A DNA stretch of 64,000 nucleotides, taken from NCBI GenBank assembly GCA_022729735.1, contig DZAY01000002.1, positions 83,340 through 147,339 of the forward strand, written 5' to 3'. The position numbers and the translations under genes are program-made. Positions 1-64,000 of this stretch are shown one piece after another. Under the pieces are notes generated by a model. The model saw only the letters and a list, made by a program, of their open reading frames with translations. It had not been told where the DNA came from and did no database searches. Source of the stretch: Helicobacter cetorum. Lineage in GTDB: Bacteria; Campylobacterota; Campylobacteria; Campylobacterales; DZAY01. The stretch's first letter is position 1; each line of letters starts with the position of its first letter.

Positions 1-414
1 ATGGGTTCAGATGGTGAGATGGATAATGAAGAGGTTGGACATCTTTTATCAATTCTTGGTGGTTCAAAAGAGGGCGATACAATAGGAGTTGGTGCAAATA
101 ATAAGGCTCTGCTTGATAGTGCTTTGAAATATGTTAGAAAAAACTCAATTGATACATTTTTAAATGAGGCTACACCAATTTTAAGTGATGCTCAAAAAGT
201 TTGTATTTTAATGAATTTAGTAGCTTCATCTCTATCTGATGGAGAAGCAGAGCGAGAAGAGCAAGAACTTTTTGCAAAATTTATAAAAGCATTTGGAATT
301 GAAGAGAGTAGATTTAAACCTTTCTTTGAAGCTACAATGTTGCTTTATGATAGAAGTATATTTTTAAATCCAAGTAATCCAAAGAATTCACCAGATTATA
401 AAGTTAAACTATAA
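1..414 (+). CDS. TerB-like protein, copy 1 (5' truncated by window)
   Basis: This is the C-terminal part of a small acidic helical protein. Its first visible residues (MGSDGEMDNEEVG) align with residues about 29 onward of the next gene, so about 28 residues lie left of the window and the ATG at base 1 is probably internal. Two acidic DG motifs, SDGEMDNEE and LSDGEAEREE, with a spacing typical of TerB/TerB-like folds, suggest metal binding. It is followed after 10 bp by a near-identical paralogue, a recent tandem duplication in one operon. TerB-like assignment is by motif only; no tellurite function is implied. Confidence 0.6.
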   Translation: MGSDGEMDNEEVGHLLSILGGSKEGDTIGVGANNKALLDSALKYVRKNSIDTFLNEATPILSDAQKVCILMNLVASSLSDGEAEREEQELFAKFIKAFGIEESRFKPFFEATMLLYDRSIFLNPSNPKNSPDYKVKL

Positions 415-424
415 GGAGTAATTT

Positions 425-928
425 ATGGGTCTATTTGATATGTTTAAAAGTGATAGTGGAGATAAAATGACTCCACATTTGGCATTTGCTACATCACTAA
501 TTTATATGATGGGGTCAGATGGCGAGATGGATAATGAAGAGGTAGGACAACTCCTATCTGTCATTGGTGGTGCGAGTGATGGCAATACGATTGGGGTTGG
601 TGCAAATAATAAGGCTCTACTTGATAGTGCTTTAAAATATGTTAGAAAAAATTCTATCGATACATTTTTAGCAGAAGCATCTCCGATATTAAGTGATGCT
701 CAAAAGATGTGCATTATGGTTAATTTAGTGGATTCTTCACTATCAGATGGGCAACCAGAGAGAGAAGAACAAGAGCTTTTTGCTAAATTTATGAAAGCAT
801 TTGGAATTGAAGAGAATAGATTTAAACCTTTCTTTGAAGTTATAATGTTAAAACACGATAGAAGTGTATTTTTAAATCAAGATAGTCCGAAAAACTCTCC
901 AAACTATAAAGTTCAACTTTCTGTTTAA
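425..928 (+). CDS. TerB-like protein, copy 2
   Basis: The protein has 167 residues and no signal peptide. It is a soluble, all-helical-looking protein with paired acidic motifs SDGEMDNEE (about 31-39) and LSDGQPEREE (about 108-117), resembling the TerB-like fold. An AAGGAG Shine-Dalgarno sits just before the ATG. It is the downstream member of a tandem pair and is very similar to the upstream copy except for scattered substitutions and the C-terminal tail. A strong hairpin terminator follows immediately. The cellular role is unknown; intracellular metal or stress function is a guess from the fold. Confidence 0.65.
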   Translation: MGLFDMFKSDSGDKMTPHLAFATSLIYMMGSDGEMDNEEVGQLLSVIGGASDGNTIGVGANNKALLDSALKYVRKNSIDTFLAEASPILSDAQKMCIMVNLVDSSLSDGQPEREEQELFAKFMKAFGIEENRFKPFFEVIMLKHDRSVFLNQDSPKNSPNYKVQLSV

Positions 929-932
929 ATTA

Positions 933-960
933 GATAGGAGATGTTGTCATCTCCTATTTT
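933..960 (+). terminator. Rho-independent terminator of the TerB-like pair
   Basis: A perfect 10-bp stem, ATAGGAGATG/CATCTCCTAT, with loop TTGT is followed by a T-run on the plus strand. It separates the plus-strand pair from the convergent ispA gene. Confidence 0.85.
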
Positions 961-1847
961 TAAGATAGATATTTATTTAATAAAAATGTTAGGTTTGATT
1001 CTAAGTGTGGATTGAATGTAGATAAATCTTCTCTCAAAGACCTTATTAAATTATTTTTTTTAGCTTCTGCCCTTTCTAAACCAAGTAAATTTACAAATGA
1101 GTTTTTATGTGTATCAGCTTTTATATTTTTTCCAGCCACTTTTTCGCTTGAAGTTGTATCAATAATGTCATCATTTACTTGAAATAGTAATCCCAATTTT
1201 AGCCCAAAATCAAATATTTTTTGTTGGAATGATTTATCTAAATCTGTAATAATTGCTCCCATTTTTAAAGATGTAGCTATAAGTTTTCCTGTTTTATTCT
1301 TATGTAAAAACTCCAAATCAGTAATACTTAGCTTTTGTTTTTCAAAAAAGCAATCAATAGCTTGTCCTAAAACCATACCTTCCATTCCACCATTAATAGA
1401 TAACTCTTTAATAAGCTCTATTTTAGTATCAGAACTAAGTGGAGCATTTGCAATCAAATTAAACGAATGTGTATTTAGTGCATCCCCAACCAAAATAGCC
1501 GTCGTTTCATCAAACTTTTTATGCAATGTTTCAGAACCTCTTCTAAGAGTTGCATTATCCATAGCTGGTAAATCATCGTGAATTAATGAGTATGTATGTA
1601 AATACTCCAATGCCAAAGCTATTGGCATACTATTATGAATTAAAAGCTTATTAAAAGCATCAATTACAGATAGTAATAGTTTTGGTCTAAATCTTTTCCC
1701 ACCAGCTAACAGTGTATGAGCTATTGCATCATTGTAGTGTGGATGGATACTTTCATTTTTTGGAAGAGTATCTTTTAGATACCCTTCAAACTCCATAAAT
1801 GTAAGTAAAAGTCCATTTTTATTCTTGTAAGAGTTTGTAGTTTCCAT
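960..1847 (-). CDS. ispA: Polyprenyl (farnesyl/geranylgeranyl) diphosphate synthase
   Basis: Trans-isoprenyl diphosphate synthase that condenses IPP with allylic diphosphates for quinone and undecaprenyl precursors; cytosolic. Family motifs are GGKRFRP, the first Asp-rich motif HDDLPAMD, GDALNTH, and the second motif NDDIID. Length, about 295 aa, is typical. The track starts at 1859, but an ATG at 1847 has GGGGATAAA just upstream and 1796 (MEFEGYLKD) matches the usual family N-terminus; both remain possible. The 1847 start overlaps the preceding PDZ gene by 29 bp, implying co-transcription. Chain length cannot be decided from sequence here. Confidence 0.88.
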   Translation of the reverse strand: METTNSYKNKNGLLLTFMEFEGYLKDTLPKNESIHPHYNDAIAHTLLAGGKRFRPKLLLSVIDAFNKLLIHNSMPIALALEYLHTYSLIHDDLPAMDNATLRRGSETLHKKFDETTAILVGDALNTHSFNLIANAPLSSDTKIELIKELSINGGMEGMVLGQAIDCFFEKQKLSITDLEFLHKNKTGKLIATSLKMGAIITDLDKSFQQKIFDFGLKLGLLFQVNDDIIDTTSSEKVAGKNIKADTHKNSFVNLLGLERAEAKKNNLIRSLREDLSTFNPHLESNLTFLLNKYLS

Positions 1848-2865
1848 TTTTATCCCCATTAAAATTCATATTTATAAAAAATTGAAAATCATTCCTATCA
1901 ATCAAAATTTTCATAGCTTCATTACTATCAATTTTATTAGCAAGTTTCTCAATATCTTTTGGAGTGTGAATTTTTACATCATTAATAGCAAGTATTTTAT
2001 CACCTTTTCTAAGTCCTGCTTTATAAAATTTGCTATTGCTATCTATGTTTGATAATTTATTACTATTTCCAGCAAAATAAAGTCCAAATCGCTCCATAAA
2101 TGTATCACTTACATAACCTCCACCATGTCTCTTAGCAATTTTAGTTTTAAATTTAACACTTTTTCCATTTCTTAAAACTTCAATTTCAATCTCTTCACCA
2201 ATTTTCCCAAATAAAACTCTATTGCTAAAATCACTTTTAGAATTAATAGCATTACCAGCAATTTTTACTATTTTATCACCTTTTTTAAATCCAACATTTT
2301 TAAAAAATGGGTCAATTCGTTCAACAATTAAAGAGCTATTAACTCTTATTCCAATATCTCCATAAATTGGTTTATCTTTTGAATTTAAAAAATGTAATAT
2401 ATATTTACTCTCAATAAAATTTCCACTACCAACACCAAGTCCATAAGAGTGATAGCAAATTGCTGCTATTATTGAGTTTTTTGATGTATTTGTATCCAAT
2501 TTTGCATACTCTCGTAAATCTGATTGTCGTTTCGTGAAATTACCAGATGTGTGCATTTTTTTAGTAATAGATGCCATTGGATAATCCAAACTAAATTGGT
2601 CGCTGTCTCTATATTCAAGTGGAGTTGATTCTGCATTAAACTTCACCAAATAAAGACCTGTAAAAGGGTCAGATTTTATAACTGGAAAAGGTGGATTGGT
2701 ATCAGAAAACAGTAAAAATTTATTTGTTTCAATTGCGATAAGCGAATATTTTCCAGATTCTACAATACTTTTGGATAACAGTTTTTGGCACTCTGAAAAA
2801 TCAAATTTTTCAACAGCGAACATGAAACTAAACATACTAAAAATCAGAAAAATAACCCTTATCAT
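1819..2865 (-). CDS. Exported protein with two PDZ domains
   Basis: The protein has 348 residues with an N-terminal signal peptide (MIRVIFLIFSMFSFMFA) and so is periplasmic. The first PDZ-like domain lies about 165-245, with the carboxylate-loop-like GIRV and the GFKKGDKIVKIAG signature. The second lies about 260-335, with AGLRKGDKILAINDV. The N-terminal third has no recognised domain but contains two Cys. No protease triad is visible, so it is probably a scaffold or substrate-binding PDZ protein rather than HtrA. It is encoded 9 bp downstream of ebfC in the ispA operon, an arrangement common in Campylobacterota. Its partner is unknown. Confidence 0.7.
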   Translation of the reverse strand: MIRVIFLIFSMFSFMFAVEKFDFSECQKLLSKSIVESGKYSLIAIETNKFLLFSDTNPPFPVIKSDPFTGLYLVKFNAESTPLEYRDSDQFSLDYPMASITKKMHTSGNFTKRQSDLREYAKLDTNTSKNSIIAAICYHSYGLGVGSGNFIESKYILHFLNSKDKPIYGDIGIRVNSSLIVERIDPFFKNVGFKKGDKIVKIAGNAINSKSDFSNRVLFGKIGEEIEIEVLRNGKSVKFKTKIAKRHGGGYVSDTFMERFGLYFAGNSNKLSNIDSNSKFYKAGLRKGDKILAINDVKIHTPKDIEKLANKIDSNEAMKILIDRNDFQFFINMNFNGDKNGNYKLLQE

Positions 2866-2874
2866 TTGACTACC

Positions 2875-3183
2875 TTAGCTTTTAAAATTAGGTATATTAA
2901 AACCATTTAATAGTTGAAATGCACTCTGTTTTTTATTATTTTCAACTATTTTTATTGCATCATTAACTGCACTTATCAATAAAATTTGCAAAGAATCTTT
3001 ATCACTCAAAAGTGAATCATCAATAGCTATGTCAATTACTTCTCCATTTCCATTTATACTTACATTGACCATTCCACCACCACTTTTAACACTAAACACT
3101 AAATCTTCATTTTTTTGTTCTAAATCTTTTGCTTTTTTTTGAATATCACCCAAAAGCTCTTGTAGGTTTAAATTATCAAACAT
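2875..3183 (-). CDS. ebfC: YbaB/EbfC family nucleoid-associated protein
   Basis: A 102-aa homodimeric DNA-binding protein of the YbaB/EbfC family. It starts with the amphipathic helix ([22 protein letters not shown]) and carries the family core [21 protein letters not shown]. Length is typical. It lies 1 bp after panD. Elsewhere this gene usually sits with recR/dnaX; here it is between panD and a PDZ protein. Confidence 0.88.
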
Positions 3184-3184
3184 A

Positions 3185-3550
3185 TTAAATCTCTCTTAAA
3201 ATTTCTGAAATAGAGTTATCTTCATTTACTAAAACCACGAGAGGTTTGTAATTTTCCAACTCTTTTTCATCATAAGTAGCATAAGCAACAACTATTATCT
3301 TATCACCTTTATGAACTTTTCTTGCGGCCGCACCATTTAAACATATATCTCTATCACCTCTTTTGCCCTCAATAACATATGTAGAAAATCGCTCACCATT
3401 ATTTATATTTAATATTTCAACTTTCTGCCCAACACGAAGTTTGGCAGAATCGATTAAATCTCTATCAATTGTTATTGAGCCTACATAGTTTAAATTAGCA
3501 TCAGTTACAGTTGCTCTATGAATTTTACTATATAGCATCTCTATTTGCAT
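3185..3550 (-). CDS. panD: Aspartate 1-decarboxylase precursor
   Basis: Pyruvoyl-dependent enzyme converting L-aspartate to beta-alanine for pantothenate and CoA. The self-cleavage site Gly24-Ser25 is visible in YVGSITID; Ser25 becomes the pyruvoyl group. Lys9 and His11 in [11 protein letters not shown] and the [20 protein letters not shown] core are conserved. The 121-aa length is normal. It is separated by 2 bp from each neighbour, hence co-transcribed. Confidence 0.95.
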
Positions 3551-3552
3551 TC

Positions 3553-3930
3553 TTATAATCTCCCACTTGCTTTCATCATATCCATTGGCTTAATTGGTTC
3601 ATCCCAAACCTCTACAGGAATTAAATACTCTTTTACAGGCTCACCATTTACAATATGACTCTCTACGATTTTATCAATCTTTTCTCTATTTAAACCAATA
3701 TACATATGATGTCCTGGTTCAACTAACATAACTGGTCCCATATTACATCTATTTAAACAACCTGTTCGAACAGGTTGAGCTGTTCCTATGATTCCATACT
3801 CCATCAACTTTTGTGCCAAATAGTTAAATAAATCCCTGTTACTATCATTTACACAACTCGGTTTTGGAAAACCTGGAGGTGAAGACATTTCACACTTTAA
3901 TAAATAAAAAGCTGGTTGTGGCATACCCAT
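3553..3930 (-). CDS. Thioredoxin-like [2Fe-2S] ferredoxin
   Basis: A 125-aa protein of the thioredoxin-like (2Fe-2S) ferredoxin family. Candidate cluster ligands are Cys13, Cys26, Cys58 and Cys62 ([22 protein letters not shown]), and GPVMLVEPG follows as in the family. A good Shine-Dalgarno (AGGAGAATAAT) selects the ATG at 3930. Redox partner not evident; the position directly before panD is conserved in some Campylobacterota. Confidence 0.8.
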
Positions 3931-4005
3931 ATTATTCTCCTTAATAAGACTAAATTTATCCTAATTTTAACAAAATAAAACTATTTTTACCATAATTTAC
4001 TATTT

Positions 4006-5289
4006 TTATTCAGACTTTAAAAAATTTTTTACTACATCTGTGTCACTAAATGGAACTTTTGTATCAGCAAAAATTTGATACTCTTCATCGCCTTTTCCAA
4101 GAATTAATAATACTTCACTGTTTTTAAGAGATTTTATGGCTTCTTCTATTGCCAATTTTCTATCTATTACTATTTTTGCTTTTGAAATATCACTAATTCC
4201 TTGGACTATTTCATCTGCTATATTTATTGCATTTTCACTTCTTGGATTATCAGAAGTTACAAAAATTCTCTTTGCATATCTACTTGCAACTGCTCCCATT
4301 TTTGCTCTTTTTTCTTTATCTCTATCTCCACCAGCTCCAAAAACTACAACAATTTCTTGAGTTTTAAAAGCTTCAAAAATTTTGATAAATCCATCTTCTG
4401 TATGAGCAAAATCAACAATAATTAGTGGATTTTTATTTACTACTTCAACTCTTCCACTAACTCCCAAAAAATTTTCTAAAGCAACTGCTATCTCTTCTAA
4501 ACTACATTCTGTTAATAACTTAACACTTCCTATAACTGCCATCAAATTATAAAGATTAAAAAGTCCAACTAATTCAGAGTGAAAAACGGCACTCTCATTT
4601 GCATAATTTACAACAGCACTAATTCCATCATTAAGTGAATAAGCTACAACTTTAAATGTTGCAGGAGATTCAACTCCATAAGAGTTCGCATTTTTATAGT
4701 TAAATACTATATTTTTATCATCTCTGTTTATAAGTTTCAGAGTTTCATCAGCAAAAAAACTATTTTTAATTTTAATATATTCATTTAAACTTTTATGAAA
4801 ATCTAAATGGTCACTTGTTATATTTGTATGAACTTTAAGTGTAAAATTTAAACCTTCAACTCTTTTTTGAGCAATTGCATGAGAGCTAATTTCCATAATA
4901 AAAAATTCACAACCACTATTTTTTGCTAACTCAATATTTACATAATTTTCTAAAAGTGTTGGTGTTGTTAAACCTTTTTCTCTAATTTTTTCATCATTAA
5001 TAAAAAAACCTCTTGTCCCACTAAGTGCAACTTTATAGCCTAAATCAAGCAGTGTAGAATATATTCCAGCGGATGTAGTAGTTTTACCATTTGTGCCACA
5101 CACTCCAACTATTTTAATACTATTAAAATCAAAATATGAGTTTAAATCAGATGGATAAATGACAGTAGCACCATTCGATAATGCACTATCTATATATTTA
5201 GAGTTTAGAGAAGTTACTATAAATAAATCTCCACTTTGAATTTCATTAGAGTTATCACAAATTGTATAATTACTGATTTCTATCTTCAA
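4006..5289 (-). CDS. murE: UDP-MurNAc-L-Ala-D-Glu:meso-DAP ligase
   Basis: Mur ligase adding meso-diaminopimelate to the peptidoglycan precursor; cytosolic. Visible are the P-loop GVCGTNGKTTTSAG, the ITSDHLDFH motif, and the DAP-specifying DNPRSE near residue 355. The track start (5403) adds a hydrophobic stretch foreign to MurE. A TTG at 5289 gives MKIEISNYTI, which fits the short N-domain of campylobacterial MurE and overlaps the upstream gene by only 20 bp; its Shine-Dalgarno is weak (GAAAG). An ATG at 5331 is the alternative. The enzyme is about 427 aa, shorter than E. coli MurE (about 495). Confidence 0.92.
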   Translation of the reverse strand: MKIEISNYTICDNSNEIQSGDLFIVTSLNSKYIDSALSNGATVIYPSDLNSYFDFNSIKIVGVCGTNGKTTTSAGIYSTLLDLGYKVALSGTRGFFINDEKIREKGLTTPTLLENYVNIELAKNSGCEFFIMEISSHAIAQKRVEGLNFTLKVHTNITSDHLDFHKSLNEYIKIKNSFFADETLKLINRDDKNIVFNYKNANSYGVESPATFKVVAYSLNDGISAVVNYANESAVFHSELVGLFNLYNLMAVIGSVKLLTECSLEEIAVALENFLGVSGRVEVVNKNPLIIVDFAHTEDGFIKIFEAFKTQEIVVVFGAGGDRDKEKRAKMGAVASRYAKRIFVTSDNPRSENAINIADEIVQGISDISKAKIVIDRKLAIEEAIKSLKNSEVLLILGKGDEEYQIFADTKVPFSDTDVVKNFLKSE

Positions 5290-5881
5290 CTTTTTTTCTT
5301 TCACTAATTTTATCAAAAAGTGCTCTAACATCTTTATCAGCAGAAAGAACAATATTTGCATTTTCCAAATAAGAGAGAGCCATCTCTTGAAAACCATTTT
5401 CAATTAAAGAGTTTAAAAAATCCAAAAAATCTTCTTTACCCAAAATTATTACTTTTGTACTAAACATAATATCTTCAAATGCTCTCTTAAAGCTACCTCT
5501 TCTATTTACCAACTCTTTGAAATCACTATATTCAATTCCATCACCATATTGAGCTTTTAATTTAAGTGATTCACTAAAAATAGACCCAAGCTCGTCTAAA
5601 CTACCATCAAATGTTTTTATCATATTTTCTAATATTTCATCTGATTCTAAACTATCTTTTTTAATAATCAAATAGTAGTCAAATAGAGCAATTGCTTCTT
5701 CTTCATTATCAAATGCTAAATCACATAACATAGCACCTATTTTTGCTTCTTTATTATTAAATTCTAACTCTAGTACGAGTGAATAGTAGTAAATTGCTTC
5801 TTTATACAAACGATTAGAAAATAGCATTTCTGCATTTTCTTTGTATCGATTTATTAATCTACTTTTTTTATTTAATCTCAT
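5270..5881 (-). CDS. TPR-like hypothetical protein
   Basis: A 203-aa, all-helical, highly charged cytosolic protein. Residues 10-75 (YKENAEMLF, KEAIYYYSLVLELEF) read as one or two TPR-like helical hairpins; the rest has no recognisable family. It lies between nifU (14-bp overlap) and murE (20-bp overlap), so the three genes are almost certainly co-translated. A gene of this type next to murE recurs in Campylobacterota, but no function is known. Confidence 0.6.
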   Translation of the reverse strand: MRLNKKSRLINRYKENAEMLFSNRLYKEAIYYYSLVLELEFNNKEAKIGAMLCDLAFDNEEEAIALFDYYLIIKKDSLESDEILENMIKTFDGSLDELGSIFSESLKLKAQYGDGIEYSDFKELVNRRGSFKRAFEDIMFSTKVIILGKEDFLDFLNSLIENGFQEMALSYLENANIVLSADKDVRALFDKISERKKVEDRNQ

Positions 5882-6146
5882 TTAATCTATCTTCCATTCC
5901 AATAGGTACATTTACCACAACTATATCAGGATGAATATCTATTTTTAGTTGTCTTTCAATACCATATTTAAGTGTATTTGAACTTCCTATGCAACCCACA
6001 CAAGCCCCTTGCAATTGAACATACACAGTAGCACCATTTACATCTATAAATTTCACACTTCCACCATCTAATGCCAACGATGGACGAATTTTATTAAGTA
6101 CATTTTCAATAACTGGTTTTAAATCTTCATTACTAAATGGAAACAT
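5868..6146 (-). CDS. NifU C-terminal domain Fe-S scaffold protein
   Basis: A 92-aa stand-alone Nfu domain that binds and delivers Fe-S clusters. The CVGC motif (Cys49, Cys52) sits in LQGACVGCIGSS, and LALDGGSVKF is typical. No IscU or HesB domains are fused. It is the first gene of an operon with the TPR-like protein and murE, driven by the promoter upstream. Confidence 0.88.
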   Translation of the reverse strand: MFPFSNEDLKPVIENVLNKIRPSLALDGGSVKFIDVNGATVYVQLQGACVGCIGSSNTLKYGIERQLKIDIHPDIVVVNVPIGMEDRLNEIK

Positions 6147-6189
6147 CTATCACCTTTTTAAAGAGTCAAAAATGATTAAAACATTGTAG

Positions 6190-6219
6190 ATTATATCATA
6201 ATTTAGAAAATATTGTAAA
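6190..6219 (-). promoter_or_regulatory. Promoter of the nifU-murE operon
   Basis: On the minus strand, TTTACA, an 18-bp spacer and TATAAT lie 44 bp upstream of the nifU ATG. Good sigma-70 match, by inspection. Confidence 0.65.
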
Positions 6220-6226
6220 TTTTTGT

Positions 6227-6257
6227 AGAAAAAAGAAGAAGGTGTATTAATTACACC
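6227..6257 (-). terminator. Terminator after rplQ
   Basis: On the minus strand the stem GGTGTA/TACACC, overlapping the rplQ stop codon, is followed by TTCTTCTTTTTTCT. It ends the ribosomal-protein operon. Confidence 0.75.
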
Positions 6258-6604
6258 ATCTCTATATAAGCCATAGGAGCAGCATCGCCTCTTCTAAGTC
6301 GAGTTTTGATAATTCTTGTATATCCACCATTTCTATCACTATATTTTGGAGCAACTTCATTTATAAGTTTTTTAACTGCTTCTTTATCTTGTAGCTCTGC
6401 AAACACTGCTCTATGAGCATTAAAATCTTGAACCTTTGCTTTTGTAATCAACTTCTCAATATAACTTCTAAGCTCTTTTGTTTTTGGTAATGTAGTTTCT
6501 ATTTTACCAGCATTAATAATAGCTATTGCTAAATTTTTCAAAAGGGCTTTTCTATGAGATGATGTTCTACCAAGCTTTCTATAGCCATGTTTATGTCTCA
6601 TCAT
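6251..6604 (-). CDS. rplQ: Ribosomal protein L17
   Basis: 117-aa large-subunit protein with the family start [20 protein letters not shown]. It is the last gene of the alpha operon, 1 bp after rpoA, and its stop codon is part of the terminator stem. Confidence 0.97.
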
Positions 6605-6605
6605 T

Positions 6606-7604
6606 CTATCCTTTAAGTAAGTCTAATTTTTTTCTTAATTGAGATGCTAAACTCTCAGTTAAATTTTCATGAGCTGGATAACCAATCTCTTCTAATTTTT
6701 CTTTAATTTCTTCTAAAGATTTTTTGCCTAAATTTTTAATTCCAGCTAACTCATCTTCATTCATTAATACAAGCTCACCAACATAAAAAATTGATGCTCT
6801 ATCAAGACAATTAAAACTTCTTGCACTTAAATTGAGTGTATCAATTTTTTGTAAAAGTTTTTTCATCTCTGGATTTTCTTCGTCTCTCTTTGTTCCACCA
6901 TTTATAGAAATATTAAATTCAGCATCAAATACAGACAGTTGTTTATACATTACAGAAAGAGCTTTTTTAAAGGCATCAATCGCATCAACCTGGCCATCTG
7001 TTAAGATATCAAATACAACTCTTTCAAAATTTGGATTATCTTCGACTAACATCTGTTCTATTTCATACACCACTTTTTTTACGGGTGTAAAATATGCATC
7101 CATCGGAATAAAGCCATCATCTATAATATCTCTAATATCTTCACTTGGCACATATCCCATACCTTTTTTTATGATAATAGTAAAGTTTAGATGGGCATCT
7201 TCATTTAAGACTGCTAAATGTATATCAGAGTTAATTACATCAACTTGATTATTACTTAAATCTATGCCTTTTAACTCTTTAGAACCATTAAAAGAGTAAT
7301 CAAGGATTGCTGTATCTGCACCATCTTTAATCTTAAAAATAGCTCTTTTTAAGTTAATAATAAAAGTAGAAACATCTTCTAACATTCCTCGAACACTATC
7401 AAATTCATGATTTACACCATCTATTTTTATAGCAATAGGTGCAAATCCAACAGAGCTACTCAAAAGTAGTCTCTTAAGAGGATGAGCTAAAGTAATTCCA
7501 TATCCACTCTCAAAAGGATAAGCAGATATTTTAACTCTATTTGTTCCTACCGACTCTATTTCTACATTGGTAGGTGTAAATGGTGATGTAGTTATTTTTT
7601 TCAT
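6606..7604 (-). CDS. rpoA: RNA polymerase alpha subunit
   Basis: 332 aa. The N-terminal assembly domain (1-230) carries [18 protein letters not shown], and the C-terminal UP-element and activator-contact domain (about 250-320) carries [15 protein letters not shown] and [13 protein letters not shown]. Standard length and position between rpsD and rplQ. Confidence 0.98.
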
Positions 7605-7630
7605 TTATATCTCACCTCTAATTTCATTTA

Positions 7631-8257
7631 TTATTTAGAATATAGCTCAACAATTAATCTTTCTTCGATTGGAACTATAATTTCACTTCTTTCTGGGACT
7701 CTTGTAAAGATACCAAATTTTTTATCTAAATCAACATCAACCCAAACAACTATACCCGTTTGTTTTGTAAGTTCTAAAGCTCTAACTATTTGAGGATTAT
7801 TTTTAGAAGACTCTTTAATCTCTATTTTTTGTCCAGCTTTTACTCTATATGAAGGAATATCAACCTTCTTTCCATCAACTAAAATATGTCCGTGAGTTAC
7901 TAATTGTCTTGCAAATCTTCTTGTAGTAGCAAATCCCATTCTATAAACTACATTATCTAATCTTCTTTCCAATAAGAAAATAAGATTTTCTCCTGTATTG
8001 CCAACCATTCTTGCCGCTTCTGCAAAAATATTACCAAACTGTTTTTCAGCAATACCATACATAAATCTTGCTTTTTGCTTTTCTCTTAACTGCAAGCCAT
8101 ATTCGCTGATTTTACCTTTTCTCTGTCCATGCTGTCCTGGTGCATATGGTCTTTTATCAAGAGCACTTTTACCAGCAAGTCTTCTCTCACCCTTTAAATT
8201 TAGACTAACACCAAGTCTTCTCTCTATTTTTTCAACAGGTCCTGTATATCTTGCCAT
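7631..8257 (-). CDS. rpsD: Ribosomal protein S4
   Basis: 208 aa. The S4 RNA-binding domain ([34 protein letters not shown]) is intact and there is no zinc-binding Cys set near the N-terminus. In E. coli S4 represses the alpha operon; whether it acts on the structured leader before rpmJ here is an inference. Confidence 0.97.
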
Positions 8258-8266
8258 AACTTATCC

Positions 8267-8659
8267 TTATACTCTTCTTCTTTTTGGAGGTCTGCAACCA
8301 TTATGTGGTAACGGAGTTATATCTTTAAACCATAACACTTTAATACCATCAATTGTTCCTACACTTTTAACGGCAGTCTCTCTACCACTACCAGGTCCTT
8401 GGATTTTAATTCCTACCTCTTTAATTCCATGCTCTTTAGCTTTTGCCATTGCACTTTCTACTGCTTGTTGTGCTGCAAATGGTGTTGATTTCTTGCTTCC
8501 TTTAAATCCTAATCCACCAGCACTACTCCAACATAATACATTTCCCATTTCATCAGTAACTGTTACAATAGTGTTATTAAAAGTTGCAGCTATATATACC
8601 ATACCTCGAGCTATATTTTTTTTGACAACTTTTTTTCTTACATTTTTTCTTTTTGCCAT
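8267..8659 (-). CDS. rpsK: Ribosomal protein S11
   Basis: 130 aa. Conserved [30 protein letters not shown] and C-terminal [13 protein letters not shown]. Member of the rpmJ-rpsM-rpsK-rpsD-rpoA-rplQ unit. Confidence 0.97.
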
Positions 8660-8670
8660 TTCACTTCCCC

Positions 8671-9039
8671 TTATTTACTTTTCGAACCGACAGTTTTTCT
8701 TTTGCCTTTTCTTGTTCTGGCATTTGTTTTAGTTCTTTGACCTCTTGCAGGGAGTCCTTTTCTATGTCTTAAGCCTCTAAAACTTCCTAAATCCATTAAA
8801 GCTTTAATATCCATAGCAACTTGTTTTCTTAAATCACCTTCTACTGTATATTTTTCTCTAATCTCTTTAGTAATTGATGCTACTTCATCTTCACTCAACT
8901 CATGTACTCTTTTATCAAAAGAGATTCCTGCACTTGTTAAAATTTGTTGAGATGTATATAAACCAATTCCATACACATATGTTAAAGCATACTCAACTCT
9001 TTTTTTACTTGGTAAATCAACACCAGCAATCCTCGCCAT
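8671..9039 (-). CDS. rpsM: Ribosomal protein S13
   Basis: 122 aa. [21 protein letters not shown] at the N-terminus and [22 protein letters not shown] at the C-terminus are diagnostic. It starts 3 bp after the rpmJ stop. Confidence 0.97.
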
Positions 9040-9042
9040 ATC

Positions 9043-9156
9043 TTATCCTTGTCTCTGTTTATGTTTTGGATTAGAGCAAATAACTCTCACTATCCCTTTT
9101 CTTTTAATAACTTTACAATTCTCACACATCTTCTTAACAGATGGTCTAACTTTCAT
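9043..9156 (-). CDS. rpmJ: Ribosomal protein L36, zinc-binding form (too short for the ORF track)
   Basis: 37 aa, read directly: it begins [15 protein letters not shown] and ends NPKHKQRQG. It has the zinc ligand set CENC, a later Cys (VICSN) and His (PKH), so it is the C+ form. A good Shine-Dalgarno (AGGAG) precedes it. It is the first gene after a leader with terminator-like and anti-terminator-like structures. Confidence 0.95.
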
Positions 9157-9183
9157 GGTAAACTCCTACATATAATTGGCACA

Positions 9184-9239
9184 AAAAAATAGGTTTAATG
9201 ACTACTTAAACCAACCCTCTAAAAAATTGCCTATTTTTT
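9184..9239 (-). promoter_or_regulatory. Putative attenuator in the rpmJ leader
   Basis: On the minus strand, downstream of a TATAAT box, RNA would carry AAAAAATAGG (9239-9230), then the hairpin GGTTTAA-loop-TTAAACC (9212-9192) followed by TATTTTTTT. The first segment is a perfect 10-base complement of CCTATTTTTT (9193-9184), which includes the end of the hairpin and its U-tract. The two pairings are mutually exclusive, as in a terminator/anti-terminator switch. The regulator is unknown. Confidence 0.55.
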
Positions 9240-9280
9240 ACTTTTTAAAGGATTCTTCGTGCAGTTTAAAAAAGGATGAA

Positions 9281-9286
9281 ATTATA
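9281..9286 (-). promoter_or_regulatory. Probable -10 box of an internal promoter before rpmJ
   Basis: TATAAT on the minus strand within GATATAATTT, between infA and rpmJ. No convincing -35 box at the right distance, as is common in Campylobacterota promoters. Confidence 0.5.
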
Positions 9287-9305
9287 TCAGATTTAATGTA
9301 AATAT

Positions 9306-9524
9306 TTACTTATATCTGAATGTAATTCTTCCTTTATCTAAACTATAAGGTGTAAGTTCTACCTTTACTTTATCATTTGGCATAATTTTAATATAGTGCA
9401 TTCTCATTTTACCAGCTATATGACATAACACTATATGCTTATTATCTAATTCAACTCTAAAAGTTGCATTTGGTAATGCCTCTATAACTTTTCCATCTAC
9501 CTCAATTACATCATTTTTTGCCAT
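9306..9524 (-). CDS. infA: Translation initiation factor IF-1
   Basis: 72-aa S1/OB-fold protein; [37 protein letters not shown] and [12 protein letters not shown] are diagnostic. It lies 4 bp after map and is the last gene before the rpmJ leader. Confidence 0.97.
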
Positions 9525-9528
9525 ATAT

Positions 9529-10287
9529 TTACCCCTCTGAAATAATTTCTGCTTTTTTATTTACTATTGCTACTGTATGCTCCCAATGAGCCCCTCTTAA
9601 ACCATCTTCTGAAACCACTGACCATTTATCAGTTAATATTTTAGATTTTCCAATTTTTTGACAAATCATAGGTTCTATACAAAAAATCATTCCATCTTTA
9701 ATTTTTGGTCCTTGATTTGGATTTTTACCTTCTAAATAGTTTGGAATTTCTGGTTCTTCATGTGGTTTTCTACCTATTCCATGACCACAAAAACTCTCCA
9801 AAGGAACAAAACCTTTATCTCTTATAAAATTTTCAATTAAAAAACTCAACTCTTTAAATCTCATACCATCATGAATTGCACTAATAGCATACATTAAAGT
9901 ATCTTTAGAACAATTAATTAACTCTTTATCTTTAGTAGATATTTCTCCAACTCCAACCGTAATAGCACCATCTCCATACCATCCATTTAACTCTACACCT
10001 ATATCAAGACCAATAATATCACCATTTTTCAATATATAATCTGTTGGAATTCCATGAATAATTACCTCATTTACAGATGTACATACAGAAGATGGAAATC
10101 CATAAAGTCCTTTAAATGATGGTCTTCCACCAAGTGATTTAATAAAAGCTTCTCCAGCTCTATCTATTTCAATTAAAGATATGCCTTCATGAACTAAAGT
10201 TTCTAAATATTTTAAAGTTTTTGAAACTATTAAATTTGCAGAACGGAGAGCTTCTATCTCTTTTGGTTTTCTTAAAGCGATGGCCAT
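9529..10287 (-). CDS. map: Methionine aminopeptidase, type I
   Basis: 252 aa; removes N-terminal Met from nascent proteins. Metal ligands are visible: two Asp in [16 protein letters not shown], His in [13 protein letters not shown], and Glu in FCIEPMI and HWEHTV. Its start overlaps the secY stop by one base. The adk gene common between secY and map in other phyla is absent. Confidence 0.96.
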
Positions 10288-11549
10288 TAAAGACCCACCG
10301 CTCCAAGAGTGTTGTATTTATTCATATACACTTGAGCTTCTATTTTTCTCATTGTATCAATTGCAACTTGAACAACAATTAAAACAGCTGTTCCACCAAA
10401 GAAAAAAGGAACACCCATAGCTTTTACTAAAATCCAAGGAAGTGTAGAGATAATTGCTAAATATAAAGCACCAGATAGAGTTAATCTACTTGCCACCTCA
10501 TTTAAAAAGTCTGCTGTAGAAACTCCTGGTCTAATTCCCGGAATAAATCCACCCTGTCTTTTTAAATTTTCTGATATATCTTTTGCACTAAATACTATTG
10601 AAGCATAAAAATATGCAAAAAACATAACAAATATAAATGTAAGTACATTATAAAAATATCCATTAGGATTTAAAAAATCACTAATTGCAACTAAATAAGG
10701 ATTTGTTGTTGCTTGAAGAATTGTAGCTGGAAACATTAAAATTGCTGATGCAAAAATAGGAGGAATAACACCACTTAAATTCATTTTTATAGGAATATAA
10801 TTCATAATTCTCTTACTCTTATTTTCCATAATAGTTTTTCTTGAATAAGATATAGGTATTCTTCGCTCACCAAGTTCTACATATATTATGAAACCAACTG
10901 TTGCTAAAATTATGGCTAATATCGCAATAACTACTAAAAAGTTCATTTCACCTGTATTTACAAGATTTATTGTCCCACCAATTGCTGAAGGAATAGCCGA
11001 TACAATTCCTGCAAAAATGATTAAACTAATTCCATTTCCTATGCCTCTTTGAGTAATTTGCTCACCTATCCACATAAGTAACATAGTTCCTGTAAGCATT
11101 GAAATCGCAGATATTGCAATAAATGTTGGCATATCAATCATAACTGCACTCTCTCCAGCTCTACCTGTTAAACTTTGAAGTCCCATTGAAACACCAACAG
11201 CTTGAACAAGTGTAATAGCGACAGTTGCATATCTTATAATTTGCATATATTTAACCATTCCATCTCGCTCTTTTTTCATTTTAGCAAGAGTTGGAAATGT
11301 AGCAGCAAGTAGTTCCATAATAATAGAAGCAGTAATATAGGGCATAATACCAAGCGAGATAATACTTAATCTCTCAATAGCATTTCCACTAAACATATTG
11401 AATAGCCCCAAAGCATTGTTTGAGTTACTATCAAAAAACTCTTTAACAATATCGATATTTACACCTGGAACTGGAACATAAGCTAAAAGCCTATAAACCA
11501 GTAAAAAACCAAATGTAATTAATATCTTATTAAGAAGGCTTTTACTCAT
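10287..11549 (-). CDS. secY: Preprotein translocase subunit SecY
   Basis: 420-aa inner-membrane channel of the Sec translocon with ten hydrophobic segments. Typical motifs are NMFSGNAIERLSIISLGIMPYI, GIGNGISLIIFAGI, and the cytoplasmic loop with RRIPISYSRK. Between rplO and map, the standard position. Confidence 0.97.
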   Translation of the reverse strand: MSKSLLNKILITFGFLLVYRLLAYVPVPGVNIDIVKEFFDSNSNNALGLFNMFSGNAIERLSIISLGIMPYITASIIMELLAATFPTLAKMKKERDGMVKYMQIIRYATVAITLVQAVGVSMGLQSLTGRAGESAVMIDMPTFIAISAISMLTGTMLLMWIGEQITQRGIGNGISLIIFAGIVSAIPSAIGGTINLVNTGEMNFLVVIAILAIILATVGFIIYVELGERRIPISYSRKTIMENKSKRIMNYIPIKMNLSGVIPPIFASAILMFPATILQATTNPYLVAISDFLNPNGYFYNVLTFIFVMFFAYFYASIVFSAKDISENLKRQGGFIPGIRPGVSTADFLNEVASRLTLSGALYLAIISTLPWILVKAMGVPFFFGGTAVLIVVQVAIDTMRKIEAQVYMNKYNTLGAVGL

Positions 11550-11555
11550 TAGTTC

Positions 11556-11957
11556 TTAGTTCTTCCCGCTAAAGCTTACATTTTCATCTTTAATTTTAGA
11601 TGCCAAATCTTTAGCACTTGAACCAATAAGTTTAATTCTCGAATATGTATTTTTAATTTTAAATAGTTGTGATAAAACTTCAAAAGTAATCTCTTCTAGT
11701 TCAGCAACATGTTTTGCTTTATCTACATTAATTACAAATGGCTTTACTACTTTTGATTTAAAACCAATTTTTGGAAGTCTTCTTTGAAGAGGTGTTTGAC
11801 CACCTTCAAATCCTCTTTTTTGTTTTGAACCAGTTCTCGCAGTTTGACCTTTTCCACCTCTTGTAGCAGTCTTACCCATACCACTACCTTGACCTCGACC
11901 AACTCTTTTTATTTTTTTTACACTGTTTTTAGCAGGTGTTAAATTATGTAATCCCAT
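11556..11957 (-). CDS. rplO: Ribosomal protein L15
   Basis: 133 aa. Gly-rich N-terminus [21 protein letters not shown] is diagnostic. It lies 10 bp after rpsE; there is no room for rpmD (L30), which is missing from this operon as in other Campylobacterota. Confidence 0.97.
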
Positions 11958-11967
11958 TTAATTCTCC

Positions 11968-12423
11968 TTATCCCTTAATATCGCTCAAAGCACTAATTGT
12001 AGCTCTTACAACATTTGATGGATTACTTGAACCAAGTGATTTTGTCAAAATGTCTTTAATTCCAGCAAGCTCAATTACAGGTCTTGTTGCTCCACCAGCA
12101 ATAACACCAGTTCCCTCACTTGCAGGTTTTAATATAACTTTACTTGCATTATATTTACTCTCTACATCATGAGCAATTGTTGAACCCTTTACATTTACAT
12201 GTACTAAATTTTTAAAAGCATCATCAACAGCTTTTTTAATCGCATCAGGAACCTCTTTAGCTTTTCCAGTTCCAAAACCTACGATTCCTTTTTTATTCCC
12301 AACAACTACTAAAGCATTAAATCTGAATCTTCTACCACCTTTAACGACTTTAGTTACTCTTCCAATATTAACAATAGACTCTTCGAACTCTTCTCTGTTA
12401 ATTTTTGAATACTCTATTCTCAT
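11968..12423 (-). CDS. rpsE: Ribosomal protein S5
   Basis: 151 aa. The N-terminal dsRNA-binding fold has [21 protein letters not shown], and the C-terminal half has [21 protein letters not shown]. Standard position between rplR and rplO. Confidence 0.97.
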
Positions 12424-12434
12424 GTTTAATAACC

Positions 12435-12791
12435 TTAAAAATTAATTCCGTTTTCTCGCAAAGCATCAGCAAAAGATGCTATAACTCCATGATAAAGATA
12501 CCCGTTTCTATCAAAAACAATATTTGTAATATTTTTAGCTTTTAAACCATTAGCAAACTCTAAAGCTAATTTTTTTACATCATCTCTATTAGGTTTTAGC
12601 TCTGTTTTTACAGTTGTAACATATACTAATGTATGTCCAGCAACATCATCAATTGCTTGAGCCAAAAAGTTTTTATTTGACTTAAATACTGTAACTCTTG
12701 GTGAGTCAGAAGTTCCAAAAACTTTAGCTCTAATTCTTGCTTTTCTTTTAGCTCTAAGTGCTAATTTTCTACTTAATTCATTTGCTTTCAT
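12435..12791 (-). CDS. rplR: Ribosomal protein L18
   Basis: 118-aa 5S-rRNA-binding protein. [18 protein letters not shown] and [24 protein letters not shown] are diagnostic. Confidence 0.97.
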
Positions 12792-12801
12792 TTTTCAACC
12801 C

Positions 12802-13341
12802 CTATTTCTTAGACGACTTACCAGCTTTTCTAATGATTGTTTCATTAGAATATTTGATACCTTTTCCTTTGTATGGCTCTGGTGCTCTAAAACTTCTAAT
12901 TTCAGCAGCTACTTGTCCAACTTGTTGCTTATCGGCCCCTTTAATTGCAATACTATTTTTTTCAACACTAATATCTATTCCTTCTGGAATATCATATTTT
13001 ATAGGGTGTGAATATCCAAGTTGCAACTCTAACACTCTTCCATTTACAGCAGCTCTATATCCAACACCATTTATTTCTAATGTTTTAGCAAAACCTGATG
13101 TTAAGCCAGTAATTATATTACTTGCCAAAGCTCTATATGTTCCCCAAAAAGCTTTAGAAGCTTTATCTTCACCTTTTAAAGCAAAACTTAATTTTCCATC
13201 TTCAATAGATATACCAACTCTATTGCAAGTATCAAGCTCTTTTGATAGATTTCCTTTTTTGATAATCAATTTAGAATCATCCATCACTGTTACATCTACA
13301 CCACTAGGTATAGCTATTGGTTTTTTACCTATTCTTGACAT
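12802..13341 (-). CDS. rplF: Ribosomal protein L6
   Basis: 179 aa. [17 protein letters not shown] start and C-terminal [17 protein letters not shown] are diagnostic. Between rpsH and rplR. Confidence 0.97.
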
Positions 13342-13353
13342 CTCTCTATCCTC

Positions 13354-13749
13354 TTACCATATACTACAAAGAATTTCGCCACCTACACTTTGCTTGTAAG
13401 CTTCATCATTTGCCATTACACCTTTTGATGTACTAACTACAACTGTTCCATAACCATTTTTAAATCTTTTAAGTTCTCCAAAACCTTTATAAACCCTTCT
13501 ACCAGGTTTTGAAATTCTTTTTATTTCATGAATTACAGATTTACCAGAATCATTATATTTTAAGACCACATTAATAGATTTTTTAACACCATCTTCAACA
13601 ACCTTAAAACTCTCTACATAACCCTTTTCTACAAAAACATTTAACATTGACTCTACAATTTTAGAGTGAATAAGTGTTGTTACCTCTTGTCTTCTCATAG
13701 AGGCATTTCTAATTCTTGTTAAGCCATCAGCAATAATATCATTAATCAT
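13354..13749 (-). CDS. rpsH: Ribosomal protein S8
   Basis: 131 aa. [19 protein letters not shown] start and C-terminal [22 protein letters not shown] are typical. Confidence 0.97.
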
Positions 13750-13760
13750 TTCTCTACCTT

Positions 13761-13946
13761 TTACCAGCTAGCTTTTCTAACACCAGGGAGTAACCCTTCG
13801 TTTGCCATTTTTCTTAGACATATTCTGCAAAGTCCAAAATCTTTATATACTGATTTAGGTCTTCCACAAATCTGACATCTTGTATATGCTCTTACTTTAA
13901 ATTTAGGCTTTTTTTGAGCCTTTGCTATAAGCGATGTTTTAGCCAT
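13761..13946 (-). CDS. rpsN: Ribosomal protein S14, zinc-binding type
   Basis: 61 aa from [13 protein letters not shown]; the longer track start (13976) lies inside rplE and is not needed. Four Cys in CQIC and CRIC mark the short zinc (Z-type) S14. The start overlaps the rplE end by 8 bp. Confidence 0.96.
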
Positions 13947-14493
13947 TAGCTTTTCCTTTTGCAAATGGGATTCCAATTTTCTCTAATAATCTAAATGCAC
14001 TTTTGTCATCTTTTGAAGTAGTAACTATTGTAATATTCATACCATGAATTTTTATTACATTATCATATACAACTTCTGGAAATATCAACTGCTCATTAAG
14101 TCCAAAGTTATAACTTCCTCTACCATCAAATCCATTTCTTGGAAGACCTCTAAAATCTTTCACTCTCGGAAGAGCAATCGAAATTAACTTCTCTAAAAAG
14201 TTATACATTCTATTACCTCTTAGTGTAACTTTTACACCAACTGGCATTCCTTGTCTAATTTTAAAAGCTGCTTCACTTCTTTTAGCTTTTGTAACAACAG
14301 CTTTTTGTCCAGCAATCAACGAAATTGTATCTACAACATTTTGAAGTAGTTTATTATCTCTTGAGCCTTCCCCAGTTCCAACACTAATTACAATTTTTTC
14401 AATTTTTGGAGTGAGCATTACATTTGCTATTCCAAGTTCTTGTTGTAACTCTTGCTTAATTTTCTCATTATAAAGGTTTTTTAATTTCAACAT
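13939..14493 (-). CDS. rplE: Ribosomal protein L5
   Basis: 184 aa from the ATG at 14493 ([11 protein letters not shown]), which has GAAGGTGAG as Shine-Dalgarno. The track start at 14502 is a GTG within the rplX end. [21 protein letters not shown] and [20 protein letters not shown] are diagnostic. Confidence 0.96.
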
Positions 14494-14494
14494 A

Positions 14495-14728
14495 CTACTC
14501 ACCTTCTACTTTTTTCACATTAGATATATGAATTGGCATCTCTTTTGATACAAAACCACCTTTAGGATTTTGCTCACTTGGTTTAACTGCTTTTTTTACA
14601 ACTTTGCAATCTTTTACCACAACAGAGTCTTTTTTTGGTAAAACTTGAATTACTTCACCTTTTTTACCTTTATCATCACCAGCAATTACTAATACAGTAT
14701 CGCCTTTTTTAATTTTTAATTTTTTCAT
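14495..14728 (-). CDS. rplX: Ribosomal protein L24
   Basis: 77 aa with a KOW motif ([22 protein letters not shown]). The start overlaps the last base of rplN. Confidence 0.96.
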
Positions 14729-15096
14729 TATAAAACCTCCGGTGCAAGAGATACAATTTTCATAAAGTTAGCATATCTAACTTCCCTACTAACTGGTCCA
14801 AAAATCCTTGTTCCAATAGGTTCTCTTTTATTATCAAGAATAACTGCAGCATTATCATCAAATCTGATTAAAGAGCCATTTTCTCTTTGAATTTCTTTTT
14901 TAGTTCTAACAATTACAGCTTTTACAACCTGACCTTTTTTTATTTTTCCATTTGGGATAGCTTTTTTAACAGAAGCAACAATTACATCACCAACTGTTGC
15001 ATATCTTCTTTTGCTACCACCCAAAACCTTAATACACATAATCTCTTTTGCACCACTATTATCAGCTACATTTAATCTTGTAAAACTTTGAATCAT
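14728..15096 (-). CDS. rplN: Ribosomal protein L14
   Basis: 122 aa. [21 protein letters not shown] and [24 protein letters not shown] are diagnostic. Confidence 0.97.
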
Positions 15097-15350
15097 TATT
15101 CAACTCCTCTACTCACCACACTCTTTAGTCTAAAAGATTTTCTCTTAGAAAGAGGTCTGCATTCAACTGCTACTACTTTATCTCCAACATGTAGTTCATT
15201 TTTTTCATCATGAATTATATATTTTTTAAATCTTTTAACAGTCTTATGATATTTTGGGTGCAAAACTTTTCTTTCAACTAAAATAGTAGCACTTTTATCA
15301 CCTGCTTTTGTAACTACTACTCCATTAATTTCTCTTTTGTGGCTATTCAT
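15096..15350 (-). CDS. rpsQ: Ribosomal protein S17
   Basis: 84 aa from [13 protein letters not shown]. The extra N-terminal residues of the track ORF (15395) come from the rpmC end. [22 protein letters not shown] is diagnostic. Confidence 0.96.
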
Positions 15351-15351
15351 C

Positions 15352-15543
15352 TTACTGCCCCTTCTTTGCACTAATTGCCGTATTAATTCTTGCAATATCT
15401 TTTTTTGTAACTCTTAACTCATTTGTATTTTTTAGTTGCATAGTTTTTTGTTTCATTTTTAATTCAAATAGCAACAACTTTTTACTCTTTAACTCTACCT
15501 CTAAATCTTGAAGGCTTTTATCTTTAATATCAATATACTTCAT
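15352..15543 (-). CDS. rpmC: Ribosomal protein L29
   Basis: 63 aa from the ATG at 15543 ([10 protein letters not shown]); the track start at 15549 is a [19 protein letters not shown] is typical. It overlaps the rplP end by 14 bp. Confidence 0.94.
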
Positions 15544-15955
15544 TTTCACTCTCTATAGTGACAATTTTTGTTTGAAACGGTAGCTTACTTGCTGCTAAGT
15601 TTAAAGCTTCTCTTGCTAAAACTTCATCAACTCCTGCCATTTCATAAATTATTCTTCCAGGTTGAATATTCATAACCCATTTTTCAACTGAACCTTTACC
15701 TTTACCCATCCTTGTCTCAAGTGGTTTAGAAGTTAAAGGTTTATCTGGAAATACTCTAATCCAAACTTTACCTTGTCTTTTGATATGTCTTGTCATAGCA
15801 ATTCTCGCAGATTCTATCTGTCGTGAATCAATTCTACCAGCTTCAACAGCTTTTAGAGCTATATTTCCAAATGAAATAGAGTTTCCTGTATAAGCTTTAC
15901 CTCTATTTCTGCCCTTCATCTGTTTTCTATATTTAGTTCTTTTTGGCATTAACAT
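15530..15955 (-). CDS. rplP: Ribosomal protein L16
   Basis: 141 aa. [19 protein letters not shown] aligns from the first residue with E. coli MLQPKRTKF, supporting the 15955 start, which also has AGGAAAA upstream. [22 protein letters not shown] is diagnostic. Confidence 0.97.
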
Positions 15956-15957
15956 GG

Positions 15958-16662
15958 TTATTTTCCTTTTCTCGGCTTATTAGTTCGCTCTTTTTTTGGA
16001 GAGTTACTATTATTAGTTTCTGGTTGAATTCCCTTTGTTAAAACCTCACCCTTAAATATCCAAACTTTTACACCAATAATTCCGTATGTTGTTAAAGCTT
16101 CTGCAAAACCATAATCCAATTTTGCTCTTAAAGTATGAAGTGGAACTCTTCCTTCTAAATACCACTCAGTTCGAGCCATTTCTGCTCCACCAAGTCTTCC
16201 AGCAACAGCTACTTTAATACCTTTTGCTCCACTTTTCATAGCAGCTTGCATAACTTTTTTCATAGCTCTTCTAAATGCAACTCGTCTCTCTAATTGAAGT
16301 GCAACATTTTCAGCAGCTAATTGAGCTGATGCTTGAGGTTTTTTAATCTCTTTAATATTGATAGTTACTTCTTTATTTACAAGAGATTTTAATTTATCTT
16401 TTAATTTCTCAATATCAGCACCTTTTTTTCCAATAATAATTCCAGGTCTTGCCGCTACAACTGTAACTCTAACTTTTTTTGCTGTTCTTTCAATTATTAT
16501 ATCACTTACACCTGCATAGTAAAGCTCTTTTTTCAAAAACTTTCTAATCTCATAATCCTCTTTTATATTTAGAGGCATTCTATTAAAGTTAGGAAACCAT
16601 CTTGATTCCCAATTTCTATTAATTCCTAATCTTAGTCCAATTGGATTAACTTTTTGTCCCAT
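15958..16662 (-). CDS. rpsC: Ribosomal protein S3
   Basis: 234 aa with a KH domain ([15 protein letters not shown]) and C-terminal [10 protein letters not shown] followed by a basic tail. [14 protein letters not shown] start is diagnostic. Confidence 0.97.
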
Positions 16663-16664
16663 AG

Positions 16665-16991
16665 TTAATTATCCTTCTTTTCTTGTACTTCTACAAAAAT
16701 GTGAGCTGTTGGTTTTCTAATAGGTGTAGCTCTTCCTCTTGCTCTTGGTGTAAATCTTTTTAATACAGGTCCATTATCTACTCTACAAGAACTAACTACT
16801 GCCTCATTAGGCTCAAATCCGCCATTTGCAACTGCCGATGCTATAACTTTTGATATAACTCGTGCTGCTTTGTTTGGTGTAAATTCCAAACTTGCAATTG
16901 CAAGTTCCGCATTCATACCTTGAACTTCTCTCGCAATCAGTCTTGCTTTTGTAGGAGAGAGTCTGCTAAATCTTAATAATGCTTTTGCCAT
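16665..16991 (-). CDS. rplV: Ribosomal protein L22
   Basis: 108 aa. [16 protein letters not shown] and the exit-tunnel loop [20 protein letters not shown] are diagnostic. Confidence 0.97.
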
Positions 16992-17000
16992 CTCTAACCC

Positions 17001-17282
17001 TTACTTACCAATCTTTTTCTGAACAGAGCCTTTATGCCCTTTAAATGTTCTTGTTGGAGCAAATTCTCCCAATTTATATCCTACATGATTTTCTGATACA
17101 TAAACAGGAACAAATTGTCTTCCATTATGCACAGTAAATGTCAATCCTATCATTTCAGGTAGAATTGTGCTTCTTCTTGACCATGTTTTAATAGGTTTAT
17201 TATCACCACTTTCTTTTGCTTTTACTGATTTTTTAAATACATGCTCATCAATAAAAGGACCTTTTTTAACAGATCTAGCCAT
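17001..17282 (-). CDS. rpsS: Ribosomal protein S19
   Basis: 93 aa. [15 protein letters not shown] and [23 protein letters not shown] are diagnostic. Confidence 0.97.
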
Positions 17283-17294
17283 CTCTTTTACCTC

Positions 17295-18122
17295 TTATTT
17301 TTTTCTTTTTGAAATAATTAGTTTATCACTTGCTTTTTTCTTTCTTGTTTTATAACCTTTTGTTGGCATACCCCAAGGTGTTACTGGATGTCTTCCTGGA
17401 CCAGTTTTTCCTTCACCACCACCATGTGGGTGATCAACTGGGTTCATTGCACTACCTCGTGTTTGAGGTCTTACACCCTTATGTCTATTTCTTCCAGCTT
17501 TACCAATTTTTATATTAGCAAAATCTTCATTTCCTAATACTCCAACAGTAGCCATACACTCACCTAAAATATATCTCATCTCACCACTTGGTAATCTTAA
17601 AATAATATACTTATCTTCTCTACCCATAATTTGAGCATAAGTACCAGCACTTCTTGCTAATTGCCCACCTTTACCAGGTTTCATCTCTATATTATGAACT
17701 ATTGTTCCAACTGGTATATTTTTAAGCTTCATAGCATTTCCTGGTTTAATATCAAGTCCAGCTTCATTTGATGAAACTTTATCTCCAACAGTTAAACCAG
17801 ATGGTTGCAAAATATATCTTTTATCGCCATCTATATAAGTAATAAGTGCTATTCTACAATTTCTATATGGGTCATATTCAATTGTAGATACTGTACCTTC
17901 AATTCCAAATTTATTTCTTTTAAAATCAATAATTCTATATAGTTTTTTAGCTCCACCCTCTTTATGTCTGCTTGTAATTCTTCCATTACTATTTCTTCCA
18001 GCATTTACAGGTAGCTTTACTAAAAGACCTCTAACAGTCGGTTTTGAAGTAATATCACTTGAATCCATAGAAGTCATAAATCTTCTACTTGGTGTGTATG
18101 GTTTATATGTTTTTATCGCCAT
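17295..18122 (-). CDS. rplB: Ribosomal protein L2
   Basis: 275 aa peptidyl-transferase-centre protein. [21 protein letters not shown] and [21 protein letters not shown], containing the conserved His, are diagnostic. Confidence 0.97.
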
Positions 18123-18132
18123 TTTTTACTCC

Positions 18133-18414
18133 TTAAACTGCTAAACTCTCGATTTTAGCACCCTCTGGTAGGGTTACATAAAACTTTTTATAATCATCTC
18201 TTTTACCAATGACACCTCTAAATCTTTTTACTTTTCCATCTATTTTTAGAGAGTTTATCTTAACTGGAGTAAAACCAAAATAGTTTTTAAATATAGCTTT
18301 TAAACCTGTTTTTGTCATTTTTGGTGCAGTTTGGACAACAATTACACCACTCTCTTGCAATGCAATGCTTTTCTCTGTATAGAGAATTGCTTTTATATCT
18401 GTAATATCTGCCAT
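18133..18414 (-). CDS. rplW: Ribosomal protein L23
   Basis: 93 aa. [21 protein letters not shown] and [20 protein letters not shown] match the family. Tunnel-exit docking protein. Confidence 0.95.
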
Positions 18415-18417
18415 TTT

Positions 18418-19032
18418 TTAGCCCTCTTGTACTATGTTTTCAAATACACTTTTTTCAATAATGATACTGCTATATGCTGATGCAACATAAGCATTTAACT
18501 CATTTTGTTCGATTAAATAACAGTTTGGAATATTTCTAAATGATATAAATGTTTTAAAATCATAATTAGAACATACAAATAGTGCATCTTTAACATTTAA
18601 ACTATTTAATAAATTTGCTGCATCTTTTGTTTTACCAGAAGCAACTGCTATTTCATCAACAACAAATAGTCTATTTTGTTCTGCTTTTTCATTTAAAGCA
18701 AAATTAAGAGCTAATTTTTTCTGTTTTTTATTAACTTTTAAAGTATAGTTTTTATCATTGCTTGGACCATGAGCTTTACCACCACCTACAAACACAGGAG
18801 ATGTAATACTTCCAGCTCTCGCTCTTCCGCCACCTTTTTGACTCCAAGGTTTTTTACCACCACCACTTACTTCGCCTCTTTTTCTTGCATCGGCACTATT
18901 TGCTCTTACAGATGCTCTATACGATTTCACATAAAGATATAAATTGTGAGCATTAATACCTTTAAAGTTTTCTGGAAGGGATGTCTCTCCATTTGAACTA
19001 AAGTCTTTATTTAAAAGAACAACTTTACTCAT
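18418..19032 (-). CDS. rplD: Ribosomal protein L4
   Basis: 204 aa. The conserved loop [19 protein letters not shown] is diagnostic. In E. coli L4 autoregulates the S10 operon. The start overlaps the rplC stop by 4 bp. Confidence 0.97.
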
Positions 19033-19604
19033 TGTGCTATCCTTAATCTACCTAAAGCTCCATTTGAACCTGGAACAGAGCCTTTTACTACTAAAATTTG
19101 ATTTTCTACATCAAATGAAATTACACCATTAACAACTGTAACTTTCTCATTTCCATAATGTCCAGCCATTTTTTTACCTGGTTGAACCCTTCCTGGGTGT
19201 TCTCTGTTTCCAATAGAACCTGTTCTTCTGTGAAATCTTGAACCATGACCGCCTGGACCTCCACTGAAGTTCCATCTTTTTATAACACCACTAAATCCTC
19301 TACCTTTAGAGTCTAAGCTAACTTTAACCTCTTTAGCTTCTCCTAAAGGAGCTAAATCTAATTCTCCAGTTTCACTTTGAGCAACTTCAACGGTTGCAAA
19401 TTTATTATACTCTTTTGATAAATTATATTTTTTTTGTTGTCCTTCAACTGATTTATTGAAGAATTTTCCTTGATTGTAAGCAATAATGGCTTTTCCATCT
19501 TTTAACTCACAAACTTTTGCTTTTTTTACTTTTAAAAGTGTAACGGCTACACTTGGAACTGATACTGTTCTACTCATTCCAACTTTTTCAACTAAAAATT
19601 CCAT
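19029..19604 (-). CDS. rplC: Ribosomal protein L3
   Basis: 191 aa. [21 protein letters not shown] and [22 protein letters not shown] are diagnostic. Confidence 0.97.
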
Positions 19605-19614
19605 CTATTTCCCC

Positions 19615-19926
19615 TTATTTACCCATTTGCCTAACTTCGACATCAACCTCTGGTGCCAAATCAAGCTTCATTAAAGAATCTACTGTATCTGGTGTTGCAG
19701 AAACAATATCTATTAATCTTGAGTGAATTCTAATCTCAAATTGTTCTCTTGAATCTTTATTTACATGAGGTGATCTTAAAACTGTGTATCTTCTAACTTT
19801 TGTAGGGATTGGAATAGGACCTATAATCTCTGCTCCTGTTCTCTTAACAGCTTCTACTATTGAAGCAACTGACCTGTCTAATACTCTGTGATCATAAGCT
19901 CTAAGCTTTAATCTAATTTTTTCCAT
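19615..19926 (-). CDS. rpsJ: Ribosomal protein S10
   Basis: 103 aa. [20 protein letters not shown] and [22 protein letters not shown] are diagnostic. First gene of the S10-spc-alpha cluster, 55 bp downstream of a strong promoter. Confidence 0.97.
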
Positions 19927-19981
19927 CTAAAACCTTTTATAGAACTCATCAGCAGTTGCTGACTTTTTATTAAGGGATGGA

Positions 19982-20011
19982 ATTATATAACAAAGTTAAT
20001 AAAATAGTCAA
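19982..20011 (-). promoter_or_regulatory. Promoter of the S10 ribosomal operon
   Basis: On the minus strand TTGACT, an 18-bp spacer and TATAAT, a near-consensus sigma-70 promoter. The remainder of 19927-20107 holds no gene. Confidence 0.85.
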
Positions 20012-20107
20012 TTAAAAGTGGGTTATTTAGGGAGTTTTTATTAAAATTGTTTCCTTTTGTAAAGTATAAAAATAAAGATTTTAAAAATTAAAAAGCAGTT
20101 GATTTTG

Positions 20108-21142
20108 TTAGTTATTTTGAATTTGTTGTAGAGCTTTTTGTTGATTTATTAGATTTTTTTCTACTCTCTTAATCGCAATTGATAATTCATCGATAATTTT
20201 TCCTCTTCTAATTGCTATATCTTCAGCTTTTTTATATAGTTCTATTGCTTTTTCTATATTTCCAATTGCTTCTTCTGTAACTGCTAAATTATATAGTGCT
20301 GTTATACTGTTACTTTTTGTATTATTTACAAGTTCATCTAAAATCTCATTTGCTCTATCTATTCGTTTTGTTTCAATTAAAGCTAATGCACTTTTTAGTA
20401 AGTTTTTATCAGTAGAGCTATAATCTGTGTCTATATCATCTAATAAGATAACTTCAAAACTTTCTTTACTTGGAGCAATTTTTTTAATTAAAATTGATGC
20501 TATTTCTTTTGCTAAATTAGAATACATTGACTCTTTTGGGAGAAGTGGAGTTGAACTATCACTACATTTAGATATACTTTTATTTTTATTGTAACTATCA
20601 GAAAATATATTATCTCCATTAGAAACTCTATTTATTGAGATAGATGCTTCTATTGAATATGTATGAGTTGCACAATCTACAAAATATTTTCTATATCTTA
20701 CACAGTAACTATTTCCTTTTTTATCTCTTGCATACTCCACACAATAGTTATAATCTGTTCGCTCTTCTTGATAATAATTTCTATTATATTTAGTGTTTAT
20801 AACTTTTCCACTCATAATTGATTTAACTTCACTTAATCCAACATTTTGAATATCACTTTTGCTATTTACAAATCCAGATTCAAGCAATTTTTGTTCATTT
20901 AATATATGTTTAATATCATCTCTATTTACAATAGAAAAATATTTTCCATTTTCAAAACTAATCTCACTCATTTTTGCTCTAATAGATGAAGCAAGTCCAA
21001 TATCATCATCTTCAAAATTTAAAACCGTAATAGCTCTAATATCACTATCACCAACTTCAGCAGGTTTTATTGCAGAAATAGTAGTTTTTGAGCTACAACC
21101 AACAAAAAATATAATAGAAGTTAAAAAAATTGCGATTTTCAA
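20108..21142 (-). CDS. Outer-membrane-type lipoprotein with CsgG-like and TPR regions
   Basis: 344 aa. TTG start with GGAG seven bases upstream. Lipoprotein signal MKIAIFLTSIIFFVGCSSK with lipidated Cys16. Residues 30-220 resemble CsgG/curli-assembly-type lipoproteins (AITVLNFEDDDIGLASSIRAKM, FSIVNRDDIKHILNEQKL). Residues 235-320 contain TPR-like helices (ALYNLAVTEEAIGNIEKAIELYKKAEDIA). A Cys-containing insert lies about 130-160. The fold suggests an envelope lipoprotein possibly in an export or polysaccharide-related complex; no curli genes are nearby, so function is open. Confidence 0.7.
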   Translation of the reverse strand: MKIAIFLTSIIFFVGCSSKTTISAIKPAEVGDSDIRAITVLNFEDDDIGLASSIRAKMSEISFENGKYFSIVNRDDIKHILNEQKLLESGFVNSKSDIQNVGLSEVKSIMSGKVINTKYNRNYYQEERTDYNYCVEYARDKKGNSYCVRYRKYFVDCATHTYSIEASISINRVSNGDNIFSDSYNKNKSISKCSDSSTPLLPKESMYSNLAKEIASILIKKIAPSKESFEVILLDDIDTDYSSTDKNLLKSALALIETKRIDRANEILDELVNNTKSNSITALYNLAVTEEAIGNIEKAIELYKKAEDIAIRRGKIIDELSIAIKRVEKNLINQQKALQQIQNN

Positions 21143-21157
21143 AGTTGCTCCAACTAA

Positions 21158-21184
21158 AATCCACCTAAAAAAGGTGGATTAATA
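21158..21184 (-). terminator. Hairpin between the phosphohexomutase and lipoprotein genes
   Basis: AATCCACC/GGTGGATT 8-bp stem followed on the minus strand by TTTTAG. Likely a weak terminator after the phosphohexomutase gene; it abuts the Shine-Dalgarno of the lipoprotein gene. Confidence 0.6.
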
Positions 21185-21186
21185 TA

Positions 21187-22557
21187 TTAAATTAGACTTT
21201 CAGCTTTTGTAATTAGCTCTTTTAACTCATCTTCATAAAGTTTTGCTAACTCTTGTGAAGTTGCTTCAAATCTTGTAACAAGCACAGGAGTTGTATTACT
21301 TGCTCTAACTAAACCCCAACCATTTTCAAAAATTACTCTAACACCATCTACATCAACTATATCTACAATTTTTGGCATTGAGCTTGGTGGATTTTTTAGT
21401 AACTCTTTCAATTTTAAAATAGTTGGAAACTTTTTATCTTCAGTAGTTTTAACTTTTATCTCTTCTGTTGAGTATAGTTTTGGAAGTGAAGCTATCTCTT
21501 TATCTAAATCCATTCCATCTGCTATTAACTCTAATGTTCTAAGTGTTGCATATATTGCATCATCAAATCCAAAATATCTATCATTAAAGAATATATGACC
21601 ACTCACTTCAGCAGCTAAAGAAGCATTTGTCTCTTTTAGTTTTACTTTTAAATTACTATGACCTGTTTTATACATAATTGATTTACCAATTTTATTAATC
21701 TCATCATACATAATAGATGAACATTTAACTTCACCAATTACAGTTGGATTTTCCATTTTTTTAGAGAATAAAATTGCTAAAACATCACCCTTGATATTAT
21801 TAGTTTTTGTTAGAACTGCTATTCTATCAGCATCTCCATCATAAGCAAAACCTAATTCAAACTCTTTTGATAATTCTCTTTTTATATCTTCTAAATTATG
21901 CTCTTCTGTTGGGTCTGGATGATGATTTGGAAATGTTCCATCTGGCTCTTTGAATAGTATCTCACAATCTAACTCTAAACCTTTTACTATCTCTTCTAAA
22001 ACAATTCCTGCAACTCCATTTCCACAATCAAATACAATCTTTTTATTTAAACCTTTTAAATGTTGAAAATTATCTATCATGTATTTAATATATCGCTCTT
22101 TTCCATTTACTTCAATTGAGTTAAAATTATCTTCAATTACTTCAACTTCAATTCGCTCCATTAACTCTCTACCAAGCTCATAAATTGTTTCGCCAAAAAA
22201 TGGCTCTTTATTAATTGTGATTTTAAAACCATTATACTCTGGTGGATTGTGTGAGCCTGTGATCATAACGGCACCACTTGGTTTTATTCCATCAAAATCT
22301 TGATAATGCGAAAAATAATCTACTGGTGTTGGAACCATTCCAATATCTAATACCTTAACTCCTGCTCTGTTTAATCCACTTGCTAAATAGTTAAAAAGTG
22401 TTTTTGAGTGAGTTCTTGCATCATATCCCACAACTACATAATCACCAAACTTTTTTATTCGCTCTCCTAAAAGCAGTCCTAAGAGCTTAATAGTTTTTTC
22501 ATTCAACTCTTTCTCAAAAATTCCTCTAATATCATACTCTCGAAAAATAGATTTCAT
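21187..22557 (-). CDS. Phosphomannomutase/phosphoglucomutase
   Basis: 456 aa, four-domain alpha-D-phosphohexomutase, close in length to AlgC/ManB. The phosphoserine loop TGSHNPPEYNG (Ser102), the Mg-binding loop YDGDADRIAV (about 240), the sugar-specificity loop around GEVSGH-like AAEVSGHIFF, and the phosphate-binding SNTTPVLVTRFEA are all present. It supplies mannose-1-P or glucose-1-P for envelope sugars. TATAAT (22579-22584) lies upstream. Which sugar is preferred cannot be read from the sequence. Confidence 0.9.
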   Translation of the reverse strand: MKSIFREYDIRGIFEKELNEKTIKLLGLLLGERIKKFGDYVVVGYDARTHSKTLFNYLASGLNRAGVKVLDIGMVPTPVDYFSHYQDFDGIKPSGAVMITGSHNPPEYNGFKITINKEPFFGETIYELGRELMERIEVEVIEDNFNSIEVNGKERYIKYMIDNFQHLKGLNKKIVFDCGNGVAGIVLEEIVKGLELDCEILFKEPDGTFPNHHPDPTEEHNLEDIKRELSKEFELGFAYDGDADRIAVLTKTNNIKGDVLAILFSKKMENPTVIGEVKCSSIMYDEINKIGKSIMYKTGHSNLKVKLKETNASLAAEVSGHIFFNDRYFGFDDAIYATLRTLELIADGMDLDKEIASLPKLYSTEEIKVKTTEDKKFPTILKLKELLKNPPSSMPKIVDIVDVDGVRVIFENGWGLVRASNTTPVLVTRFEATSQELAKLYEDELKELITKAESLI

Positions 22558-22578
22558 ACACAGACTCCTTTTTATTAA

Positions 22579-22584
22579 ATTATA
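22579..22584 (-). promoter_or_regulatory. -10 box upstream of the phosphohexomutase gene
   Basis: TATAAT within GATATAATTT on the minus strand, about 22 bp before the ATG; no clear -35. Confidence 0.45.
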
Positions 22585-22601
22585 TCACAAAGAAATTATA
22601 A

Positions 22602-24116
22602 TTATCTAACCTCATCTTTAATAATTCTAAAACTTGTGCCTCCAAGTATTTCTGATTTTTGAATTTCATACAAAAATCCCAACTCTTCGCACAAAAGTTT
22701 AACAAATGTAAGACCTATTCCTGTCCCTTTTGCATCTCTTTTTATATCTATATTTTTATCAAATTCAAACATTTCAAACACTTTGACTTTATCTTCTATT
22801 CCATCACCATTATCATCAATTTTAACTGTCAATATATTATCTTTGCAACTTACATCAATCAATATTTGACCCTTGCCATATTTAATCGCATTTGAGTAAA
22901 TATTTGATATTATCTGTTTAAATCTATACTCATCAGAATATATATAACAATCCATTCCTTTATTAAAAACCACATCTATTTTGTTTTGAACTATTAGCAG
23001 TTGAAAATGTTTATGCACCTCTTCAATAGCACTAATTATTGAAAATGTTGAGTAATTAAAGTTTAACTTTTTAGATTTTAGTTTTGCTAAATCTAAAATA
23101 TTAGTAACATTGTCAAGCATTAAATAAGCTGTCTCTTTGAGAGCTTCTAATAGATTTAATATCTTATCTTTTTTATCAAATTCTGCTTTTTGTAAATACC
23201 TATTCACATAATCACTAAAATTAATTATTGCATTTAAAGGTGTTTTTAACTCATGAGTAAATATAACTAAAAAAGAATCTTTAGCTTTTGAAATTTCTTC
23301 TAAACTTCTATTTTGTAACTCTTCTAATTGAGCTTTTTGTTCTTCTTGAATAGCTTTATTTTTAAAAAATTCTAAATCTGTAACATCTTGTCTAATAGAT
23401 ATATACTCAACAATTTCTCCATAAACATCTAAAATTGGAACAACTATGGCATCTACAATATAAAAACCTCCATCTTTTTTAGAGTTTTTTATTCTTCCAT
23501 TCCAAGTTTTTTTTGCTTTTATTGTTTGCCATAAATCTTTAAAAACTTCAATTGGTGTATCTACATGTCTTACAATATTGTGTGGCATTCCTATTAACTC
23601 TTCTTCGCTAAAACCAGATATTTTACAAAATAGCTCATTTACATAAGTAATTATACCTCTGGTATCGGTTTTAGAAATTATAAATGAGTTAAATAGAATA
23701 TCATCATACTGTTTGCTTTCTAAATAGTTTTTATTTAATACTCTTATCTCTATAATATCTAATAAAGTTTGCTTTAATATATCAAAGCTATACGGCTTTA
23801 ATAAAACTTTTGTAGCAATAGCTGAAATACTATTTATCTGTTTTAAATTAGAAGAGTTTATAAAAACTAATATAGATATATTTGGATTCAAAGATTTAAT
23901 TAGATTTAAAATAGATAATTTATCATTATGAAGTGTTAAAACTATAATTCCTGTTTTTTTTACAACATTTGCATCAAGACTACTTTTTGGAATTATATTT
24001 AATACTAAATCACTACACAAAGTCTCACTATTTGAAATCTCTTTTAACATTCCAATCAACTCTTTATCATCATCTAATACTGTCAAATGACAACATCTAT
24101 GTTGCAAATATTCCAT
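22602..24116 (-). CDS. PAS sensor histidine kinase with degenerate receiver-like domain
   Basis: 504 aa and no membrane segment, so cytosolic. Residues 9-125 look like a receiver domain: acidic pocket LDDDKEL and conserved-Lys motif LLKPYS, but the strand that should end in the phospho-acceptor Asp reads GIIVLTLHND, so phosphorylation there is doubtful. Residues 145-248 are a PAS domain of the aerotaxis-like type (GIITYVNELFCKISGFSEEEL, HNIVRHVDTP). A coiled coil then leads to HisKA with His288 (FTHELKTPLNAI) and an HATPase with N, G1 and G2 boxes (NAIKYG, DNGDGIED, GTGIGLTFVK). No cognate regulator is adjacent. Confidence 0.85.
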   Translation of the reverse strand: MEYLQHRCCHLTVLDDDKELIGMLKEISNSETLCSDLVLNIIPKSSLDANVVKKTGIIVLTLHNDKLSILNLIKSLNPNISILVFINSSNLKQINSISAIATKVLLKPYSFDILKQTLLDIIEIRVLNKNYLESKQYDDILFNSFIISKTDTRGIITYVNELFCKISGFSEEELIGMPHNIVRHVDTPIEVFKDLWQTIKAKKTWNGRIKNSKKDGGFYIVDAIVVPILDVYGEIVEYISIRQDVTDLEFFKNKAIQEEQKAQLEELQNRSLEEISKAKDSFLVIFTHELKTPLNAIINFSDYVNRYLQKAEFDKKDKILNLLEALKETAYLMLDNVTNILDLAKLKSKKLNFNYSTFSIISAIEEVHKHFQLLIVQNKIDVVFNKGMDCYIYSDEYRFKQIISNIYSNAIKYGKGQILIDVSCKDNILTVKIDDNGDGIEDKVKVFEMFEFDKNIDIKRDAKGTGIGLTFVKLLCEELGFLYEIQKSEILGGTSFRIIKDEVR

Positions 24117-24118
24117 TT

Positions 24119-25417
24119 TTACTCCATTAAGGAAATTATATAAATATCTCTTTTTTTATCTTTTAATCTTATTTCAATATTTCCAATCAATATCTTATCG
24201 CCACTTTTAACTCTTTTATTTTTATGTTGTTCAATAAAAATAGAGCCAATTGATTTAAAATCTGACTCATCAACTACTATTTTTTTATCAGCTTCTTTTA
24301 TATGATAAATTGTAGAATCGCCCAAAACTTCATAAACTCCAACTCTTACTCTTCTTACAAATAACTTTTGAATATCTTTTTCATCAAATATTTCACCAAC
24401 AATCTCTTCTAACACATTTTCCAAACTTACAAGCCCACAAAACTTATCTTGTTCATTTTTTACAATAGCTAAATGTTGCCCTTTTTTTTGGAAAATTAGT
24501 AAAAGTTCGCTAATTAAACTACTATCTTTTACAATAATTGGCTCTTTTATATCTAAATCACTTATTGTATTTGCCATTTTTACACTACCCAAAAGTGATT
24601 TAAGTGTAACAATTCCTACAATATTATCATCACTATTTTTAAAAACAGGAATTCTACTTTTTTGACTCTCTATAAATAGTTCTCGTAACTCATCAACTGA
24701 AGAATTTATCGAAATTGTTATAACTTTATCTTTTATAGTCATAATCTCTTTTACTTTTATCTGACTAAAACTAAAAATATTAAATATCATATCTTCTAAT
24801 CTGTCATCTAAATACCCTTTTTCTCCAGCCATCTTTATCATAACTTTTAATTCATTCATCATAATTTGAGATGGCTCATGAGTATTTGCATTTAATTTTT
24901 TTGTAACATAATTTAGCAAATACTCCAAGAAATATATTATTGGAAGGAGTAAATATTCTAAATATAGTAGTGGTTTTGCGATAACTTTTGCAAAATTTTC
25001 TGCATTGTGTTGAGCCAAACTTTTTGGTAATATTTCACCAAAAATTATTACAATAATTGTTAAAACTCCCGTAACAAATCCTAATGATGATGAACCAAAT
25101 GTAATTGTTGCCCAAGCTGTTGCTATAACTGAAGCAAATATATTAACTAAATTATTTCCAATTAAAATTGTAATTAGTAAGCGATTTGGATTTGATTTGA
25201 GTTTATAAATATCTTGACTACCTTTAATATTATCTTCAACCATTCGTCTAACTCTATGAGAACTTAATGAGACCATAGCTATCTCACTTCCTGAAAAAAG
25301 TCCTGATAAAGTTATTAGAAAAAATAGTGTAATAAAAAGTGTTATATCGCTCTCTATTACAGAAACTCCAGCATAAAGTGTATAAACTATTGCAAATAGT
25401 GGCAATAAATATTTCAT
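24119..25417 (-). CDS. CNNM/CorC-type transporter-associated protein (DUF21-CBS-CorC_HlyC)
   Basis: 432 aa. An N-terminal DUF21/CNNM membrane domain (residues 1-190, three to four hydrophobic segments, FSGSEIAMVSLSSHRVRRM), a CBS pair (about 215-340: VKEIMTIKDKVITI, SRIPVFKNSDDNIVGIVTL) and a C-terminal CorC_HlyC domain. The family is linked to Mg2+/Co2+ homeostasis; the old name hemolysin is misleading. It lies between the Crp-type regulator and the kinase gene with 2-4 bp gaps, so likely co-transcribed. Confidence 0.88.
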   Translation of the reverse strand: MKYLLPLFAIVYTLYAGVSVIESDITLFITLFFLITLSGLFSGSEIAMVSLSSHRVRRMVEDNIKGSQDIYKLKSNPNRLLITILIGNNLVNIFASVIATAWATITFGSSSLGFVTGVLTIIVIIFGEILPKSLAQHNAENFAKVIAKPLLYLEYLLLPIIYFLEYLLNYVTKKLNANTHEPSQIMMNELKVMIKMAGEKGYLDDRLEDMIFNIFSFSQIKVKEIMTIKDKVITISINSSVDELRELFIESQKSRIPVFKNSDDNIVGIVTLKSLLGSVKMANTISDLDIKEPIIVKDSSLISELLLIFQKKGQHLAIVKNEQDKFCGLVSLENVLEEIVGEIFDEKDIQKLFVRRVRVGVYEVLGDSTIYHIKEADKKIVVDESDFKSIGSIFIEQHKNKRVKSGDKILIGNIEIRLKDKKRDIYIISLME

Positions 25418-25421
25418 AAAT

Positions 25422-26039
25422 TCACCTAATAAATTCCTTTAATAGCTCTCTATTTATAATGCCTTTATCACTCAATATTTGATTATTTTTAAACTTTTTT
25501 AAGACTCTTGAAACTGTTTCTGGAGTTAAATTTAGCTTATTTGCAATATCTTTGTGTTTTAACTCTTTAAAACTTTTTTCATTGTCATAAATAAATTTTG
25601 CAACTCTTTCTGTGGCACTTAAAACAATGGAGTTTTGAATGGTATATTCTAAATTTTGTATCTTTTTTATAAGTGAGCTAATAAATTTAAGAGCCAATCT
25701 ATCTAAAAATTCAGCCTTAAATCTATTTGCATCTATTAAAATTAGTTTTGAATTTTGCAAAGCCAAAGCCGTTGCTGGAAAATTTATTTCACTAAAAATT
25801 GTTAATTCTGCAATCATGTTGATTGGTTTGAAAATATTTAAAACTATCTCTTTTGAATTTTGAGTTGTTTTATAAATTTTTACTTCTCCATCAATTAAAA
25901 TATATAGATATTTTGGCTTTTCACCTTCATAAAAAATAGTTTCTCCACTATTGAAATTTTTAATTTTTGATATATTTTCTAACTCTTTTAACTCCAAATC
26001 ATCTAAATCACTAAATAGATATAGCTCTTTTAAAATCAA
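25422..26039 (-). CDS. Crp/Fnr-family transcriptional regulator
   Basis: 205 aa. TTG start with GAGGT five bases upstream. Cyclic-nucleotide-binding-like beta roll (1-115: FSDLDDLELKELENISKI, GETIFYEGEKPKYLYILIDGEVKIY) and a winged helix-turn-helix (155-200: KHKDIANKLNLTPETVSRVLKKF). No Cys cluster is present, so it is not an Fe-S Fnr. Divergently arranged with dapC and first in the minus-strand unit. Confidence 0.88.
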   Translation of the reverse strand: MILKELYLFSDLDDLELKELENISKIKNFNSGETIFYEGEKPKYLYILIDGEVKIYKTTQNSKEIVLNIFKPINMIAELTIFSEINFPATALALQNSKLILIDANRFKAEFLDRLALKFISSLIKKIQNLEYTIQNSIVLSATERVAKFIYDNEKSFKELKHKDIANKLNLTPETVSRVLKKFKNNQILSDKGIINRELLKEFIR

Positions 26040-26096
26040 TTGTTACCTCTTTTTAAATTTTTAAATAAATTTTCTTAATTATAAGTCAAAATTAAG

Positions 26097-26102
26097 TATA
26101 AT
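26097..26102 (+). promoter_or_regulatory. -10 box of the dapC-murC unit
   Basis: TATAAT in AAGTATAATATGC, 28 bp before the dapC ATG; the -35 region is AT-rich without a clear consensus. Confidence 0.5.
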
Positions 26103-26130
26103 ATGCAGAAAAAATCTTTTAGGATAATTT

Positions 26131-27264
26131 ATGAAATTTGAAAAATACCCATTTGAAAAACTAAGCGAACTACTTTTTAATATAGAACCAAACAAAAACT
26201 ATTCCCCAATTACTCTAACAATAGGTGAGCCACAGTTTGAGACTCCAAAATTTATACAAAATCGTCTAAAAGAGACAACAAATTTACTAAATAAATACCC
26301 AAAAAGTGCTGGAGAAGATATTTTAAGAGACTCTATGATTAAATTTGTAAAAAATAGATTTAAAATCAGCTTAGATAATACTCAAATAATTCCAACTCTT
26401 GGCACAAGAGAAGTGCTATTTAATTTTCCACAATTTCTACTTTTTGATAAAGAAAATCCAAAAATGGCTTATCCAAATCCATTTTATCAAATTTATGAAG
26501 GGAGTGCGATAGCAAGCAGGGCAGAAGTTATCCATCTAAATTTAGATAAAGAGAATGGATTTAAACCAAAAATAGAAAAAGAGAAATTAAAAGGTGTAAA
26601 TTTAGTTATATTAAATTCACCAAATAATCCAACAGGCTCTTGTATGAGTTTAGAAGAGCTTTGTGAATGGGTAAATTTGAGTCTTGAAATGGGATTTGTT
26701 TTAATAAATGATGAGTGTTATAGTGAAATATATATGAATACTCCACCAAATTCACTGCTCGAAGCATCCATCAAAGTTGGAAATAGCAAATTTAAAAATA
26801 TTTTAGTCTTAAACTCAATTTCTAAAAGAAGTTCAGCACCTGGTCTTAGAAGTGGATTTATTGCTGGAGATAGTGAAATTTTATTTGATTATATGAGATA
26901 TAGAACTTATATTGGGTGTGCCATTCCTTTGCCAATTCAAATGGCTTCAGAAATTGCTTGGAGTGATGAAGAGCATGTTAGAGAAATTAGAGCAAAATAT
27001 GTGAGAAATTTTGAAATTGCAAAAGAGATTTTAAATATTGATATTTTAGATACAACATTTTATATTTGGTTAAAAGTAGATGATGATTTGAAATTTACAA
27101 AAGAGTTATATAGAGATTTTAATTTGAAAGTTTTAGCTGGTTCGTTTTTGGGAAGAGATGGAGCTGGTGCAAATTATGTAAGAATTGCATTGGTTGAGAG
27201 TGAAGATAAAACAAGAGAAGCAATGGAGAGATTAAAAAGTTTTTTACAAAGTGGCAATAGATGA
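26131..27264 (+). CDS. dapC: Succinyldiaminopimelate transaminase
   Basis: 377-aa fold-type I PLP aminotransferase. The PLP Lys is in NSISKRSSAPGLRSGF; NSPNNPTGS and the C-terminal NYVRIALVES are typical. Its placement upstream of murC in a peptidoglycan context supports the DapC assignment (N-succinyl-L,L-DAP from the keto acid) over other class I/II aminotransferases, and MurE in this window is the DAP type. The stop codon overlaps the mntA start by 4 bp. Confidence 0.82.
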   Translation: MKFEKYPFEKLSELLFNIEPNKNYSPITLTIGEPQFETPKFIQNRLKETTNLLNKYPKSAGEDILRDSMIKFVKNRFKISLDNTQIIPTLGTREVLFNFPQFLLFDKENPKMAYPNPFYQIYEGSAIASRAEVIHLNLDKENGFKPKIEKEKLKGVNLVILNSPNNPTGSCMSLEELCEWVNLSLEMGFVLINDECYSEIYMNTPPNSLLEASIKVGNSKFKNILVLNSISKRSSAPGLRSGFIAGDSEILFDYMRYRTYIGCAIPLPIQMASEIAWSDEEHVREIRAKYVRNFEIAKEILNIDILDTTFYIWLKVDDDLKFTKELYRDFNLKVLAGSFLGRDGAGANYVRIALVESEDKTREAMERLKSFLQSGNR

Positions 27265-27548
27265 ATCAAATAATTATAAATAGATTAAAAGAGCTTAAGC
27301 CAATTCTAAAAGAGAGATATGGAATAGAAGAGTTTGCTATTTTTGGAAGTGTAGCTAAAGGCTTGGATACAGATAAAAGTGATGTTGATATTGCTGTCTT
27401 GAAATTAGACTTAAAAGATGGTTTTGCACTGATACATGCAAAAGAGTTTTTAAGTGATGCTTTGCAAAGAGATGTAGATATTGGCACTTTTCGCTCCATG
27501 AAGACATTTATAAAACATAGAATAGAAAAAGATTTTATTTATGTTTGA
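27261..27548 (+). CDS. mntA: MntA-type antitoxin nucleotidyltransferase
   Basis: 95-aa minimal nucleotidyltransferase. The GSX10DXD signature is exact: Gly29-Ser30, then Asp41 and Asp43 in SDVDIAVL. In characterised MntA/HepT pairs this enzyme AMPylates a Tyr of the HEPN toxin to neutralise it. It overlaps dapC by 4 bp and hepT by 8 bp, so it is translationally coupled to both. Confidence 0.88.
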   Translation: MNQIIINRLKELKPILKERYGIEEFAIFGSVAKGLDTDKSDVDIAVLKLDLKDGFALIHAKEFLSDALQRDVDIGTFRSMKTFIKHRIEKDFIYV

Positions 27549-27981
27549 TATAAGCAAAGTAGATAGAAGAGTTGAACTTTTTATATTCGATATATTTATA
27601 GCTATAAAAAAGATAAAAAAAGTTGCAAGTGGATTTCCTAATGTGCAAGAGCTTTTGCACAATTTCACTTCATGGGATAGTGTAATACGAGAGTTTGAGA
27701 TAATTGGCGAAGCTTCCAAATATTTACTTAGAGATGAATTAATAGAAAAGAGTTATAAAAGAATTGTAGATTTTAGAAATCAGATAACACATGAATATTT
27801 TGGAATAGACCAAGAGATAGTTTGGAGTATTATATATCAAAAGCTTGAACCATTTGAAAATGATATTATTGAATTAATATCAAATATTGAAAACAACTTA
27901 AAGCAAGAGCTTATAAACTCTTTTATAGAAGATAACAGTTATTTAGATTTCATAGTCGAAGATTTAAAAAAATTAAGATAA
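27541..27981 (+). CDS. hepT: HepT-type HEPN ribonuclease toxin
   Basis: 146-aa helical HEPN protein (DUF86). The RX4HXY motif is intact: Arg79, His84, Tyr86 in FRNQITHEYFGI. Known HepT toxins are RNases silenced by AMPylation of that Tyr. Here it sits between dapC and murC; 26 bp separate it from murC. The C-terminus is longer than in minimal HepTs. Confidence 0.88.
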   Translation: MFDISKVDRRVELFIFDIFIAIKKIKKVASGFPNVQELLHNFTSWDSVIREFEIIGEASKYLLRDELIEKSYKRIVDFRNQITHEYFGIDQEIVWSIIYQKLEPFENDIIELISNIENNLKQELINSFIEDNSYLDFIVEDLKKLR

Positions 27982-28007
27982 AAAGCATTTAAACAAAGGA
28001 GTGGAAA

Positions 28008-29318
28008 ATGAGAATACATTTTATAGGAATTGGTGGGATTGGCATATCTGGTTTGGCAAAATATTTACATTTAGAAGGGCATACAATAAGTGGTTCGGAT
28101 ATAAAAGAGAGTGCTATTACAAAAAATTTAAAATCATTAGGAATTGAGATAACTGTTCCTCATTCAAAAAATGCAATTAATAATCAAGATATAGTTGTCC
28201 ATTCAGCAATAATAAAATCAACTAATGAAGAGTTAATCGAAGCCCAAAATAGAGGGATAAAAGTTTATAGTAGAAAAGAGTTTTTGCCATTTGTATTGAA
28301 TGATAAAAAAGTATTTTCAGTTTGTGGAGCTCATGGTAAAAGCACTACAACAGCAATTTTATCAGCAATTTTCACAGATAGTTCTGCTTTAATTGGAGCT
28401 GAAAGTAAAGCTATATCTTCAAATGTGAAATATTCAAATAGCTCAAATATTATGGTATTTGAAGCTGATGAAAGTGATAGTAGTTTTTTAAATAGCAATC
28501 CATATTGTGCAATTGTTACAAATGCAGAACCAGAACACATGGAGTTTTATAATTATGATTTGGATAAATTTTACGATGCTTATAGAGAGTTTTTGAATTT
28601 AGCAAAAGTTAGAGTAATAAATGCAGAAGATGAGTTTTTGGAAAATTTAGAAATTGAAGCAATTAGACTATATCCATCAAAAGATATAAAAAATATTGAG
28701 TATGTTTTAATTGATGATGAGCCATATACAAGATTTGAGTTAAAAGATTTAGGTAGTTTTGATGTTTGGGGATTTGGAAATCACATTGCAATTGATGCAT
28801 CTTTAGCTATTCTTTCTGCAAATTTAGAAATTGATATTGAGATAATTAGAGAGCGAATTAGAGATTTTAAAGGAATTAAAAAACGGTTTGATATTGTTGA
28901 AAAATCTATTTCAAAAGTTGTAATAGATGATTATGCACACCATCCAACAGAAATCGAAGTAACTCTTAGCTCACTCCTATATTATGCAAACTTAAAAGGC
29001 TTTGATGAGGTTGTAACAATTTGGCAACCACATAAATATTCAAGAACAATAGATAATTTAAAACGGTTTATTGAGTGTTTTAAGGGAACCAAAAAATTAA
29101 TTATTCTTCCTGTTTGGAGTGCTGGAGAAGAAGAGAGATATATAGATTTTGAAAATCTATTTAAGAGTTATAATCTAATTTTAGCCGATAAAATTTCAAA
29201 AGATGATAACTATTTAAGAGTTTTAAAAGATAATAAAGTTATAGATTTAATCGAAAATGGATTGATTATAGGATTTGGAGCAGGAGATATAACATATCAG
29301 CTTAGGGGACTTTGTTAA
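28008..29318 (+). CDS. murC: UDP-N-acetylmuramate:L-alanine ligase
   Basis: 436 aa. N-terminal Rossmann GIGGIGISGLAKYL, P-loop CGAHGKSTTTAIL, VFEADESDSSFL, and Mur ligase IDDYAHHPTEIE with IWQPHKYSRT. It adds the first amino acid to UDP-MurNAc. AAAGGAG precedes the ATG. Confidence 0.95.
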   Translation: MRIHFIGIGGIGISGLAKYLHLEGHTISGSDIKESAITKNLKSLGIEITVPHSKNAINNQDIVVHSAIIKSTNEELIEAQNRGIKVYSRKEFLPFVLNDKKVFSVCGAHGKSTTTAILSAIFTDSSALIGAESKAISSNVKYSNSSNIMVFEADESDSSFLNSNPYCAIVTNAEPEHMEFYNYDLDKFYDAYREFLNLAKVRVINAEDEFLENLEIEAIRLYPSKDIKNIEYVLIDDEPYTRFELKDLGSFDVWGFGNHIAIDASLAILSANLEIDIEIIRERIRDFKGIKKRFDIVEKSISKVVIDDYAHHPTEIEVTLSSLLYYANLKGFDEVVTIWQPHKYSRTIDNLKRFIECFKGTKKLIILPVWSAGEEERYIDFENLFKSYNLILADKISKDDNYLRVLKDNKVIDLIENGLIIGFGAGDITYQLRGLC

Positions 29319-29666
29319 GTGTTTAATTTTATTATAGCTCTTTTAGCTTTTCTATTTTTAATAGCTCTTTTTTTGAGATTTTTTACAAATTTATCAAAAA
29401 TAGCACAACGAAAAATTATATTTATAGTGGTATCTATTATGATTTTGGTATCGCTTTATGAGTTTTTAATAGTTTCAAAAGAGCATGAAGATTTTACATT
29501 AATAAATAGTTTTTATCAAAACAAATCGCTTATTTGTCATGGTGTAGAAATTAACTCTACAAATTTTAATTTTGTAACAGGCACCATGACATTTGTTGCA
29601 AAAAAAGAGAATTCACAATATAAAAATATTATATTTAAACTTTCAGAATGTAAAGCAAAAGAGTGA
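29319..29666 (+). CDS. Small membrane protein after murC
   Basis: 115 aa. GTG start immediately after the murC stop. Two hydrophobic segments (residues 4-22 and 32-50) flank a short basic loop, followed by a roughly 60-residue domain with two Cys (SLICHGVE and KLSECKAK), likely periplasmic. No family recognised. Tight linkage to murC suggests an envelope role, which is inference. Confidence 0.6.
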   Translation: MFNFIIALLAFLFLIALFLRFFTNLSKIAQRKIIFIVVSIMILVSLYEFLIVSKEHEDFTLINSFYQNKSLICHGVEINSTNFNFVTGTMTFVAKKENSQYKNIIFKLSECKAKE

Positions 29667-29690
29667 GTTCTATTACTTTTTTGCTTGAAT

Positions 29691-30317
29691 CTATTTTTTG
29701 AGTTTAGAAAAAGATACAAATTCACAACACTCATTATCGTAATACTCTATATCACCAGCTTCAATAATATAATACCAACCATGTAAGAATAGTTCATCGT
29801 TTTCAACTCTTTTCTTAATTGCAGGATATGTGAGTAAATTTCCGAGTTGATTAAGAATAGAAATTCTTTCTGTAAGAATTAAAAGCTCTTTTTTATCAAC
29901 AAACTTATGTTTTTCTGCTATCTCTTTTGCTTTTTGACCAAGTTCAAGCCACTTTTTTACATGAATTAAATCTGGCGAATTTATCTCTTTATATAAACTC
30001 TCAATGGCTCCACAATTTGAGTGTCCGCAAACTATAATATCTGAAACATTTAAAACTGAAACAGCATACTCAATTGCGGCAGCTGTGCCGTGAAAATCAT
30101 TATCAGGCGAATACGGAGGCACCATATTACCAATATTTCTAACAACAAATAAATCTCCAGGCTTTGTGCTTGTAATCACATCTGGTAAAACTCTCGAATC
30201 AGAACAACCAATAAATAGTGCCTTTGGATTTTGTCCATTTTCAACTAAAGAGATATATCTGTCTCTATTTTTTTTAAAATATTTTTTAAAAGCTTCTACT
30301 CCATCAACAAATATCAA
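29691..30317 (-). CDS. Beta-class carbonic anhydrase
   Basis: 208 aa. Zinc ligands Cys38, Asp40, His99 and Cys102 in CSDSRVLPDV and CGHSNCGAIESL; Arg42 pairs with Asp40. TTG start with AGGAG upstream. Interconverts CO2 and bicarbonate; cytosolic, no signal peptide. Confidence 0.93.
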   Translation of the reverse strand: MIFVDGVEAFKKYFKKNRDRYISLVENGQNPKALFIGCSDSRVLPDVITSTKPGDLFVVRNIGNMVPPYSPDNDFHGTAAAIEYAVSVLNVSDIIVCGHSNCGAIESLYKEINSPDLIHVKKWLELGQKAKEIAEKHKFVDKKELLILTERISILNQLGNLLTYPAIKKRVENDELFLHGWYYIIEAGDIEYYDNECCEFVSFSKLKK

Positions 30318-30363
30318 ATTTGACTCCTTTAAAAAAATATTTCTATTGTATCAAAAAATAGTG

Positions 30364-31485
30364 TCAATTTTGAAAATTTTTAAGAGTATTTGCTTTAAAT
30401 TTGGCAAAATTTTTATTTATAATAGCTTCTCTTGCATTTTTGACTAAATCTAAATAGTAATATAAATTATGAATAGATGCAAGTCTATAAAAGGTAAGTT
30501 CTTTTGCTCTAAATAGATGATTTAAATAACTTTTTGAGTAGTTTTTGCAAGTGTGGCAATTACATTTTTCGTCAATTGGAGTTTCATCAAATTTATATTT
30601 TGCACTTTTGATATTAACTCTTCCGAAACTTGTAAATAGTGTGCCATTTCTTGCATTTCGTGTCGGCATAACACAATCAAACATATCAACTCCTCGCTCA
30701 ATGGCTTCTAATATGTCTTGTGGTGTGCCAACTCCCATTAAATATCTTGGTTTATCTTTTGGCATAAATTCAGTTGTAAAATCTATCGTATCATACATCG
30801 CATTGCTCTCTTCACCAACACTAAGCCCACCAATTGCAAAACCATCAAAATTATTGATACATAGCGACTCTGCTGATATTTTTCTAAATTCAAAATCAAT
30901 ACCACCTTGAATTATTGCAAATATATTTTGATTTGATGCCTTACCATTTAATTGATTTTCTCTATGATATTCCAAAGATTCAACAGCCCATTTTGTAGTG
31001 CGATAAACAGACTCTTTTATTCGCTCTTTTGTAGCAGGAAGAGCTATTAAATCATCTAAAACCATCATAATATCACTATTTAAATTATATTGAATATCAA
31101 TAACTTTTTTAGGTGTGAATAGATGTTTAGAGCCATCAATATGACTTTTAAACTCCACTCCATTATCTAATGTTTTTGAACTCTCACTTAGTGAAAATGC
31201 TTGAAACCCCCCACTATCAGTTAAAAAGCTACCACTATAACCCATAAATTTATGCAATCCACCCATTTTAGCAATCAATGTATCAGTTGGTCTTAAGTAT
31301 GTGTGATATGTATTTGCTAAAATTATTTTGGCTTTTAGTAAATTTTCTATATCTTGAGTATCTAATGCTTTTACACTTGCAACCGTACCAACAGGCATAA
31401 ATATTGGAGTTTCTATTATGCTATTAGTAGTTTTTATAGTTGTTGCTCTTGCTCTATTGTCTATTGAATCTATTGTGAAATTCAT
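30364..31485 (-). CDS. tgt: tRNA-guanine transglycosylase (queuine tRNA-ribosyltransferase)
   Basis: 373 aa from [10 protein letters not shown] with AAGGT as Shine-Dalgarno. The track extension to 31641 translates a tRNA-Ser and is spurious. [13 protein letters not shown] (catalytic Asp), [22 protein letters not shown] with MPTRNARNG, and the zinc set [18 protein letters not shown] are present. It exchanges guanine-34 for preQ1 in GUN-anticodon tRNAs. Confidence 0.95.
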
Positions 31486-31556
31486 AAAATTACCTTGAAT
31501 TAAAGATTTAAATTTATAAAAAGTAGATTGATTTGCTTTGAAGTTTTTAAATTTAG

Positions 31557-31647
31557 TGGCCGGGAGAGAGGGATTCGAACCCCCGGATAGCTCGTCACCA
31601 TCAACGGTTTTCAAGACCGCCGCGTTCAACCACTCTGCCATCTCCCG
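31557..31647 (-). tRNA. tRNA-Ser (UGA)
   Basis: 91 nt including encoded CCA. The 7-bp acceptor CGGGAGA/TCTCCCG, discriminator G, anticodon loop CTTGAAA (UGA), long variable arm and GGTTCGAATCC T-loop fit class II tRNA-Ser. Confidence 0.96.
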
Positions 31648-31682
31648 ATGTATTGTATAAATAGAGAATTTTCAAAAAGCAT

Positions 31683-31757
31683 TGGAGGCGACACTCGGAT
31701 TTGAACCGAGGAATGGGAGCTTTGCAGGCTCCTGCCTTACCACTTGGCTATGTCGCC
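31683..31757 (-). tRNA. tRNA-Cys (GCA)
   Basis: 75 nt with encoded CCA. Acceptor GGCGACA/TGTCGCC, discriminator U, anticodon loop CTGCAAA. Confidence 0.96.
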
Positions 31758-31808
31758 AAAAACTCTAATAAGATAACTTATATCAGTTAAACTTATGAAA
31801 GTTTTTGG

Positions 31809-31896
31809 TGGTGCCCGGAGCCGGAATCGAACCGGCACTCCAAAAACTGGAACAGGATTTTAAGTCCTGCGCGTCTACCAGTTCCGCCATCCGGGC
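31809..31896 (-). tRNA. tRNA-Leu (UAA)
   Basis: 88 nt with encoded CCA, long variable arm, acceptor GCCCGGA/TCCGGGC, discriminator A, anticodon loop CTTAAAA. Confidence 0.96.
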
Positions 31897-31900
31897 AAAA

Positions 31901-31975
<75 letters not shown>

Positions 31976-31995
31976 ACTTTGCTTTTGAGGATGGA

Positions 31996-32024
31996 ATTAT
32001 AGCAAATAATTTTTTATTTGTAAA
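31996..32024 (-). promoter_or_regulatory. Promoter of the tRNA cluster
   Basis: On the minus strand TTTACA, 17-bp spacer, TATAAT, placed about 20 bp upstream of tRNA-Gly. Confidence 0.8.
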
Positions 32025-32049
32025 GGGGTTTTAGTAAAAATTTCAAAAA

Positions 32050-32080
32050 TTGATTAAAATGAAAATCTTTTAGCTATAAT
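32050..32080 (+). promoter_or_regulatory. Promoter of guaA
   Basis: TTGATT, 19-bp spacer, TATAAT, ending 27 bp before the guaA ATG. Spacer is long, so the -35 is uncertain. Confidence 0.5.
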
Positions 32081-32107
32081 TTAATTAAAAATTTGAGGGG
32101 AATTTCT

Positions 32108-33649
32108 ATGAGTAAAGAGTGTTCTATTATAGTATTAGATTTTGGAAGTCAATACACACAACTTATTGCAAGAAGATTGAGAGAAGAAAAAATCTATTGT
32201 GAAATAGTGCCATTTTATGAAAAAATCGAAGTTATAAAAGCTAAAAATCCAAAAGGTATTATTTTATCAGGTAGCCCATCTTCTGTTTATGAGAGTGAAG
32301 CACCTATGATAAATAGAGAAATTTTTGATTTAGGTTTGCCAATTTTAGGAATATGTTATGGTATGCAACTAATATCTCATTTAAATAGTGGCAAAGTATG
32401 CTATTCTGAACATAGAGAATATGGCAAAGCTGAATTAGAATTTATAGATAACTCTCCACTATTTAAAGATACACCAAATAATCAAATAGTTTGGATGAGT
32501 CATGGTGATAAAGTTGAAGAGTTACCATTTGGTTTTATAGCTATTGCAAAAACAAAAAATTCACCATTTGCAGGAGTTGCAAATTTTGAAAAAAATATAT
32601 ATGCTGTGCAGTTTCACCCAGAAGTTAGCCACTCTGAATATGGTTCAAAAATTTTGAAAAACTTTGCAAGGGAAATTTGCAATATAAAAGAAAAGTGGGA
32701 TATAGCACACTTTGCAAAAGAGCAGATAGAACAAATTAGAGAAAAAGTTGGCATTCATAGAGTTATATGTGCATTAAGTGGTGGTGTTGATAGCTCTGTA
32801 ACAGCAGCTTTAATTAATGAAGCAATAGGAAAACAGTTAATTCCAATCTTTGTTGATAATGGACTTTTACGAAGTGGAGAAAAAGAGAAAGTTGAGTATA
32901 TTTTTAAAAATATGTTATCAACAGAGTTAGTTGTAGTAGATGCAAAAGATAAATTTTTAAAAGCTTTAGAAGGTATCACAGAGCCAGAGCAGAAACGAAA
33001 AATTATTGGTAAAGTTTTTATAGAGGTTTTTGAAGAAGAAGCTAATAAATATGCAGATGCAAAATATTTAGCACAAGGAACACTATATCCAGATGTAATA
33101 GAATCGGTTTCAGTAAAAGGACCAAGTAAAACTATTAAATCTCATCATAATGTTGGTGGTTTGCCAGAAAATATGAAATTTGAATTGATTGAGCCACTAC
33201 GAGAACTATTTAAAGATGAAGTTAGAGTTTTAGGATTAGAGTTAGGGTTGCCAAGTGATTTAGTATATAGACAGCCATTCCCAGGACCTGGACTTGCTAT
33301 TAGAATTATGGGAGAAGTAAAGAGTGACTCTTTAAATCTACTCAAAAAAGCAGATAGCATACTTTTAGAAGAGATAAAAGCAAATGGCTATTATAATAAA
33401 GTTTGGCAAAGTTTCGCAGTATTACTAAATGTAAATAGTGTAGGTGTTATGGGTGATAATCGAACTTATGAAAATGCAATAGCTCTAAGAATTGTTGAGA
33501 GTAGAGATGGAATGACAGCAAACTTCGCACATATTTCATTTGATATTTTGGAGCATATTTCAAGGCGAATTATAAATGAAGTTGATGGAATTAATAGAGT
33601 AGTTTATGATATATCTTCAAAACCACCAGCAACGATAGAGTGGGAATGA
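32108..33649 (+). CDS. guaA: GMP synthase (glutamine-hydrolysing)
   Basis: 513 aa from the ATG at 32108, preceded by GAGGGGA; the track start (32093) is an unneeded TTG. The N-terminal glutamine amidotransferase has the nucleophile in LGICYGMQL and [12 protein letters not shown]. The PP-loop ATPase has [14 protein letters not shown]; the dimerisation domain ends with the family C-terminus PPATIEWE. Converts XMP to GMP. Confidence 0.97.
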
Positions 33650-34257
33650 TTTATCTAACAGGCTCAAAAAAAGAGTTTGATGGAGTCATAAATTTAGAGC
33701 TTTTAGAAATTAACTATTTAGATAAAGATGTAAATTTAAGAGGTTTTGATACTCTTATCTTTACATCTCAAAATAGTGTAAAAGCGATAAATCGATTAAA
33801 TAGTGAATGGAAAAATTTAGATACCGTTGTAATTGGAGAAGCCACCTCAAAAAAAGTAAAAGAGCTTGGTGGAAAAGTTTTTTATATTTCAGAAAGTGGT
33901 TATGGAATAAATTTTTTAAATGAGTTAAAATCTATTTTAAATGGTAGAAATCCTCTATTTATTAGAGCAAAAGAGGTAATTTGTGAGCTACCTTATAAAT
34001 CCATAATAGTTTATGAAACTAAATGTGCAAAAGCAAAAATCGAAAATTTAGAAGAAAACTCTATTATAATATTTTCATCTCCATCTACTATTAAATGTTT
34101 TTTTGAAAATTATAGTTGGCATAAAAGTTTTATTGCTGTTGTGATAGGAGAAAGTAGTGCAAAAGCCCTTCCAAAAAACATAAACTACTATGTCTCACCA
34201 ACTAAAAGTATAGAAAGTGCTATTTTATTTGCTAAAAGTTTCTATTCTACTTTATAA
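33646..34257 (+). CDS. hemD: Uroporphyrinogen-III synthase
   Basis: 203 aa from the ATG overlapping the guaA stop (ATGA). The family is divergent; supporting features are [32 protein letters not shown], and [16 protein letters not shown] followed by [11 protein letters not shown]. It forms uroporphyrinogen III from hydroxymethylbilane in haem synthesis. Converges with the next gene with an 11-bp overlap. Confidence 0.85.
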
Positions 34258-34840
34258 ATAAATCCAAAGCTTTTAAAACTACAAGCACAATTCCAGCTCC
34301 TCCAATATACCACTTCATTGTTGTTATGATTGTCTGTTGCATTTTTACTTGAGATTGCTCAAATTTTGTTTCTAAACTTGCAAATTTTATTTCTAAATCA
34401 CCAAATCTTTTTTCAAATTTTAACTCCAAATCACCAAATCTTTTTTCAAATTTCAACTCTAAATCACCAAATCTTTTTTCAAATTTTCCATCTAACTCTT
34501 TGATTTTATTATCTACATCTCGTTTGATAGACTCCATTTTATTATCAACATCTCGCTTGATAGACTCCATTTTATTATCAACATCTCGCTTGATAGACTC
34601 CATTTTATTATCAACATCTCGTTTTTGTGCTTCAAATTTATTCTCTAAACTTTTTACACTATCTGTAACTTCATTTAATTTTTGGTCTAAATGATTTATA
34701 TGATTGTATTGACTTTTTAATAGAAGTGTATTAATGTCTTCTTGAGTTAGTCCTTGCCCTTTTCCAAATTTTTCTTCTATCTCTTTAACTTTTGGAGTTA
34801 TCATTTCCAATAGCATATCATCTACTTTTGTTTTATTCAT
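34247..34840 (-). CDS. Membrane-anchored coiled-coil protein, type B copy 1, with internal repeats
   Basis: 197 aa from MNKTKVDDMLLEM (GGAG upstream; track start 34879 is not needed). The N-terminal conserved block ends LTQEDINTLLLKSQYNHINHLD. Then a long coiled coil of 11-residue repeats, four of KRDVDNKMESI type and three of KFEKRFGDLEL type, and a C-terminal membrane helix ([21 protein letters not shown]). It is a clear paralogue of the gene at 38797, mainly longer in the repeat region. The layout resembles DUF1640/CCDC90-like proteins. Function unknown. Confidence 0.7.
   Translation of the reverse strand: MNKTKVDDMLLEMITPKVKEIEEKFGKGQGLTQEDINTLLLKSQYNHINHLDQKLNEVTDSVKSLENKFEAQKRDVDNKMESIKRDVDNKMESIKRDVDNKMESIKRDVDNKIKELDGKFEKRFGDLELKFEKRFGDLELKFEKRFGDLEIKFASLETKFEQSQVKMQQTIITTMKWYIGGAGIVLVVLKALDLFIK
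34391..34493 (-). repeat. 33-bp tandem repeats coding KFEKRFGDLEL
   Basis: Three units with 33-bp periodicity (plus-strand AAATCACCAAATCTTTTTT at about 34395, 34428, 34461). In frame, so unit gain or loss changes coiled-coil length only. Confidence 0.85.
34502..34621 (-). repeat. 33-bp tandem repeats coding KRDVDNKMESI
   Basis: Three full units starting 34518, 34551 and 34584 (plus-strand TCTCG(C/T)TTGATAGACTCC), nearly identical in DNA, with partial units on both sides. Silent divergence is minimal, indicating recent expansion. Confidence 0.9.
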
Positions 34841-34885
34841 TTTTTTCTCCTTATTCAATTTTGAAATTATATAATTCATATAGAT

Positions 34886-35359
34886 TTAAATCAACTTATT
34901 AACACTATCTAAAATATCTTTTAAATCGCTTTTTAGCTTATAAATTAAGTTTAAAATATTTATTACTATTTCGTCGTTATCTTCATAATTGTGTGCTATC
35001 TCGTTTCTAAGGTCTCTTAATTCAAACCAATCATCTACATTAATAATATCTATTGTTTCAAGCTGATTTAAAATATCTAAAAAAGGTTTATTTATATTTT
35101 CACCTTGATATAAGAGAACTGATTTAAAAAGTTTTGCTCCCATACAATCTTGAAGTTTTGAAAATCTGTAAATTATTTGGTCGCTATAAGCTAAATGTTC
35201 TATACTTTCTAATATCATTTTAAAATCATTCATGTTTATTGGAAAATTATAATATTTTTTTAAAGCTTCAAAACCATTTTCAAGTCTTAAAAAATGTTTA
35301 TAACTCTCATTTAAATTATCTATAACTTTCTGTCTATAAACTAAAGTTTTATTCCCCAT
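34886..35359 (-). CDS. HepT-like HEPN protein (orphaned toxin candidate)
   Basis: 157-aa helical protein with the HEPN RX4HXY motif: Arg118, His123, Tyr125 in RDLRNEIAHNYED. It overlaps by 19 bp the end of a nucleotidyltransferase reading frame that is frameshifted here. In intact loci of this kind the pair forms a MNT/HEPN toxin-antitoxin module. The motif is intact, so the protein could be active if expressed; the start has GGAAGCAAT upstream. Confidence 0.72.
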   Translation of the reverse strand: MGNKTLVYRQKVIDNLNESYKHFLRLENGFEALKKYYNFPINMNDFKMILESIEHLAYSDQIIYRFSKLQDCMGAKLFKSVLLYQGENINKPFLDILNQLETIDIINVDDWFELRDLRNEIAHNYEDNDEIVINILNLIYKLKSDLKDILDSVNKLI

Positions 35360-35633
35360 TTTATTGCTTCCTTTTCTATAAGTCTTGAATTATCACTATT
35401 AAAAACTATATCTATTTTTTGCTCACCTAACTCTCTTTTTACTCTTGATAAAAATTTTATCTTTTTTTCAAAAAGATTTGAATGTTCTTGCACTACAAAA
35501 TACAAATTTATATCTCCTCCTTTTTTATTATCATCTACACGACTTCCAAAAAGATAAACTTCTCCATTTTCAAAAAACTCTTTGAAATATTTTTTATAAC
35601 TTCAATATATCTTTTTGATAATCTCATCTTCAT
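35341..35633 (-). pseudogene. Frameshifted nucleotidyltransferase (antitoxin partner of the HepT-like gene)
   Basis: Reading from the ATG at 35633 (AGGGGCA upstream) gives MKMRLSKRYIEVIKN; the continuing homologous frame resumes as KKYFKEFFENGEVYLFGSRV and runs to a stop at 35341. One extra A in the minus-strand A6 run (35590-35595) would join both into a 97-aa minimal nucleotidyltransferase. The GSX10DXD motif reads GSRVDDNKKGGDIN, with Asn in place of the second Asp. Possible states: inactivated antitoxin, slippage-controlled gene, or a sequencing error. Confidence 0.75.
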
Positions 35634-35703
35634 TGCCCCTTTTTATTTTCTAAAGTATACAAACTTTTTTGATATAATTTTAGATAATTAGAATTTTCAC
35701 GAT

Positions 35704-35723
35704 AGGAGAGTTTAATCTCTCCT
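35704..35723. other. Perfect 7-bp hairpin in intergenic DNA
   Basis: AGGAGAG-TTTAAT-CTCTCCT. It has no T-run in either direction, so it is not a standard terminator. The rest of 35634-35814 is AT-rich without a gene. Confidence 0.5.
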
Positions 35724-35814
35724 TCCTACTAAATTTAAAATTACTACTTTTTAATATTAAATATAGTATATTATATATATCAAGAGATTATTTGTAAATG
35801 GAAGTTATGGGCTT

Positions 35815-35907
35815 ATGCAAGGCAATTATGATTTAGCTAATACAACATTGGTTTTTGCTACATCATTATCTATGTATATATTTAAAAGGAGATATGATGG
35901 AAGGTAA
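35815..35907 (+). CDS. Tiny putative membrane protein 1 (below ORF-track size)
   Basis: 30 codons: MQGNYDLANTTLVFATSLSM followed by a basic tail (FKRRYDGR). One short hydrophobic stretch. No good Shine-Dalgarno upstream, but its end contains the AGGAG that serves the next tiny ORF, so it may act as a leader peptide. Weak support on its own. Confidence 0.35.
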   Translation: MQGNYDLANTTLVFATSLSMYIFKRRYDGR

Positions 35908-35998
35908 TGAAATTTTAGCGATAGCTTCAGTTGTTATATTGGTTTTTATAACATATCTAAATATCAAATTAGATAAAGAAGGAAAACACTCTCACTAA
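35897..35998 (+). CDS. Tiny putative membrane protein 2 (below ORF-track size)
   Basis: 33 codons: MEGNEILAIASVVILVFITY then a charged tail ending KEGKHSH. Single transmembrane helix with short N-terminus. Strong Shine-Dalgarno (AAAGGAGATATG). It overlaps the preceding tiny ORF by 11 bp. Size and layout resemble small accessory subunits such as KdpF- or CcoQ-type peptides, but no partner complex is nearby. Confidence 0.5.
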   Translation: MEGNEILAIASVVILVFITYLNIKLDKEGKHSH

Positions 35999-36185
35999 AC
36001 TAAAATTATTCTCTTAGTATAAATTTTATCAATAAGCTTTTAAGAGATTACAAAATTGAGAGTTGATGTTTTAATAAAAACTAAAAAAAATCCAATCTTT
36101 TCCCCCAAAAAAACCGATAGTTATGATAAATTTTTATTACTATTAGCTACATTTTAATTTTTTTTTGATATACTTATGCTCGAAA

Positions 36186-36260
36186 AGCTAAAAATTACAT
36201 AGCTTGGCAGTAAGATTACTCTTATGTAAGTCCAGAATGTAAATTTTTGCAAAAATTTAA
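36186..36260 (+). promoter_or_regulatory. Structured leader of the surface-protein gene
   Basis: AGCTA/TAGCT (36186-36204), TTACATA/TATGTAA (36195-36229) and TAAGA/TCTTA (36211-36224) share bases and cannot all form together. A 20-nt perfect palindrome centred on TTTGCAAA (36240-36259) lies just before the Shine-Dalgarno AAAGGAG. Whether this is an RNA stabiliser, an operator or a switch is unknown. The stretch 35999-36185 shows no gene; an AT-rich promoter is likely near 36160. Confidence 0.45.
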
Positions 36261-36279
36261 ACAAGGTAAAGGAGTCTAT

Positions 36280-37752
36280 ATGACTAAAAAAATAGTTTCA
36301 GTGGTAGCAGCTTCTGCAATAGCTGCAAGTAGTGCGATGGCTGCTGGTCAGCATCTAATTTATCCTGCATTTTTTGCTGGTAGTGGTTGGGAAACAACAA
36401 TCAAGGTTGTAAATAAAAATGATTCTAATGCTACAGTTGTAAAAGCAGTTATTTATGATGGTAAAGATTCTCATGAAATCAAAGACTTTAACATCTATTT
36501 ATCAAAAAACGATGTTTCTGAATTCAAAATTTCTGAGGCTAATGGAGTTATCACTGTAAGTGGAACGGATGGTTCATTACCAACAATCGTAAATGGTGTA
36601 GAGTCTATGGCATCAACTACAACTCCAATGAGTACAACATTCTCTTCAGCTGATGCTAACTTTGGATACATTGTTCTTTATACAATGGCAACAGTAGATA
36701 ACGGATACCACAGCCAACACGATGCATTGAGACAAGACTATGCAACAGTTGCAAAAATCCCAAGAAATATCACAACAACACCAATTTTTAGTAATGGTGT
36801 AATCGCAAATCATGCAAATGACCAAGTTCAAACTAATCAAGTAGTTACTGTTGGTTCAACTGGGAAACTTCCATCAACTTATGCAAAATCTAACACTGGT
36901 TCTTTTACATTTGGTTTAAATGCTGGAAGCGAACATGATAATTTATTTGGTTATGCAAGAATTACAGATACTGTAAATGGTAAAGATATGATTGTTGACC
37001 CAACTACAATTTCTGGTTTCTCAAAATTACCAATTTTTTGGTTAGAGGGTGAGGCAGCAACTGCTTTACAAGCTGGTTTAAGTAATATTGTTACATATTC
37101 AGCAACAACTGTAAATAATACAGATGTTAACTGGACTGGTAGTTTAACAGATACAAATGCGTCTTCAGCATATAATGCTCTAGATGTTGGTTTAGCAGAT
37201 GTAAAAGGTTTCTATGCAACATATGGCGAATCTTCAAACTTTGCTAACTCTCAAGTATTAATTACTCAACCATTAAAAAGACATCTTATTGATATTAACG
37301 GTAGTATAAATGCTACAACTGCTACAACTGCTTCGGCATTAACTGTTGTAAATAATGGAAAAGATTATTATAGTGGTGTAACTTATACAGAGGCAGCTGC
37401 AGCTGCAAATAAAGCAGCTACAATTACAAATTACCTTGGATGTATGAGAGCTCAATTAGTTATTTATGATAACAATGAGAAGCCAGCAACAGCATCTCAA
37501 TTCTCACCTGCTCAAACACCAGTTCTTACAATGTGTAATGAGCTTGCATCAACTGAAACAGTTCCAAGTGGTAACACTATGAGCCAATTCTTAACACAAT
37601 CAGGATTTACAGCTGGTTATGTAGATGCAAATTTCTTAACAGGTGCAAATGCTTCGGGACAATCATATAATGCTATCATAACTCAGATGTTAGCTACAAC
37701 TCCAAAAACTGGAACTGTAGTAACTAACTGGTTTGCTCCAGAAACAAAATAA
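36280..37752 (+). CDS. Exported surface-layer-like protein
   Basis: 490 aa from MTKKIVSVVAASAIAASSAMA, a clear Sec signal peptide with cleavage after AMA; the track start at 36247 lies in the leader. The mature protein opens HLIYPAFFAGSGWETTIKVVN, with a beta-rich, Thr/Ser/Ala/Asn-rich composition and only two Cys (GCMRAQL, MCNEL). The type (IYPAF...GW.T.I.VVN...DF.IYLS) recalls abundant surface proteins of related bacteria, by memory only. The strong Shine-Dalgarno, long leader and strong terminator point to high expression. Confidence 0.6.
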   Translation: MTKKIVSVVAASAIAASSAMAAGQHLIYPAFFAGSGWETTIKVVNKNDSNATVVKAVIYDGKDSHEIKDFNIYLSKNDVSEFKISEANGVITVSGTDGSLPTIVNGVESMASTTTPMSTTFSSADANFGYIVLYTMATVDNGYHSQHDALRQDYATVAKIPRNITTTPIFSNGVIANHANDQVQTNQVVTVGSTGKLPSTYAKSNTGSFTFGLNAGSEHDNLFGYARITDTVNGKDMIVDPTTISGFSKLPIFWLEGEAATALQAGLSNIVTYSATTVNNTDVNWTGSLTDTNASSAYNALDVGLADVKGFYATYGESSNFANSQVLITQPLKRHLIDINGSINATTATTASALTVVNNGKDYYSGVTYTEAAAAANKAATITNYLGCMRAQLVIYDNNEKPATASQFSPAQTPVLTMCNELASTETVPSGNTMSQFLTQSGFTAGYVDANFLTGANASGQSYNAIITQMLATTPKTGTVVTNWFAPETK

Positions 37753-37760
37753 TTTCTCCC

Positions 37761-37786
37761 AAAGAGGCTTTCCTCGCCTCTTTCTC
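37761..37786 (+). terminator. Terminator of the surface-protein gene
   Basis: AAAGAGGC/GCCTCTTT 8-bp stem, 7-nt loop, then a pyrimidine-rich tail (CTCCTTCT). Confidence 0.75.
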
Positions 37787-37839
37787 CTTCTAAAAACTAC
37801 TTAAATAAACTTTTAAATAAATCTATAAATAATCTTTGA

Positions 37840-37845
37840 TACAAT
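37840..37845 (+). promoter_or_regulatory. -10 box of the RelE-type TA operon
   Basis: TACAAT in TTTGATACAATCC, 28 bp before the antitoxin ATG. A very similar element (TTTGGATACAATAT, 39920-39925) precedes the type A gene at 39949. Confidence 0.45.
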
Positions 37846-37872
37846 CCATAAATTGATTAAAAGGATTGAAAG

Positions 37873-38082
37873 ATGCAGTTAGTAATAGATTTAGATGACT
37901 CTCTCATTGAAAATTTGAAAAAAGACTTCTCAACAAATAATATAAAAGATGTAGTTTATAGATTGGTAAAAAACTATCAATATTCAAAAGAGTATATGAT
38001 AGCTATGAAACTTCAACAATCAATAGATGATGTCAAGCAGAACAGAACAAATCCAATTTCAAAGCTTTTAGATGAACTTTGA
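37873..38082 (+). CDS. Putative type II antitoxin
   Basis: 69 aa. N-terminal MQLVIDLDDSLIENLKKDF looks like a ribbon-helix-helix or similar antitoxin fold; the C-terminal half (SIDDVKQNRTNPISKLLDEL) is the likely toxin-binding arm. It overlaps the toxin start by 11 bp, the usual antitoxin-first order. Confidence 0.72.
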   Translation: MQLVIDLDDSLIENLKKDFSTNNIKDVVYRLVKNYQYSKEYMIAMKLQQSIDDVKQNRTNPISKLLDEL

Positions 38083-38395
38083 AACTACGGAAACTTTTGA
38101 TAAAGAGGTTAAAAGCCTATCAAAAAAATATAAAAATATTAAAAATGATTTAATTCATTTTATAGAAAGTTTTAATACAATTCATCAAAATGCTATTTCA
38201 ATTAAAAATAGTATTTATAAAATAAGATTGAAAAACAGTGATAAATCAAAAGGTAAAAGTTCAGGATATCGTGTTTATTATTACATATATCATTTAGAAA
38301 CTATCTATTTATTAATCATTTATGATAAATCTGAAATAGAAATGATTAATGAAGAAATTCTTTTTGATATTATAAAAAATGAGGTAAAAATTTAA
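38072..38395 (+). CDS. RelE/ParE-superfamily toxin
   Basis: 107 aa. N-terminal EVKSLSKKYKNIKNDLIHFIE helices followed by KIRLKNSDKSKGKSSGYRVYYYI and LLIIYDKSEIEMI, the strand-turn-strand core of RelE-like mRNA interferases. Residues such as Arg and Tyr in SGYRVYYY may be catalytic. Located between the surface-protein gene and the coiled-coil cluster. Confidence 0.75.
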   Translation: MNFETTETFDKEVKSLSKKYKNIKNDLIHFIESFNTIHQNAISIKNSIYKIRLKNSDKSKGKSSGYRVYYYIYHLETIYLLIIYDKSEIEMINEEILFDIIKNEVKI

Positions 38396-38405
38396 GGAGT
38401 TAAAG

Positions 38406-38786
38406 ATGGTTTATCAACTACCAAGAAATGTATATAATTTATTAGAAGAAGCTTTTAAAGATAAAACAAAAAGCGAAATCTTTGCAAAAGCAATAGAAGA
38501 GTCAATTCAAGCTATTGATGACAAAGCAAAAGAACAAATAAATGAAAAAAAACTACTAATAAAAACTGAACTCAAAGAAGAGTTAAAAAAAGAGCTTGTA
38601 ACTAATGAGTTTCTAATAAATGTCAAACAAGAGTTAGAGTTTAATATAAATAGTGTCAAACAAGAGTTAGAATTTAAAATCGATAAAATTGGCTTACTTG
38701 TAAAAGTTTTGATTGGAATAAATGTTATAGCACTCACATTTCTAAACCCAACTTTTGTAGAGCTTATAAAAAGTTTGATTAAATAA
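38406..38786 (+). CDS. Membrane-anchored coiled-coil protein, type A copy 1
   Basis: 126 aa. N-terminal MVYQLPRNVYNLLEEAFKD and EIFAKAIEESIQAIDDKAKE, a Lys/Glu-rich coiled coil (about 45-95), then a C-terminal membrane helix (LVKVLIGINVIALTFLNP) and FVELIKSLIK tail. Near-identical to the gene at 39949 over most of its length. Followed after 10 bp by a type B gene, so A and B are likely partners. Function unknown. Confidence 0.65.
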   Translation: MVYQLPRNVYNLLEEAFKDKTKSEIFAKAIEESIQAIDDKAKEQINEKKLLIKTELKEELKKELVTNEFLINVKQELEFNINSVKQELEFKIDKIGLLVKVLIGINVIALTFLNPTFVELIKSLIK

Positions 38787-38796
38787 AGGATTAAAG

Positions 38797-39258
38797 ATGA
38801 ATAAAACCAAAGTAGATGCTATTCTAATTGAAATGATTTCACCAAAAGTTAAAGAGATTGAAGAAAAATTTAGTCAAGGAAAAGGATTAACTCAAGAAGA
38901 TATAAATACTTTACTATTAAAAAGTCAATATAATCACATAAACCATTTAGACCAAAAGTTAGATGAAACTGTTGAAAGTGTAAAAGCTTTGGAAACAAAA
39001 TTCACAGGATTAGAAGGCAAATTTGAACTTTCACAATTAGAAATGAAAGCTGATTTTGAAAAAAGAATAGGAGACCTCGAAATAAAATTTGAAAAAAGAA
39101 TGGGACAACTTGAAACAAGGTTTGCAAATCTTGAAACAAAATTTGAACAGTCTCAAGTCAAAATGCAACAAACTATCATAACAACTATGAAATGGTATAT
39201 CGGTGGAGCTGGAGTTGTTTTAGTTTTACTCAAAACTTTGGATTTGTTTGTGAAATAA
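38797..39258 (+). CDS. Membrane-anchored coiled-coil protein, type B copy 2
   Basis: 153 aa. Same N-terminal block (MNKTKVDAILIEMISPKVKE, LTQEDINTLLLKSQYNHINHLD) and same C-terminal anchor (TTMKWYIGGAGVVLVLLKTL) as the gene at 34247, but a shorter coiled coil without the tandem KRDVDNK units. The opposite orientations of the two copies bracket the island. Confidence 0.68.
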   Translation: MNKTKVDAILIEMISPKVKEIEEKFSQGKGLTQEDINTLLLKSQYNHINHLDQKLDETVESVKALETKFTGLEGKFELSQLEMKADFEKRIGDLEIKFEKRMGQLETRFANLETKFEQSQVKMQQTIITTMKWYIGGAGVVLVLLKTLDLFVK

Positions 39259-39271
39259 AAAATAATTTAAA

Positions 39272-39289
39272 AGAGCTTATAAAAAGTTT
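39272..39289 (+). repeat. Remnant of a type A gene 3' end
   Basis: AGAGCTTATAAAAAGTTT matches the last codons (ELIKSL) of the type A genes at 38406 and 39949. It lies outside any gene, suggesting loss of a third copy by recombination. Confidence 0.55.
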
Positions 39290-39291
39290 AA

Positions 39292-39837
39292 CTAACTTCT
39301 AAACTTTTTAAAAAGCTTTTCAAAATCTAATTCAGGTTTGCATGTTGTATTTTCAAATAGATATTTTTGATTAAAAAAATCGCCCTCTTTATCATATTTG
39401 CCATCTTTTAATTTATAAATCTTTGCTATTAATTCATCTGGATATACTATAACATAGTAATTTACTTTTTCTTGTTCATATATTTCAAACTTATATTTTT
39501 CATCTTTTTTGGCAGTTGATTTGCTAATAATTTCAACTATAATCTCTGGTGCTTTTGTAATATATGCTTCATTTGGTTCATCGCAAATCAATACTACATC
39601 AGGTCTTAAAACTGTATCATCTGATATTTTATAATCAATTTCTGAAGTTACTATACATCTTTCACAATCTTCTATTTGATTTGATAAAAGTGTTATAATC
39701 CTACTTCCAATAGTTTGATGTTTTATTATAGGTGCTGGTGACATAGCACACGGATAACCTTTTATTAACTCCCAATCTCCATCCCACGATTTATAATCAG
39801 CATAACTATAATGTATTAATTCTCTTAATGCACTCAT
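39292..39837 (-). CDS. Uma2-family (DUF820) putative restriction-endonuclease-fold protein
   Basis: 181 aa from the ATG at 39837 with AAGGAT upstream; the track start (39858) is a TTG. PD-(D/E)XK-like core: TSEIDYKISDDTVLRPDVVLI and APEIIVEIISKSTAKKDEKYKFEIYE. The family is widespread and often mobile; real substrates are rarely known. It is the only minus-strand gene among the plus-strand coiled-coil genes. Confidence 0.82.
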   Translation of the reverse strand: MSALRELIHYSYADYKSWDGDWELIKGYPCAMSPAPIIKHQTIGSRIITLLSNQIEDCERCIVTSEIDYKISDDTVLRPDVVLICDEPNEAYITKAPEIIVEIISKSTAKKDEKYKFEIYEQEKVNYYVIVYPDELIAKIYKLKDGKYDKEGDFFNQKYLFENTTCKPELDFEKLFKKFRS

Positions 39838-39948
39838 GATTAAATCCTTCGTTTTCAAATATTATAACATAATTTTTAATAATTTTATAAGCTAAAAATA
39901 TCTCTAAAATAGTTTTGGATACAATATAAAAAAAATTAGGAGTTTCTA

Positions 39949-40371
39949 ATGGTTTATCAATTACCACGAAATGTATATAATCTCTTAGAAGAAGTTTTTA
40001 GAGATAGAGCAAAAAGTGAAATTTTTGCAAAAGCGATAGAAGAGTCAATTCAAGCTATTGATGACAAAGTAAAAGAGCAAATAAATGAAAAAAAACTACT
40101 GATAAAAACTGAACTCAAAGAAGAGTTAAAAAAAGAGCTTGTAACTAATGAGTTTCTAATAAATGTCAAACAAGAGTTAGAGCATAAAATTGAAGAGTTA
40201 AACTTTAAAATTGACAATGTTAAACAAGAATTAGAGTTTAAAATAGGATTAGTAGAACATAAAATTGATAAACAAACTCTACTTATAAAAGTTTTAATAG
40301 GTTTAAATATTATCGCTTTGACATTCCTAAACCCAACTTTTGTAGAGCTTATAAAGAGTTTGATTAAATGA
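39949..40371 (+). CDS. Membrane-anchored coiled-coil protein, type A copy 2
   Basis: 140 aa, paralogue of 38406. INEKKLLIKTELKEELKKEL and the following VTNEFLINVKQELE are identical; the coiled coil has an extra ELNFKIDNVKQELEF-type unit. The DNA is also nearly identical in this block. Its stop overlaps the dnaG start by 4 bp (ATGA), so it is translationally coupled to an essential replication gene. Confidence 0.65.
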   Translation: MVYQLPRNVYNLLEEVFRDRAKSEIFAKAIEESIQAIDDKVKEQINEKKLLIKTELKEELKKELVTNEFLINVKQELEHKIEELNFKIDNVKQELEFKIGLVEHKIDKQTLLIKVLIGLNIIALTFLNPTFVELIKSLIK

Positions 40372-41996
40372 TAGAACAGCATTCAATAGAGCATTTAAAA
40401 AATATAGTAAATATTGTAGATATTGTTTCTGATTATGTGGAGTTAAAAAAAAGTGGAGCAAATTATAAAGGGTGTTGTCCATTTCACTCTGAAAACACTC
40501 CAAGCTTTGTAGCAAGTCCATCAAAAAATATTTATCACTGTTTTGGTTGTGGAGTTGGTGGAGATGGTATAAATTTTGTCAAAGAGATAGAAAAAATTAG
40601 TTATCCAGAAGCTATTGAAAAAGTGGCTACAAAATATAATTTTCAGTTAGAATATAGCAATAAAGAGTTTAAAAAAGTAAATACAAAGCTACTTGAAGTT
40701 GTAAATCAATTTTTTAAATCTAAATTAGAAAAAAATGAGATAGCAAAAGAGTATCTCAAAAATCGTGGGCTTTTTACTTCTACAATAGAAAAATTTGAGC
40801 TTGGTTATGCTGGAAGTAGTAAAGAGTTATTAGATTTTTTGACTATTTCTAATCTTTCAACTGATGAAGCTATCGAACTTGGAGTTATTGGAAATGATGA
40901 ATTTGGTAGATTATATTCAAGATTTATTGAGCGAATAATCTTTCCAATTAAATCATCAAATGGTAATATAATTGGTTTTGGAGGAAGGACAATTTCAAAT
41001 CATCCAGCTAAATATTTAAACTCACCTCAAACAAAACTATTTAATAAATCAAAAATATTTTATGCTTTTAATTTAGCAAAAGATGAAATTTTTAAAAAGA
41101 AAGAGATAATAGTAACAGAAGGATATTTAGATGTGATAATGCTTCATCAAGCTGGATTTAAAAATGTTGTGGCAACTCTTGGAACAGCTCTAACAACAGA
41201 ACATCTACCACAACTTTCAAAATCAGATTTAAAAGTTATATTGGCTTATGATGGTGATAATGCTGGATTAAATGCAGGAATTAGAGCATCAAAACTTTTA
41301 TTAAATCACTCTTTTAATGGAGGTGTTGTAATATTTAGAGATGGTCTTGACCCAGCTGATATGGTTTTAAATAATAAAACAAAAGAGTTAGAAGAGCTAC
41401 TTTTTTCACCAACACCTTTTGCAAAATTTATATTGGATTTTATTTTAAATCAATACAATATCAAAATACCAGAACAAAAAGAGTTAGCATTCAAAGAAGC
41501 TTTAACTTTTTTAAACAGTTTATCTCCAATATTACAAGAAGAGTATCAAACTTATCTCTCAAACAAACTCATGATAAATAGTAAAATTATTAAATTTAGT
41601 AATAAACCTAAACAAAATATAACAAACTATAATAAAAATCTAGATTTAGCAGAGCTTAGAGTTATAAAAACGATAATAGAATACCCTAAATATTTTGATT
41701 TTGTCTTAGAATTTATAGATAGTGAAGCTTTTATAAAACACTCTCATGAGTTTGAACTACTAAAAATTGAAGATTTAAACTCAAAAGCCATTAGAGAAAT
41801 TATACTTAATGAGAATATCATTCCACTTTCTGAAAATGAACTAAAAGAGCAAATTAAAATATTAAAAATCATAAATCACAATAGAAATATTGAAAAGTTA
41901 AAAAGAGACAGCTCTTTAAATATGAATGAAAAACTATTTCTTATAAAAAAAGAGCATAATTCAATCTACTCTTTACAAAAACATGGATTAATATAA
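40368..41996 (+). CDS. dnaG: DNA primase
   Basis: 542 aa. The CHC2 zinc domain (Cys37, His40, Cys58, Cys61) in KGCCPFHSENTPSF and HCFGCGVGG is intact, and the TOPRIM core (VTEGYLDVIMLHQAGF, AYDGDNAGLNAG) and ERIIFPIKSSNGNIIGFGGR are present. The C-terminal helicase-binding domain is short. Preceded directly by the type A coiled-coil gene. Confidence 0.96.
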   Translation: MIEQHSIEHLKNIVNIVDIVSDYVELKKSGANYKGCCPFHSENTPSFVASPSKNIYHCFGCGVGGDGINFVKEIEKISYPEAIEKVATKYNFQLEYSNKEFKKVNTKLLEVVNQFFKSKLEKNEIAKEYLKNRGLFTSTIEKFELGYAGSSKELLDFLTISNLSTDEAIELGVIGNDEFGRLYSRFIERIIFPIKSSNGNIIGFGGRTISNHPAKYLNSPQTKLFNKSKIFYAFNLAKDEIFKKKEIIVTEGYLDVIMLHQAGFKNVVATLGTALTTEHLPQLSKSDLKVILAYDGDNAGLNAGIRASKLLLNHSFNGGVVIFRDGLDPADMVLNNKTKELEELLFSPTPFAKFILDFILNQYNIKIPEQKELAFKEALTFLNSLSPILQEEYQTYLSNKLMINSKIIKFSNKPKQNITNYNKNLDLAELRVIKTIIEYPKYFDFVLEFIDSEAFIKHSHEFELLKIEDLNSKAIREIILNENIIPLSENELKEQIKILKIINHNRNIEKLKRDSSLNMNEKLFLIKKEHNSIYSLQKHGLI

Positions 41997-41998
41997 AT

Positions 41999-42637
41999 TT
42001 AAAAGTTAGCAACTCTTTGCTCTTTTATCACTTCATTAACTACAAATTGCACCCAAATTTCCCATTTAATATTAGGTTTTGAACTGCTGTGTTGTTTGAA
42101 AATATCAACCCACCAATCCGAATCTTTTATTGTGCAGTGTGCATTTTCACCGTTTGGAAGATGTTTTTTAGCTGGATAACAAGCAATATTTGCATACACA
42201 AATTTATCTGAAAATTTAAAAAGCTCTCCAACAAACCAAAAAATATCAAACTCTGGAATATGCTCTAAAACATCTATACAAATCACACCATCATAACTTT
42301 GTGTTGGATACTCACTAAATGGCTTAAATGCTGGGTCATAACATTTCACCTCATCAAGTTTTAAAAACTCTTTTGTAGTAAGTGAGCCAACATTTTTCAC
42401 ATCTAATCTAATATTTTCTTGCCACAAAAGCCCTTTACCACTACCATAATCAAGCAAACTTTTAGCATTTGTTCTAACTCTTAAACCATTTATTCGCTCC
42501 AATTGAGGAAAAAGCGATTGCCCATTAAATGTATCTTCAGCTTTGATATTTAAATTTTTTTCGCCATCAATGTGCATCTGTTTATACATTTCCAAATTTT
42601 CTAAATATTTTGGACTTGGATTATCTTTTGAATACAT
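41999..42637 (-). CDS. Class I SAM-dependent methyltransferase-like protein
   Basis: 212 aa. LLDYGSGKGLLWQ is the SAM-binding motif I (DxGxGxG-like); SYDGVICIDVLEHIPEFD is the post-motif with the LEHI signature. C-terminal half contains two Cys and several aromatic residues. No signal peptide. Clustered 1 bp from a glycosyltransferase gene, so a sugar or lipid substrate is plausible but unproven. Confidence 0.72.
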   Translation of the reverse strand: MYSKDNPSPKYLENLEMYKQMHIDGEKNLNIKAEDTFNGQSLFPQLERINGLRVRTNAKSLLDYGSGKGLLWQENIRLDVKNVGSLTTKEFLKLDEVKCYDPAFKPFSEYPTQSYDGVICIDVLEHIPEFDIFWFVGELFKFSDKFVYANIACYPAKKHLPNGENAHCTIKDSDWWVDIFKQHSSSKPNIKWEIWVQFVVNEVIKEQRVANF

Positions 42638-42638
42638 T

Positions 42639-43316
42639 TTAACTCCTTTGTGCTACATTTAGCATTTTCTCTTTTTCGATAAACCACTCCAAAGCATATT
42701 CACAATCTCTATACTCTTTGAAATATGGACCACCAATTGTGTAATGGACTAATGAAGCATCTTTTCTCGGCTCATCATATCCTACTAAATGGTTCCACTT
42801 GTTTGGAATTTCTCCAATTAAATTATCATCATCTAACCATTTAAATTGATGAAGTTCTAAACCTGTTGCACTATTTACATAGTCTGGAGTTAAAGCCTTA
42901 CATTTTGCATTATTAAATAGCATAACACTTGACCAATTTTTTTTCTCATATTTTGTTTGAGGAGCATTTAAAAATTTTATATCTTCTTTTGGAACATGGT
43001 TATGTTTTATACACATTAGGGCATATTTATCATCTCTTAAATTCCACAGATTTACAATATCATCTAAAACTATCATATCACAATCCATAAAAATTGACCA
43101 ACCTTCATAATCACTAAGATATGGAGTCAAAAACCTACTAAACGAGAAATCAGTTGATTGAAGTGAATTTTTTTCTCTACTAAAAACTTTTTTGAGTTGT
43201 GATAACATAAGTGGAGTAATGCTAACTGGCTCACTACTTCTAATATTTATACTGTGTGCTAACACATTAAAAGCAACTGCTTCTCTCTCATCATATCCTA
43301 TAAAAATTTTAATCAT
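42639..43316 (-). CDS. Glycosyltransferase (GT-A, GT8-like)
   Basis: 225 aa. IFIGYDEREAVAFNVLAHSI at the N-terminus, the DXD metal motif in FMDCDMIVLDDI, and C-terminal LVHYTIGGPYFKEY are typical of GT-A enzymes acting on nucleotide sugars. Start overlaps the TPR-glycosyltransferase stop by one base. Confidence 0.78.
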   Translation of the reverse strand: MIKIFIGYDEREAVAFNVLAHSINIRSSEPVSITPLMLSQLKKVFSREKNSLQSTDFSFSRFLTPYLSDYEGWSIFMDCDMIVLDDIVNLWNLRDDKYALMCIKHNHVPKEDIKFLNAPQTKYEKKNWSSVMLFNNAKCKALTPDYVNSATGLELHQFKWLDDDNLIGEIPNKWNHLVGYDEPRKDASLVHYTIGGPYFKEYRDCEYALEWFIEKEKMLNVAQRS

Positions 43317-44839
43317 TAAAAAGCCTTTAATCTATCTTTTAATTCTAAAACAGCTTTATCAAAACCTTTTTTTTCATCTTCTCTATATATATTAAAGTTT
43401 GGAAACCATTTAGAACTCTCTTGTAGTTGCCATCTCCACTCTGGAAAAAATGGAACTAAAACTTCTGCTTTTCTATTTTCTAAACCTGCTAACAGATGTA
43501 AATTTGTATTACTCACAGATATATAATTATCTATAGCAAAAAGTAGTCCAACCATCTCTTCTAAATTATTATTTAAATGTGAATAGTTATACACCTTTTT
43601 ATTTGATATTTTTTGAATAATTTCTATTTCACTTTGTGTAGGTTCTCGCTGTATTAATATAAGTTCAACATCCAAATCCTTAAATAGTTTAGCAAAAATT
43701 TTTAAATCAATATTTTTGTAAAGTTTGCCAAATGCTAATCTGCCAGCTCTATATGTAATAGCTATTTTTGGTTTATTACTAATATTATTTAACTCCAATT
43801 TATATTTATTATAAATTTCAATATTTGGCTCAATTTTAAATGGTTCTAATTCTTTATCAATCCCTAAAAATAGTGGCAAATCTCCAATAAATAGCTCATA
43901 ATCATAAATGCCTTTGGGTTCTAAATCTATCTCTTTTGAGTATTCCAAAACAGGTTTTAAATTTTCAGAACTAATATAAGTTACAAAAGCTCCTCTTAAT
44001 TTTAACTCTTTTACAAATCTTAAAAAAAATAGCTCATCACCAATTCCTTGTTCTACTTTTAATAACACTCTTTTGTTTGATAAATCAGCTGGAAATTTGA
44101 AATCAATATCATATCTTGGAGCTTGAATATCTCTATAATAGTAATATTTCCAACCATTTTTATAATCTCTCAATGTTAAATATAAGATAGCAAGAGATAA
44201 AATATTTTTGAAACAACTAAAATCTGCATCCATGCCATTTATATGAGATTTTATAGCTTCATCAAATTCACCAATATCTCGTTGTGCTAAAGCTAAATTA
44301 TTATGAGCTTCAGCAAAATTTGGATTTATAGAAATTGCTTTTTTGAGATGTTTAATAGACTCTTTTGGCTCTTTTAACTCTCTTAATATAAAACCTAAAT
44401 TATTCAAAGACTCAACAGAATTTGAATTTAATTTAATAGCTTCTAAATAGTATCTCTTTGCAAGATTTAAATCCAACTTATAAGCTTGAGCTATCATTCC
44501 TAATTGATTATATGCCACATAATTATACTCTTTATCGCTATATTTTATAACTTGTAAATATGTATTATATGCTTTATCAAACTCTTTTAAACCTTCATAA
44601 CCATGAGCTAAATTTATTAAAGCATGAATATTTTTTTTATGTATCTTTAATGATTGCTCAAGTAATACAACTCCATTGACATAATCAGCTTTAGCAACTT
44701 GTAAAGCACCAAGCAGATACAAAGCATCTACATTAAATTTATCAATAGCCAAAACTTCTAAATATAACTTTTTAGCTTCTTCTAATTTAGCACTATTATG
44801 TAAATTTATAGCTATTTGCAAAACTTCATTAATATTCAT
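43316..44839 (-). CDS. TPR protein with GT-B glycosyltransferase-like C-terminus
   Basis: 507 aa. About five or six TPRs in residues 1-215 (NVDALYLLGALQVAKADYVNG, SVESLNNLGFILRELKEPKES, NFAEAHNNLALAQRDIGEFDE). Residues 240-507 resemble a GT-B half as in TPR-glycosyltransferases: VEQGIGDELFFLRFVKEL, ITYRAGRLAFGKLYKN, SVSNTNLHLLAGL and FFPEWRWQ. Such proteins often modify flagellin or surface proteins. First gene of a three-gene minus-strand unit. Confidence 0.75.
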   Translation of the reverse strand: MNINEVLQIAINLHNSAKLEEAKKLYLEVLAIDKFNVDALYLLGALQVAKADYVNGVVLLEQSLKIHKKNIHALINLAHGYEGLKEFDKAYNTYLQVIKYSDKEYNYVAYNQLGMIAQAYKLDLNLAKRYYLEAIKLNSNSVESLNNLGFILRELKEPKESIKHLKKAISINPNFAEAHNNLALAQRDIGEFDEAIKSHINGMDADFSCFKNILSLAILYLTLRDYKNGWKYYYYRDIQAPRYDIDFKFPADLSNKRVLLKVEQGIGDELFFLRFVKELKLRGAFVTYISSENLKPVLEYSKEIDLEPKGIYDYELFIGDLPLFLGIDKELEPFKIEPNIEIYNKYKLELNNISNKPKIAITYRAGRLAFGKLYKNIDLKIFAKLFKDLDVELILIQREPTQSEIEIIQKISNKKVYNYSHLNNNLEEMVGLLFAIDNYISVSNTNLHLLAGLENRKAEVLVPFFPEWRWQLQESSKWFPNFNIYREDEKKGFDKAVLELKDRLKAF

Positions 44840-44845
44840 TTAACT

Positions 44846-46006
44846 TCACTTCTCTAATGAATTTCTAAAAAACCAAGTATATAATTTTCTAATAACAATC
44901 ATAAGTAATAATCCATCAATCATACTTGCAATAATAAATGCAAAATATTCTCGCTCCGAAATCATTTCACTATTATATGCAACTATCGCTATAGCTACAA
45001 TAAATGTAAGAGGCATAGAATCGCTTAATGCAAAAAGAATTGTCTTTTTAACTCTTAAATATTTATAAAATGCCACAAAAGAGCTAACCAATCTAATTGT
45101 AATAATTGCTAAAATAATTAACATAGCATGTTCTAATATTTCTAAATCTATCATATCTATTTTTACAGTTGAACCAGTATAAATGAAAAATATTGGAGCA
45201 AAAAATCCAAATCCAAAAGATGCTAACTTTTCTATTAACTCTTCTTTTTGATGAAAATAGAGTTTCAAAAACACACCAGCCAAAAATGCACCCAAAGCTA
45301 AATCTATTTTTAGATACATCATAGTTGCAACTAATATAAAAAATAGCGAAATTGAAAATCTAATATCTTGGTCTAATCTGTCAATATCTGGAATTATATA
45401 TTTTTTAAACTCTGGATACCACCAAAATATAAGCTGAAAAATCTTTAAAACTAAAATTCCAATTGCTAATACAATAAAGATTGTAAATATAGATTTATAA
45501 AGTCCAGAGCTAAAGCCAAACTCAATCCAACCACTAAGCATAGTTAAAGCTAAAATACTAATTATTTCACCTACAACACCAATTGAAAGTGCTAAATTTA
45601 ACCACTTTTCATCTTTTCCATACTCTTTAATAAGCATCACAAGCATTCCAAGTGAAAATATTGGAAGTGCCACAAAATAGACTATATTTAAATTAAATAT
45701 ATGGCAAATAATAAAAGCTACTACATAAAGAGAAAAGAAGTATAAGGCCACATTAAATGATAACTCTTTTTTAATAGTTTGCACAAGTTTAAGATTTATT
45801 TCCAATCCAGCCAAAAACATAAGATATAAAAAACCAAACTTTGCAATAACTTTTAGTATTGGGTCATAATATAAAAAACCAAAAAAACCAGCTAACATTC
45901 CCAAAAAAATTTCAATTACAACAACAGGAGTATTAAAAATCTTTGATAAAATTGGAGAAAACATAATAATAGAAGCAATTGTTAAAATTAGTATAAAACC
46001 TTCCAT
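44846..46006 (-). CDS. Cation:proton antiporter, CPA2 family
   Basis: 386 aa from the ATG at 46006 with GAGTGG upstream; the track start (46012) is a GTG. Ten to twelve hydrophobic segments throughout; N-terminal PVVVIEIFLGMLAGFFGF and FLYLMFLAGLEINL are typical of KefB/GerN-like Na+/H+ or K+/H+ exchangers. No C-terminal RCK domain is present. Ion specificity unknown. Confidence 0.83.
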   Translation of the reverse strand: MEGFILILTIASIIMFSPILSKIFNTPVVVIEIFLGMLAGFFGFLYYDPILKVIAKFGFLYLMFLAGLEINLKLVQTIKKELSFNVALYFFSLYVVAFIICHIFNLNIVYFVALPIFSLGMLVMLIKEYGKDEKWLNLALSIGVVGEIISILALTMLSGWIEFGFSSGLYKSIFTIFIVLAIGILVLKIFQLIFWWYPEFKKYIIPDIDRLDQDIRFSISLFFILVATMMYLKIDLALGAFLAGVFLKLYFHQKEELIEKLASFGFGFFAPIFFIYTGSTVKIDMIDLEILEHAMLIILAIITIRLVSSFVAFYKYLRVKKTILFALSDSMPLTFIVAIAIVAYNSEMISEREYFAFIIASMIDGLLLMIVIRKLYTWFFRNSLEK

Positions 46007-46189
46007 TTCCACTCGCTATATTAATTTGTTATGTTTTTATTGTAGCAAAATATAGCTATCTTTTAAGTTAGAGTATAATCATTAAGTAACTTTTAAAACT
46101 TAAAAACTTTTTTAAAACCATTTTTAACTTATATTTAACATAATATTAGTTAATATCAAAAATATCAAAAAATTAAGCTATGCTTAAAT

Positions 46190-46200
46190 AATGGAGGTGA
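46190..46200 (+). promoter_or_regulatory. Strong Shine-Dalgarno of the exported four-gene operon
   Basis: GGAGGTGAGAT directly before the ATG at 46204, nearly full complement to the 16S 3' end. The region 46013-46189 has no gene; it is very AT-rich with no clear -35/-10 for the operon. Confidence 0.7.
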
Positions 46201-46203
46201 GAT

Positions 46204-48537
46204 ATGTTAAATGGTAAATCTATATTTGCTGGGTTATTGGTATCTGTTGCACTATTGAATGCACAAACAATAGATGTAACAAATAATTGGAAATTAGTTG
46301 GTGCAAAGTGTGATATTGATGTAAAAAGTGAGTTAAATTCTACATTAGTTAAACAAGTTTATCTATATGATAATTTTAATGGCAAAGCATCTTGGAAGGT
46401 TTTTAATAATATTACAGATTTAAATGGTGATATTGGAGACCTTGTAACTATTAAAGCTGGACAAGGTTTTTGGATTTTAGGTAGTGAAGATGGAACTGTA
46501 AAAATTGATAAATCAGATGTTAATGAGCTTTTATCAATTTCAAATGGTTGGAATTTGCTTGGTGCAATTGGTGATATTAAACTATCTTCTATATTTAATA
46601 CAGATGATAAAATAGGAGCTGTTTGGAAATATGATAACAAAAGTGGTTGGCTTTTTTCTAAAAAAGATAATCAAACTTTTGATGATATAAAAGCTGGTGA
46701 AGGTTTTTGGCTATATTCAGGAACAGAAGATATTAATATTCAGAACTTAAAAGATATTGAAAATAATTTTATTCCAAAAGGAATGTCATTAGTTACAACA
46801 GAACCTTTAATAGATATGGATTTTGAAACAGAGTTAGTAATTGATGCCAAAAATGAAGCAAGAGGAGTTGGAGTTAGTCTTGTTTTTGTAGAAAAAAAAG
46901 ATGGTGATGATAAAGTTGAACTTCAATCAATTTTAGATGATAAAAATAGATTAAAATATAGTGTTCAAACTAATAAAATTGATATAGAAGCTGGTGAGCA
47001 TAAATATAATTTAAAAGCAAAAATACCTTCTAATGTATCAGCATTAACTGATTATATTGTATATGCGATTATAGACCCAAGTGAGAGTTATAAAGAGAGT
47101 AATGAAAATGATAATAATAACTTTGATATTGTAAAAACAGATTCAAATTTGGTTGTAGCATTTGATTACAATTACGATAAAGCCATTATTACTAATGCTT
47201 TAAATATTTCAGATTATATTTTAGAAAAATCTCACAACTCTATATTAATTACAGATGAAAATTACACTTTTAGTGAATATTTAATTGGTGGAACATTTAG
47301 TGTAGAAATTAAAGATAGAGAAAAATTAACAGATACATATTTATCAGCTTGTCTTGAAATTGGTGATGAGTGTCATAAAATAGATATTTGGGATAGCACT
47401 CAAAATAGTTTCCAAAAAAACTATTTAGTTAAAATTCCAGAAAGAGCAGAATTAAAAGATAATGAGATTTATGAAGAGAGCAAACACTACTTATATGCTG
47501 AATTTGTAGTTTCTGAAGATATTTTGGCTAAATTAAAAGAGAGTGTAATTAAGAGTGAAAATGTTATAAATGGTTATAAACATTTAGATAGTAAGCTTAG
47601 AATTACTTTAAGTGAAGATGAGGTTGTAGAATATACAGATACAAATTCAATTACAAAAGATATTACACTCTACTATAATGATACTCTTCAAACAAGGGGA
47701 ATTATTTCAACTATTGCAAACTTTAATAAAAACTATGACAAATCAGTTATTAATGATTGGGTTGGTTCAACAACAAATGTAATGATAGATAACTTTAATA
47801 ATCAAAAAGAGAGTTATCAATCAATTCAAATAGGTTTAAAAGCAACTAAAATTGCAAATTGGGAAGGTGGAGTTTTATCAAATCATAGCTACTCAAAACT
47901 TGATAAAACTACAAAAGCTATAAAAAATGAGACAACTACACAACTAACAGGTTATACAGTCCATCATCTTGATGGAACAAGCTCAACTATGGAGTTACAA
48001 AAAGTTTTATTTAAAAAAACATTTGTAGATAGAGAGTTTCAATTTATGGTTTCAATTGTTCCAGTTGGAGTTGGTATTGCTTCTGAAGGTAGTGTAAGTA
48101 TGGGATTAAAATCTACAATAATTCCAACAGCTCAAGTTGAATTTATGGCAACTCCTGAAATTGATAGCTCTGTAAGTGCAAGAGCTTATATTGGTAGAGA
48201 AATAAATATTGGTGTTGGTAAGCTTCAAGCAAGTGCTGGAATTAGTGGTTCTTTAGAGCCATTTGTAAATTATAAAACACCTTCATCATTTACAAATATT
48301 TTTGATAGTAGCAAAGCTGGAAGTGGTTATACATATTACAAATCATCTATTAAACTTGACCAAGAGATAGAAACAGTCAAAGGTTCTATTAGTGCTTATG
48401 TTTCTGGTGGAGTATGTGCTAAATGGCTTGGTTGTGCAGATTGGAGTGCTTCAGCTGGAATTACTTCGTGGTCTGGATATAGCTCAAATTCTAATCTATT
48501 TAATAAAGTTTTGGGAGAAGGAGATATTAAAAACTAA
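46204..48537 (+). CDS. Exported GWN/GFW-module protein with CARDB-like and beta-rich C-terminal regions
   Basis: 777 aa with signal peptide MLNGKSIFAGLLVSVALLNA. Two GWN/GFW modules follow: residues 28-93 (NNWKLVGA to KAGQGFWIL) and 114-172 (NGWNLLGA to KAGEGFWLY). Residues 190-315 look CARDB-like (VYAIIDPSESYKESNENDN). Residues 320-520 are unassigned. Residues about 540-777 are Gly/Ser/Ala-rich beta (GVGIASEGSVSMGLKST, EINIGVGKLQASAGISGSLEP) with two close Cys in VCAKWLGCADW. First gene of the operon; 5 bp to the next. Weak resemblance of the last region to beta sheets of lipid-transfer proteins is inference. No catalytic motif visible. Confidence 0.62.
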   Translation: MLNGKSIFAGLLVSVALLNAQTIDVTNNWKLVGAKCDIDVKSELNSTLVKQVYLYDNFNGKASWKVFNNITDLNGDIGDLVTIKAGQGFWILGSEDGTVKIDKSDVNELLSISNGWNLLGAIGDIKLSSIFNTDDKIGAVWKYDNKSGWLFSKKDNQTFDDIKAGEGFWLYSGTEDINIQNLKDIENNFIPKGMSLVTTEPLIDMDFETELVIDAKNEARGVGVSLVFVEKKDGDDKVELQSILDDKNRLKYSVQTNKIDIEAGEHKYNLKAKIPSNVSALTDYIVYAIIDPSESYKESNENDNNNFDIVKTDSNLVVAFDYNYDKAIITNALNISDYILEKSHNSILITDENYTFSEYLIGGTFSVEIKDREKLTDTYLSACLEIGDECHKIDIWDSTQNSFQKNYLVKIPERAELKDNEIYEESKHYLYAEFVVSEDILAKLKESVIKSENVINGYKHLDSKLRITLSEDEVVEYTDTNSITKDITLYYNDTLQTRGIISTIANFNKNYDKSVINDWVGSTTNVMIDNFNNQKESYQSIQIGLKATKIANWEGGVLSNHSYSKLDKTTKAIKNETTTQLTGYTVHHLDGTSSTMELQKVLFKKTFVDREFQFMVSIVPVGVGIASEGSVSMGLKSTIIPTAQVEFMATPEIDSSVSARAYIGREINIGVGKLQASAGISGSLEPFVNYKTPSSFTNIFDSSKAGSGYTYYKSSIKLDQEIETVKGSISAYVSGGVCAKWLGCADWSASAGITSWSGYSSNSNLFNKVLGEGDIKN

Positions 48538-48542
48538 TACTC

Positions 48543-50330
48543 ATGAAGAGATATTTATACTTTTTTGTAACTCTTATACTTTTAATTGGTGGTTATTTTA
48601 TTTATAACCACCAACAAAATCAAAATAGTTTATATAGCTGGAATAGAGAGAAAAATCAAATTTATGAGTTTTCTCTCAAAACTAAATTTATAAAAAATAG
48701 TGAAATTAGTTATCTATTAGAGCTTGATGGAAATTTACTTTTTAGAGTTTTTGATATAAATAGCACAAATGTAAAAGTTGGTTTTGAATTAAGCTCTTTA
48801 GATTATGTTTCAAATGGTTTCAAAGATAGTGATTATGCAAAACTTTTATCAAAACCATTTTTAGCAATTTTAAATAAAAATGGAAACATGTTGGAGTTTA
48901 TTTTTCCAAACTCTTTATCAAACGAAGATACTATATTATTAGAAAAAGTTATTAGGAATTTTGAAACAACTGTGCAAATGGATAACTTATATAAAGTAAA
49001 AGAAAAAGATTATGTGGGTGAATATATTGCTGAATATTTGAGAGATTTTAATACTATTTCACGAAAAAAATTGGATTATACAAAAGATAATAGTAAAAAC
49101 TTTTTATTTAATACAAAACTTAAAATATCTAAATCTTTAACAACTATTAAAATAGATGAGAATAAAAATTGGATTTCTGAATTTAAATTGGAAGAGAATG
49201 GAAAAATAGATGGAGCTTTTTTAAACTCAAATTTTGAAAATTTTGCATATTTAAAAATAACTAAACATGATAGTAATTTTAATAGTTTTGAAATATTTAA
49301 AAATATAACTTTTGAAGAGTTTGTAAAAGAGTTTCAAAATGAAAAAAAAGCAGATATTTCATATCATAAACAGAGAGAGTTAGATATTAAAAAAGTTAAT
49401 ATTAAAAATAGTAAAGTAGATATTTTTGATTTAATTTCAAAATTAAAATATGCTTTAGATAATAATAAAAATTTAATGGCAATTGAAGCTGAAATAGCTG
49501 AATTTTTGACACTTTTTCCAGAATATTTAGAAGAGATAGAAAAATTAATATCTAATAGAGAAAGTGATAATTTAAATTTAACTCTCATTCATATTTTGGA
49601 ATTGAGTGGTTCTGACAAAGCTCAAAAATCGCTTTTAAAAATTTTAGATGGAACTAACTTTAATCATATTGATAGTGTTAGGTCTGCAATAGCTTTGGGT
49701 GGGATTAAAAATCCAACAAAAGAGACTATAAATAAAATGTTTGCAATTTATAATAACACATCAAAAGCAGATACAAATGGAGTTGAAAAATCTGGAAGCA
49801 CAATTATGGCTTTGGGAATTATGAGTAAAAATATTGAACATAAAGATAATATTTATAAGTTTTTAGATGAAAAATTAACTTCAACTTCAAATCAATCTGA
49901 ATTAGTAAATACAATTTATGCTATTTCAAATACAAGAAATAGTCAATTTGTAGAAAGTTTATCAAAATTTGTAAAGAGCGATAGTGAAGATATAAAAAAA
50001 GTTTCATATGAAGCATTGGGTGAGTTAAAAAGTGTAGAAAGTCAAAATTTATTAAATAGTGGTTTGCAAAATGAGAGTTCAACTATTATAAAAAGTGCTA
50101 TTTTAAACTCTGTATCTAAATATAATAATAGTAGTGAAAGTTATGAAATTATAAAATCAAAAGTTTTGACAGAAGAGTCAAATACGATAAAAAATAAGAT
50201 GATAGATTATATGTCAAAAAATATAGAAAATAGAGATGAAACTATAAAAGTGTTTAATGAGTTACTAAAACAAGAAAATTCAAAAGATAATATAAAATTG
50301 ATGTTACAAACTATTAAAGAGAGTAAATGA
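48543..50330 (+). CDS. Membrane-anchored protein with beta-rich N-domain and HEAT-like repeats
   Basis: 595 aa. One N-terminal hydrophobic segment (YLYFFVTLILLIGGYFIY) acts as signal or anchor. Residues 32-270 appear beta-rich, starting YSWNREKNQIYEFSLKTKF. Residues about 300-595 are helical repeats like HEAT/armadillo (SVRSAIALGGIKNPTKETI, KKVSYEALGELKSVESQNL). The order, N-terminal beta sheet then helical superhelix, is that of vitellogenin-N/large lipid transfer proteins, but that comparison is structural guesswork. It is the only operon member without a GWN/GFW module. Overlaps the next gene by 4 bp (ATGA). Confidence 0.6.
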   Translation: MKRYLYFFVTLILLIGGYFIYNHQQNQNSLYSWNREKNQIYEFSLKTKFIKNSEISYLLELDGNLLFRVFDINSTNVKVGFELSSLDYVSNGFKDSDYAKLLSKPFLAILNKNGNMLEFIFPNSLSNEDTILLEKVIRNFETTVQMDNLYKVKEKDYVGEYIAEYLRDFNTISRKKLDYTKDNSKNFLFNTKLKISKSLTTIKIDENKNWISEFKLEENGKIDGAFLNSNFENFAYLKITKHDSNFNSFEIFKNITFEEFVKEFQNEKKADISYHKQRELDIKKVNIKNSKVDIFDLISKLKYALDNNKNLMAIEAEIAEFLTLFPEYLEEIEKLISNRESDNLNLTLIHILELSGSDKAQKSLLKILDGTNFNHIDSVRSAIALGGIKNPTKETINKMFAIYNNTSKADTNGVEKSGSTIMALGIMSKNIEHKDNIYKFLDEKLTSTSNQSELVNTIYAISNTRNSQFVESLSKFVKSDSEDIKKVSYEALGELKSVESQNLLNSGLQNESSTIIKSAILNSVSKYNNSSESYEIIKSKVLTEESNTIKNKMIDYMSKNIENRDETIKVFNELLKQENSKDNIKLMLQTIKESK

Positions 50331-52648
50331 GATATTTATCAATTTTTTTTATATTTATTAATTTTTTATTTGGGTTTGATTTAAATGAGTTTGCAAAAGA
50401 TGTTGCAGATAAAAGTTATATAGAAATAGATATAAATAATACAAAAAAGCGAGTAAATATTCAACTTAAAAAAGGTTGGAATTTAGTAAATTTACCACTA
50501 TATGAGATTATTAGAGATAAGAAAAGATTTGGTGATTATAAAGCTATTTGGATATATAAAAATGGAGAGTATATAACTCCTAAATATCCAAAAGCTGGTG
50601 AGCCTTTTTGGATTTATTCAAATAGTGATATAGAAATAGAAAATATTGGTAGAAGTTATAATATAGATTTATCAGCTCTTCCAATTGGTTGGAATATAGT
50701 TGGAAATGGAAGTGAAATAAGTAGTATAGAAATAGAAAACTACTCAAATATTTATTGGGTTTATAGAGATAATGGATATATAAAAAATCCATCAATAATT
50801 TATCCTAACGAAGGTTTTTATATAAAAATAGATGAAGAGTTAAAAGCTCTCAATTCATCAAAAAAAGATGAGATTGTAGATTTTAAAAGTGCTTTTAATT
50901 ACAATTTTTCTGATATAAAAAAAGATAAAAATAAAAAATTAATAATCTTATATATGGTTGGAAGTGACCTTGAGAGTTCATATAAATCTGCAACAAAAGA
51001 TTTAATTGAACTTAGCGATGGATATAAAAGTTTAACAGAAGCTCAAAAAAAAACAGTAGAAATAATAGTTGTTTTTGGTGGTTCAAAAGCTACAAATTGG
51101 AATGGACTACACATTGCTTCAATTGAAGATATATTAAGAGATAGTGAAAATAAAAAATTTGGTGATGATAAATATCTATTTAGTGATGAAAAACTAAATA
51201 TGGGAGAAATAAATACACTTACAACTTTACTAAAAGAGTTAAAAAATTTTGATGATTATAAAAGCAAAACTATCATATTTTGGAATCATGGTGGAGCATA
51301 TTTTGGATATGGAGATGATAATAATTTTAAAGATAAATTGACAATTGAAGAAATTGAAATTGCTTTTAAAAGAGCTGATATGAGTTTTGATATGATAGGT
51401 TTTGATGCATGTTTAATGGCAAATTATGAAGTTGCAACTATTTTAAAACCATATACAAAATATTTAATTGCTTCAGAAGAGACAGAACCAGGACATGGTT
51501 GGAATTGGGAATTTTTAATTCAACAATTTTCAAAAGATATTGATTTAGAAAGTTTTGGAAAAAGTGTAATTGATAATTATGTAGATGATAAAAATTATAA
51601 AACTGTAAAAAAAGGCAAAACTCTTTCAATGATGGATTTAAGCCATTATGATGAGTTGGATAAATCCATAAATAGTGCTACATCTCTTATATTGGATAAA
51701 TTAAAAAGTTCTCAAGATGAGTTAAATAATTTAGCTTTTGCTGTTGAAAATGGACAAAAATTTGGAGCAGTTAAAGGTAATGAAGATGGTGTTAGTGTTG
51801 ATTTAAAAGATACAATTCAAATACTTAATACAAAAACAGCTAATAGTCAATTAAAAGATGAATTAAAAAAGATAAATAGTAATTTTGAAAAAATGGTTAT
51901 TTACTCTAAAACAGATGGCACAAGAAGTGGCTCTTATGGTATTTCTATATCTCCATTAAATAAGTTAATATCAATTGCTAAAAATATAGATATATCTACA
52001 AGTGATGGTTGGTTAGAGTTATCTCATGAATATACAAAAAATATTATAAATTCAAGAAGTATAGATATAGCAGATAACTCCATTGTAGCTACTAAAACAT
52101 CTTTTGGAGCAATATTGGAAGAAATATTTATTTTACTTGGTGAAGAAGAGAAAAATTTAAATGAATTTTCTAAATGGAATGGAAAATGGTTTTATATTGT
52201 AAATTTGTCAAATGGCACTGGAATTCCACTTCCACTTTTTGAGTATGACACAATTGGAGATATAAAAATATATCGTTCTCCAATAGATTTAAATGATGAA
52301 GCGCATGTTTTAGATTTGATATATGATGAAAAAAATAAAAAAGTTATATCTTATAGTTTTATACAAGTTTGGTTTGATGATGGTTGGCAATTAAGAATGG
52401 ATAAAGAGTATAAAAATATAAATGATGGTGATAAAATCTCAATTACAGCACCAATTATAGAACCTAAAACATATAAAACTTTGGATTCTATGTGGCTTGG
52501 AGATATAAATGTAGAAGCAGAAGGCATATATATTGATAAATTTAGTGTAGATTACTTTGGTGATATTGCTACATTAGGAGAGTTGATATATTCAAAAGAT
52601 AGTAAAGGCAATATAAATATTATTGAGTTTAAAAAAGTTAATGAATAA
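50327..52648 (+). CDS. Exported clostripain-family (C11) cysteine protease with two GWN/GFW modules
   Basis: 773 aa. Signal peptide MRYLSIFFIFINFLFG. Two GWN/GFW modules at 49-97 (KKGWNLVNLP to GEPFWIY) and 120-167 (IGWNIVGNG to NEGFYIK). The C11 catalytic domain spans about 200-600: LIILYMVGSDLES, His321 in FWNHGGAYFGYG, Cys362 in IGFDACLMANYEVA, then ASEETEPGHGWNW. The His-Cys dyad is intact. The C-terminal 600-773 is beta-rich (KWFYIVNLSNGTGIPLP). Clostripains prefer Arg/Lys; here specificity is unknown. Adjacent exported proteins are natural substrate candidates. Confidence 0.85.
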   Translation: MRYLSIFFIFINFLFGFDLNEFAKDVADKSYIEIDINNTKKRVNIQLKKGWNLVNLPLYEIIRDKKRFGDYKAIWIYKNGEYITPKYPKAGEPFWIYSNSDIEIENIGRSYNIDLSALPIGWNIVGNGSEISSIEIENYSNIYWVYRDNGYIKNPSIIYPNEGFYIKIDEELKALNSSKKDEIVDFKSAFNYNFSDIKKDKNKKLIILYMVGSDLESSYKSATKDLIELSDGYKSLTEAQKKTVEIIVVFGGSKATNWNGLHIASIEDILRDSENKKFGDDKYLFSDEKLNMGEINTLTTLLKELKNFDDYKSKTIIFWNHGGAYFGYGDDNNFKDKLTIEEIEIAFKRADMSFDMIGFDACLMANYEVATILKPYTKYLIASEETEPGHGWNWEFLIQQFSKDIDLESFGKSVIDNYVDDKNYKTVKKGKTLSMMDLSHYDELDKSINSATSLILDKLKSSQDELNNLAFAVENGQKFGAVKGNEDGVSVDLKDTIQILNTKTANSQLKDELKKINSNFEKMVIYSKTDGTRSGSYGISISPLNKLISIAKNIDISTSDGWLELSHEYTKNIINSRSIDIADNSIVATKTSFGAILEEIFILLGEEEKNLNEFSKWNGKWFYIVNLSNGTGIPLPLFEYDTIGDIKIYRSPIDLNDEAHVLDLIYDEKNKKVISYSFIQVWFDDGWQLRMDKEYKNINDGDKISITAPIIEPKTYKTLDSMWLGDINVEAEGIYIDKFSVDYFGDIATLGELIYSKDSKGNINIIEFKKVNE

Positions 52649-52675
52649 TTTATTTTGATTGTTTGGAGTTTTGTT

Positions 52676-55600
52676 TTGAAAAATTTATTATATATATCTA
52701 TTTTTATCGCTATTTCACTGTTTGCAGATATTAATTCTGGAATTGTTAGTTATTATAATTTTAATTCTAATGCAAATGATAGTAGTGGAAATCTTTATCA
52801 TGGAGTTTATAACAATTTTACAAATGGTAAATATGATAACTGTGCAACTTTTAATGGCACTAATAATAGTATAGAAGTTTCATCAATTTCTGGTGAAAGT
52901 AATCAAACATTAACTATTACTGCTTGGATTTATTTAACTGGCACAACAACAAGAACAGTTTTAATGAAAGGCTCTTATGGTTATGGAGTAGCTATTAATG
53001 ATAGTGGAAAGCTAATATATTGGATTGATGGAACTCAAGTAAATGCAAAACAATCAAGTGCAACTATTCCCACAAATCAGTGGGTTCATATCGGTGTTGT
53101 TGTAGATGATACCAAAGATATATTAACATTTTATATAAATGGACTCAAAGATAGCACTCATAGTGGAGTTGCTATTGATACCAAAAATGGAGAAAGTCTT
53201 TATATTGGAAAGCAAGGTAGTTGTGATTGTAACTACTTTAGTGGAAATATAGATGAGCTTAGAATTTATAATAGTGCTTTAAGCTCTTTAGATATTAGAG
53301 AACTTGCTCTTTATTATCCAAATATTACACACTATAAAGATATAAGTTTAAATAGTTTAAGAAAATTTAAAAATATATCTTTAGGAGATAATCATACAGT
53401 TGCCATTGGCGAAGATGGGACTTTATGGAGTTGGGGAATAAATAGTAGTGGGCAATTAGGTGATGAAACTACCATTTCTAAAAACTATCCAGTTAGAATT
53501 GGAAGTGATAGTGATTGGAATAAAACATCTTCAAGAAACCATCATACATTAGCTATAAAAAACGATGGAACTCTTTGGGCTTGGGGAATTAATAGTAATG
53601 GTCAGCTTGGAGATGGAACTAATACAAACAAAACTTCACCAACAAAAATTGGAACAGATAGTGATTGGATAGATATATCAGCTGGAGAAAATTTTACACT
53701 TGCATTAAAAAGTAATGGAACTCTTTGGGCTTGGGGAATTAATAGTGGCAATCAATTGGGTGATGGAACTACAACTTCAAAAAATGTTCCAACTCAAATA
53801 GGAGTTGATACAAATTGGCGATATATTTCGGCTGGTGCTACACACTCTTTTGCTATCAAAAATGATAATACACTTTGGGGTTGGGGAGCAAATGGAGCTT
53901 ATCAACTTGGTGGTGATGGCACAAATGTATCCAAAACAGTTCCAACTCAAATAGGTGTAGCTAGTGATTGGAAGATGATTTCTGCTGGTGGTGAATACTC
54001 AATGGCAGTCAAAACTAATGGCGAACTATTTGGATGGGGAACAAACTATTATGGAAGACTTGGATTTGGTGATGAAAATGCAAGAAATAGCCCAACCAAA
54101 AGAGGAACTGCAACAAATTGGAAAAGTGTTTCTACTCATACATATCATATTTTTGCAATTAGAGAAGATGGAACAATTTGGGCATCTGGTTCAAATACAA
54201 GTGGTCAGTTAGGAAATGGTGAAGATGTAGAAAAAAATACCACAACTATTCAAGTTGGAAATGAAAATAATTGGAGTGAAATCAAAGTCAGCTCTGGACA
54301 TACAGCTGGTCTTAAAAGTGATGGAACTCTTTGGCTTTGGGGACATAATAGTAATGGAAAGTTGGGTGATGGAACATCTACAAAAAGCAATTTACCAATA
54401 TTAATAGGTGCAATTAGTACTATAAATGGAACAAACTCAAATGATAATTTAGTTGGGAGTGAGTTTTCAGAAATTATAAATGGTAGTTTAGGAGATGATA
54501 TTATAAATGGATTGGAAGGAAATGATACAGCAATATTTAGTGGAAATAAATCAAACTATATTCTTACAAAAAATTCAAATGGAACTTATACAATTACAGG
54601 CAGTGATGGTGTAGATACACTTCAAAATATTGAATATATTAGTTTTGATGATATTAAAAATATAGATATTAATAGTAATGATAAGCACTTAAAATATAAA
54701 TTTGGTTCAAAATGGACTATTTCTGATAATGGAGAGTATATTTCAATAAATGATTGGAATATCTCTAATGCTCAAGTAGAAGATATTGAAAGCAATGTAA
54801 CTATTCCAACTAATGCAACAATACAAGTATATGATAGTAGTAACAGTTTAAAATTAAGTGGAAATTTAGCTGATGGCGATTATGTAAGAGTTGTGGCTGA
54901 AAATAGTGAAATAAGAGATTATAAATTTTATGGAGTTATTCCACAAGTAAAAGGTGGTGATAACTTTAGTTTGATATTAAAAAATGGAAAACTTTATAGT
55001 GTCGGAGCAAATAGCTACGGACAGTTAGGACACGGGAATAGCTTAAATCAAAACAGTCCAAAACATATTGAAGTAACTGGTGAAAATAATATTACAGCTA
55101 TTGCAACTGGATGTTATTTCTCTTTAATTCTTGATAAAGATGGCAAAGTTTATGGATTTGGAAATAATCAATATGGACAGTTAGGACAAGGAAATACAAC
55201 AAGTTTAAATATTCCTACTCAAATTATGATAGAAAATAATATTACAGCAATAGAAGCTGGATGTTACAATAGTTTATTATTAGCAAAAGATGGTAAAGTT
55301 TATAGTATAGGTGATGGAAGTGTTGGACAATTAGGAATTGGCATTGAAGAAAACAGAACAGTTCCAACTCAAATATTAGAAGCTGGAGAAGGAAATATCA
55401 CAGCTATTTCAACAGCAAGACAACACTCATTAATGTTGGACAAAGATAATAAAGTTTATGTTTTTGGTAATGGTGGTTATGGAAAGCTTGGGCTTGGTGG
55501 AGACTATTCAAATAGATTAAGTCCAACACAAATTTTAAGTGCTGGAGAAAATAATATAACTGCTATTGGAGTTGGCGAGTTGCACTCTTTTTTGATAGAT

Positions 55601-58600
55601 AAACAAGAGAGAGTTTATAGTTTTGGTTATAACTTATCAGGAGAGCTAGGACTTGGAGATACAACTTTAAAAAATATTCCGACACAAATTACAACAATTG
55701 GCGAAAATAATATCTCTTCTATCTCAAATGGTGGTGGAAGTTTTTTACTTATTCTTGATAAAGATAAAAAGTTATATGGCACAGGATTAAATAGTTATGG
55801 GCAGTTAGGTTTAGGAGATTATGCAAATAGAAATAGTTTTTCACAAATTTCAGAAGCTAAAGAAAATAATATAACAATTTTGGGAAAAGGTAGAGAACAT
55901 AGTTTAATAATTGATAAAAATGGAAGTGTTTATAGTTTTGGAAAAGGATTAAATTCGCAACTTGGACATTGTGATGATTTAAATAGAACCGTTCCAACTC
56001 AAATTGGTTATCAAGATGGTTGTTTTGTTAGAGATTTTAGTCCGTATCTTACAAATTTCAATCTTTCAAATACAAATTTAAATGAGTTAAATATTACAAA
56101 TATTCAGTTAGTTGGTTTAGATTTAAATAGTTCAAACTTCTCACTTAGTCAAACTTTTATAAATGGTGATAATAATATTAGCTCATATAGTCCAAACTTG
56201 GATAAGAGTTTTGCACTAAAATTTGATATAAATGGCTCAAAATATTGGTATAACTTTGATGATTTTAAATTATATTCAGATAGAACACCAACATCAGATT
56301 TTTTGGTTTCAAACTTAATAAATCAAACATTAACAATATATTTTGCAAATTTGCAAATAGTAAATATAAATCCAAAAGTTTGGAATATTGGAAGTTTAAA
56401 AACAGGACAAACTACGAGCTATATAAATTATGATGATGGATATTATAAAAAAGGGCTTGATAGAAATTTTAGTAGAGCTAATGAGATAGTAATTGACAAT
56501 ATTACAGGGCTTATGTGGCGAGATGATATAAACTCTTCAACTACTACAACCAATTGGAGTGATGCAAATTTAACTTGTGAAAATATGTTTTTTTATGGAT
56601 ATGATGATTGGCGATTACCAAGTGTTGAAGAGCTTTTTACAATTATAGATTTAAATTCAAGTCATGTAAATAGTAATCCAATATTTGAAAATAAAACATC
56701 TAACTATTGGTCAATTACCTCATATTTACCAAATACAGATAGAGCTTGGTATATGTCAAATGGTTTTATAATATCTGCTGATAGTTATAAAACTGATAAT
56801 AAGTCATTTAGATGTGTAAGAGGAGATAGTAATCAAACTATACTTTTAAGTCGTGATAATATAAAAGGGACTATTTTAGATGATATTACTAAATTGATGT
56901 GGCAAGATAGTAGTGATGTTAACGAGAGTAAAAGAGATTTTAATAGTTCTATTAATTATTGTGAAAATTTAGTTTATGCAGAATATAGTGATTGGCGATT
57001 GCCAAATAGATTTGAGTTACAAACTATTGTTAATTATAATAATGCTATGCCATCTATTGATGAAACAAAGTTTAACTATACAAAATCTGATATATATTGG
57101 ACATCTACATATTATGATTTAAATCAATCACAAACTATTGGTATTAAGTTTGATGCAGGTAAAAGTGTTAATGAAGATAAAAATCTCCAATATTATACAA
57201 GATGTGTAAGAGATGATACTCCAACTATTTTTTTTAATTTTGTTGATTTTAATATATCAGAATTAAATGTTACAAATGTGATAATTTTTGGAGTTGATAA
57301 AAACTATACAATTCATAATTTAGATTTAGCAAATAACTTAAATTACACGATAGAAATTGATAAATTTGATGAGAATTTTAGTTTTAAAATAGAAACAAAA
57401 AAGGCTGAAATTTTGAACAGTTGGTTTTATAATTTTAGTGATAATAAACTATATCCAGAAATTAATAGTTCTATAAATTTTCAAAGTGAAATCAACTCAA
57501 CTAATAGAGTATTTAATATTAATTTAAATTATAATGATTTTGTTTATTATAAATTTGGTGGAAATGTAGTTGAAAATGATAACAATATAACAACTCTAAT
57601 ACTTAGCACAACCATAAATAGTGTTATTATTGATTATGAATTAAATCTAAACTCAACAAATTTTGAATTCAATTTAAGCTCATTTGGAAATTATAGTTTA
57701 AAACTTATAAAAGATAATAACTTAACATTTTATTATGATTTTGTAAGTGGTGATATTTATGAAACGGCAATAACAAGTTATACAAATATAACTGAATCAA
57801 ATTTAAGTGCAGATTTCAATTTATCAAATCTAAAATTTATAACATTATCTTCTTCAAGTAACTCTTCAATTGGTGAAAGTTCATCAAGCTCTTTTAGTAG
57901 TGAATTTATTAGTAGTCAATCAAGTTCATCATCAAGTTTAAGTAGCTCTTCTTTTAGCAATGAAAGCTCATCTTCTACATCAATAAATAGCTCTTCTAAT
58001 AGTTCAAGCTCTATAAATACTGCTCCGATTTTAGAGCAAAATTTTACAAATATAATTAAAGATATAAATTTTGATGAGTTTAATATAAGCTTACATGGCA
58101 TTAATGATTTTAATTATGATGAGTTAAATATAACAGTTGAAACAGATATTAATTCAATAGTTACAATTACTCCAAATTGGTCAAATCCATTAAACCATGA
58201 TAGCTATTATAATAAAGATTTAAATTTTACAGTTTCACCAATTTTTAATAGTTTTGGAAATGTTAAAATAAATATTTTTATAAGTGATGGAGAGTTTATA
58301 ATTTCAAAAGAGTTTAATATAACTATAAATCAATTAATAAGTTCATCATCAAGTAGCAGTTATTCAAGCTCTTCTACTATAACTTCTTCAAGTTCATCAA
58401 GCATATTTAGCAGTAGTTCAAGTAGCAGTTACTATTATGAGCCAATTTATCAAGAACCAATTTATCCAATGACTGATACAAATATAATTACAGAAGATAC
58501 ATCAGTTGTCATTGTTCCAATAAATGGTATCGTAAGCACAGAAATTGATGGAAGTAAAAAAGTTACAACAACTACAAGGGTTAATAATTTAGTAATAGAT

Positions 58601-59746
58601 ATTATTACAAATATAAATTTAGCTGGTAATATAAATACAGATATTTTGATAAAAAGCGATGATGGAAATAGTTATAAAACCACTATTGAGATACCAAAAG
58701 GTTCTAAAACAGAATATCAAAATGATAGTATCATACAGAGTTTTAAAAATTCAACTATAAAAACATCATCTCTAAATGGAGAATCTAATATAGAATATAA
58801 AGAGATTGGTAGTAGTGTCAAGATAACTACACCAATTGGAACAAAAGTATCATTAAATAGTGATGGAGATATAGTTACAAAAACAGAATTTAAAGATTTT
58901 TCACCTGAAAGTTTAGTTGAATTATCAATAAACAGTGATGATAATATAAAAAAGGTGCTTATTAACTCTAAAAATATAAATTACAGTGTCAGTTATAGTG
59001 ATATAAAAGATTTAGAAATTTCATATACAAAAGATAGTGATGGTGAGTATAGATATGTCAATGCAAAGTTTCAGACTGATAAAAAATATACTCTATTTCA
59101 AAAAGTTAATAATAATAGAGATACTTGGTTTGGAAACAGAATTGAAATTCTACCACGAGGTATATATGCGAAGTTTGAAGAGATACAAGAGTTGAATGGA
59201 AAACGAGTTGTAAAATTAATAGATGGTAGTGCATCAATAGATTATTATGATAATCTATTAGAAATGGAAATTGGAAAAGAGTATCTATTGCCACCATCAA
59301 TGGAGTTTGATGATAATAATCAAACAAATAATATTAATATGGAGCCTATTTTTAAAGATAATATTTTAAATTTAAAAGATGGTTGGAATTTAGTAGCAGT
59401 TCCTCTAAATCAAGAAATTTTTAAAAGAGAAAATATAGATGAATTGGAGATATCGTGGTTATATAAAGATGATGAATGGATTAGAAATCCTCTTGTTTTG
59501 GTAAAAGGCTACGGTTTTTGGTTAAAAATGGCTAATAATTTTAATATAAAATTTGAAGGTAAAAAATATCTTCCAAATTTTGAGAAATTAAAATCTGGTT
59601 GGAGTATGATAGGCACAGGGGATACATTAGTAAATATTCAAAAAAAAGAGAATTTAGAAGTAGTTTGGCTATATGTGAATGGTGATTGGATTAAAAATCC
59701 AGCATATATTTATGAAGGTCAAGGTTTTTGGATATTAAAAAGATAA
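52676..59746 (+). CDS. Giant exported multidomain protein (LamG, 2 x RCC1 blocks, RTX-like, 2 x DUF1566, GWN/GFW)
   Basis: About 2,356 aa from a TTG at 52676 with GGAG seven bases upstream; the track's earlier TTG (52655) lacks one. Track numbering: signal peptide to about 24; LamG-like domain 28-218; RCC1 block 1 (238-585) with seven units such as IKNDGTLWAWG; RTX-like segment 590-630 (SLGDDIINGLEGNDTAIF); RCC1 block 2 (765-1125), also seven units; DUF1566 domains about 1282-1386 and 1409-1516 (TGLMWRDD, YDDWRLPS, RCVRGD); Ser-rich linkers about 1731-1788 and 1895-1926 around a cadherin-like domain; beta region; two GWN/GFW modules 2240-2363. No autotransporter or C-terminal sorting motif recognised. 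Probably surface adhesin or scaffold. Confidence 0.8.
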   Translation: MKNLLYISIFIAISLFADINSGIVSYYNFNSNANDSSGNLYHGVYNNFTNGKYDNCATFNGTNNSIEVSSISGESNQTLTITAWIYLTGTTTRTVLMKGSYGYGVAINDSGKLIYWIDGTQVNAKQSSATIPTNQWVHIGVVVDDTKDILTFYINGLKDSTHSGVAIDTKNGESLYIGKQGSCDCNYFSGNIDELRIYNSALSSLDIRELALYYPNITHYKDISLNSLRKFKNISLGDNHTVAIGEDGTLWSWGINSSGQLGDETTISKNYPVRIGSDSDWNKTSSRNHHTLAIKNDGTLWAWGINSNGQLGDGTNTNKTSPTKIGTDSDWIDISAGENFTLALKSNGTLWAWGINSGNQLGDGTTTSKNVPTQIGVDTNWRYISAGATHSFAIKNDNTLWGWGANGAYQLGGDGTNVSKTVPTQIGVASDWKMISAGGEYSMAVKTNGELFGWGTNYYGRLGFGDENARNSPTKRGTATNWKSVSTHTYHIFAIREDGTIWASGSNTSGQLGNGEDVEKNTTTIQVGNENNWSEIKVSSGHTAGLKSDGTLWLWGHNSNGKLGDGTSTKSNLPILIGAISTINGTNSNDNLVGSEFSEIINGSLGDDIINGLEGNDTAIFSGNKSNYILTKNSNGTYTITGSDGVDTLQNIEYISFDDIKNIDINSNDKHLKYKFGSKWTISDNGEYISINDWNISNAQVEDIESNVTIPTNATIQVYDSSNSLKLSGNLADGDYVRVVAENSEIRDYKFYGVIPQVKGGDNFSLILKNGKLYSVGANSYGQLGHGNSLNQNSPKHIEVTGENNITAIATGCYFSLILDKDGKVYGFGNNQYGQLGQGNTTSLNIPTQIMIENNITAIEAGCYNSLLLAKDGKVYSIGDGSVGQLGIGIEENRTVPTQILEAGEGNITAISTARQHSLMLDKDNKVYVFGNGGYGKLGLGGDYSNRLSPTQILSAGENNITAIGVGELHSFLIDKQERVYSFGYNLSGELGLGDTTLKNIPTQITTIGENNISSISNGGGSFLLILDKDKKLYGTGLNSYGQLGLGDYANRNSFSQISEAKENNITILGKGREHSLIIDKNGSVYSFGKGLNSQLGHCDDLNRTVPTQIGYQDGCFVRDFSPYLTNFNLSNTNLNELNITNIQLVGLDLNSSNFSLSQTFINGDNNISSYSPNLDKSFALKFDINGSKYWYNFDDFKLYSDRTPTSDFLVSNLINQTLTIYFANLQIVNINPKVWNIGSLKTGQTTSYINYDDGYYKKGLDRNFSRANEIVIDNITGLMWRDDINSSTTTTNWSDANLTCENMFFYGYDDWRLPSVEELFTIIDLNSSHVNSNPIFENKTSNYWSITSYLPNTDRAWYMSNGFIISADSYKTDNKSFRCVRGDSNQTILLSRDNIKGTILDDITKLMWQDSSDVNESKRDFNSSINYCENLVYAEYSDWRLPNRFELQTIVNYNNAMPSIDETKFNYTKSDIYWTSTYYDLNQSQTIGIKFDAGKSVNEDKNLQYYTRCVRDDTPTIFFNFVDFNISELNVTNVIIFGVDKNYTIHNLDLANNLNYTIEIDKFDENFSFKIETKKAEILNSWFYNFSDNKLYPEINSSINFQSEINSTNRVFNINLNYNDFVYYKFGGNVVENDNNITTLILSTTINSVIIDYELNLNSTNFEFNLSSFGNYSLKLIKDNNLTFYYDFVSGDIYETAITSYTNITESNLSADFNLSNLKFITLSSSSNSSIGESSSSSFSSEFISSQSSSSSSLSSSSFSNESSSSTSINSSSNSSSSINTAPILEQNFTNIIKDINFDEFNISLHGINDFNYDELNITVETDINSIVTITPNWSNPLNHDSYYNKDLNFTVSPIFNSFGNVKINIFISDGEFIISKEFNITINQLISSSSSSSYSSSSTITSSSSSSIFSSSSSSSYYYEPIYQEPIYPMTDTNIITEDTSVVIVPINGIVSTEIDGSKKVTTTTRVNNLVIDIITNINLAGNINTDILIKSDDGNSYKTTIEIPKGSKTEYQNDSIIQSFKNSTIKTSSLNGESNIEYKEIGSSVKITTPIGTKVSLNSDGDIVTKTEFKDFSPESLVELSINSDDNIKKVLINSKNINYSVSYSDIKDLEISYTKDSDGEYRYVNAKFQTDKKYTLFQKVNNNRDTWFGNRIEILPRGIYAKFEEIQELNGKRVVKLIDGSASIDYYDNLLEMEIGKEYLLPPSMEFDDNNQTNNINMEPIFKDNILNLKDGWNLVAVPLNQEIFKRENIDELEISWLYKDDEWIRNPLVLVKGYGFWLKMANNFNIKFEGKKYLPNFEKLKSGWSMIGTGDTLVNIQKKENLEVVWLYVNGDWIKNPAYIYEGQGFWILKR
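57845..58017 (+). repeat. Ser-rich linker tract 1
   Basis: In-frame low-complexity Ser codons (AGT/TCA/TCT mix) encode SSSSFSSE-type sequence. Varied codons mean the tract is kept at the protein level rather than by simple DNA slippage. Confidence 0.8.
58339..58432 (+). repeat. Ser-rich linker tract 2
   Basis: Second Ser-rich stretch (SSSSSSSYSSSST) ending in YYYEPIYQEPIYP, a Tyr/Pro linker into the C-terminal beta region. Confidence 0.8.
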
Positions 59747-59768
59747 ACAAAGAGCTTTTGTGATTAAA

Positions 59769-59807
59769 TTGGCTACTTCAAAATTTGACGATTTTTTAGG
59801 TAGCCAA
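59769..59807. terminator. Inverted repeat between the convergent exported operon and ktrA
   Basis: TTGGCTAC (59769-59776) and GTAGCCAA (59800-59807), an 8-bp stem with a 23-nt loop. No classical T-run after the stem, but it is placed between convergent stops and is the probable bidirectional terminator. Confidence 0.5.
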
Positions 59808-59813
59808 TAGTTA

Positions 59814-60461
59814 TTAAATAATATTACCAAATATATCTATATCTTCATTTTTTCCAATAAATGCTATCATGTCTCCTTCACTTAAAATATAATCTTCTTT
59901 TAAGTTTAATATCCACTCTCTATTACTTTTATATCCTATTACTTTTATATTAGAATTTATTTCTTCTATATTTTTGATAGTTTTACCAATCAAAGTTTTT
60001 GTAGCTAATAGTTTTAAAATTTTTATAGAGTTACTAAACTCAATTTTATCAAATGTTAAATTGCCTATAATATCTTTAACCAATGTTCTCCCAGCTAATT
60101 TTTCAGGATAAATAACCTTAAAAGCACCTATTTTAGATAATATTTCACCATGTATTTGATTTATTGCTTTGGCTATTATTGTTTTATTTCCTAAATCTTT
60201 TAGTGCCATAACTGTAAAAATACTAGCTTCAATATTTTCACCAATGCTAACTATAACTACATCTAAATTTACAATTCCAGCTTCTTTTAATGCACTAATA
60301 TTTGTACTATCAAGTATTAGTGTGTTATTTGTAAATTCACTAATAGTCTGAATTTTATCTTCTTCATTATCTATTGCTATAATATCTATTCCTTCATCAA
60401 TTAGCTTTTTGGCAACATGAAATCCAAATTTTCCAAGTCCAATTACTGCATAAGTTTTCAA
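59814..60461 (-). CDS. ktrA: K+ uptake regulatory subunit (KtrA/TrkA type)
   Basis: 215 aa. TTG start with GGGAGGAT upstream. RCK-N Rossmann domain with GLGKFGFHVAKKL for NAD(H)/ATP binding and acidic IAIDNEEDKI; RCK-C domain about 135-215 (ILKLLATKTLIGKTIKNIEE). One RCK unit, as in KtrA rather than the duplicated TrkA of E. coli. Gates the adjacent transporter; 4-bp overlap with ktrB. Confidence 0.9.
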   Translation of the reverse strand: MKTYAVIGLGKFGFHVAKKLIDEGIDIIAIDNEEDKIQTISEFTNNTLILDSTNISALKEAGIVNLDVVIVSIGENIEASIFTVMALKDLGNKTIIAKAINQIHGEILSKIGAFKVIYPEKLAGRTLVKDIIGNLTFDKIEFSNSIKILKLLATKTLIGKTIKNIEEINSNIKVIGYKSNREWILNLKEDYILSEGDMIAFIGKNEDIDIFGNII

Positions 60462-61789
60462 AGTAAAATCCTCCCTTGTGGATATTTAATAAATTTGGTT
60501 TTTGATTTACCAATTATTACAATAAAAAAAGCTAAAATACCAACTCTTCCTGCCAACATCAAAAATATAACTACAACTTTTCCAAACTCATTAAATAGTG
60601 CTGAAAAGCTAAGAATATTTCCATCTCCTGTTGAAACTCCAACAGTTCCAAAAGCTGAAACAACTTCAAAAAATATTTTAAGAAAATCTAAGTGTTGTGT
60701 TTCTGTTAAAATCATTGTGCAAATCATTATATAAAGCAATGCTGTAAAAAATATTGCTAATGCTTTATTTATAGTTTTTGCTGGTATTGTTCGTTTATAC
60801 ACATTAGGTTCTTGATTGCTCTCTTTTATAGTGTAAATAATAGCTATTACTAAAACAGCAAAAGTTGTAACTTTTATTCCTCCAGCTGTTCCACCAACAC
60901 CACCTCCTATAAACATAAAAATTGTTCCAAAAAATAGTGAAGCATCACTTAATGCACCAATATCTATACTATTAAATCCACTTGTTCTAAAATTTACTGA
61001 TAAAAATAGAGAATTTAAAAACTTTTCATATAAATTAAATTCACCAAATGTTTTAAGACCATTCCACTCTAAAGATAAGAAAAAAAACATTCCAAAGATT
61101 GTTAAAAAACCATAACCTATCAAACTAATTTTAGAATGTAGCGACAATTGGTAACTTCGTCTATTATATTTATAATATAAATCAGTAATTACAAGATATC
61201 CAATACCCCCAAAAGTTACTAAAGAACTAATAGTTAAAATTACTATAAAATCACTTTTATAACTCATTATACTATCTGTAAAAAGAGAAAACCCTGCATT
61301 ATTAAAAGCTGAAACAGAGTGAAAAACTCCAAACCAAATAGCCTCAAGTGGAGGAAAATCAAACATAAATCTAATGCTAAGAATTATTACACCTACTCCT
61401 TCAATTGCCAAAACTATCTTAAAAACTCTTTTTAGAAATTTTGTAATTTCAGCCATATCAGGATAAGCAAGAGACTCTTTTATAATCTGCTTTTCTTCTA
61501 TATTTAACTCTTTTTTCATAAGCAAAAAGATTAAAGTAACCATACTCATATACCCAATACCACCAATTTGAATTAATAATAAAATTATTAACTCTCCAAT
61601 AAAAGTAAAATCTTCCGAAGTGCTTTTTACAATTAATCCTGTTACACAAGTAGCTGATGCTGAAGTAAATAAAGCATCAATAAAACTTAACTCTCCAATA
61701 TGTGAAAAAGGTGCCAACAAAAGTAATGTACCTACTGTTATCACAATAAGATAACTGAAAAATATAATCTTAATACTTTTATAACTCAT
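60458..61789 (-). CDS. ktrB: K+ uptake transporter membrane subunit (KtrB/TrkH type)
   Basis: 443 aa, four M1-P-M2 repeats. Selectivity-filter Gly residues are visible in SATCVTGLIV, FNNAGFSL, NFRTSGFNS and AFGTVGVSTG. A Gly-rich intramembrane loop (FIGGGVGGTAGGIK) is in repeat 3. Imports K+ (Na+ or H+ coupled). ATGA overlaps with both neighbours place it firmly in the operon. Confidence 0.92.
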   Translation of the reverse strand: MSYKSIKIIFFSYLIVITVGTLLLLAPFSHIGELSFIDALFTSASATCVTGLIVKSTSEDFTFIGELIILLLIQIGGIGYMSMVTLIFLLMKKELNIEEKQIIKESLAYPDMAEITKFLKRVFKIVLAIEGVGVIILSIRFMFDFPPLEAIWFGVFHSVSAFNNAGFSLFTDSIMSYKSDFIVILTISSLVTFGGIGYLVITDLYYKYNRRSYQLSLHSKISLIGYGFLTIFGMFFFLSLEWNGLKTFGEFNLYEKFLNSLFLSVNFRTSGFNSIDIGALSDASLFFGTIFMFIGGGVGGTAGGIKVTTFAVLVIAIIYTIKESNQEPNVYKRTIPAKTINKALAIFFTALLYIMICTMILTETQHLDFLKIFFEVVSAFGTVGVSTGDGNILSFSALFNEFGKVVVIFLMLAGRVGILAFFIVIIGKSKTKFIKYPQGRILL

Positions 61790-62496
61790 AATTCTCCTTT
61801 ACTGTTTTTTGAACAACAAAATCTATAACCAACACCTGATTCTGTTTTAATATAAGCTGGTCTAGTTGAATTTATCTCTATCTTTTTGCGAAGTGTATTT
61901 ATGTAGCTTCTTAAATATTGCATCTCATTTTGATAACCAACTCCCCAAATATCTTTTAATATTTGATGATGAGTTAAAGTTTTATTTGCATTTAAAATTA
62001 AATAACTTAAAAGCTTATATTCAGTTGGAGTTAATTTTAATGCAACTTCTTTAAATAAAATATCTTTATTAATTAAATCCAAAATTAAGTCATCACATAT
62101 AATTTTTGTATCTTTAACTTTATATAAACTATCCCTTCTAATAAGTGACTTGACTCGAGCTATCAACTCACCTATGGAAAATGGTTTTGTAACATAATCA
62201 TCTGCTCCAAAATTCAAAGCTTTAATAATTTCACTTTCATTACTTCTAGCTGAAAGAATAATAATTGGAACTTGAGAAGATTTTCTAACTTCCAAAACTA
62301 ACTCTTTTCCATCACCATCAGGTAATCCAATATCTATTAAAACTATATTTGGATTATAAGATAAAATATTTTTGAGTGCTAACTTTTTTGTATTACAAAG
62401 AATAGTTCTAAAATTCTCTTTTGTAAATGAGACATCAAGTAGTTTTTTAATAGCTTCATCATCTTCTACTATCACTATTAAATCTAAATTTTTCAT
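61786..62496 (-). CDS. KdpE-like response regulator
   Basis: 236 aa. Receiver domain 1-120: acidic pocket VEDDEAIK, Asp55 in VLIDIGLPDGDG, Lys in VTKPFSIGEL. OmpR/KdpE-type winged helix 130-230 (KLTPTEYKLLSYLILNANKTL). Genes overlap by 4 bp with the kinase upstream and ktrB downstream. Likely controls this K+ operon; KdpFABC genes are not in the window. Confidence 0.88.
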   Translation of the reverse strand: MKNLDLIVIVEDDEAIKKLLDVSFTKENFRTILCNTKKLALKNILSYNPNIVLIDIGLPDGDGKELVLEVRKSSQVPIIILSARSNESEIIKALNFGADDYVTKPFSIGELIARVKSLIRRDSLYKVKDTKIICDDLILDLINKDILFKEVALKLTPTEYKLLSYLILNANKTLTHHQILKDIWGVGYQNEMQYLRSYINTLRKKIEINSTRPAYIKTESGVGYRFCCSKNSKGEL

Positions 62497-63536
62497 ATAT
62501 CTTCTTTTAATTCAATTGGTTTTTTTATTTTTGGTAAAGCTATTTCAAAACATATTCCATTTAAAATATTGTAAGCTTTTATCTCTCCAAAATGAGCTTT
62601 TACAATACTTTTACAAATTGATAATCCTATTCCACTACCACTTATATCACCACAATTATCAAGTCTATGGAATTTATCAAAAATAATTTTTAACTCATCA
62701 TTCTTGATTGCTTTACCATCATTACAAATTTTTATTTTTATTTTATCTTCACTATTAATTACATCTATTTTTAACTCTTTTTTTATTGAGTATTTAATCG
62801 CATTATCTATAAGATTTACAATTAAACGACTTAAAAGCACATTATCACCCCAAAAAAGTTCTAAAGTTTTATCTATATCAATTTTTAAATATTTTAAATC
62901 ATCTTCATTAAATTCATTTAATGCAACTCCCAAAATATCTTCAATATCACACCAATCCATTTTTAAATTTGAATTTTTATCTTCAAGTCTAGCTGAATCT
63001 AATAAATTAGAAATTAATAAATTCATTCTTTTTGTGGCATTTTCAATATCAAATAGTAAGTTATTTTGAGTTTTAATATCTAATATTTTATTTTGTAACA
63101 AATTAACAGAACCTAAAATAGAGGATAGTGGTGTTTTTAAATCGTGAGATAGTGTATTTAATATAACTTCTTTTATTTCATTAAATCGTTCTTTGTCATG
63201 TATTATATTTGTTTTATCAATTAACATTTTAGATTGCCAACTAATTATATACCCAACTATAAAGAAAATTATAAAACTCCACAAATAAACAATATCATGC
63301 ACAGTAAAACTATAAACTGGTGGAACATATAATACATCAAACAAAATAACACTAATAAAAGTTATAGCTAAACTATATTTCATATCACCTTTCATTGATA
63401 CAATAATTATGGGTATTAAATGAAGCAAAGCAATATTAATTAATTCTAAATAATCTTGAAATAAATAACTAATTATAGTTACTGATATTAGTGTTAATAT
63501 CCCTATTAAAATTGAAAATTTTAAAATAAACTTCAA
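62493..63536 (-). CDS. KdpD-like sensor histidine kinase lacking the N-terminal KdpD/Usp domains
   Basis: 347 aa, TTG start. The N-terminal DUF4118 membrane domain, four helices within residues 5-100, has the KdpD signature FDVLYVPPVYSFTVHD. HisKA follows with His131 (LSHDLKTPLSSI), then HATPase (NLIDNAIKYS, CNDGKAIKND, GSGIGLSICK). Full KdpD has about 400 more cytoplasmic residues at the N-terminus; here they are absent and there is no room for them. Expected to sense K+ limitation or osmotic change. Confidence 0.88.
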   Translation of the reverse strand: MKFILKFSILIGILTLISVTIISYLFQDYLELINIALLHLIPIIIVSMKGDMKYSLAITFISVILFDVLYVPPVYSFTVHDIVYLWSFIIFFIVGYIISWQSKMLIDKTNIIHDKERFNEIKEVILNTLSHDLKTPLSSILGSVNLLQNKILDIKTQNNLLFDIENATKRMNLLISNLLDSARLEDKNSNLKMDWCDIEDILGVALNEFNEDDLKYLKIDIDKTLELFWGDNVLLSRLIVNLIDNAIKYSIKKELKIDVINSEDKIKIKICNDGKAIKNDELKIIFDKFHRLDNCGDISGSGIGLSICKSIVKAHFGEIKAYNILNGICFEIALPKIKKPIELKEDI

Positions 63537-63540
63537 TTTT

Positions 63541-63669
63541 TTACTTTTTATCTATATTTTTTATATATTTAGACCCCATATCTTTTTTATATGCTATTAT
63601 TAGTTTGTATATCACAAGAGCCATCAACAATAATAATACAAAAGATGCAATAACATCAAAAAAAATCAT
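63541..63669 (-). CDS. Tiny membrane protein heading the K+ operon (below ORF-track size)
   Basis: 42 aa read directly: MIFFDVIASFVLLLLMALVI, then a basic cytosolic tail with MGSKYIKN and KK at the end. One transmembrane helix. AGGTGG Shine-Dalgarno seven bases upstream of the ATG. Ends 4 bp before the kinase TTG, so co-translated. Size and topology recall KdpF, the small Kdp stabilising subunit, or a kinase-modulating peptide; neither is shown. Confidence 0.6.
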   Translation of the reverse strand: MIFFDVIASFVLLLLMALVIYKLIIAYKKDMGSKYIKNIDKK

Positions 63670-63679
63670 ATAATCCACC

Positions 63680-63715
63680 TTTTTAGATATATAAAAAGAA
63701 TTATATATCTAAAAA
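63680..63715. promoter_or_regulatory. 15-bp perfect inverted repeat before the K+ operon
   Basis: TTTTTAGATATATAA and TTATATATCTAAAAA separated by AAAGAA. It sits immediately upstream of the Shine-Dalgarno of the tiny gene. It could be an operator for the KdpE-like regulator or an RNA hairpin controlling translation. The stretch 63716-63955 is AT-rich without a recognisable gene and carries the likely promoter. Confidence 0.6.
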
Positions 63716-63955
63716 TATCAAAAAATTGTCAAAATTTTGAGATTATGTTTTAACTATTCTACTAGACTGAAAATATTTTAATTGATACTAATAAGTAATA
63801 AAATATTCAAATAAATAGTTTTAAAAGTTAATTAGATTAAATTTATAGAATAAAAAAAGATTAATATATGCTAATTTTTTAATTAAATTAGATGAAATAT
63901 TTACAAAATAAATGAGTTTTGATTTATAATTAAAAGAAGTAAAAGGAAGTTCTTA

Positions 63956-64000
63956 CCTTGGCAGCGTCTTACTTTCCCACTCTTGAAGAAGAGCAGTATC
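63956..64000 (-). rRNA. rrf: 5S ribosomal RNA, 3' end (partial)
   Basis: The minus strand reads GATACTGCTCTTCTTCAAGA, then AGTGGGAAAGTAAGACGCTGCCAAGG, the typical 3' part of a campylobacterial 5S rRNA ending at about 63956. The gene runs out of the window; 23S and 16S are expected further right. Confidence 0.88.

Follow-up and report, generated by a model that had tools for sequence, protein, structure and literature searches.

The window analysed here is a 64,000-nt stretch of Helicobacter cetorum DNA (contig DZAY01000002.1, positions 83,340-147,339), and all leader coordinates are window positions on its minus strand. An initial annotation of the infA-rpmJ spacer had singled out a TATAAT box, the hairpin GGTTTAA (9206-9212)/TTAAACC (9192-9198) with its U run, and a 10-base complement between AAAAAATAGG (9230-9239) and CCTATTTTTT (9184-9193), and had read these as a terminator/anti-terminator switch in front of the alpha operon. 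All of these letters were found on the minus strand. A leader motif was located at 9176-9266 (-), and the features of the locus, all on the minus strand, are as follows.

9281..9289, minus strand: predicted extended -10 promoter TGATATAAT, read from the sequence, which would drive the leader
9259..9264, minus strand: conserved CUG and P1 5' strand (CUGCAC), with the C and U at the motif start 98-99% conserved; the P1 pairing with 9179-9182 is predicted by folding and ambiguous in the window
9255..9258, minus strand: junction GAAG, 96-99% conserved in 99 relatives
9240..9254, minus strand: P2 5' strand AAUCCUUUAAAAAGU, from the fold and P2 covariation in relatives
9228..9239, minus strand: P2 apical loop AAAAAAUAGGCA, homologous in position to the xCACy that covaries in relatives
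9228-9231, minus strand: likely pseudoknot 5' strand GGCA, a putative 4-bp assignment in the window
9230-9239, minus strand: AAAAAAUAGG, the proposed anti-terminator, inside the P2 apical loop
9213..9227, minus strand: P2 3' strand AUUUUUUAGAGGGUU, from the fold and P2 covariation in relatives
9192..9212, minus strand: P3 hairpin GGUUUAA-GUAGUCA-UUAAACC, the proposed terminator, with P3 covariation in relatives
9183..9191, minus strand: U run TATTTTTTT between P3 and P1'/pseudoknot, specific to the window's genome
9178..9182, minus strand: GUGCC, serving as P1 3' strand GUGC (9179-9182) and/or pseudoknot 3' strand UGCC (9178-9181)
9163..9167, minus strand: Shine-Dalgarno AGGAG of rpmJ, read from the sequence
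9043..9156, minus strand: rpmJ (L36), from the open reading frames, which opens rpmJ-rpsM-rpsK-rpsD-rpoA-rplQ (9156 down to 6251)

The TATAAT at 9281-9286 (-) is part of the extended -10 sequence, and transcription of the leader is predicted to start at about 9274-9277 (-). Of the 99 relatives, 91 had a TANAAT box no further than 80 nt ahead of the motif, usually 20-40 nt from it, which is consistent with a dedicated promoter for the leader. An imperfect palindrome at 9262-9346 (-) covers the last infA codons, the infA stop and the -10 box; its RNA fold (-24.0 kcal/mol, z -6.2) has a short U run after the inner stem. The element may be a terminator for the preceding operon that overlaps the promoter of rpmJ. 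A separate hairpin after infA was present in some relatives of family f6, and f6 loci such as L114, L118 and L126 had an additional hairpin upstream of P1, where the leader transcript is predicted to begin.

The 106-nt leader folded at -25.0 kcal/mol (z -3.4), which was equalled by none of 200 shuffles. The complete fold and its conservation thus lie well outside chance expectation, whereas the elements singled out initially are weak when taken one by one. The predicted fold was a three-way junction in which the hairpin annotated as a terminator forms P3 and the supposed anti-terminator falls in the loop of P2. The infA-rpmJ spacers of other Campylobacterales shared this core, consisting of CUG, a short P1 strand, GAAGAA, P2 and UUGG, followed by P3, which runs from the GG of UUGG to CC, and then by P1' and AGGUGC or AGUGG.

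The distribution of the motif was assessed with covariance models in genomes that all belong to the order Campylobacterales. A model built from the spacers of 18 relatives with the window excluded (R1) detected the motif in 203 of 399 genomes (E <=0.05) and 39 of 87 genera, nearly always at one locus per genome and with Campylobacter-type genomes among the carriers. In the window's genome R1 gave a single match, at 9176-9266, with an E value of 4.5e-6 and 37.8 bits. The model that included the window (R2) detected the motif in 160 of 298 genomes. Several Campylobacterales families lacked the motif at the sensitivity of the covariance search. When sequences were inspected by eye, negative-scoring members of f17, f23 and f16 g27 and some of f9 appeared to retain pairings resembling P2-UUGG-P3 ahead of rpmJ, their loops having diverged, and no such structure was seen in f8, f15, f18 and most f14 sequences. 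Among the 99 studied matches the RNA preceded rpmJ-rpsM in 96, bearing out its annotation as an alpha operon leader; two ran off the contig end, and the weak match L215 was the only one with sequence there that was not upstream of rpmJ-rpsM. Downstream sequence was sufficient in 85 cases, with rpsM and rpsK present in 84 and, under a strict pattern, rpsD as well in 76.

Conservation of the fold was evaluated using the alignment of the 99 sequences. In this alignment, which was fitted to P1-P3 and therefore favours those stems, 92.4% of cells paired, two-sided changes were found in 25 of 29 pairs, and the covariation score was 0.519 as compared to 0.175+-0.007 for shuffles and 0.027-0.095 for slid partners. 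All 13 modelled pairs of P2 showed two-sided covariation; for P3, 96.6% of cells were paired and five of the seven pairs had changed on both sides. Independent compensatory double changes inferred on the RpsM protein tree numbered 156, as compared to 6-16 for slid structures and 16+-9 for permuted partners. P1 shifted in position between families, and its strands paired at -8.5 kcal/mol within families vs -6.2 kcal/mol between families overall; the within-family advantage was clear in f4, f7, f11, f21, f22 and f9, and no clear gain over swapped partners was seen in f6, f10, f19 and f5. A structure supported by covariation in a consistent position upstream of ribosomal-protein genes, as found here, is what is used to recognise ribosomal-protein leaders.

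Outside the modelled stems, sequence comparison indicated a pseudoknot in which the P2 loop pairs with bases just ahead of the rpmJ Shine-Dalgarno. Of 86 sequences, 80 and 84 had complementary bases at the two pairs flanking the CAC/GUG core, as compared to 40.6+-4.1 and 72.0+-1.6 after shuffling. The strands varied in concert as GCACC/GGUGC, GCACU/AGUGC, ACACU/AGUGU, CCACU/AGUGG and GCACA/UGUGC, the unrelated strands GGGAA/UUCCC were found in L204 and L209, and GCAUUU/AAAUGC was identified by eye in a Campylobacter (L022). Judged on these alignments, P2, P3 and the pseudoknot covary strongly. The window copy retained CUG, GAAG, P2, UUGG, P3 and the UC of the P3 loop (91% conserved in the 99 relatives). 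Its pseudoknot candidate, GGCA (9228-9231)/UGCC (9178-9181), has four pairs in the homologous position, and GUGCC lies in the same place as the covarying strand of the relatives, 11 nt before the Shine-Dalgarno. P1 (GCAC/GUGC) and the pseudoknot compete in the window because both need the same downstream bases. By its sequence the window's copy is a divergent member whose pseudoknot is short and whose P1 is ambiguous, and it comes from a genome that was the sole member of its family among those compared. These peculiarities may reflect decay, a switch or a changed output.

In 61 of the 89 cases measured, the window among them, the pseudoknot ended 9-17 nt ahead of the Shine-Dalgarno. An initiating 30S subunit covers a region whose upstream edge falls close to this position. 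In about one quarter to one third, comprising all of f4 and some of f7, f19 and f21, the leader was 36-460 nt from the rpmJ Shine-Dalgarno, so a block there cannot act directly; another output or loss of regulation is possible for these distant leaders. Long non-coding insertions between leader and rpmJ were observed in L118, L119, L011, L015, L184-L192 and L205, reaching about 460 nt and often GC-rich and repeat-like. The f4-type loci L015, L184 and L192 had intrinsic-terminator-like hairpins with U runs 3' of the pseudoknot strand. A conserved terminator after the pseudoknot was rejected, as such sites occurred at these three loci only.

The initial reading was of a transcription attenuator in which P3 and its U run would terminate and pairing of AAAAAAUAGG with CCUAUUUUUU would anti-terminate. 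Its elements do exist in the window, and the three f4-type relatives carry terminator-like hairpins 3' of the pseudoknot, although only at those loci among all that were compared. The P3 pairing was conserved as predicted, but the hairpin is weak (-4.7 kcal/mol, only two G-C pairs) and did not pass a simple terminator scan. The run of seven U was found in one of 99 sequences, the window itself, with no run longer than four in any other relative. The 10-base complement is present, but its pairing, which competes with P3, was not conserved, and complements of at least 10 bases arose in 26 of 400 shuffled spacers. Forcing the anti-terminator fold on a 125-nt leader gave -15.6 kcal/mol vs -28.6 kcal/mol, a cost of 13 kcal/mol. 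The combination of a conserved stable hairpin, a U-tract and a competing anti-terminator that characterises an intrinsic-terminator attenuator was not found. We rejected the switch on fold energies and on the lack of conservation of both the U run and the competing pairing, and consider attenuation at this site very unlikely. Weak local features spotted by eye can nevertheless lead to a real but different structure.

We favor the interpretation that 9176-9266 (-) belongs, as a divergent copy, to a conserved class of cis-acting ribosomal-protein leaders that block translation, with S4 as the likeliest ligand, and hold it with reasonable though not high confidence. Translational repression is the likeliest output because the pseudoknot mostly ends close to the Shine-Dalgarno and terminator-like sites occur at three loci only. 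The leader RNA would be transcribed from its own promoter ahead of rpmJ-rpsM-rpsK-rpsD-rpoA-rplQ. A ribosomal protein encoded by the operon, most likely S4 (uS4), would bind the junction once its amount surpasses that of free 16S rRNA, stabilising P1 as well as the pseudoknot next to the ribosome-binding site. The stabilised pseudoknot would block or trap the 30S subunit and repress rpmJ, and the rest of the operon would be repressed through coupling. A broader version of this proposal, which we think rather unlikely, is a single Campylobacterales-specific leader class that keeps the ligand-binding junction and varies the output (the pseudoknot close to the rpmJ start in most families, a terminator beyond the pseudoknot in L015, L184 and L192, and possibly P3 used like a terminator in the window's lineage), so that one ribosomal protein would control production of both the ribosome and RNA polymerase alpha by different means.

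The choice of S4, which the initial annotation had also suggested, draws on precedent from other phyla. In E. coli, S4 has been confirmed to regulate the alpha operon, by entrapment on a pseudoknot (PMC10931766), and unrelated leaders elsewhere among the bacterial phyla are predicted to bind it (PMC7247131). No significant resemblance to the 16S S4 site was found in the five leaders examined. Words shared with the 16S S4 region were no longer than chance, as measured in shuffled leaders, and mimicry of this region was not supported; the f6 pseudoknot strands GCACCG/GGUGCAA are also present in 16S h18, and most families have CCACU/AGUGG. A 16S rRNA was not detectable in the window's own assembly. 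The same leader could respond instead to S13, S11, L36, L17 or the RNA polymerase alpha subunit. The L36 gene lies immediately downstream, and both the missing 16S resemblance and the reliance on precedent leave room for such a ligand. In the literature examined, though, published leaders of such operons, confirmed or predicted, are all assigned to S4, and we regard a different protein ligand as improbable but worth keeping in mind. That the RNA senses a small molecule, a small RNA or temperature is more improbable still and would surprise us: a junction with a pseudoknot is typical of riboswitches too, and the unpaired GAAG and the loop UC are conserved, but the motif is tied almost exclusively to a ribosomal-protein operon at one copy per genome and matched no Rfam riboswitch. 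The RNA is very probably a feedback switch through which a ribosomal protein restricts its own synthesis; that protein is probably S4 and the control probably translational, with ligand and mechanism assigned by analogy.

Known RNA families were searched with Rfam. The window leader gave no match up to E 5, and the leaders of five relatives gave none up to E 1 apart from one Alpha_RBS match off the leader. This match (L091, 2088-2194) scored 20.1 bits, below the threshold of 38, and covered the end of rpmJ and the start of rpsM. At the leader itself the Alpha_RBS model (RF00140), the rpsB (S2) leader and the S4 leader models from Eckert and Weinberg (e.g. S4-Clostridia RF03140) had no match, the first of these in the window and five relatives. 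Rfam contains leaders from the 2020 survey, and Epsilonproteobacteria are absent from Table 1 of that survey. No published leader of the S4/alpha operon in Campylobacterota was found in a literature search limited to journal articles, mostly open-access ones. The best reading is that the leader is new and lineage-specific, with no Rfam family and no published description found. It would fill a gap in the published ribosomal-protein leader lists examined, which have no S4/alpha operon entry for Campylobacterota (Campylobacter, Helicobacter), and would open the autoregulation of ribosomes and of RNA polymerase alpha to direct testing in this phylum.

The leader resembles E. coli Alpha_RBS in preceding an operon with rpsM-rpsK-rpsD-rpoA-rplQ, and in having a pseudoknot near the ribosome-binding site of the first gene with translational control expected. 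Unlike Alpha_RBS, it is built on a three-way junction with a pseudoknot from the P2 loop, and it precedes rpmJ whereas Alpha_RBS precedes rpsM; the suggestion of no relationship to the E. coli pseudoknot agreed with our comparison by sequence and model. With the rpsB leader it shares a three-stem junction and a pseudoknot to a 3' extension after P1 (PMC2704228), but the pseudoknot arises from the P2 apical loop here and from the P2/P3 junction in rpsB, and the gene is different. Like the S4 leaders of Clostridia, Fusobacteriales, Bacteroidia and Flavobacteria (Eckert and Weinberg 2020) and the Firmicutes rpsD leader, it is lineage-specific and belongs to rpsM/rpsD operons, with a ligand assigned by precedent. 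It differs from them in lineage, in its own stems and pseudoknot, and in the absence from its conserved columns of GUAA, the 16S rRNA imitation of the Firmicutes and Fusobacteria S4 leaders. By analogy the leader works like the known S4 leaders but is no member of them, and it would add a further independent way in which RNA controls this operon.

Follow-up and report, generated by a model that had tools for sequence, protein, structure and literature searches.

Do two adjacent genes of a bacterial genome encode, in two pieces, a relative of the large lipid transfer proteins (LLTPs), by which animals load and transport lipid? The question is raised by a gene pair contained in the window, i.e. 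the whole stretch of 64,000 nucleotides analyzed, which belongs to a Campylobacterota-type genome of 2.5 Mb. A preliminary description had assigned to protein 2 the domain order of the vitellogenin N-terminal module and MTP, and had proposed that the end of protein 1 supplies the sheets of a lipid cavity. A literature search retrieved no paper describing a bacterial LLTP; the papers found describe animal LLTPs. The analysis reported here leads to a reading in which genes 1 and 2 would encode an obligate two-protein lipid module of the cell envelope, acting as carrier or loader, to which a probability of about one half is assigned, the periplasmic location, the complex, its lipid cargo and its cavity being inferred.

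The gene pair and its locus

Genes 1 and 2 are followed, on the same strand, by two further genes:

46204..48537, + strand: gene 1, intact ORF of 777 aa, proposed partner of protein 2
48543..50330, + strand: gene 2, intact ORF of 595 aa, LLTP N-module-like protein with a single N-terminal membrane anchor
50327..52648, + strand: gene 3, peptidase of the clostripain family (C11) carrying two GWN/GFW modules (Pfam Peptidase_C11, 6.5e-47)
52655..59746, + strand: gene 4, surface-type protein of 2363 aa with Laminin_G_3, RCC1 repeats and C-terminal GWN/GFW modules

The gap between genes 1 and 2 is 5 nt, the ATG of gene 3 overlaps the end of gene 2 by 4 nt, and no terminator-like sites were detected by scanning the region between 45900 and 52800. 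Because of this tight packing on the + strand, with gene 3 starting within gene 2, genes 1-4 look like one operon.

Gene 4 contains 12 RCC1 stretches, along with the Laminin_G_3 domain, Ser-rich linkers (SSSSS) and an RTX-like stretch falling just under cut-off. Proteins 1 and 4, both secreted, could be processed by the C11 peptidase that gene 3 encodes. Genes 1, 3 and 4 have in common paired modules, each some 75 aa long (GWNLLG/GWNLVN ... GFW; positions 46260-46760, 50420-50900 and 59430-59746); they match no named Pfam domain, and similar modules are found in long ORFs of other genomes of the order (G004, G023, G052). They may be tags for adhesion or for sorting to the surface.

Homologues were searched in two overlapping samples, comprising 397 genomes of the class Campylobacteria and 399 genomes of the order. 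Both samples returned the same three relatives of gene 2, indicated as G018 (E 1.8e-23), G356 (1.2e-14) and G054 (2.8e-8); the loci of two of them belong to MAGs of Nitratifractor sp. and Sulfurovum sp. A scan of genome contigs with protein 2 alone detected nothing, the same scan with alignment A3 detected only the two loci already known from these MAGs, and no relatives of gene 2 were found on plasmids by tblastn. Further apparent relatives, in G374 (RecJ), G480 and G000 (an MFS-HEAT protein), turned out to be spurious.

In all four genomes (4/4) gene 2 is immediately preceded by gene 1 or its homologue, the two genes overlapping or being at most 14 nt apart. The profile of the gene 1 C-terminal domain was found in 3 of 249 genomes, always with gene 2, and, being built from gene 1 proteins, it could miss remote solo copies. 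The linkage implied by the suggestion of a two-gene system is thus borne out.

Such linkage may also be read as that of a surface-protein export or anchoring module, formed by the operon with its clostripain peptidase and RCC1/LamG giant protein, in which any involvement of lipid is incidental. The modules common to genes 1, 3 and 4 within one operon are in line with this possibility, but the other three gene 1/gene 2 loci lack genes 3 and 4 and keep genes 1 and 2 paired, and the possibility is considered very improbable. A role as a defense system was discarded, as PADLOC gave only weak generic HEAT-ARM matches and stray ones.

Protein 2 and the N-terminal module of LLTPs

Three regions were distinguished in protein 2:

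48546..48623, + strand: N-terminal membrane helix, aa 2-27, the hydrophobic N-terminus being kept in 4/4 homologues
48660..49073, + strand: N-sheet-like region, about aa 40-177, with strands, PF...NG.....F, a helix and E....G.....Y
49311..50321, + strand: HEAT superhelix, about aa 257-593, recognized by HEAT_2 (Pfam), AF2 and hhalign

No lipobox was found in the N-terminus; a hydrophobic helix of this kind indicates that protein 2 is probably anchored to the inner membrane, with its body in the periplasm. The sequence YSWNREKNQIYEFSLK corresponds to residues 31-46. Strands are predicted by AF2 at residues 40-47, 61-72, 76-88, 106-111, 116-120, 150-153 and 161-177, and the same model contains the membrane helix (2-27) and helix pairs spanning residues 257-593. 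E154, G159 and Y165 are invariant across the four homologues, as are E453 and N463, which are aligned to the E...L.al.N.g motif of LLTPs. The chain ends, at residue 595, directly past the superhelix, and the C-terminal A and C beta sheets are absent from it. The ORF, the AF2 strands and helices and the HEAT_2 match all agree with the layout originally described, a beta region including YSWNREKNQIYEFSLK followed by a HEAT superhelix.

Searches starting from the window protein alone lead to HEAT repeats. HEAT_2 is above cut-off in its helical half, single-sequence searches of Pfam, NCBIfam and PDB returned only HEAT, with Vitellogenin_N going undetected, and comparison with PDB sequences, even as a profile, returned only alphaRep and HEAT proteins. 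These results favor the main rival explanation, according to which protein 2 would be a generic HEAT protein anchored in the membrane, a chaperone or scaffold whose beta N-domain is unrelated and which assists the folding or export of protein 1 with no lipid role, and any resemblance to MTP would reflect merely the beta-then-HEAT order. Each of the four homologues likewise has a HEAT_2 match above cut-off.

The homologues extend the picture. Among the 397 Campylobacteria genomes, Vitellogenin_N (PF01347) exceeded its curated cut-off of 24 in two, in both cases on the gene 2 homologue (29.1 bits in G018 and 37.6 in G356, covering the helical part of the profile at 300-581 and 348-536), and it was silent on every other gene of these genomes, which argues against a generic HEAT signal. 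With hmmscan, G018 scored 24.6 against the cut-off of 24 and G356 was not listed, its 37.6-bit match not being reproduced; for this reason the Vitellogenin_N evidence is to be regarded as suggestive and borderline.

The four bacterial homologues were then compared, as a profile, with four LLTPs (lipovitellin 1LSH, MTP, apoB and honeybee vitellogenin). The parts of the reference sequences that entered the comparison were checked against PDB, except for the 1LSH segment past residue 617 and the last part of honeybee vitellogenin. For the helical part, hhalign gave a probability of 95.8%, E 7.5e-9 and a score of 67.9; as a yardstick, MTP compared with the other three LLTPs scores 61.9. Generic HEAT controls reach 29 against LLTPs, a value in favor of the generic reading, and the window protein 2 alone scores 21.

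In a comparison free of HEAT repeats, restricted to the N-regions (residues 28-260 in the window protein), the score was 23.3, against at most 18.7 in 300 of 300 column shuffles. The alignment is in register, the order PF..x..G.....F, helix, E....G.....Y being shared by the bacterial and LLTP families, and this result, obtained with no contribution from the helical repeats, speaks against the generic explanation. Omission of apoB raised the score up to 29.8 (E 0.0018) in the same register; omission of the honeybee protein, MTP or G356 reduced it to 15-17, inside the range of the shuffles, and with only three LLTPs the comparison gave 13.9, which is not significant. As the addition of honeybee vitellogenin raised the score, the outcome is sensitive to the choice of reference proteins. 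The hhalign probability for the N-region is only 2-15%, no signal arises in this region when bacterial sequences are compared singly with LLTPs, and the strand order fits the LLTP N-sheet in a model of low pLDDT. Known LLTPs score 64-99 among themselves in this region, which makes the bacterial proteins clearly more distant.

The AF2 model of protein 2, built on a 3-sequence alignment, has a mean pLDDT of 63.5, with values mostly of 80-94 in the HEAT half and mostly of 22-66, much of it at 22-50, in the N-region; the low confidence of the latter is a further point for the generic reading. When the model was compared by Foldseek with 350,542 PDB chains, ranks 1-3 were all occupied by the MTP large subunit (8eoj_B, 6i7s_G, 6i7s_H), with E values from 1.3e-6 (8eoj_B) to 5.7e-6 over 627-647 alignment columns. 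The overall fold is thus closest to that of an LLTP, at TM-scores of only 0.27-0.38 and an rmsd of about 18 A, the low TM-scores being attributed to the poorly modeled N-part. MTP ranks above every designed or natural HEAT/ARM protein over the full length of protein 2, a result against the generic HEAT explanation, which is considered rather unlikely. A BFVD fold search gave no match at E 0.001.

Taken together, the Foldseek ranking, the Vitellogenin_N matches of two homologues and the register of the HEAT-free alignment sustain the proposed vitellogenin-N/MTP domain order. The expectation that only generic HEAT hits might emerge holds for the window protein by itself, but not for the family profile and the two homologues, which reach LLTPs and Vitellogenin_N. 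Homology between the protein 2 family and the LLTP N-module is therefore held to be probable, short of proof.

Protein 1, the linked partner

Protein 1 begins with a Sec-type signal sequence, followed by two GWNLLG...GFW modules at about aa 20-185 and, at about aa 200-480, by regions of Ig/CARDB-like beta pattern; the Gly/Ala/Ser-rich C-terminus extends over about aa 590-777. No Pfam domains were found in it. Its C-terminal region is the one most relevant to the proposed partnership:

47509..48534, + strand: gene 1 C-terminal region, aa 436-777 (profile A8), with a conserved IPV/VPV....G motif and an AF2 pLDDT of 30

Residues 600-777 contain 34% Gly+Ala+Ser, against 18% in the rest of protein 1 and 16% in protein 2, a level which is not unique, being matched by Ser-rich parts of gene 4. 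The Gly/Ala/Ser-rich composition of this end is thus as previously noted; its beta character comes from a very low-confidence model, in which strands of 11-16 residues are placed at about residues 593-683. The AF2 model of protein 1 as a whole, with a pLDDT of 30, is uninformative as to the fold, so that of the two predicted structures only that of protein 2, closest to MTP despite its low-confidence N-part, contributed to the comparison.

The C-terminus of protein 1 was compared with the A and C sheets of LLTPs in many set-ups, and no sequence match was robustly above shuffles. One match of the window protein to lipovitellin, reached by 0 of 40 shuffles, was lost in other set-ups and was discarded. 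With these comparisons and this model, protein 1 is a putative supplier of the lipid-cavity sheets, and the part of the two-gene proposal that is borne out is the linkage.

The gene 1 proteins differ widely: the window protein is very diverged, its best C-terminal match being that with G054 (E 0.012), while G018 and G054 match each other at 1e-19. In the Nitratifractor genome (G054), the gene 1 homologue ends with an alpha/beta hydrolase domain (PGAP1 and DUF676 above cut-off, GHSMGG). This lipase-fused gene (L008:5385-9197), which immediately precedes the gene 2 homologue, provides a lead to a lipid function. The start of its product, LLFVTAC, is lipobox-like and suggests an outer-membrane-type lipoprotein. 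In the Sulfurovum MAG, a second gene 1-like copy is found upstream of the intact pair (L009:13482-15452), split into two ORFs, one of 316 aa and one of 337 aa, which share about 50% identity with the intact gene 1 homologue; it is a duplication that may be decaying.

A proposed lipid module of the envelope and its animal counterparts

The lipid cavity of LLTPs is lined by beta sheets, around which amphipathic helices are arranged (PMC9219001). Computation supports the relationship of protein 2 with the LLTP N-module, as well as the adjacency and co-occurrence of the pair. As the chain of protein 2 stops after the superhelix, the cavity sheets must come from elsewhere, and protein 1, which is exported, has a beta-rich C-terminus and is obligately linked, is the favored supplier, as the only consistent candidate. 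Protein 2 would act as an LLTP-type N-module, made of N-sheet and superhelix, cradling or loading protein 1 in the envelope, and the two proteins would hold lipid between them; alternatively, protein 1 may receive its lipid from protein 2 in the course of export, in the way apoB does from MTP. The more specific form of this reading, a split bacterial LLTP in which an anchored N-sheet/superhelix half and an exported beta-sheet half build one envelope lipid cavity, is put forward tentatively, as somewhat doubtful.

A division of labor like that of MTP and apoB could also be envisaged, with protein 2 as a complete loader by itself, protein 1 as its lipidated client and no shared cavity. Gene order and obligate pairing suit this arrangement, and PMC3337244 presents the animal LLTP MTP as a chaperone for making apoB lipoproteins; unlike MTP, protein 2 ends at the superhelix and lacks C-terminal lipid sheets, and the arrangement is judged distinctly improbable.

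Should the split-LLTP reading be true, the architecture of vitellogenin, MTP and apoB would not be confined to animals. A bacterial relative in two parts, coupled to a secreted beta protein and in one case to a lipase, would offer a simple system in which to study lipid loading by these proteins, be informative as to how the superfamily arose and represent a new candidate route for lipid across the Gram-negative envelope.

Compared with known systems, protein 2 shares with the MTP large subunit (8EOJ, 6I7S) an N-sheet-like beta region followed by a helical superhelix; MTP is its best structural match across the whole protein, and the bacterial helical profile is as near to LLTPs as MTP is. MTP differs in that one and the same chain includes the C-terminal lipid-binding sheets, and in having PDI as partner, whereas protein 2 ends after the superhelix, is membrane-anchored and has another beta-rich protein as partner. 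Lipovitellin and vitellogenin (1LSH, 9ENR) have in common with the bacterial proteins the N-sheet motif order PF..G..[VIL]...helix...E..G.x...Y and the superhelix motif E...L..L.N.G, and two bacterial homologues pass the Pfam PF01347 cut-off; in contrast, the bacterial proteins carry Tyr or Val in place of the G-x-C cysteine, DUF1943, DUF1944 and VWD were not found in them, and the window protein is below Vitellogenin_N detection. With bacterial HEAT_2 repeat proteins and alphaRep designs the four homologues share HEAT_2, which is above cut-off in them, but such proteins possess neither an N-terminal beta domain nor a gene 1-like partner. Set against these systems, the rare gene pair suggests, short of proof, that bacteria may have a lipid carrier made of two pieces and belonging to a type that has been studied in animals alone.
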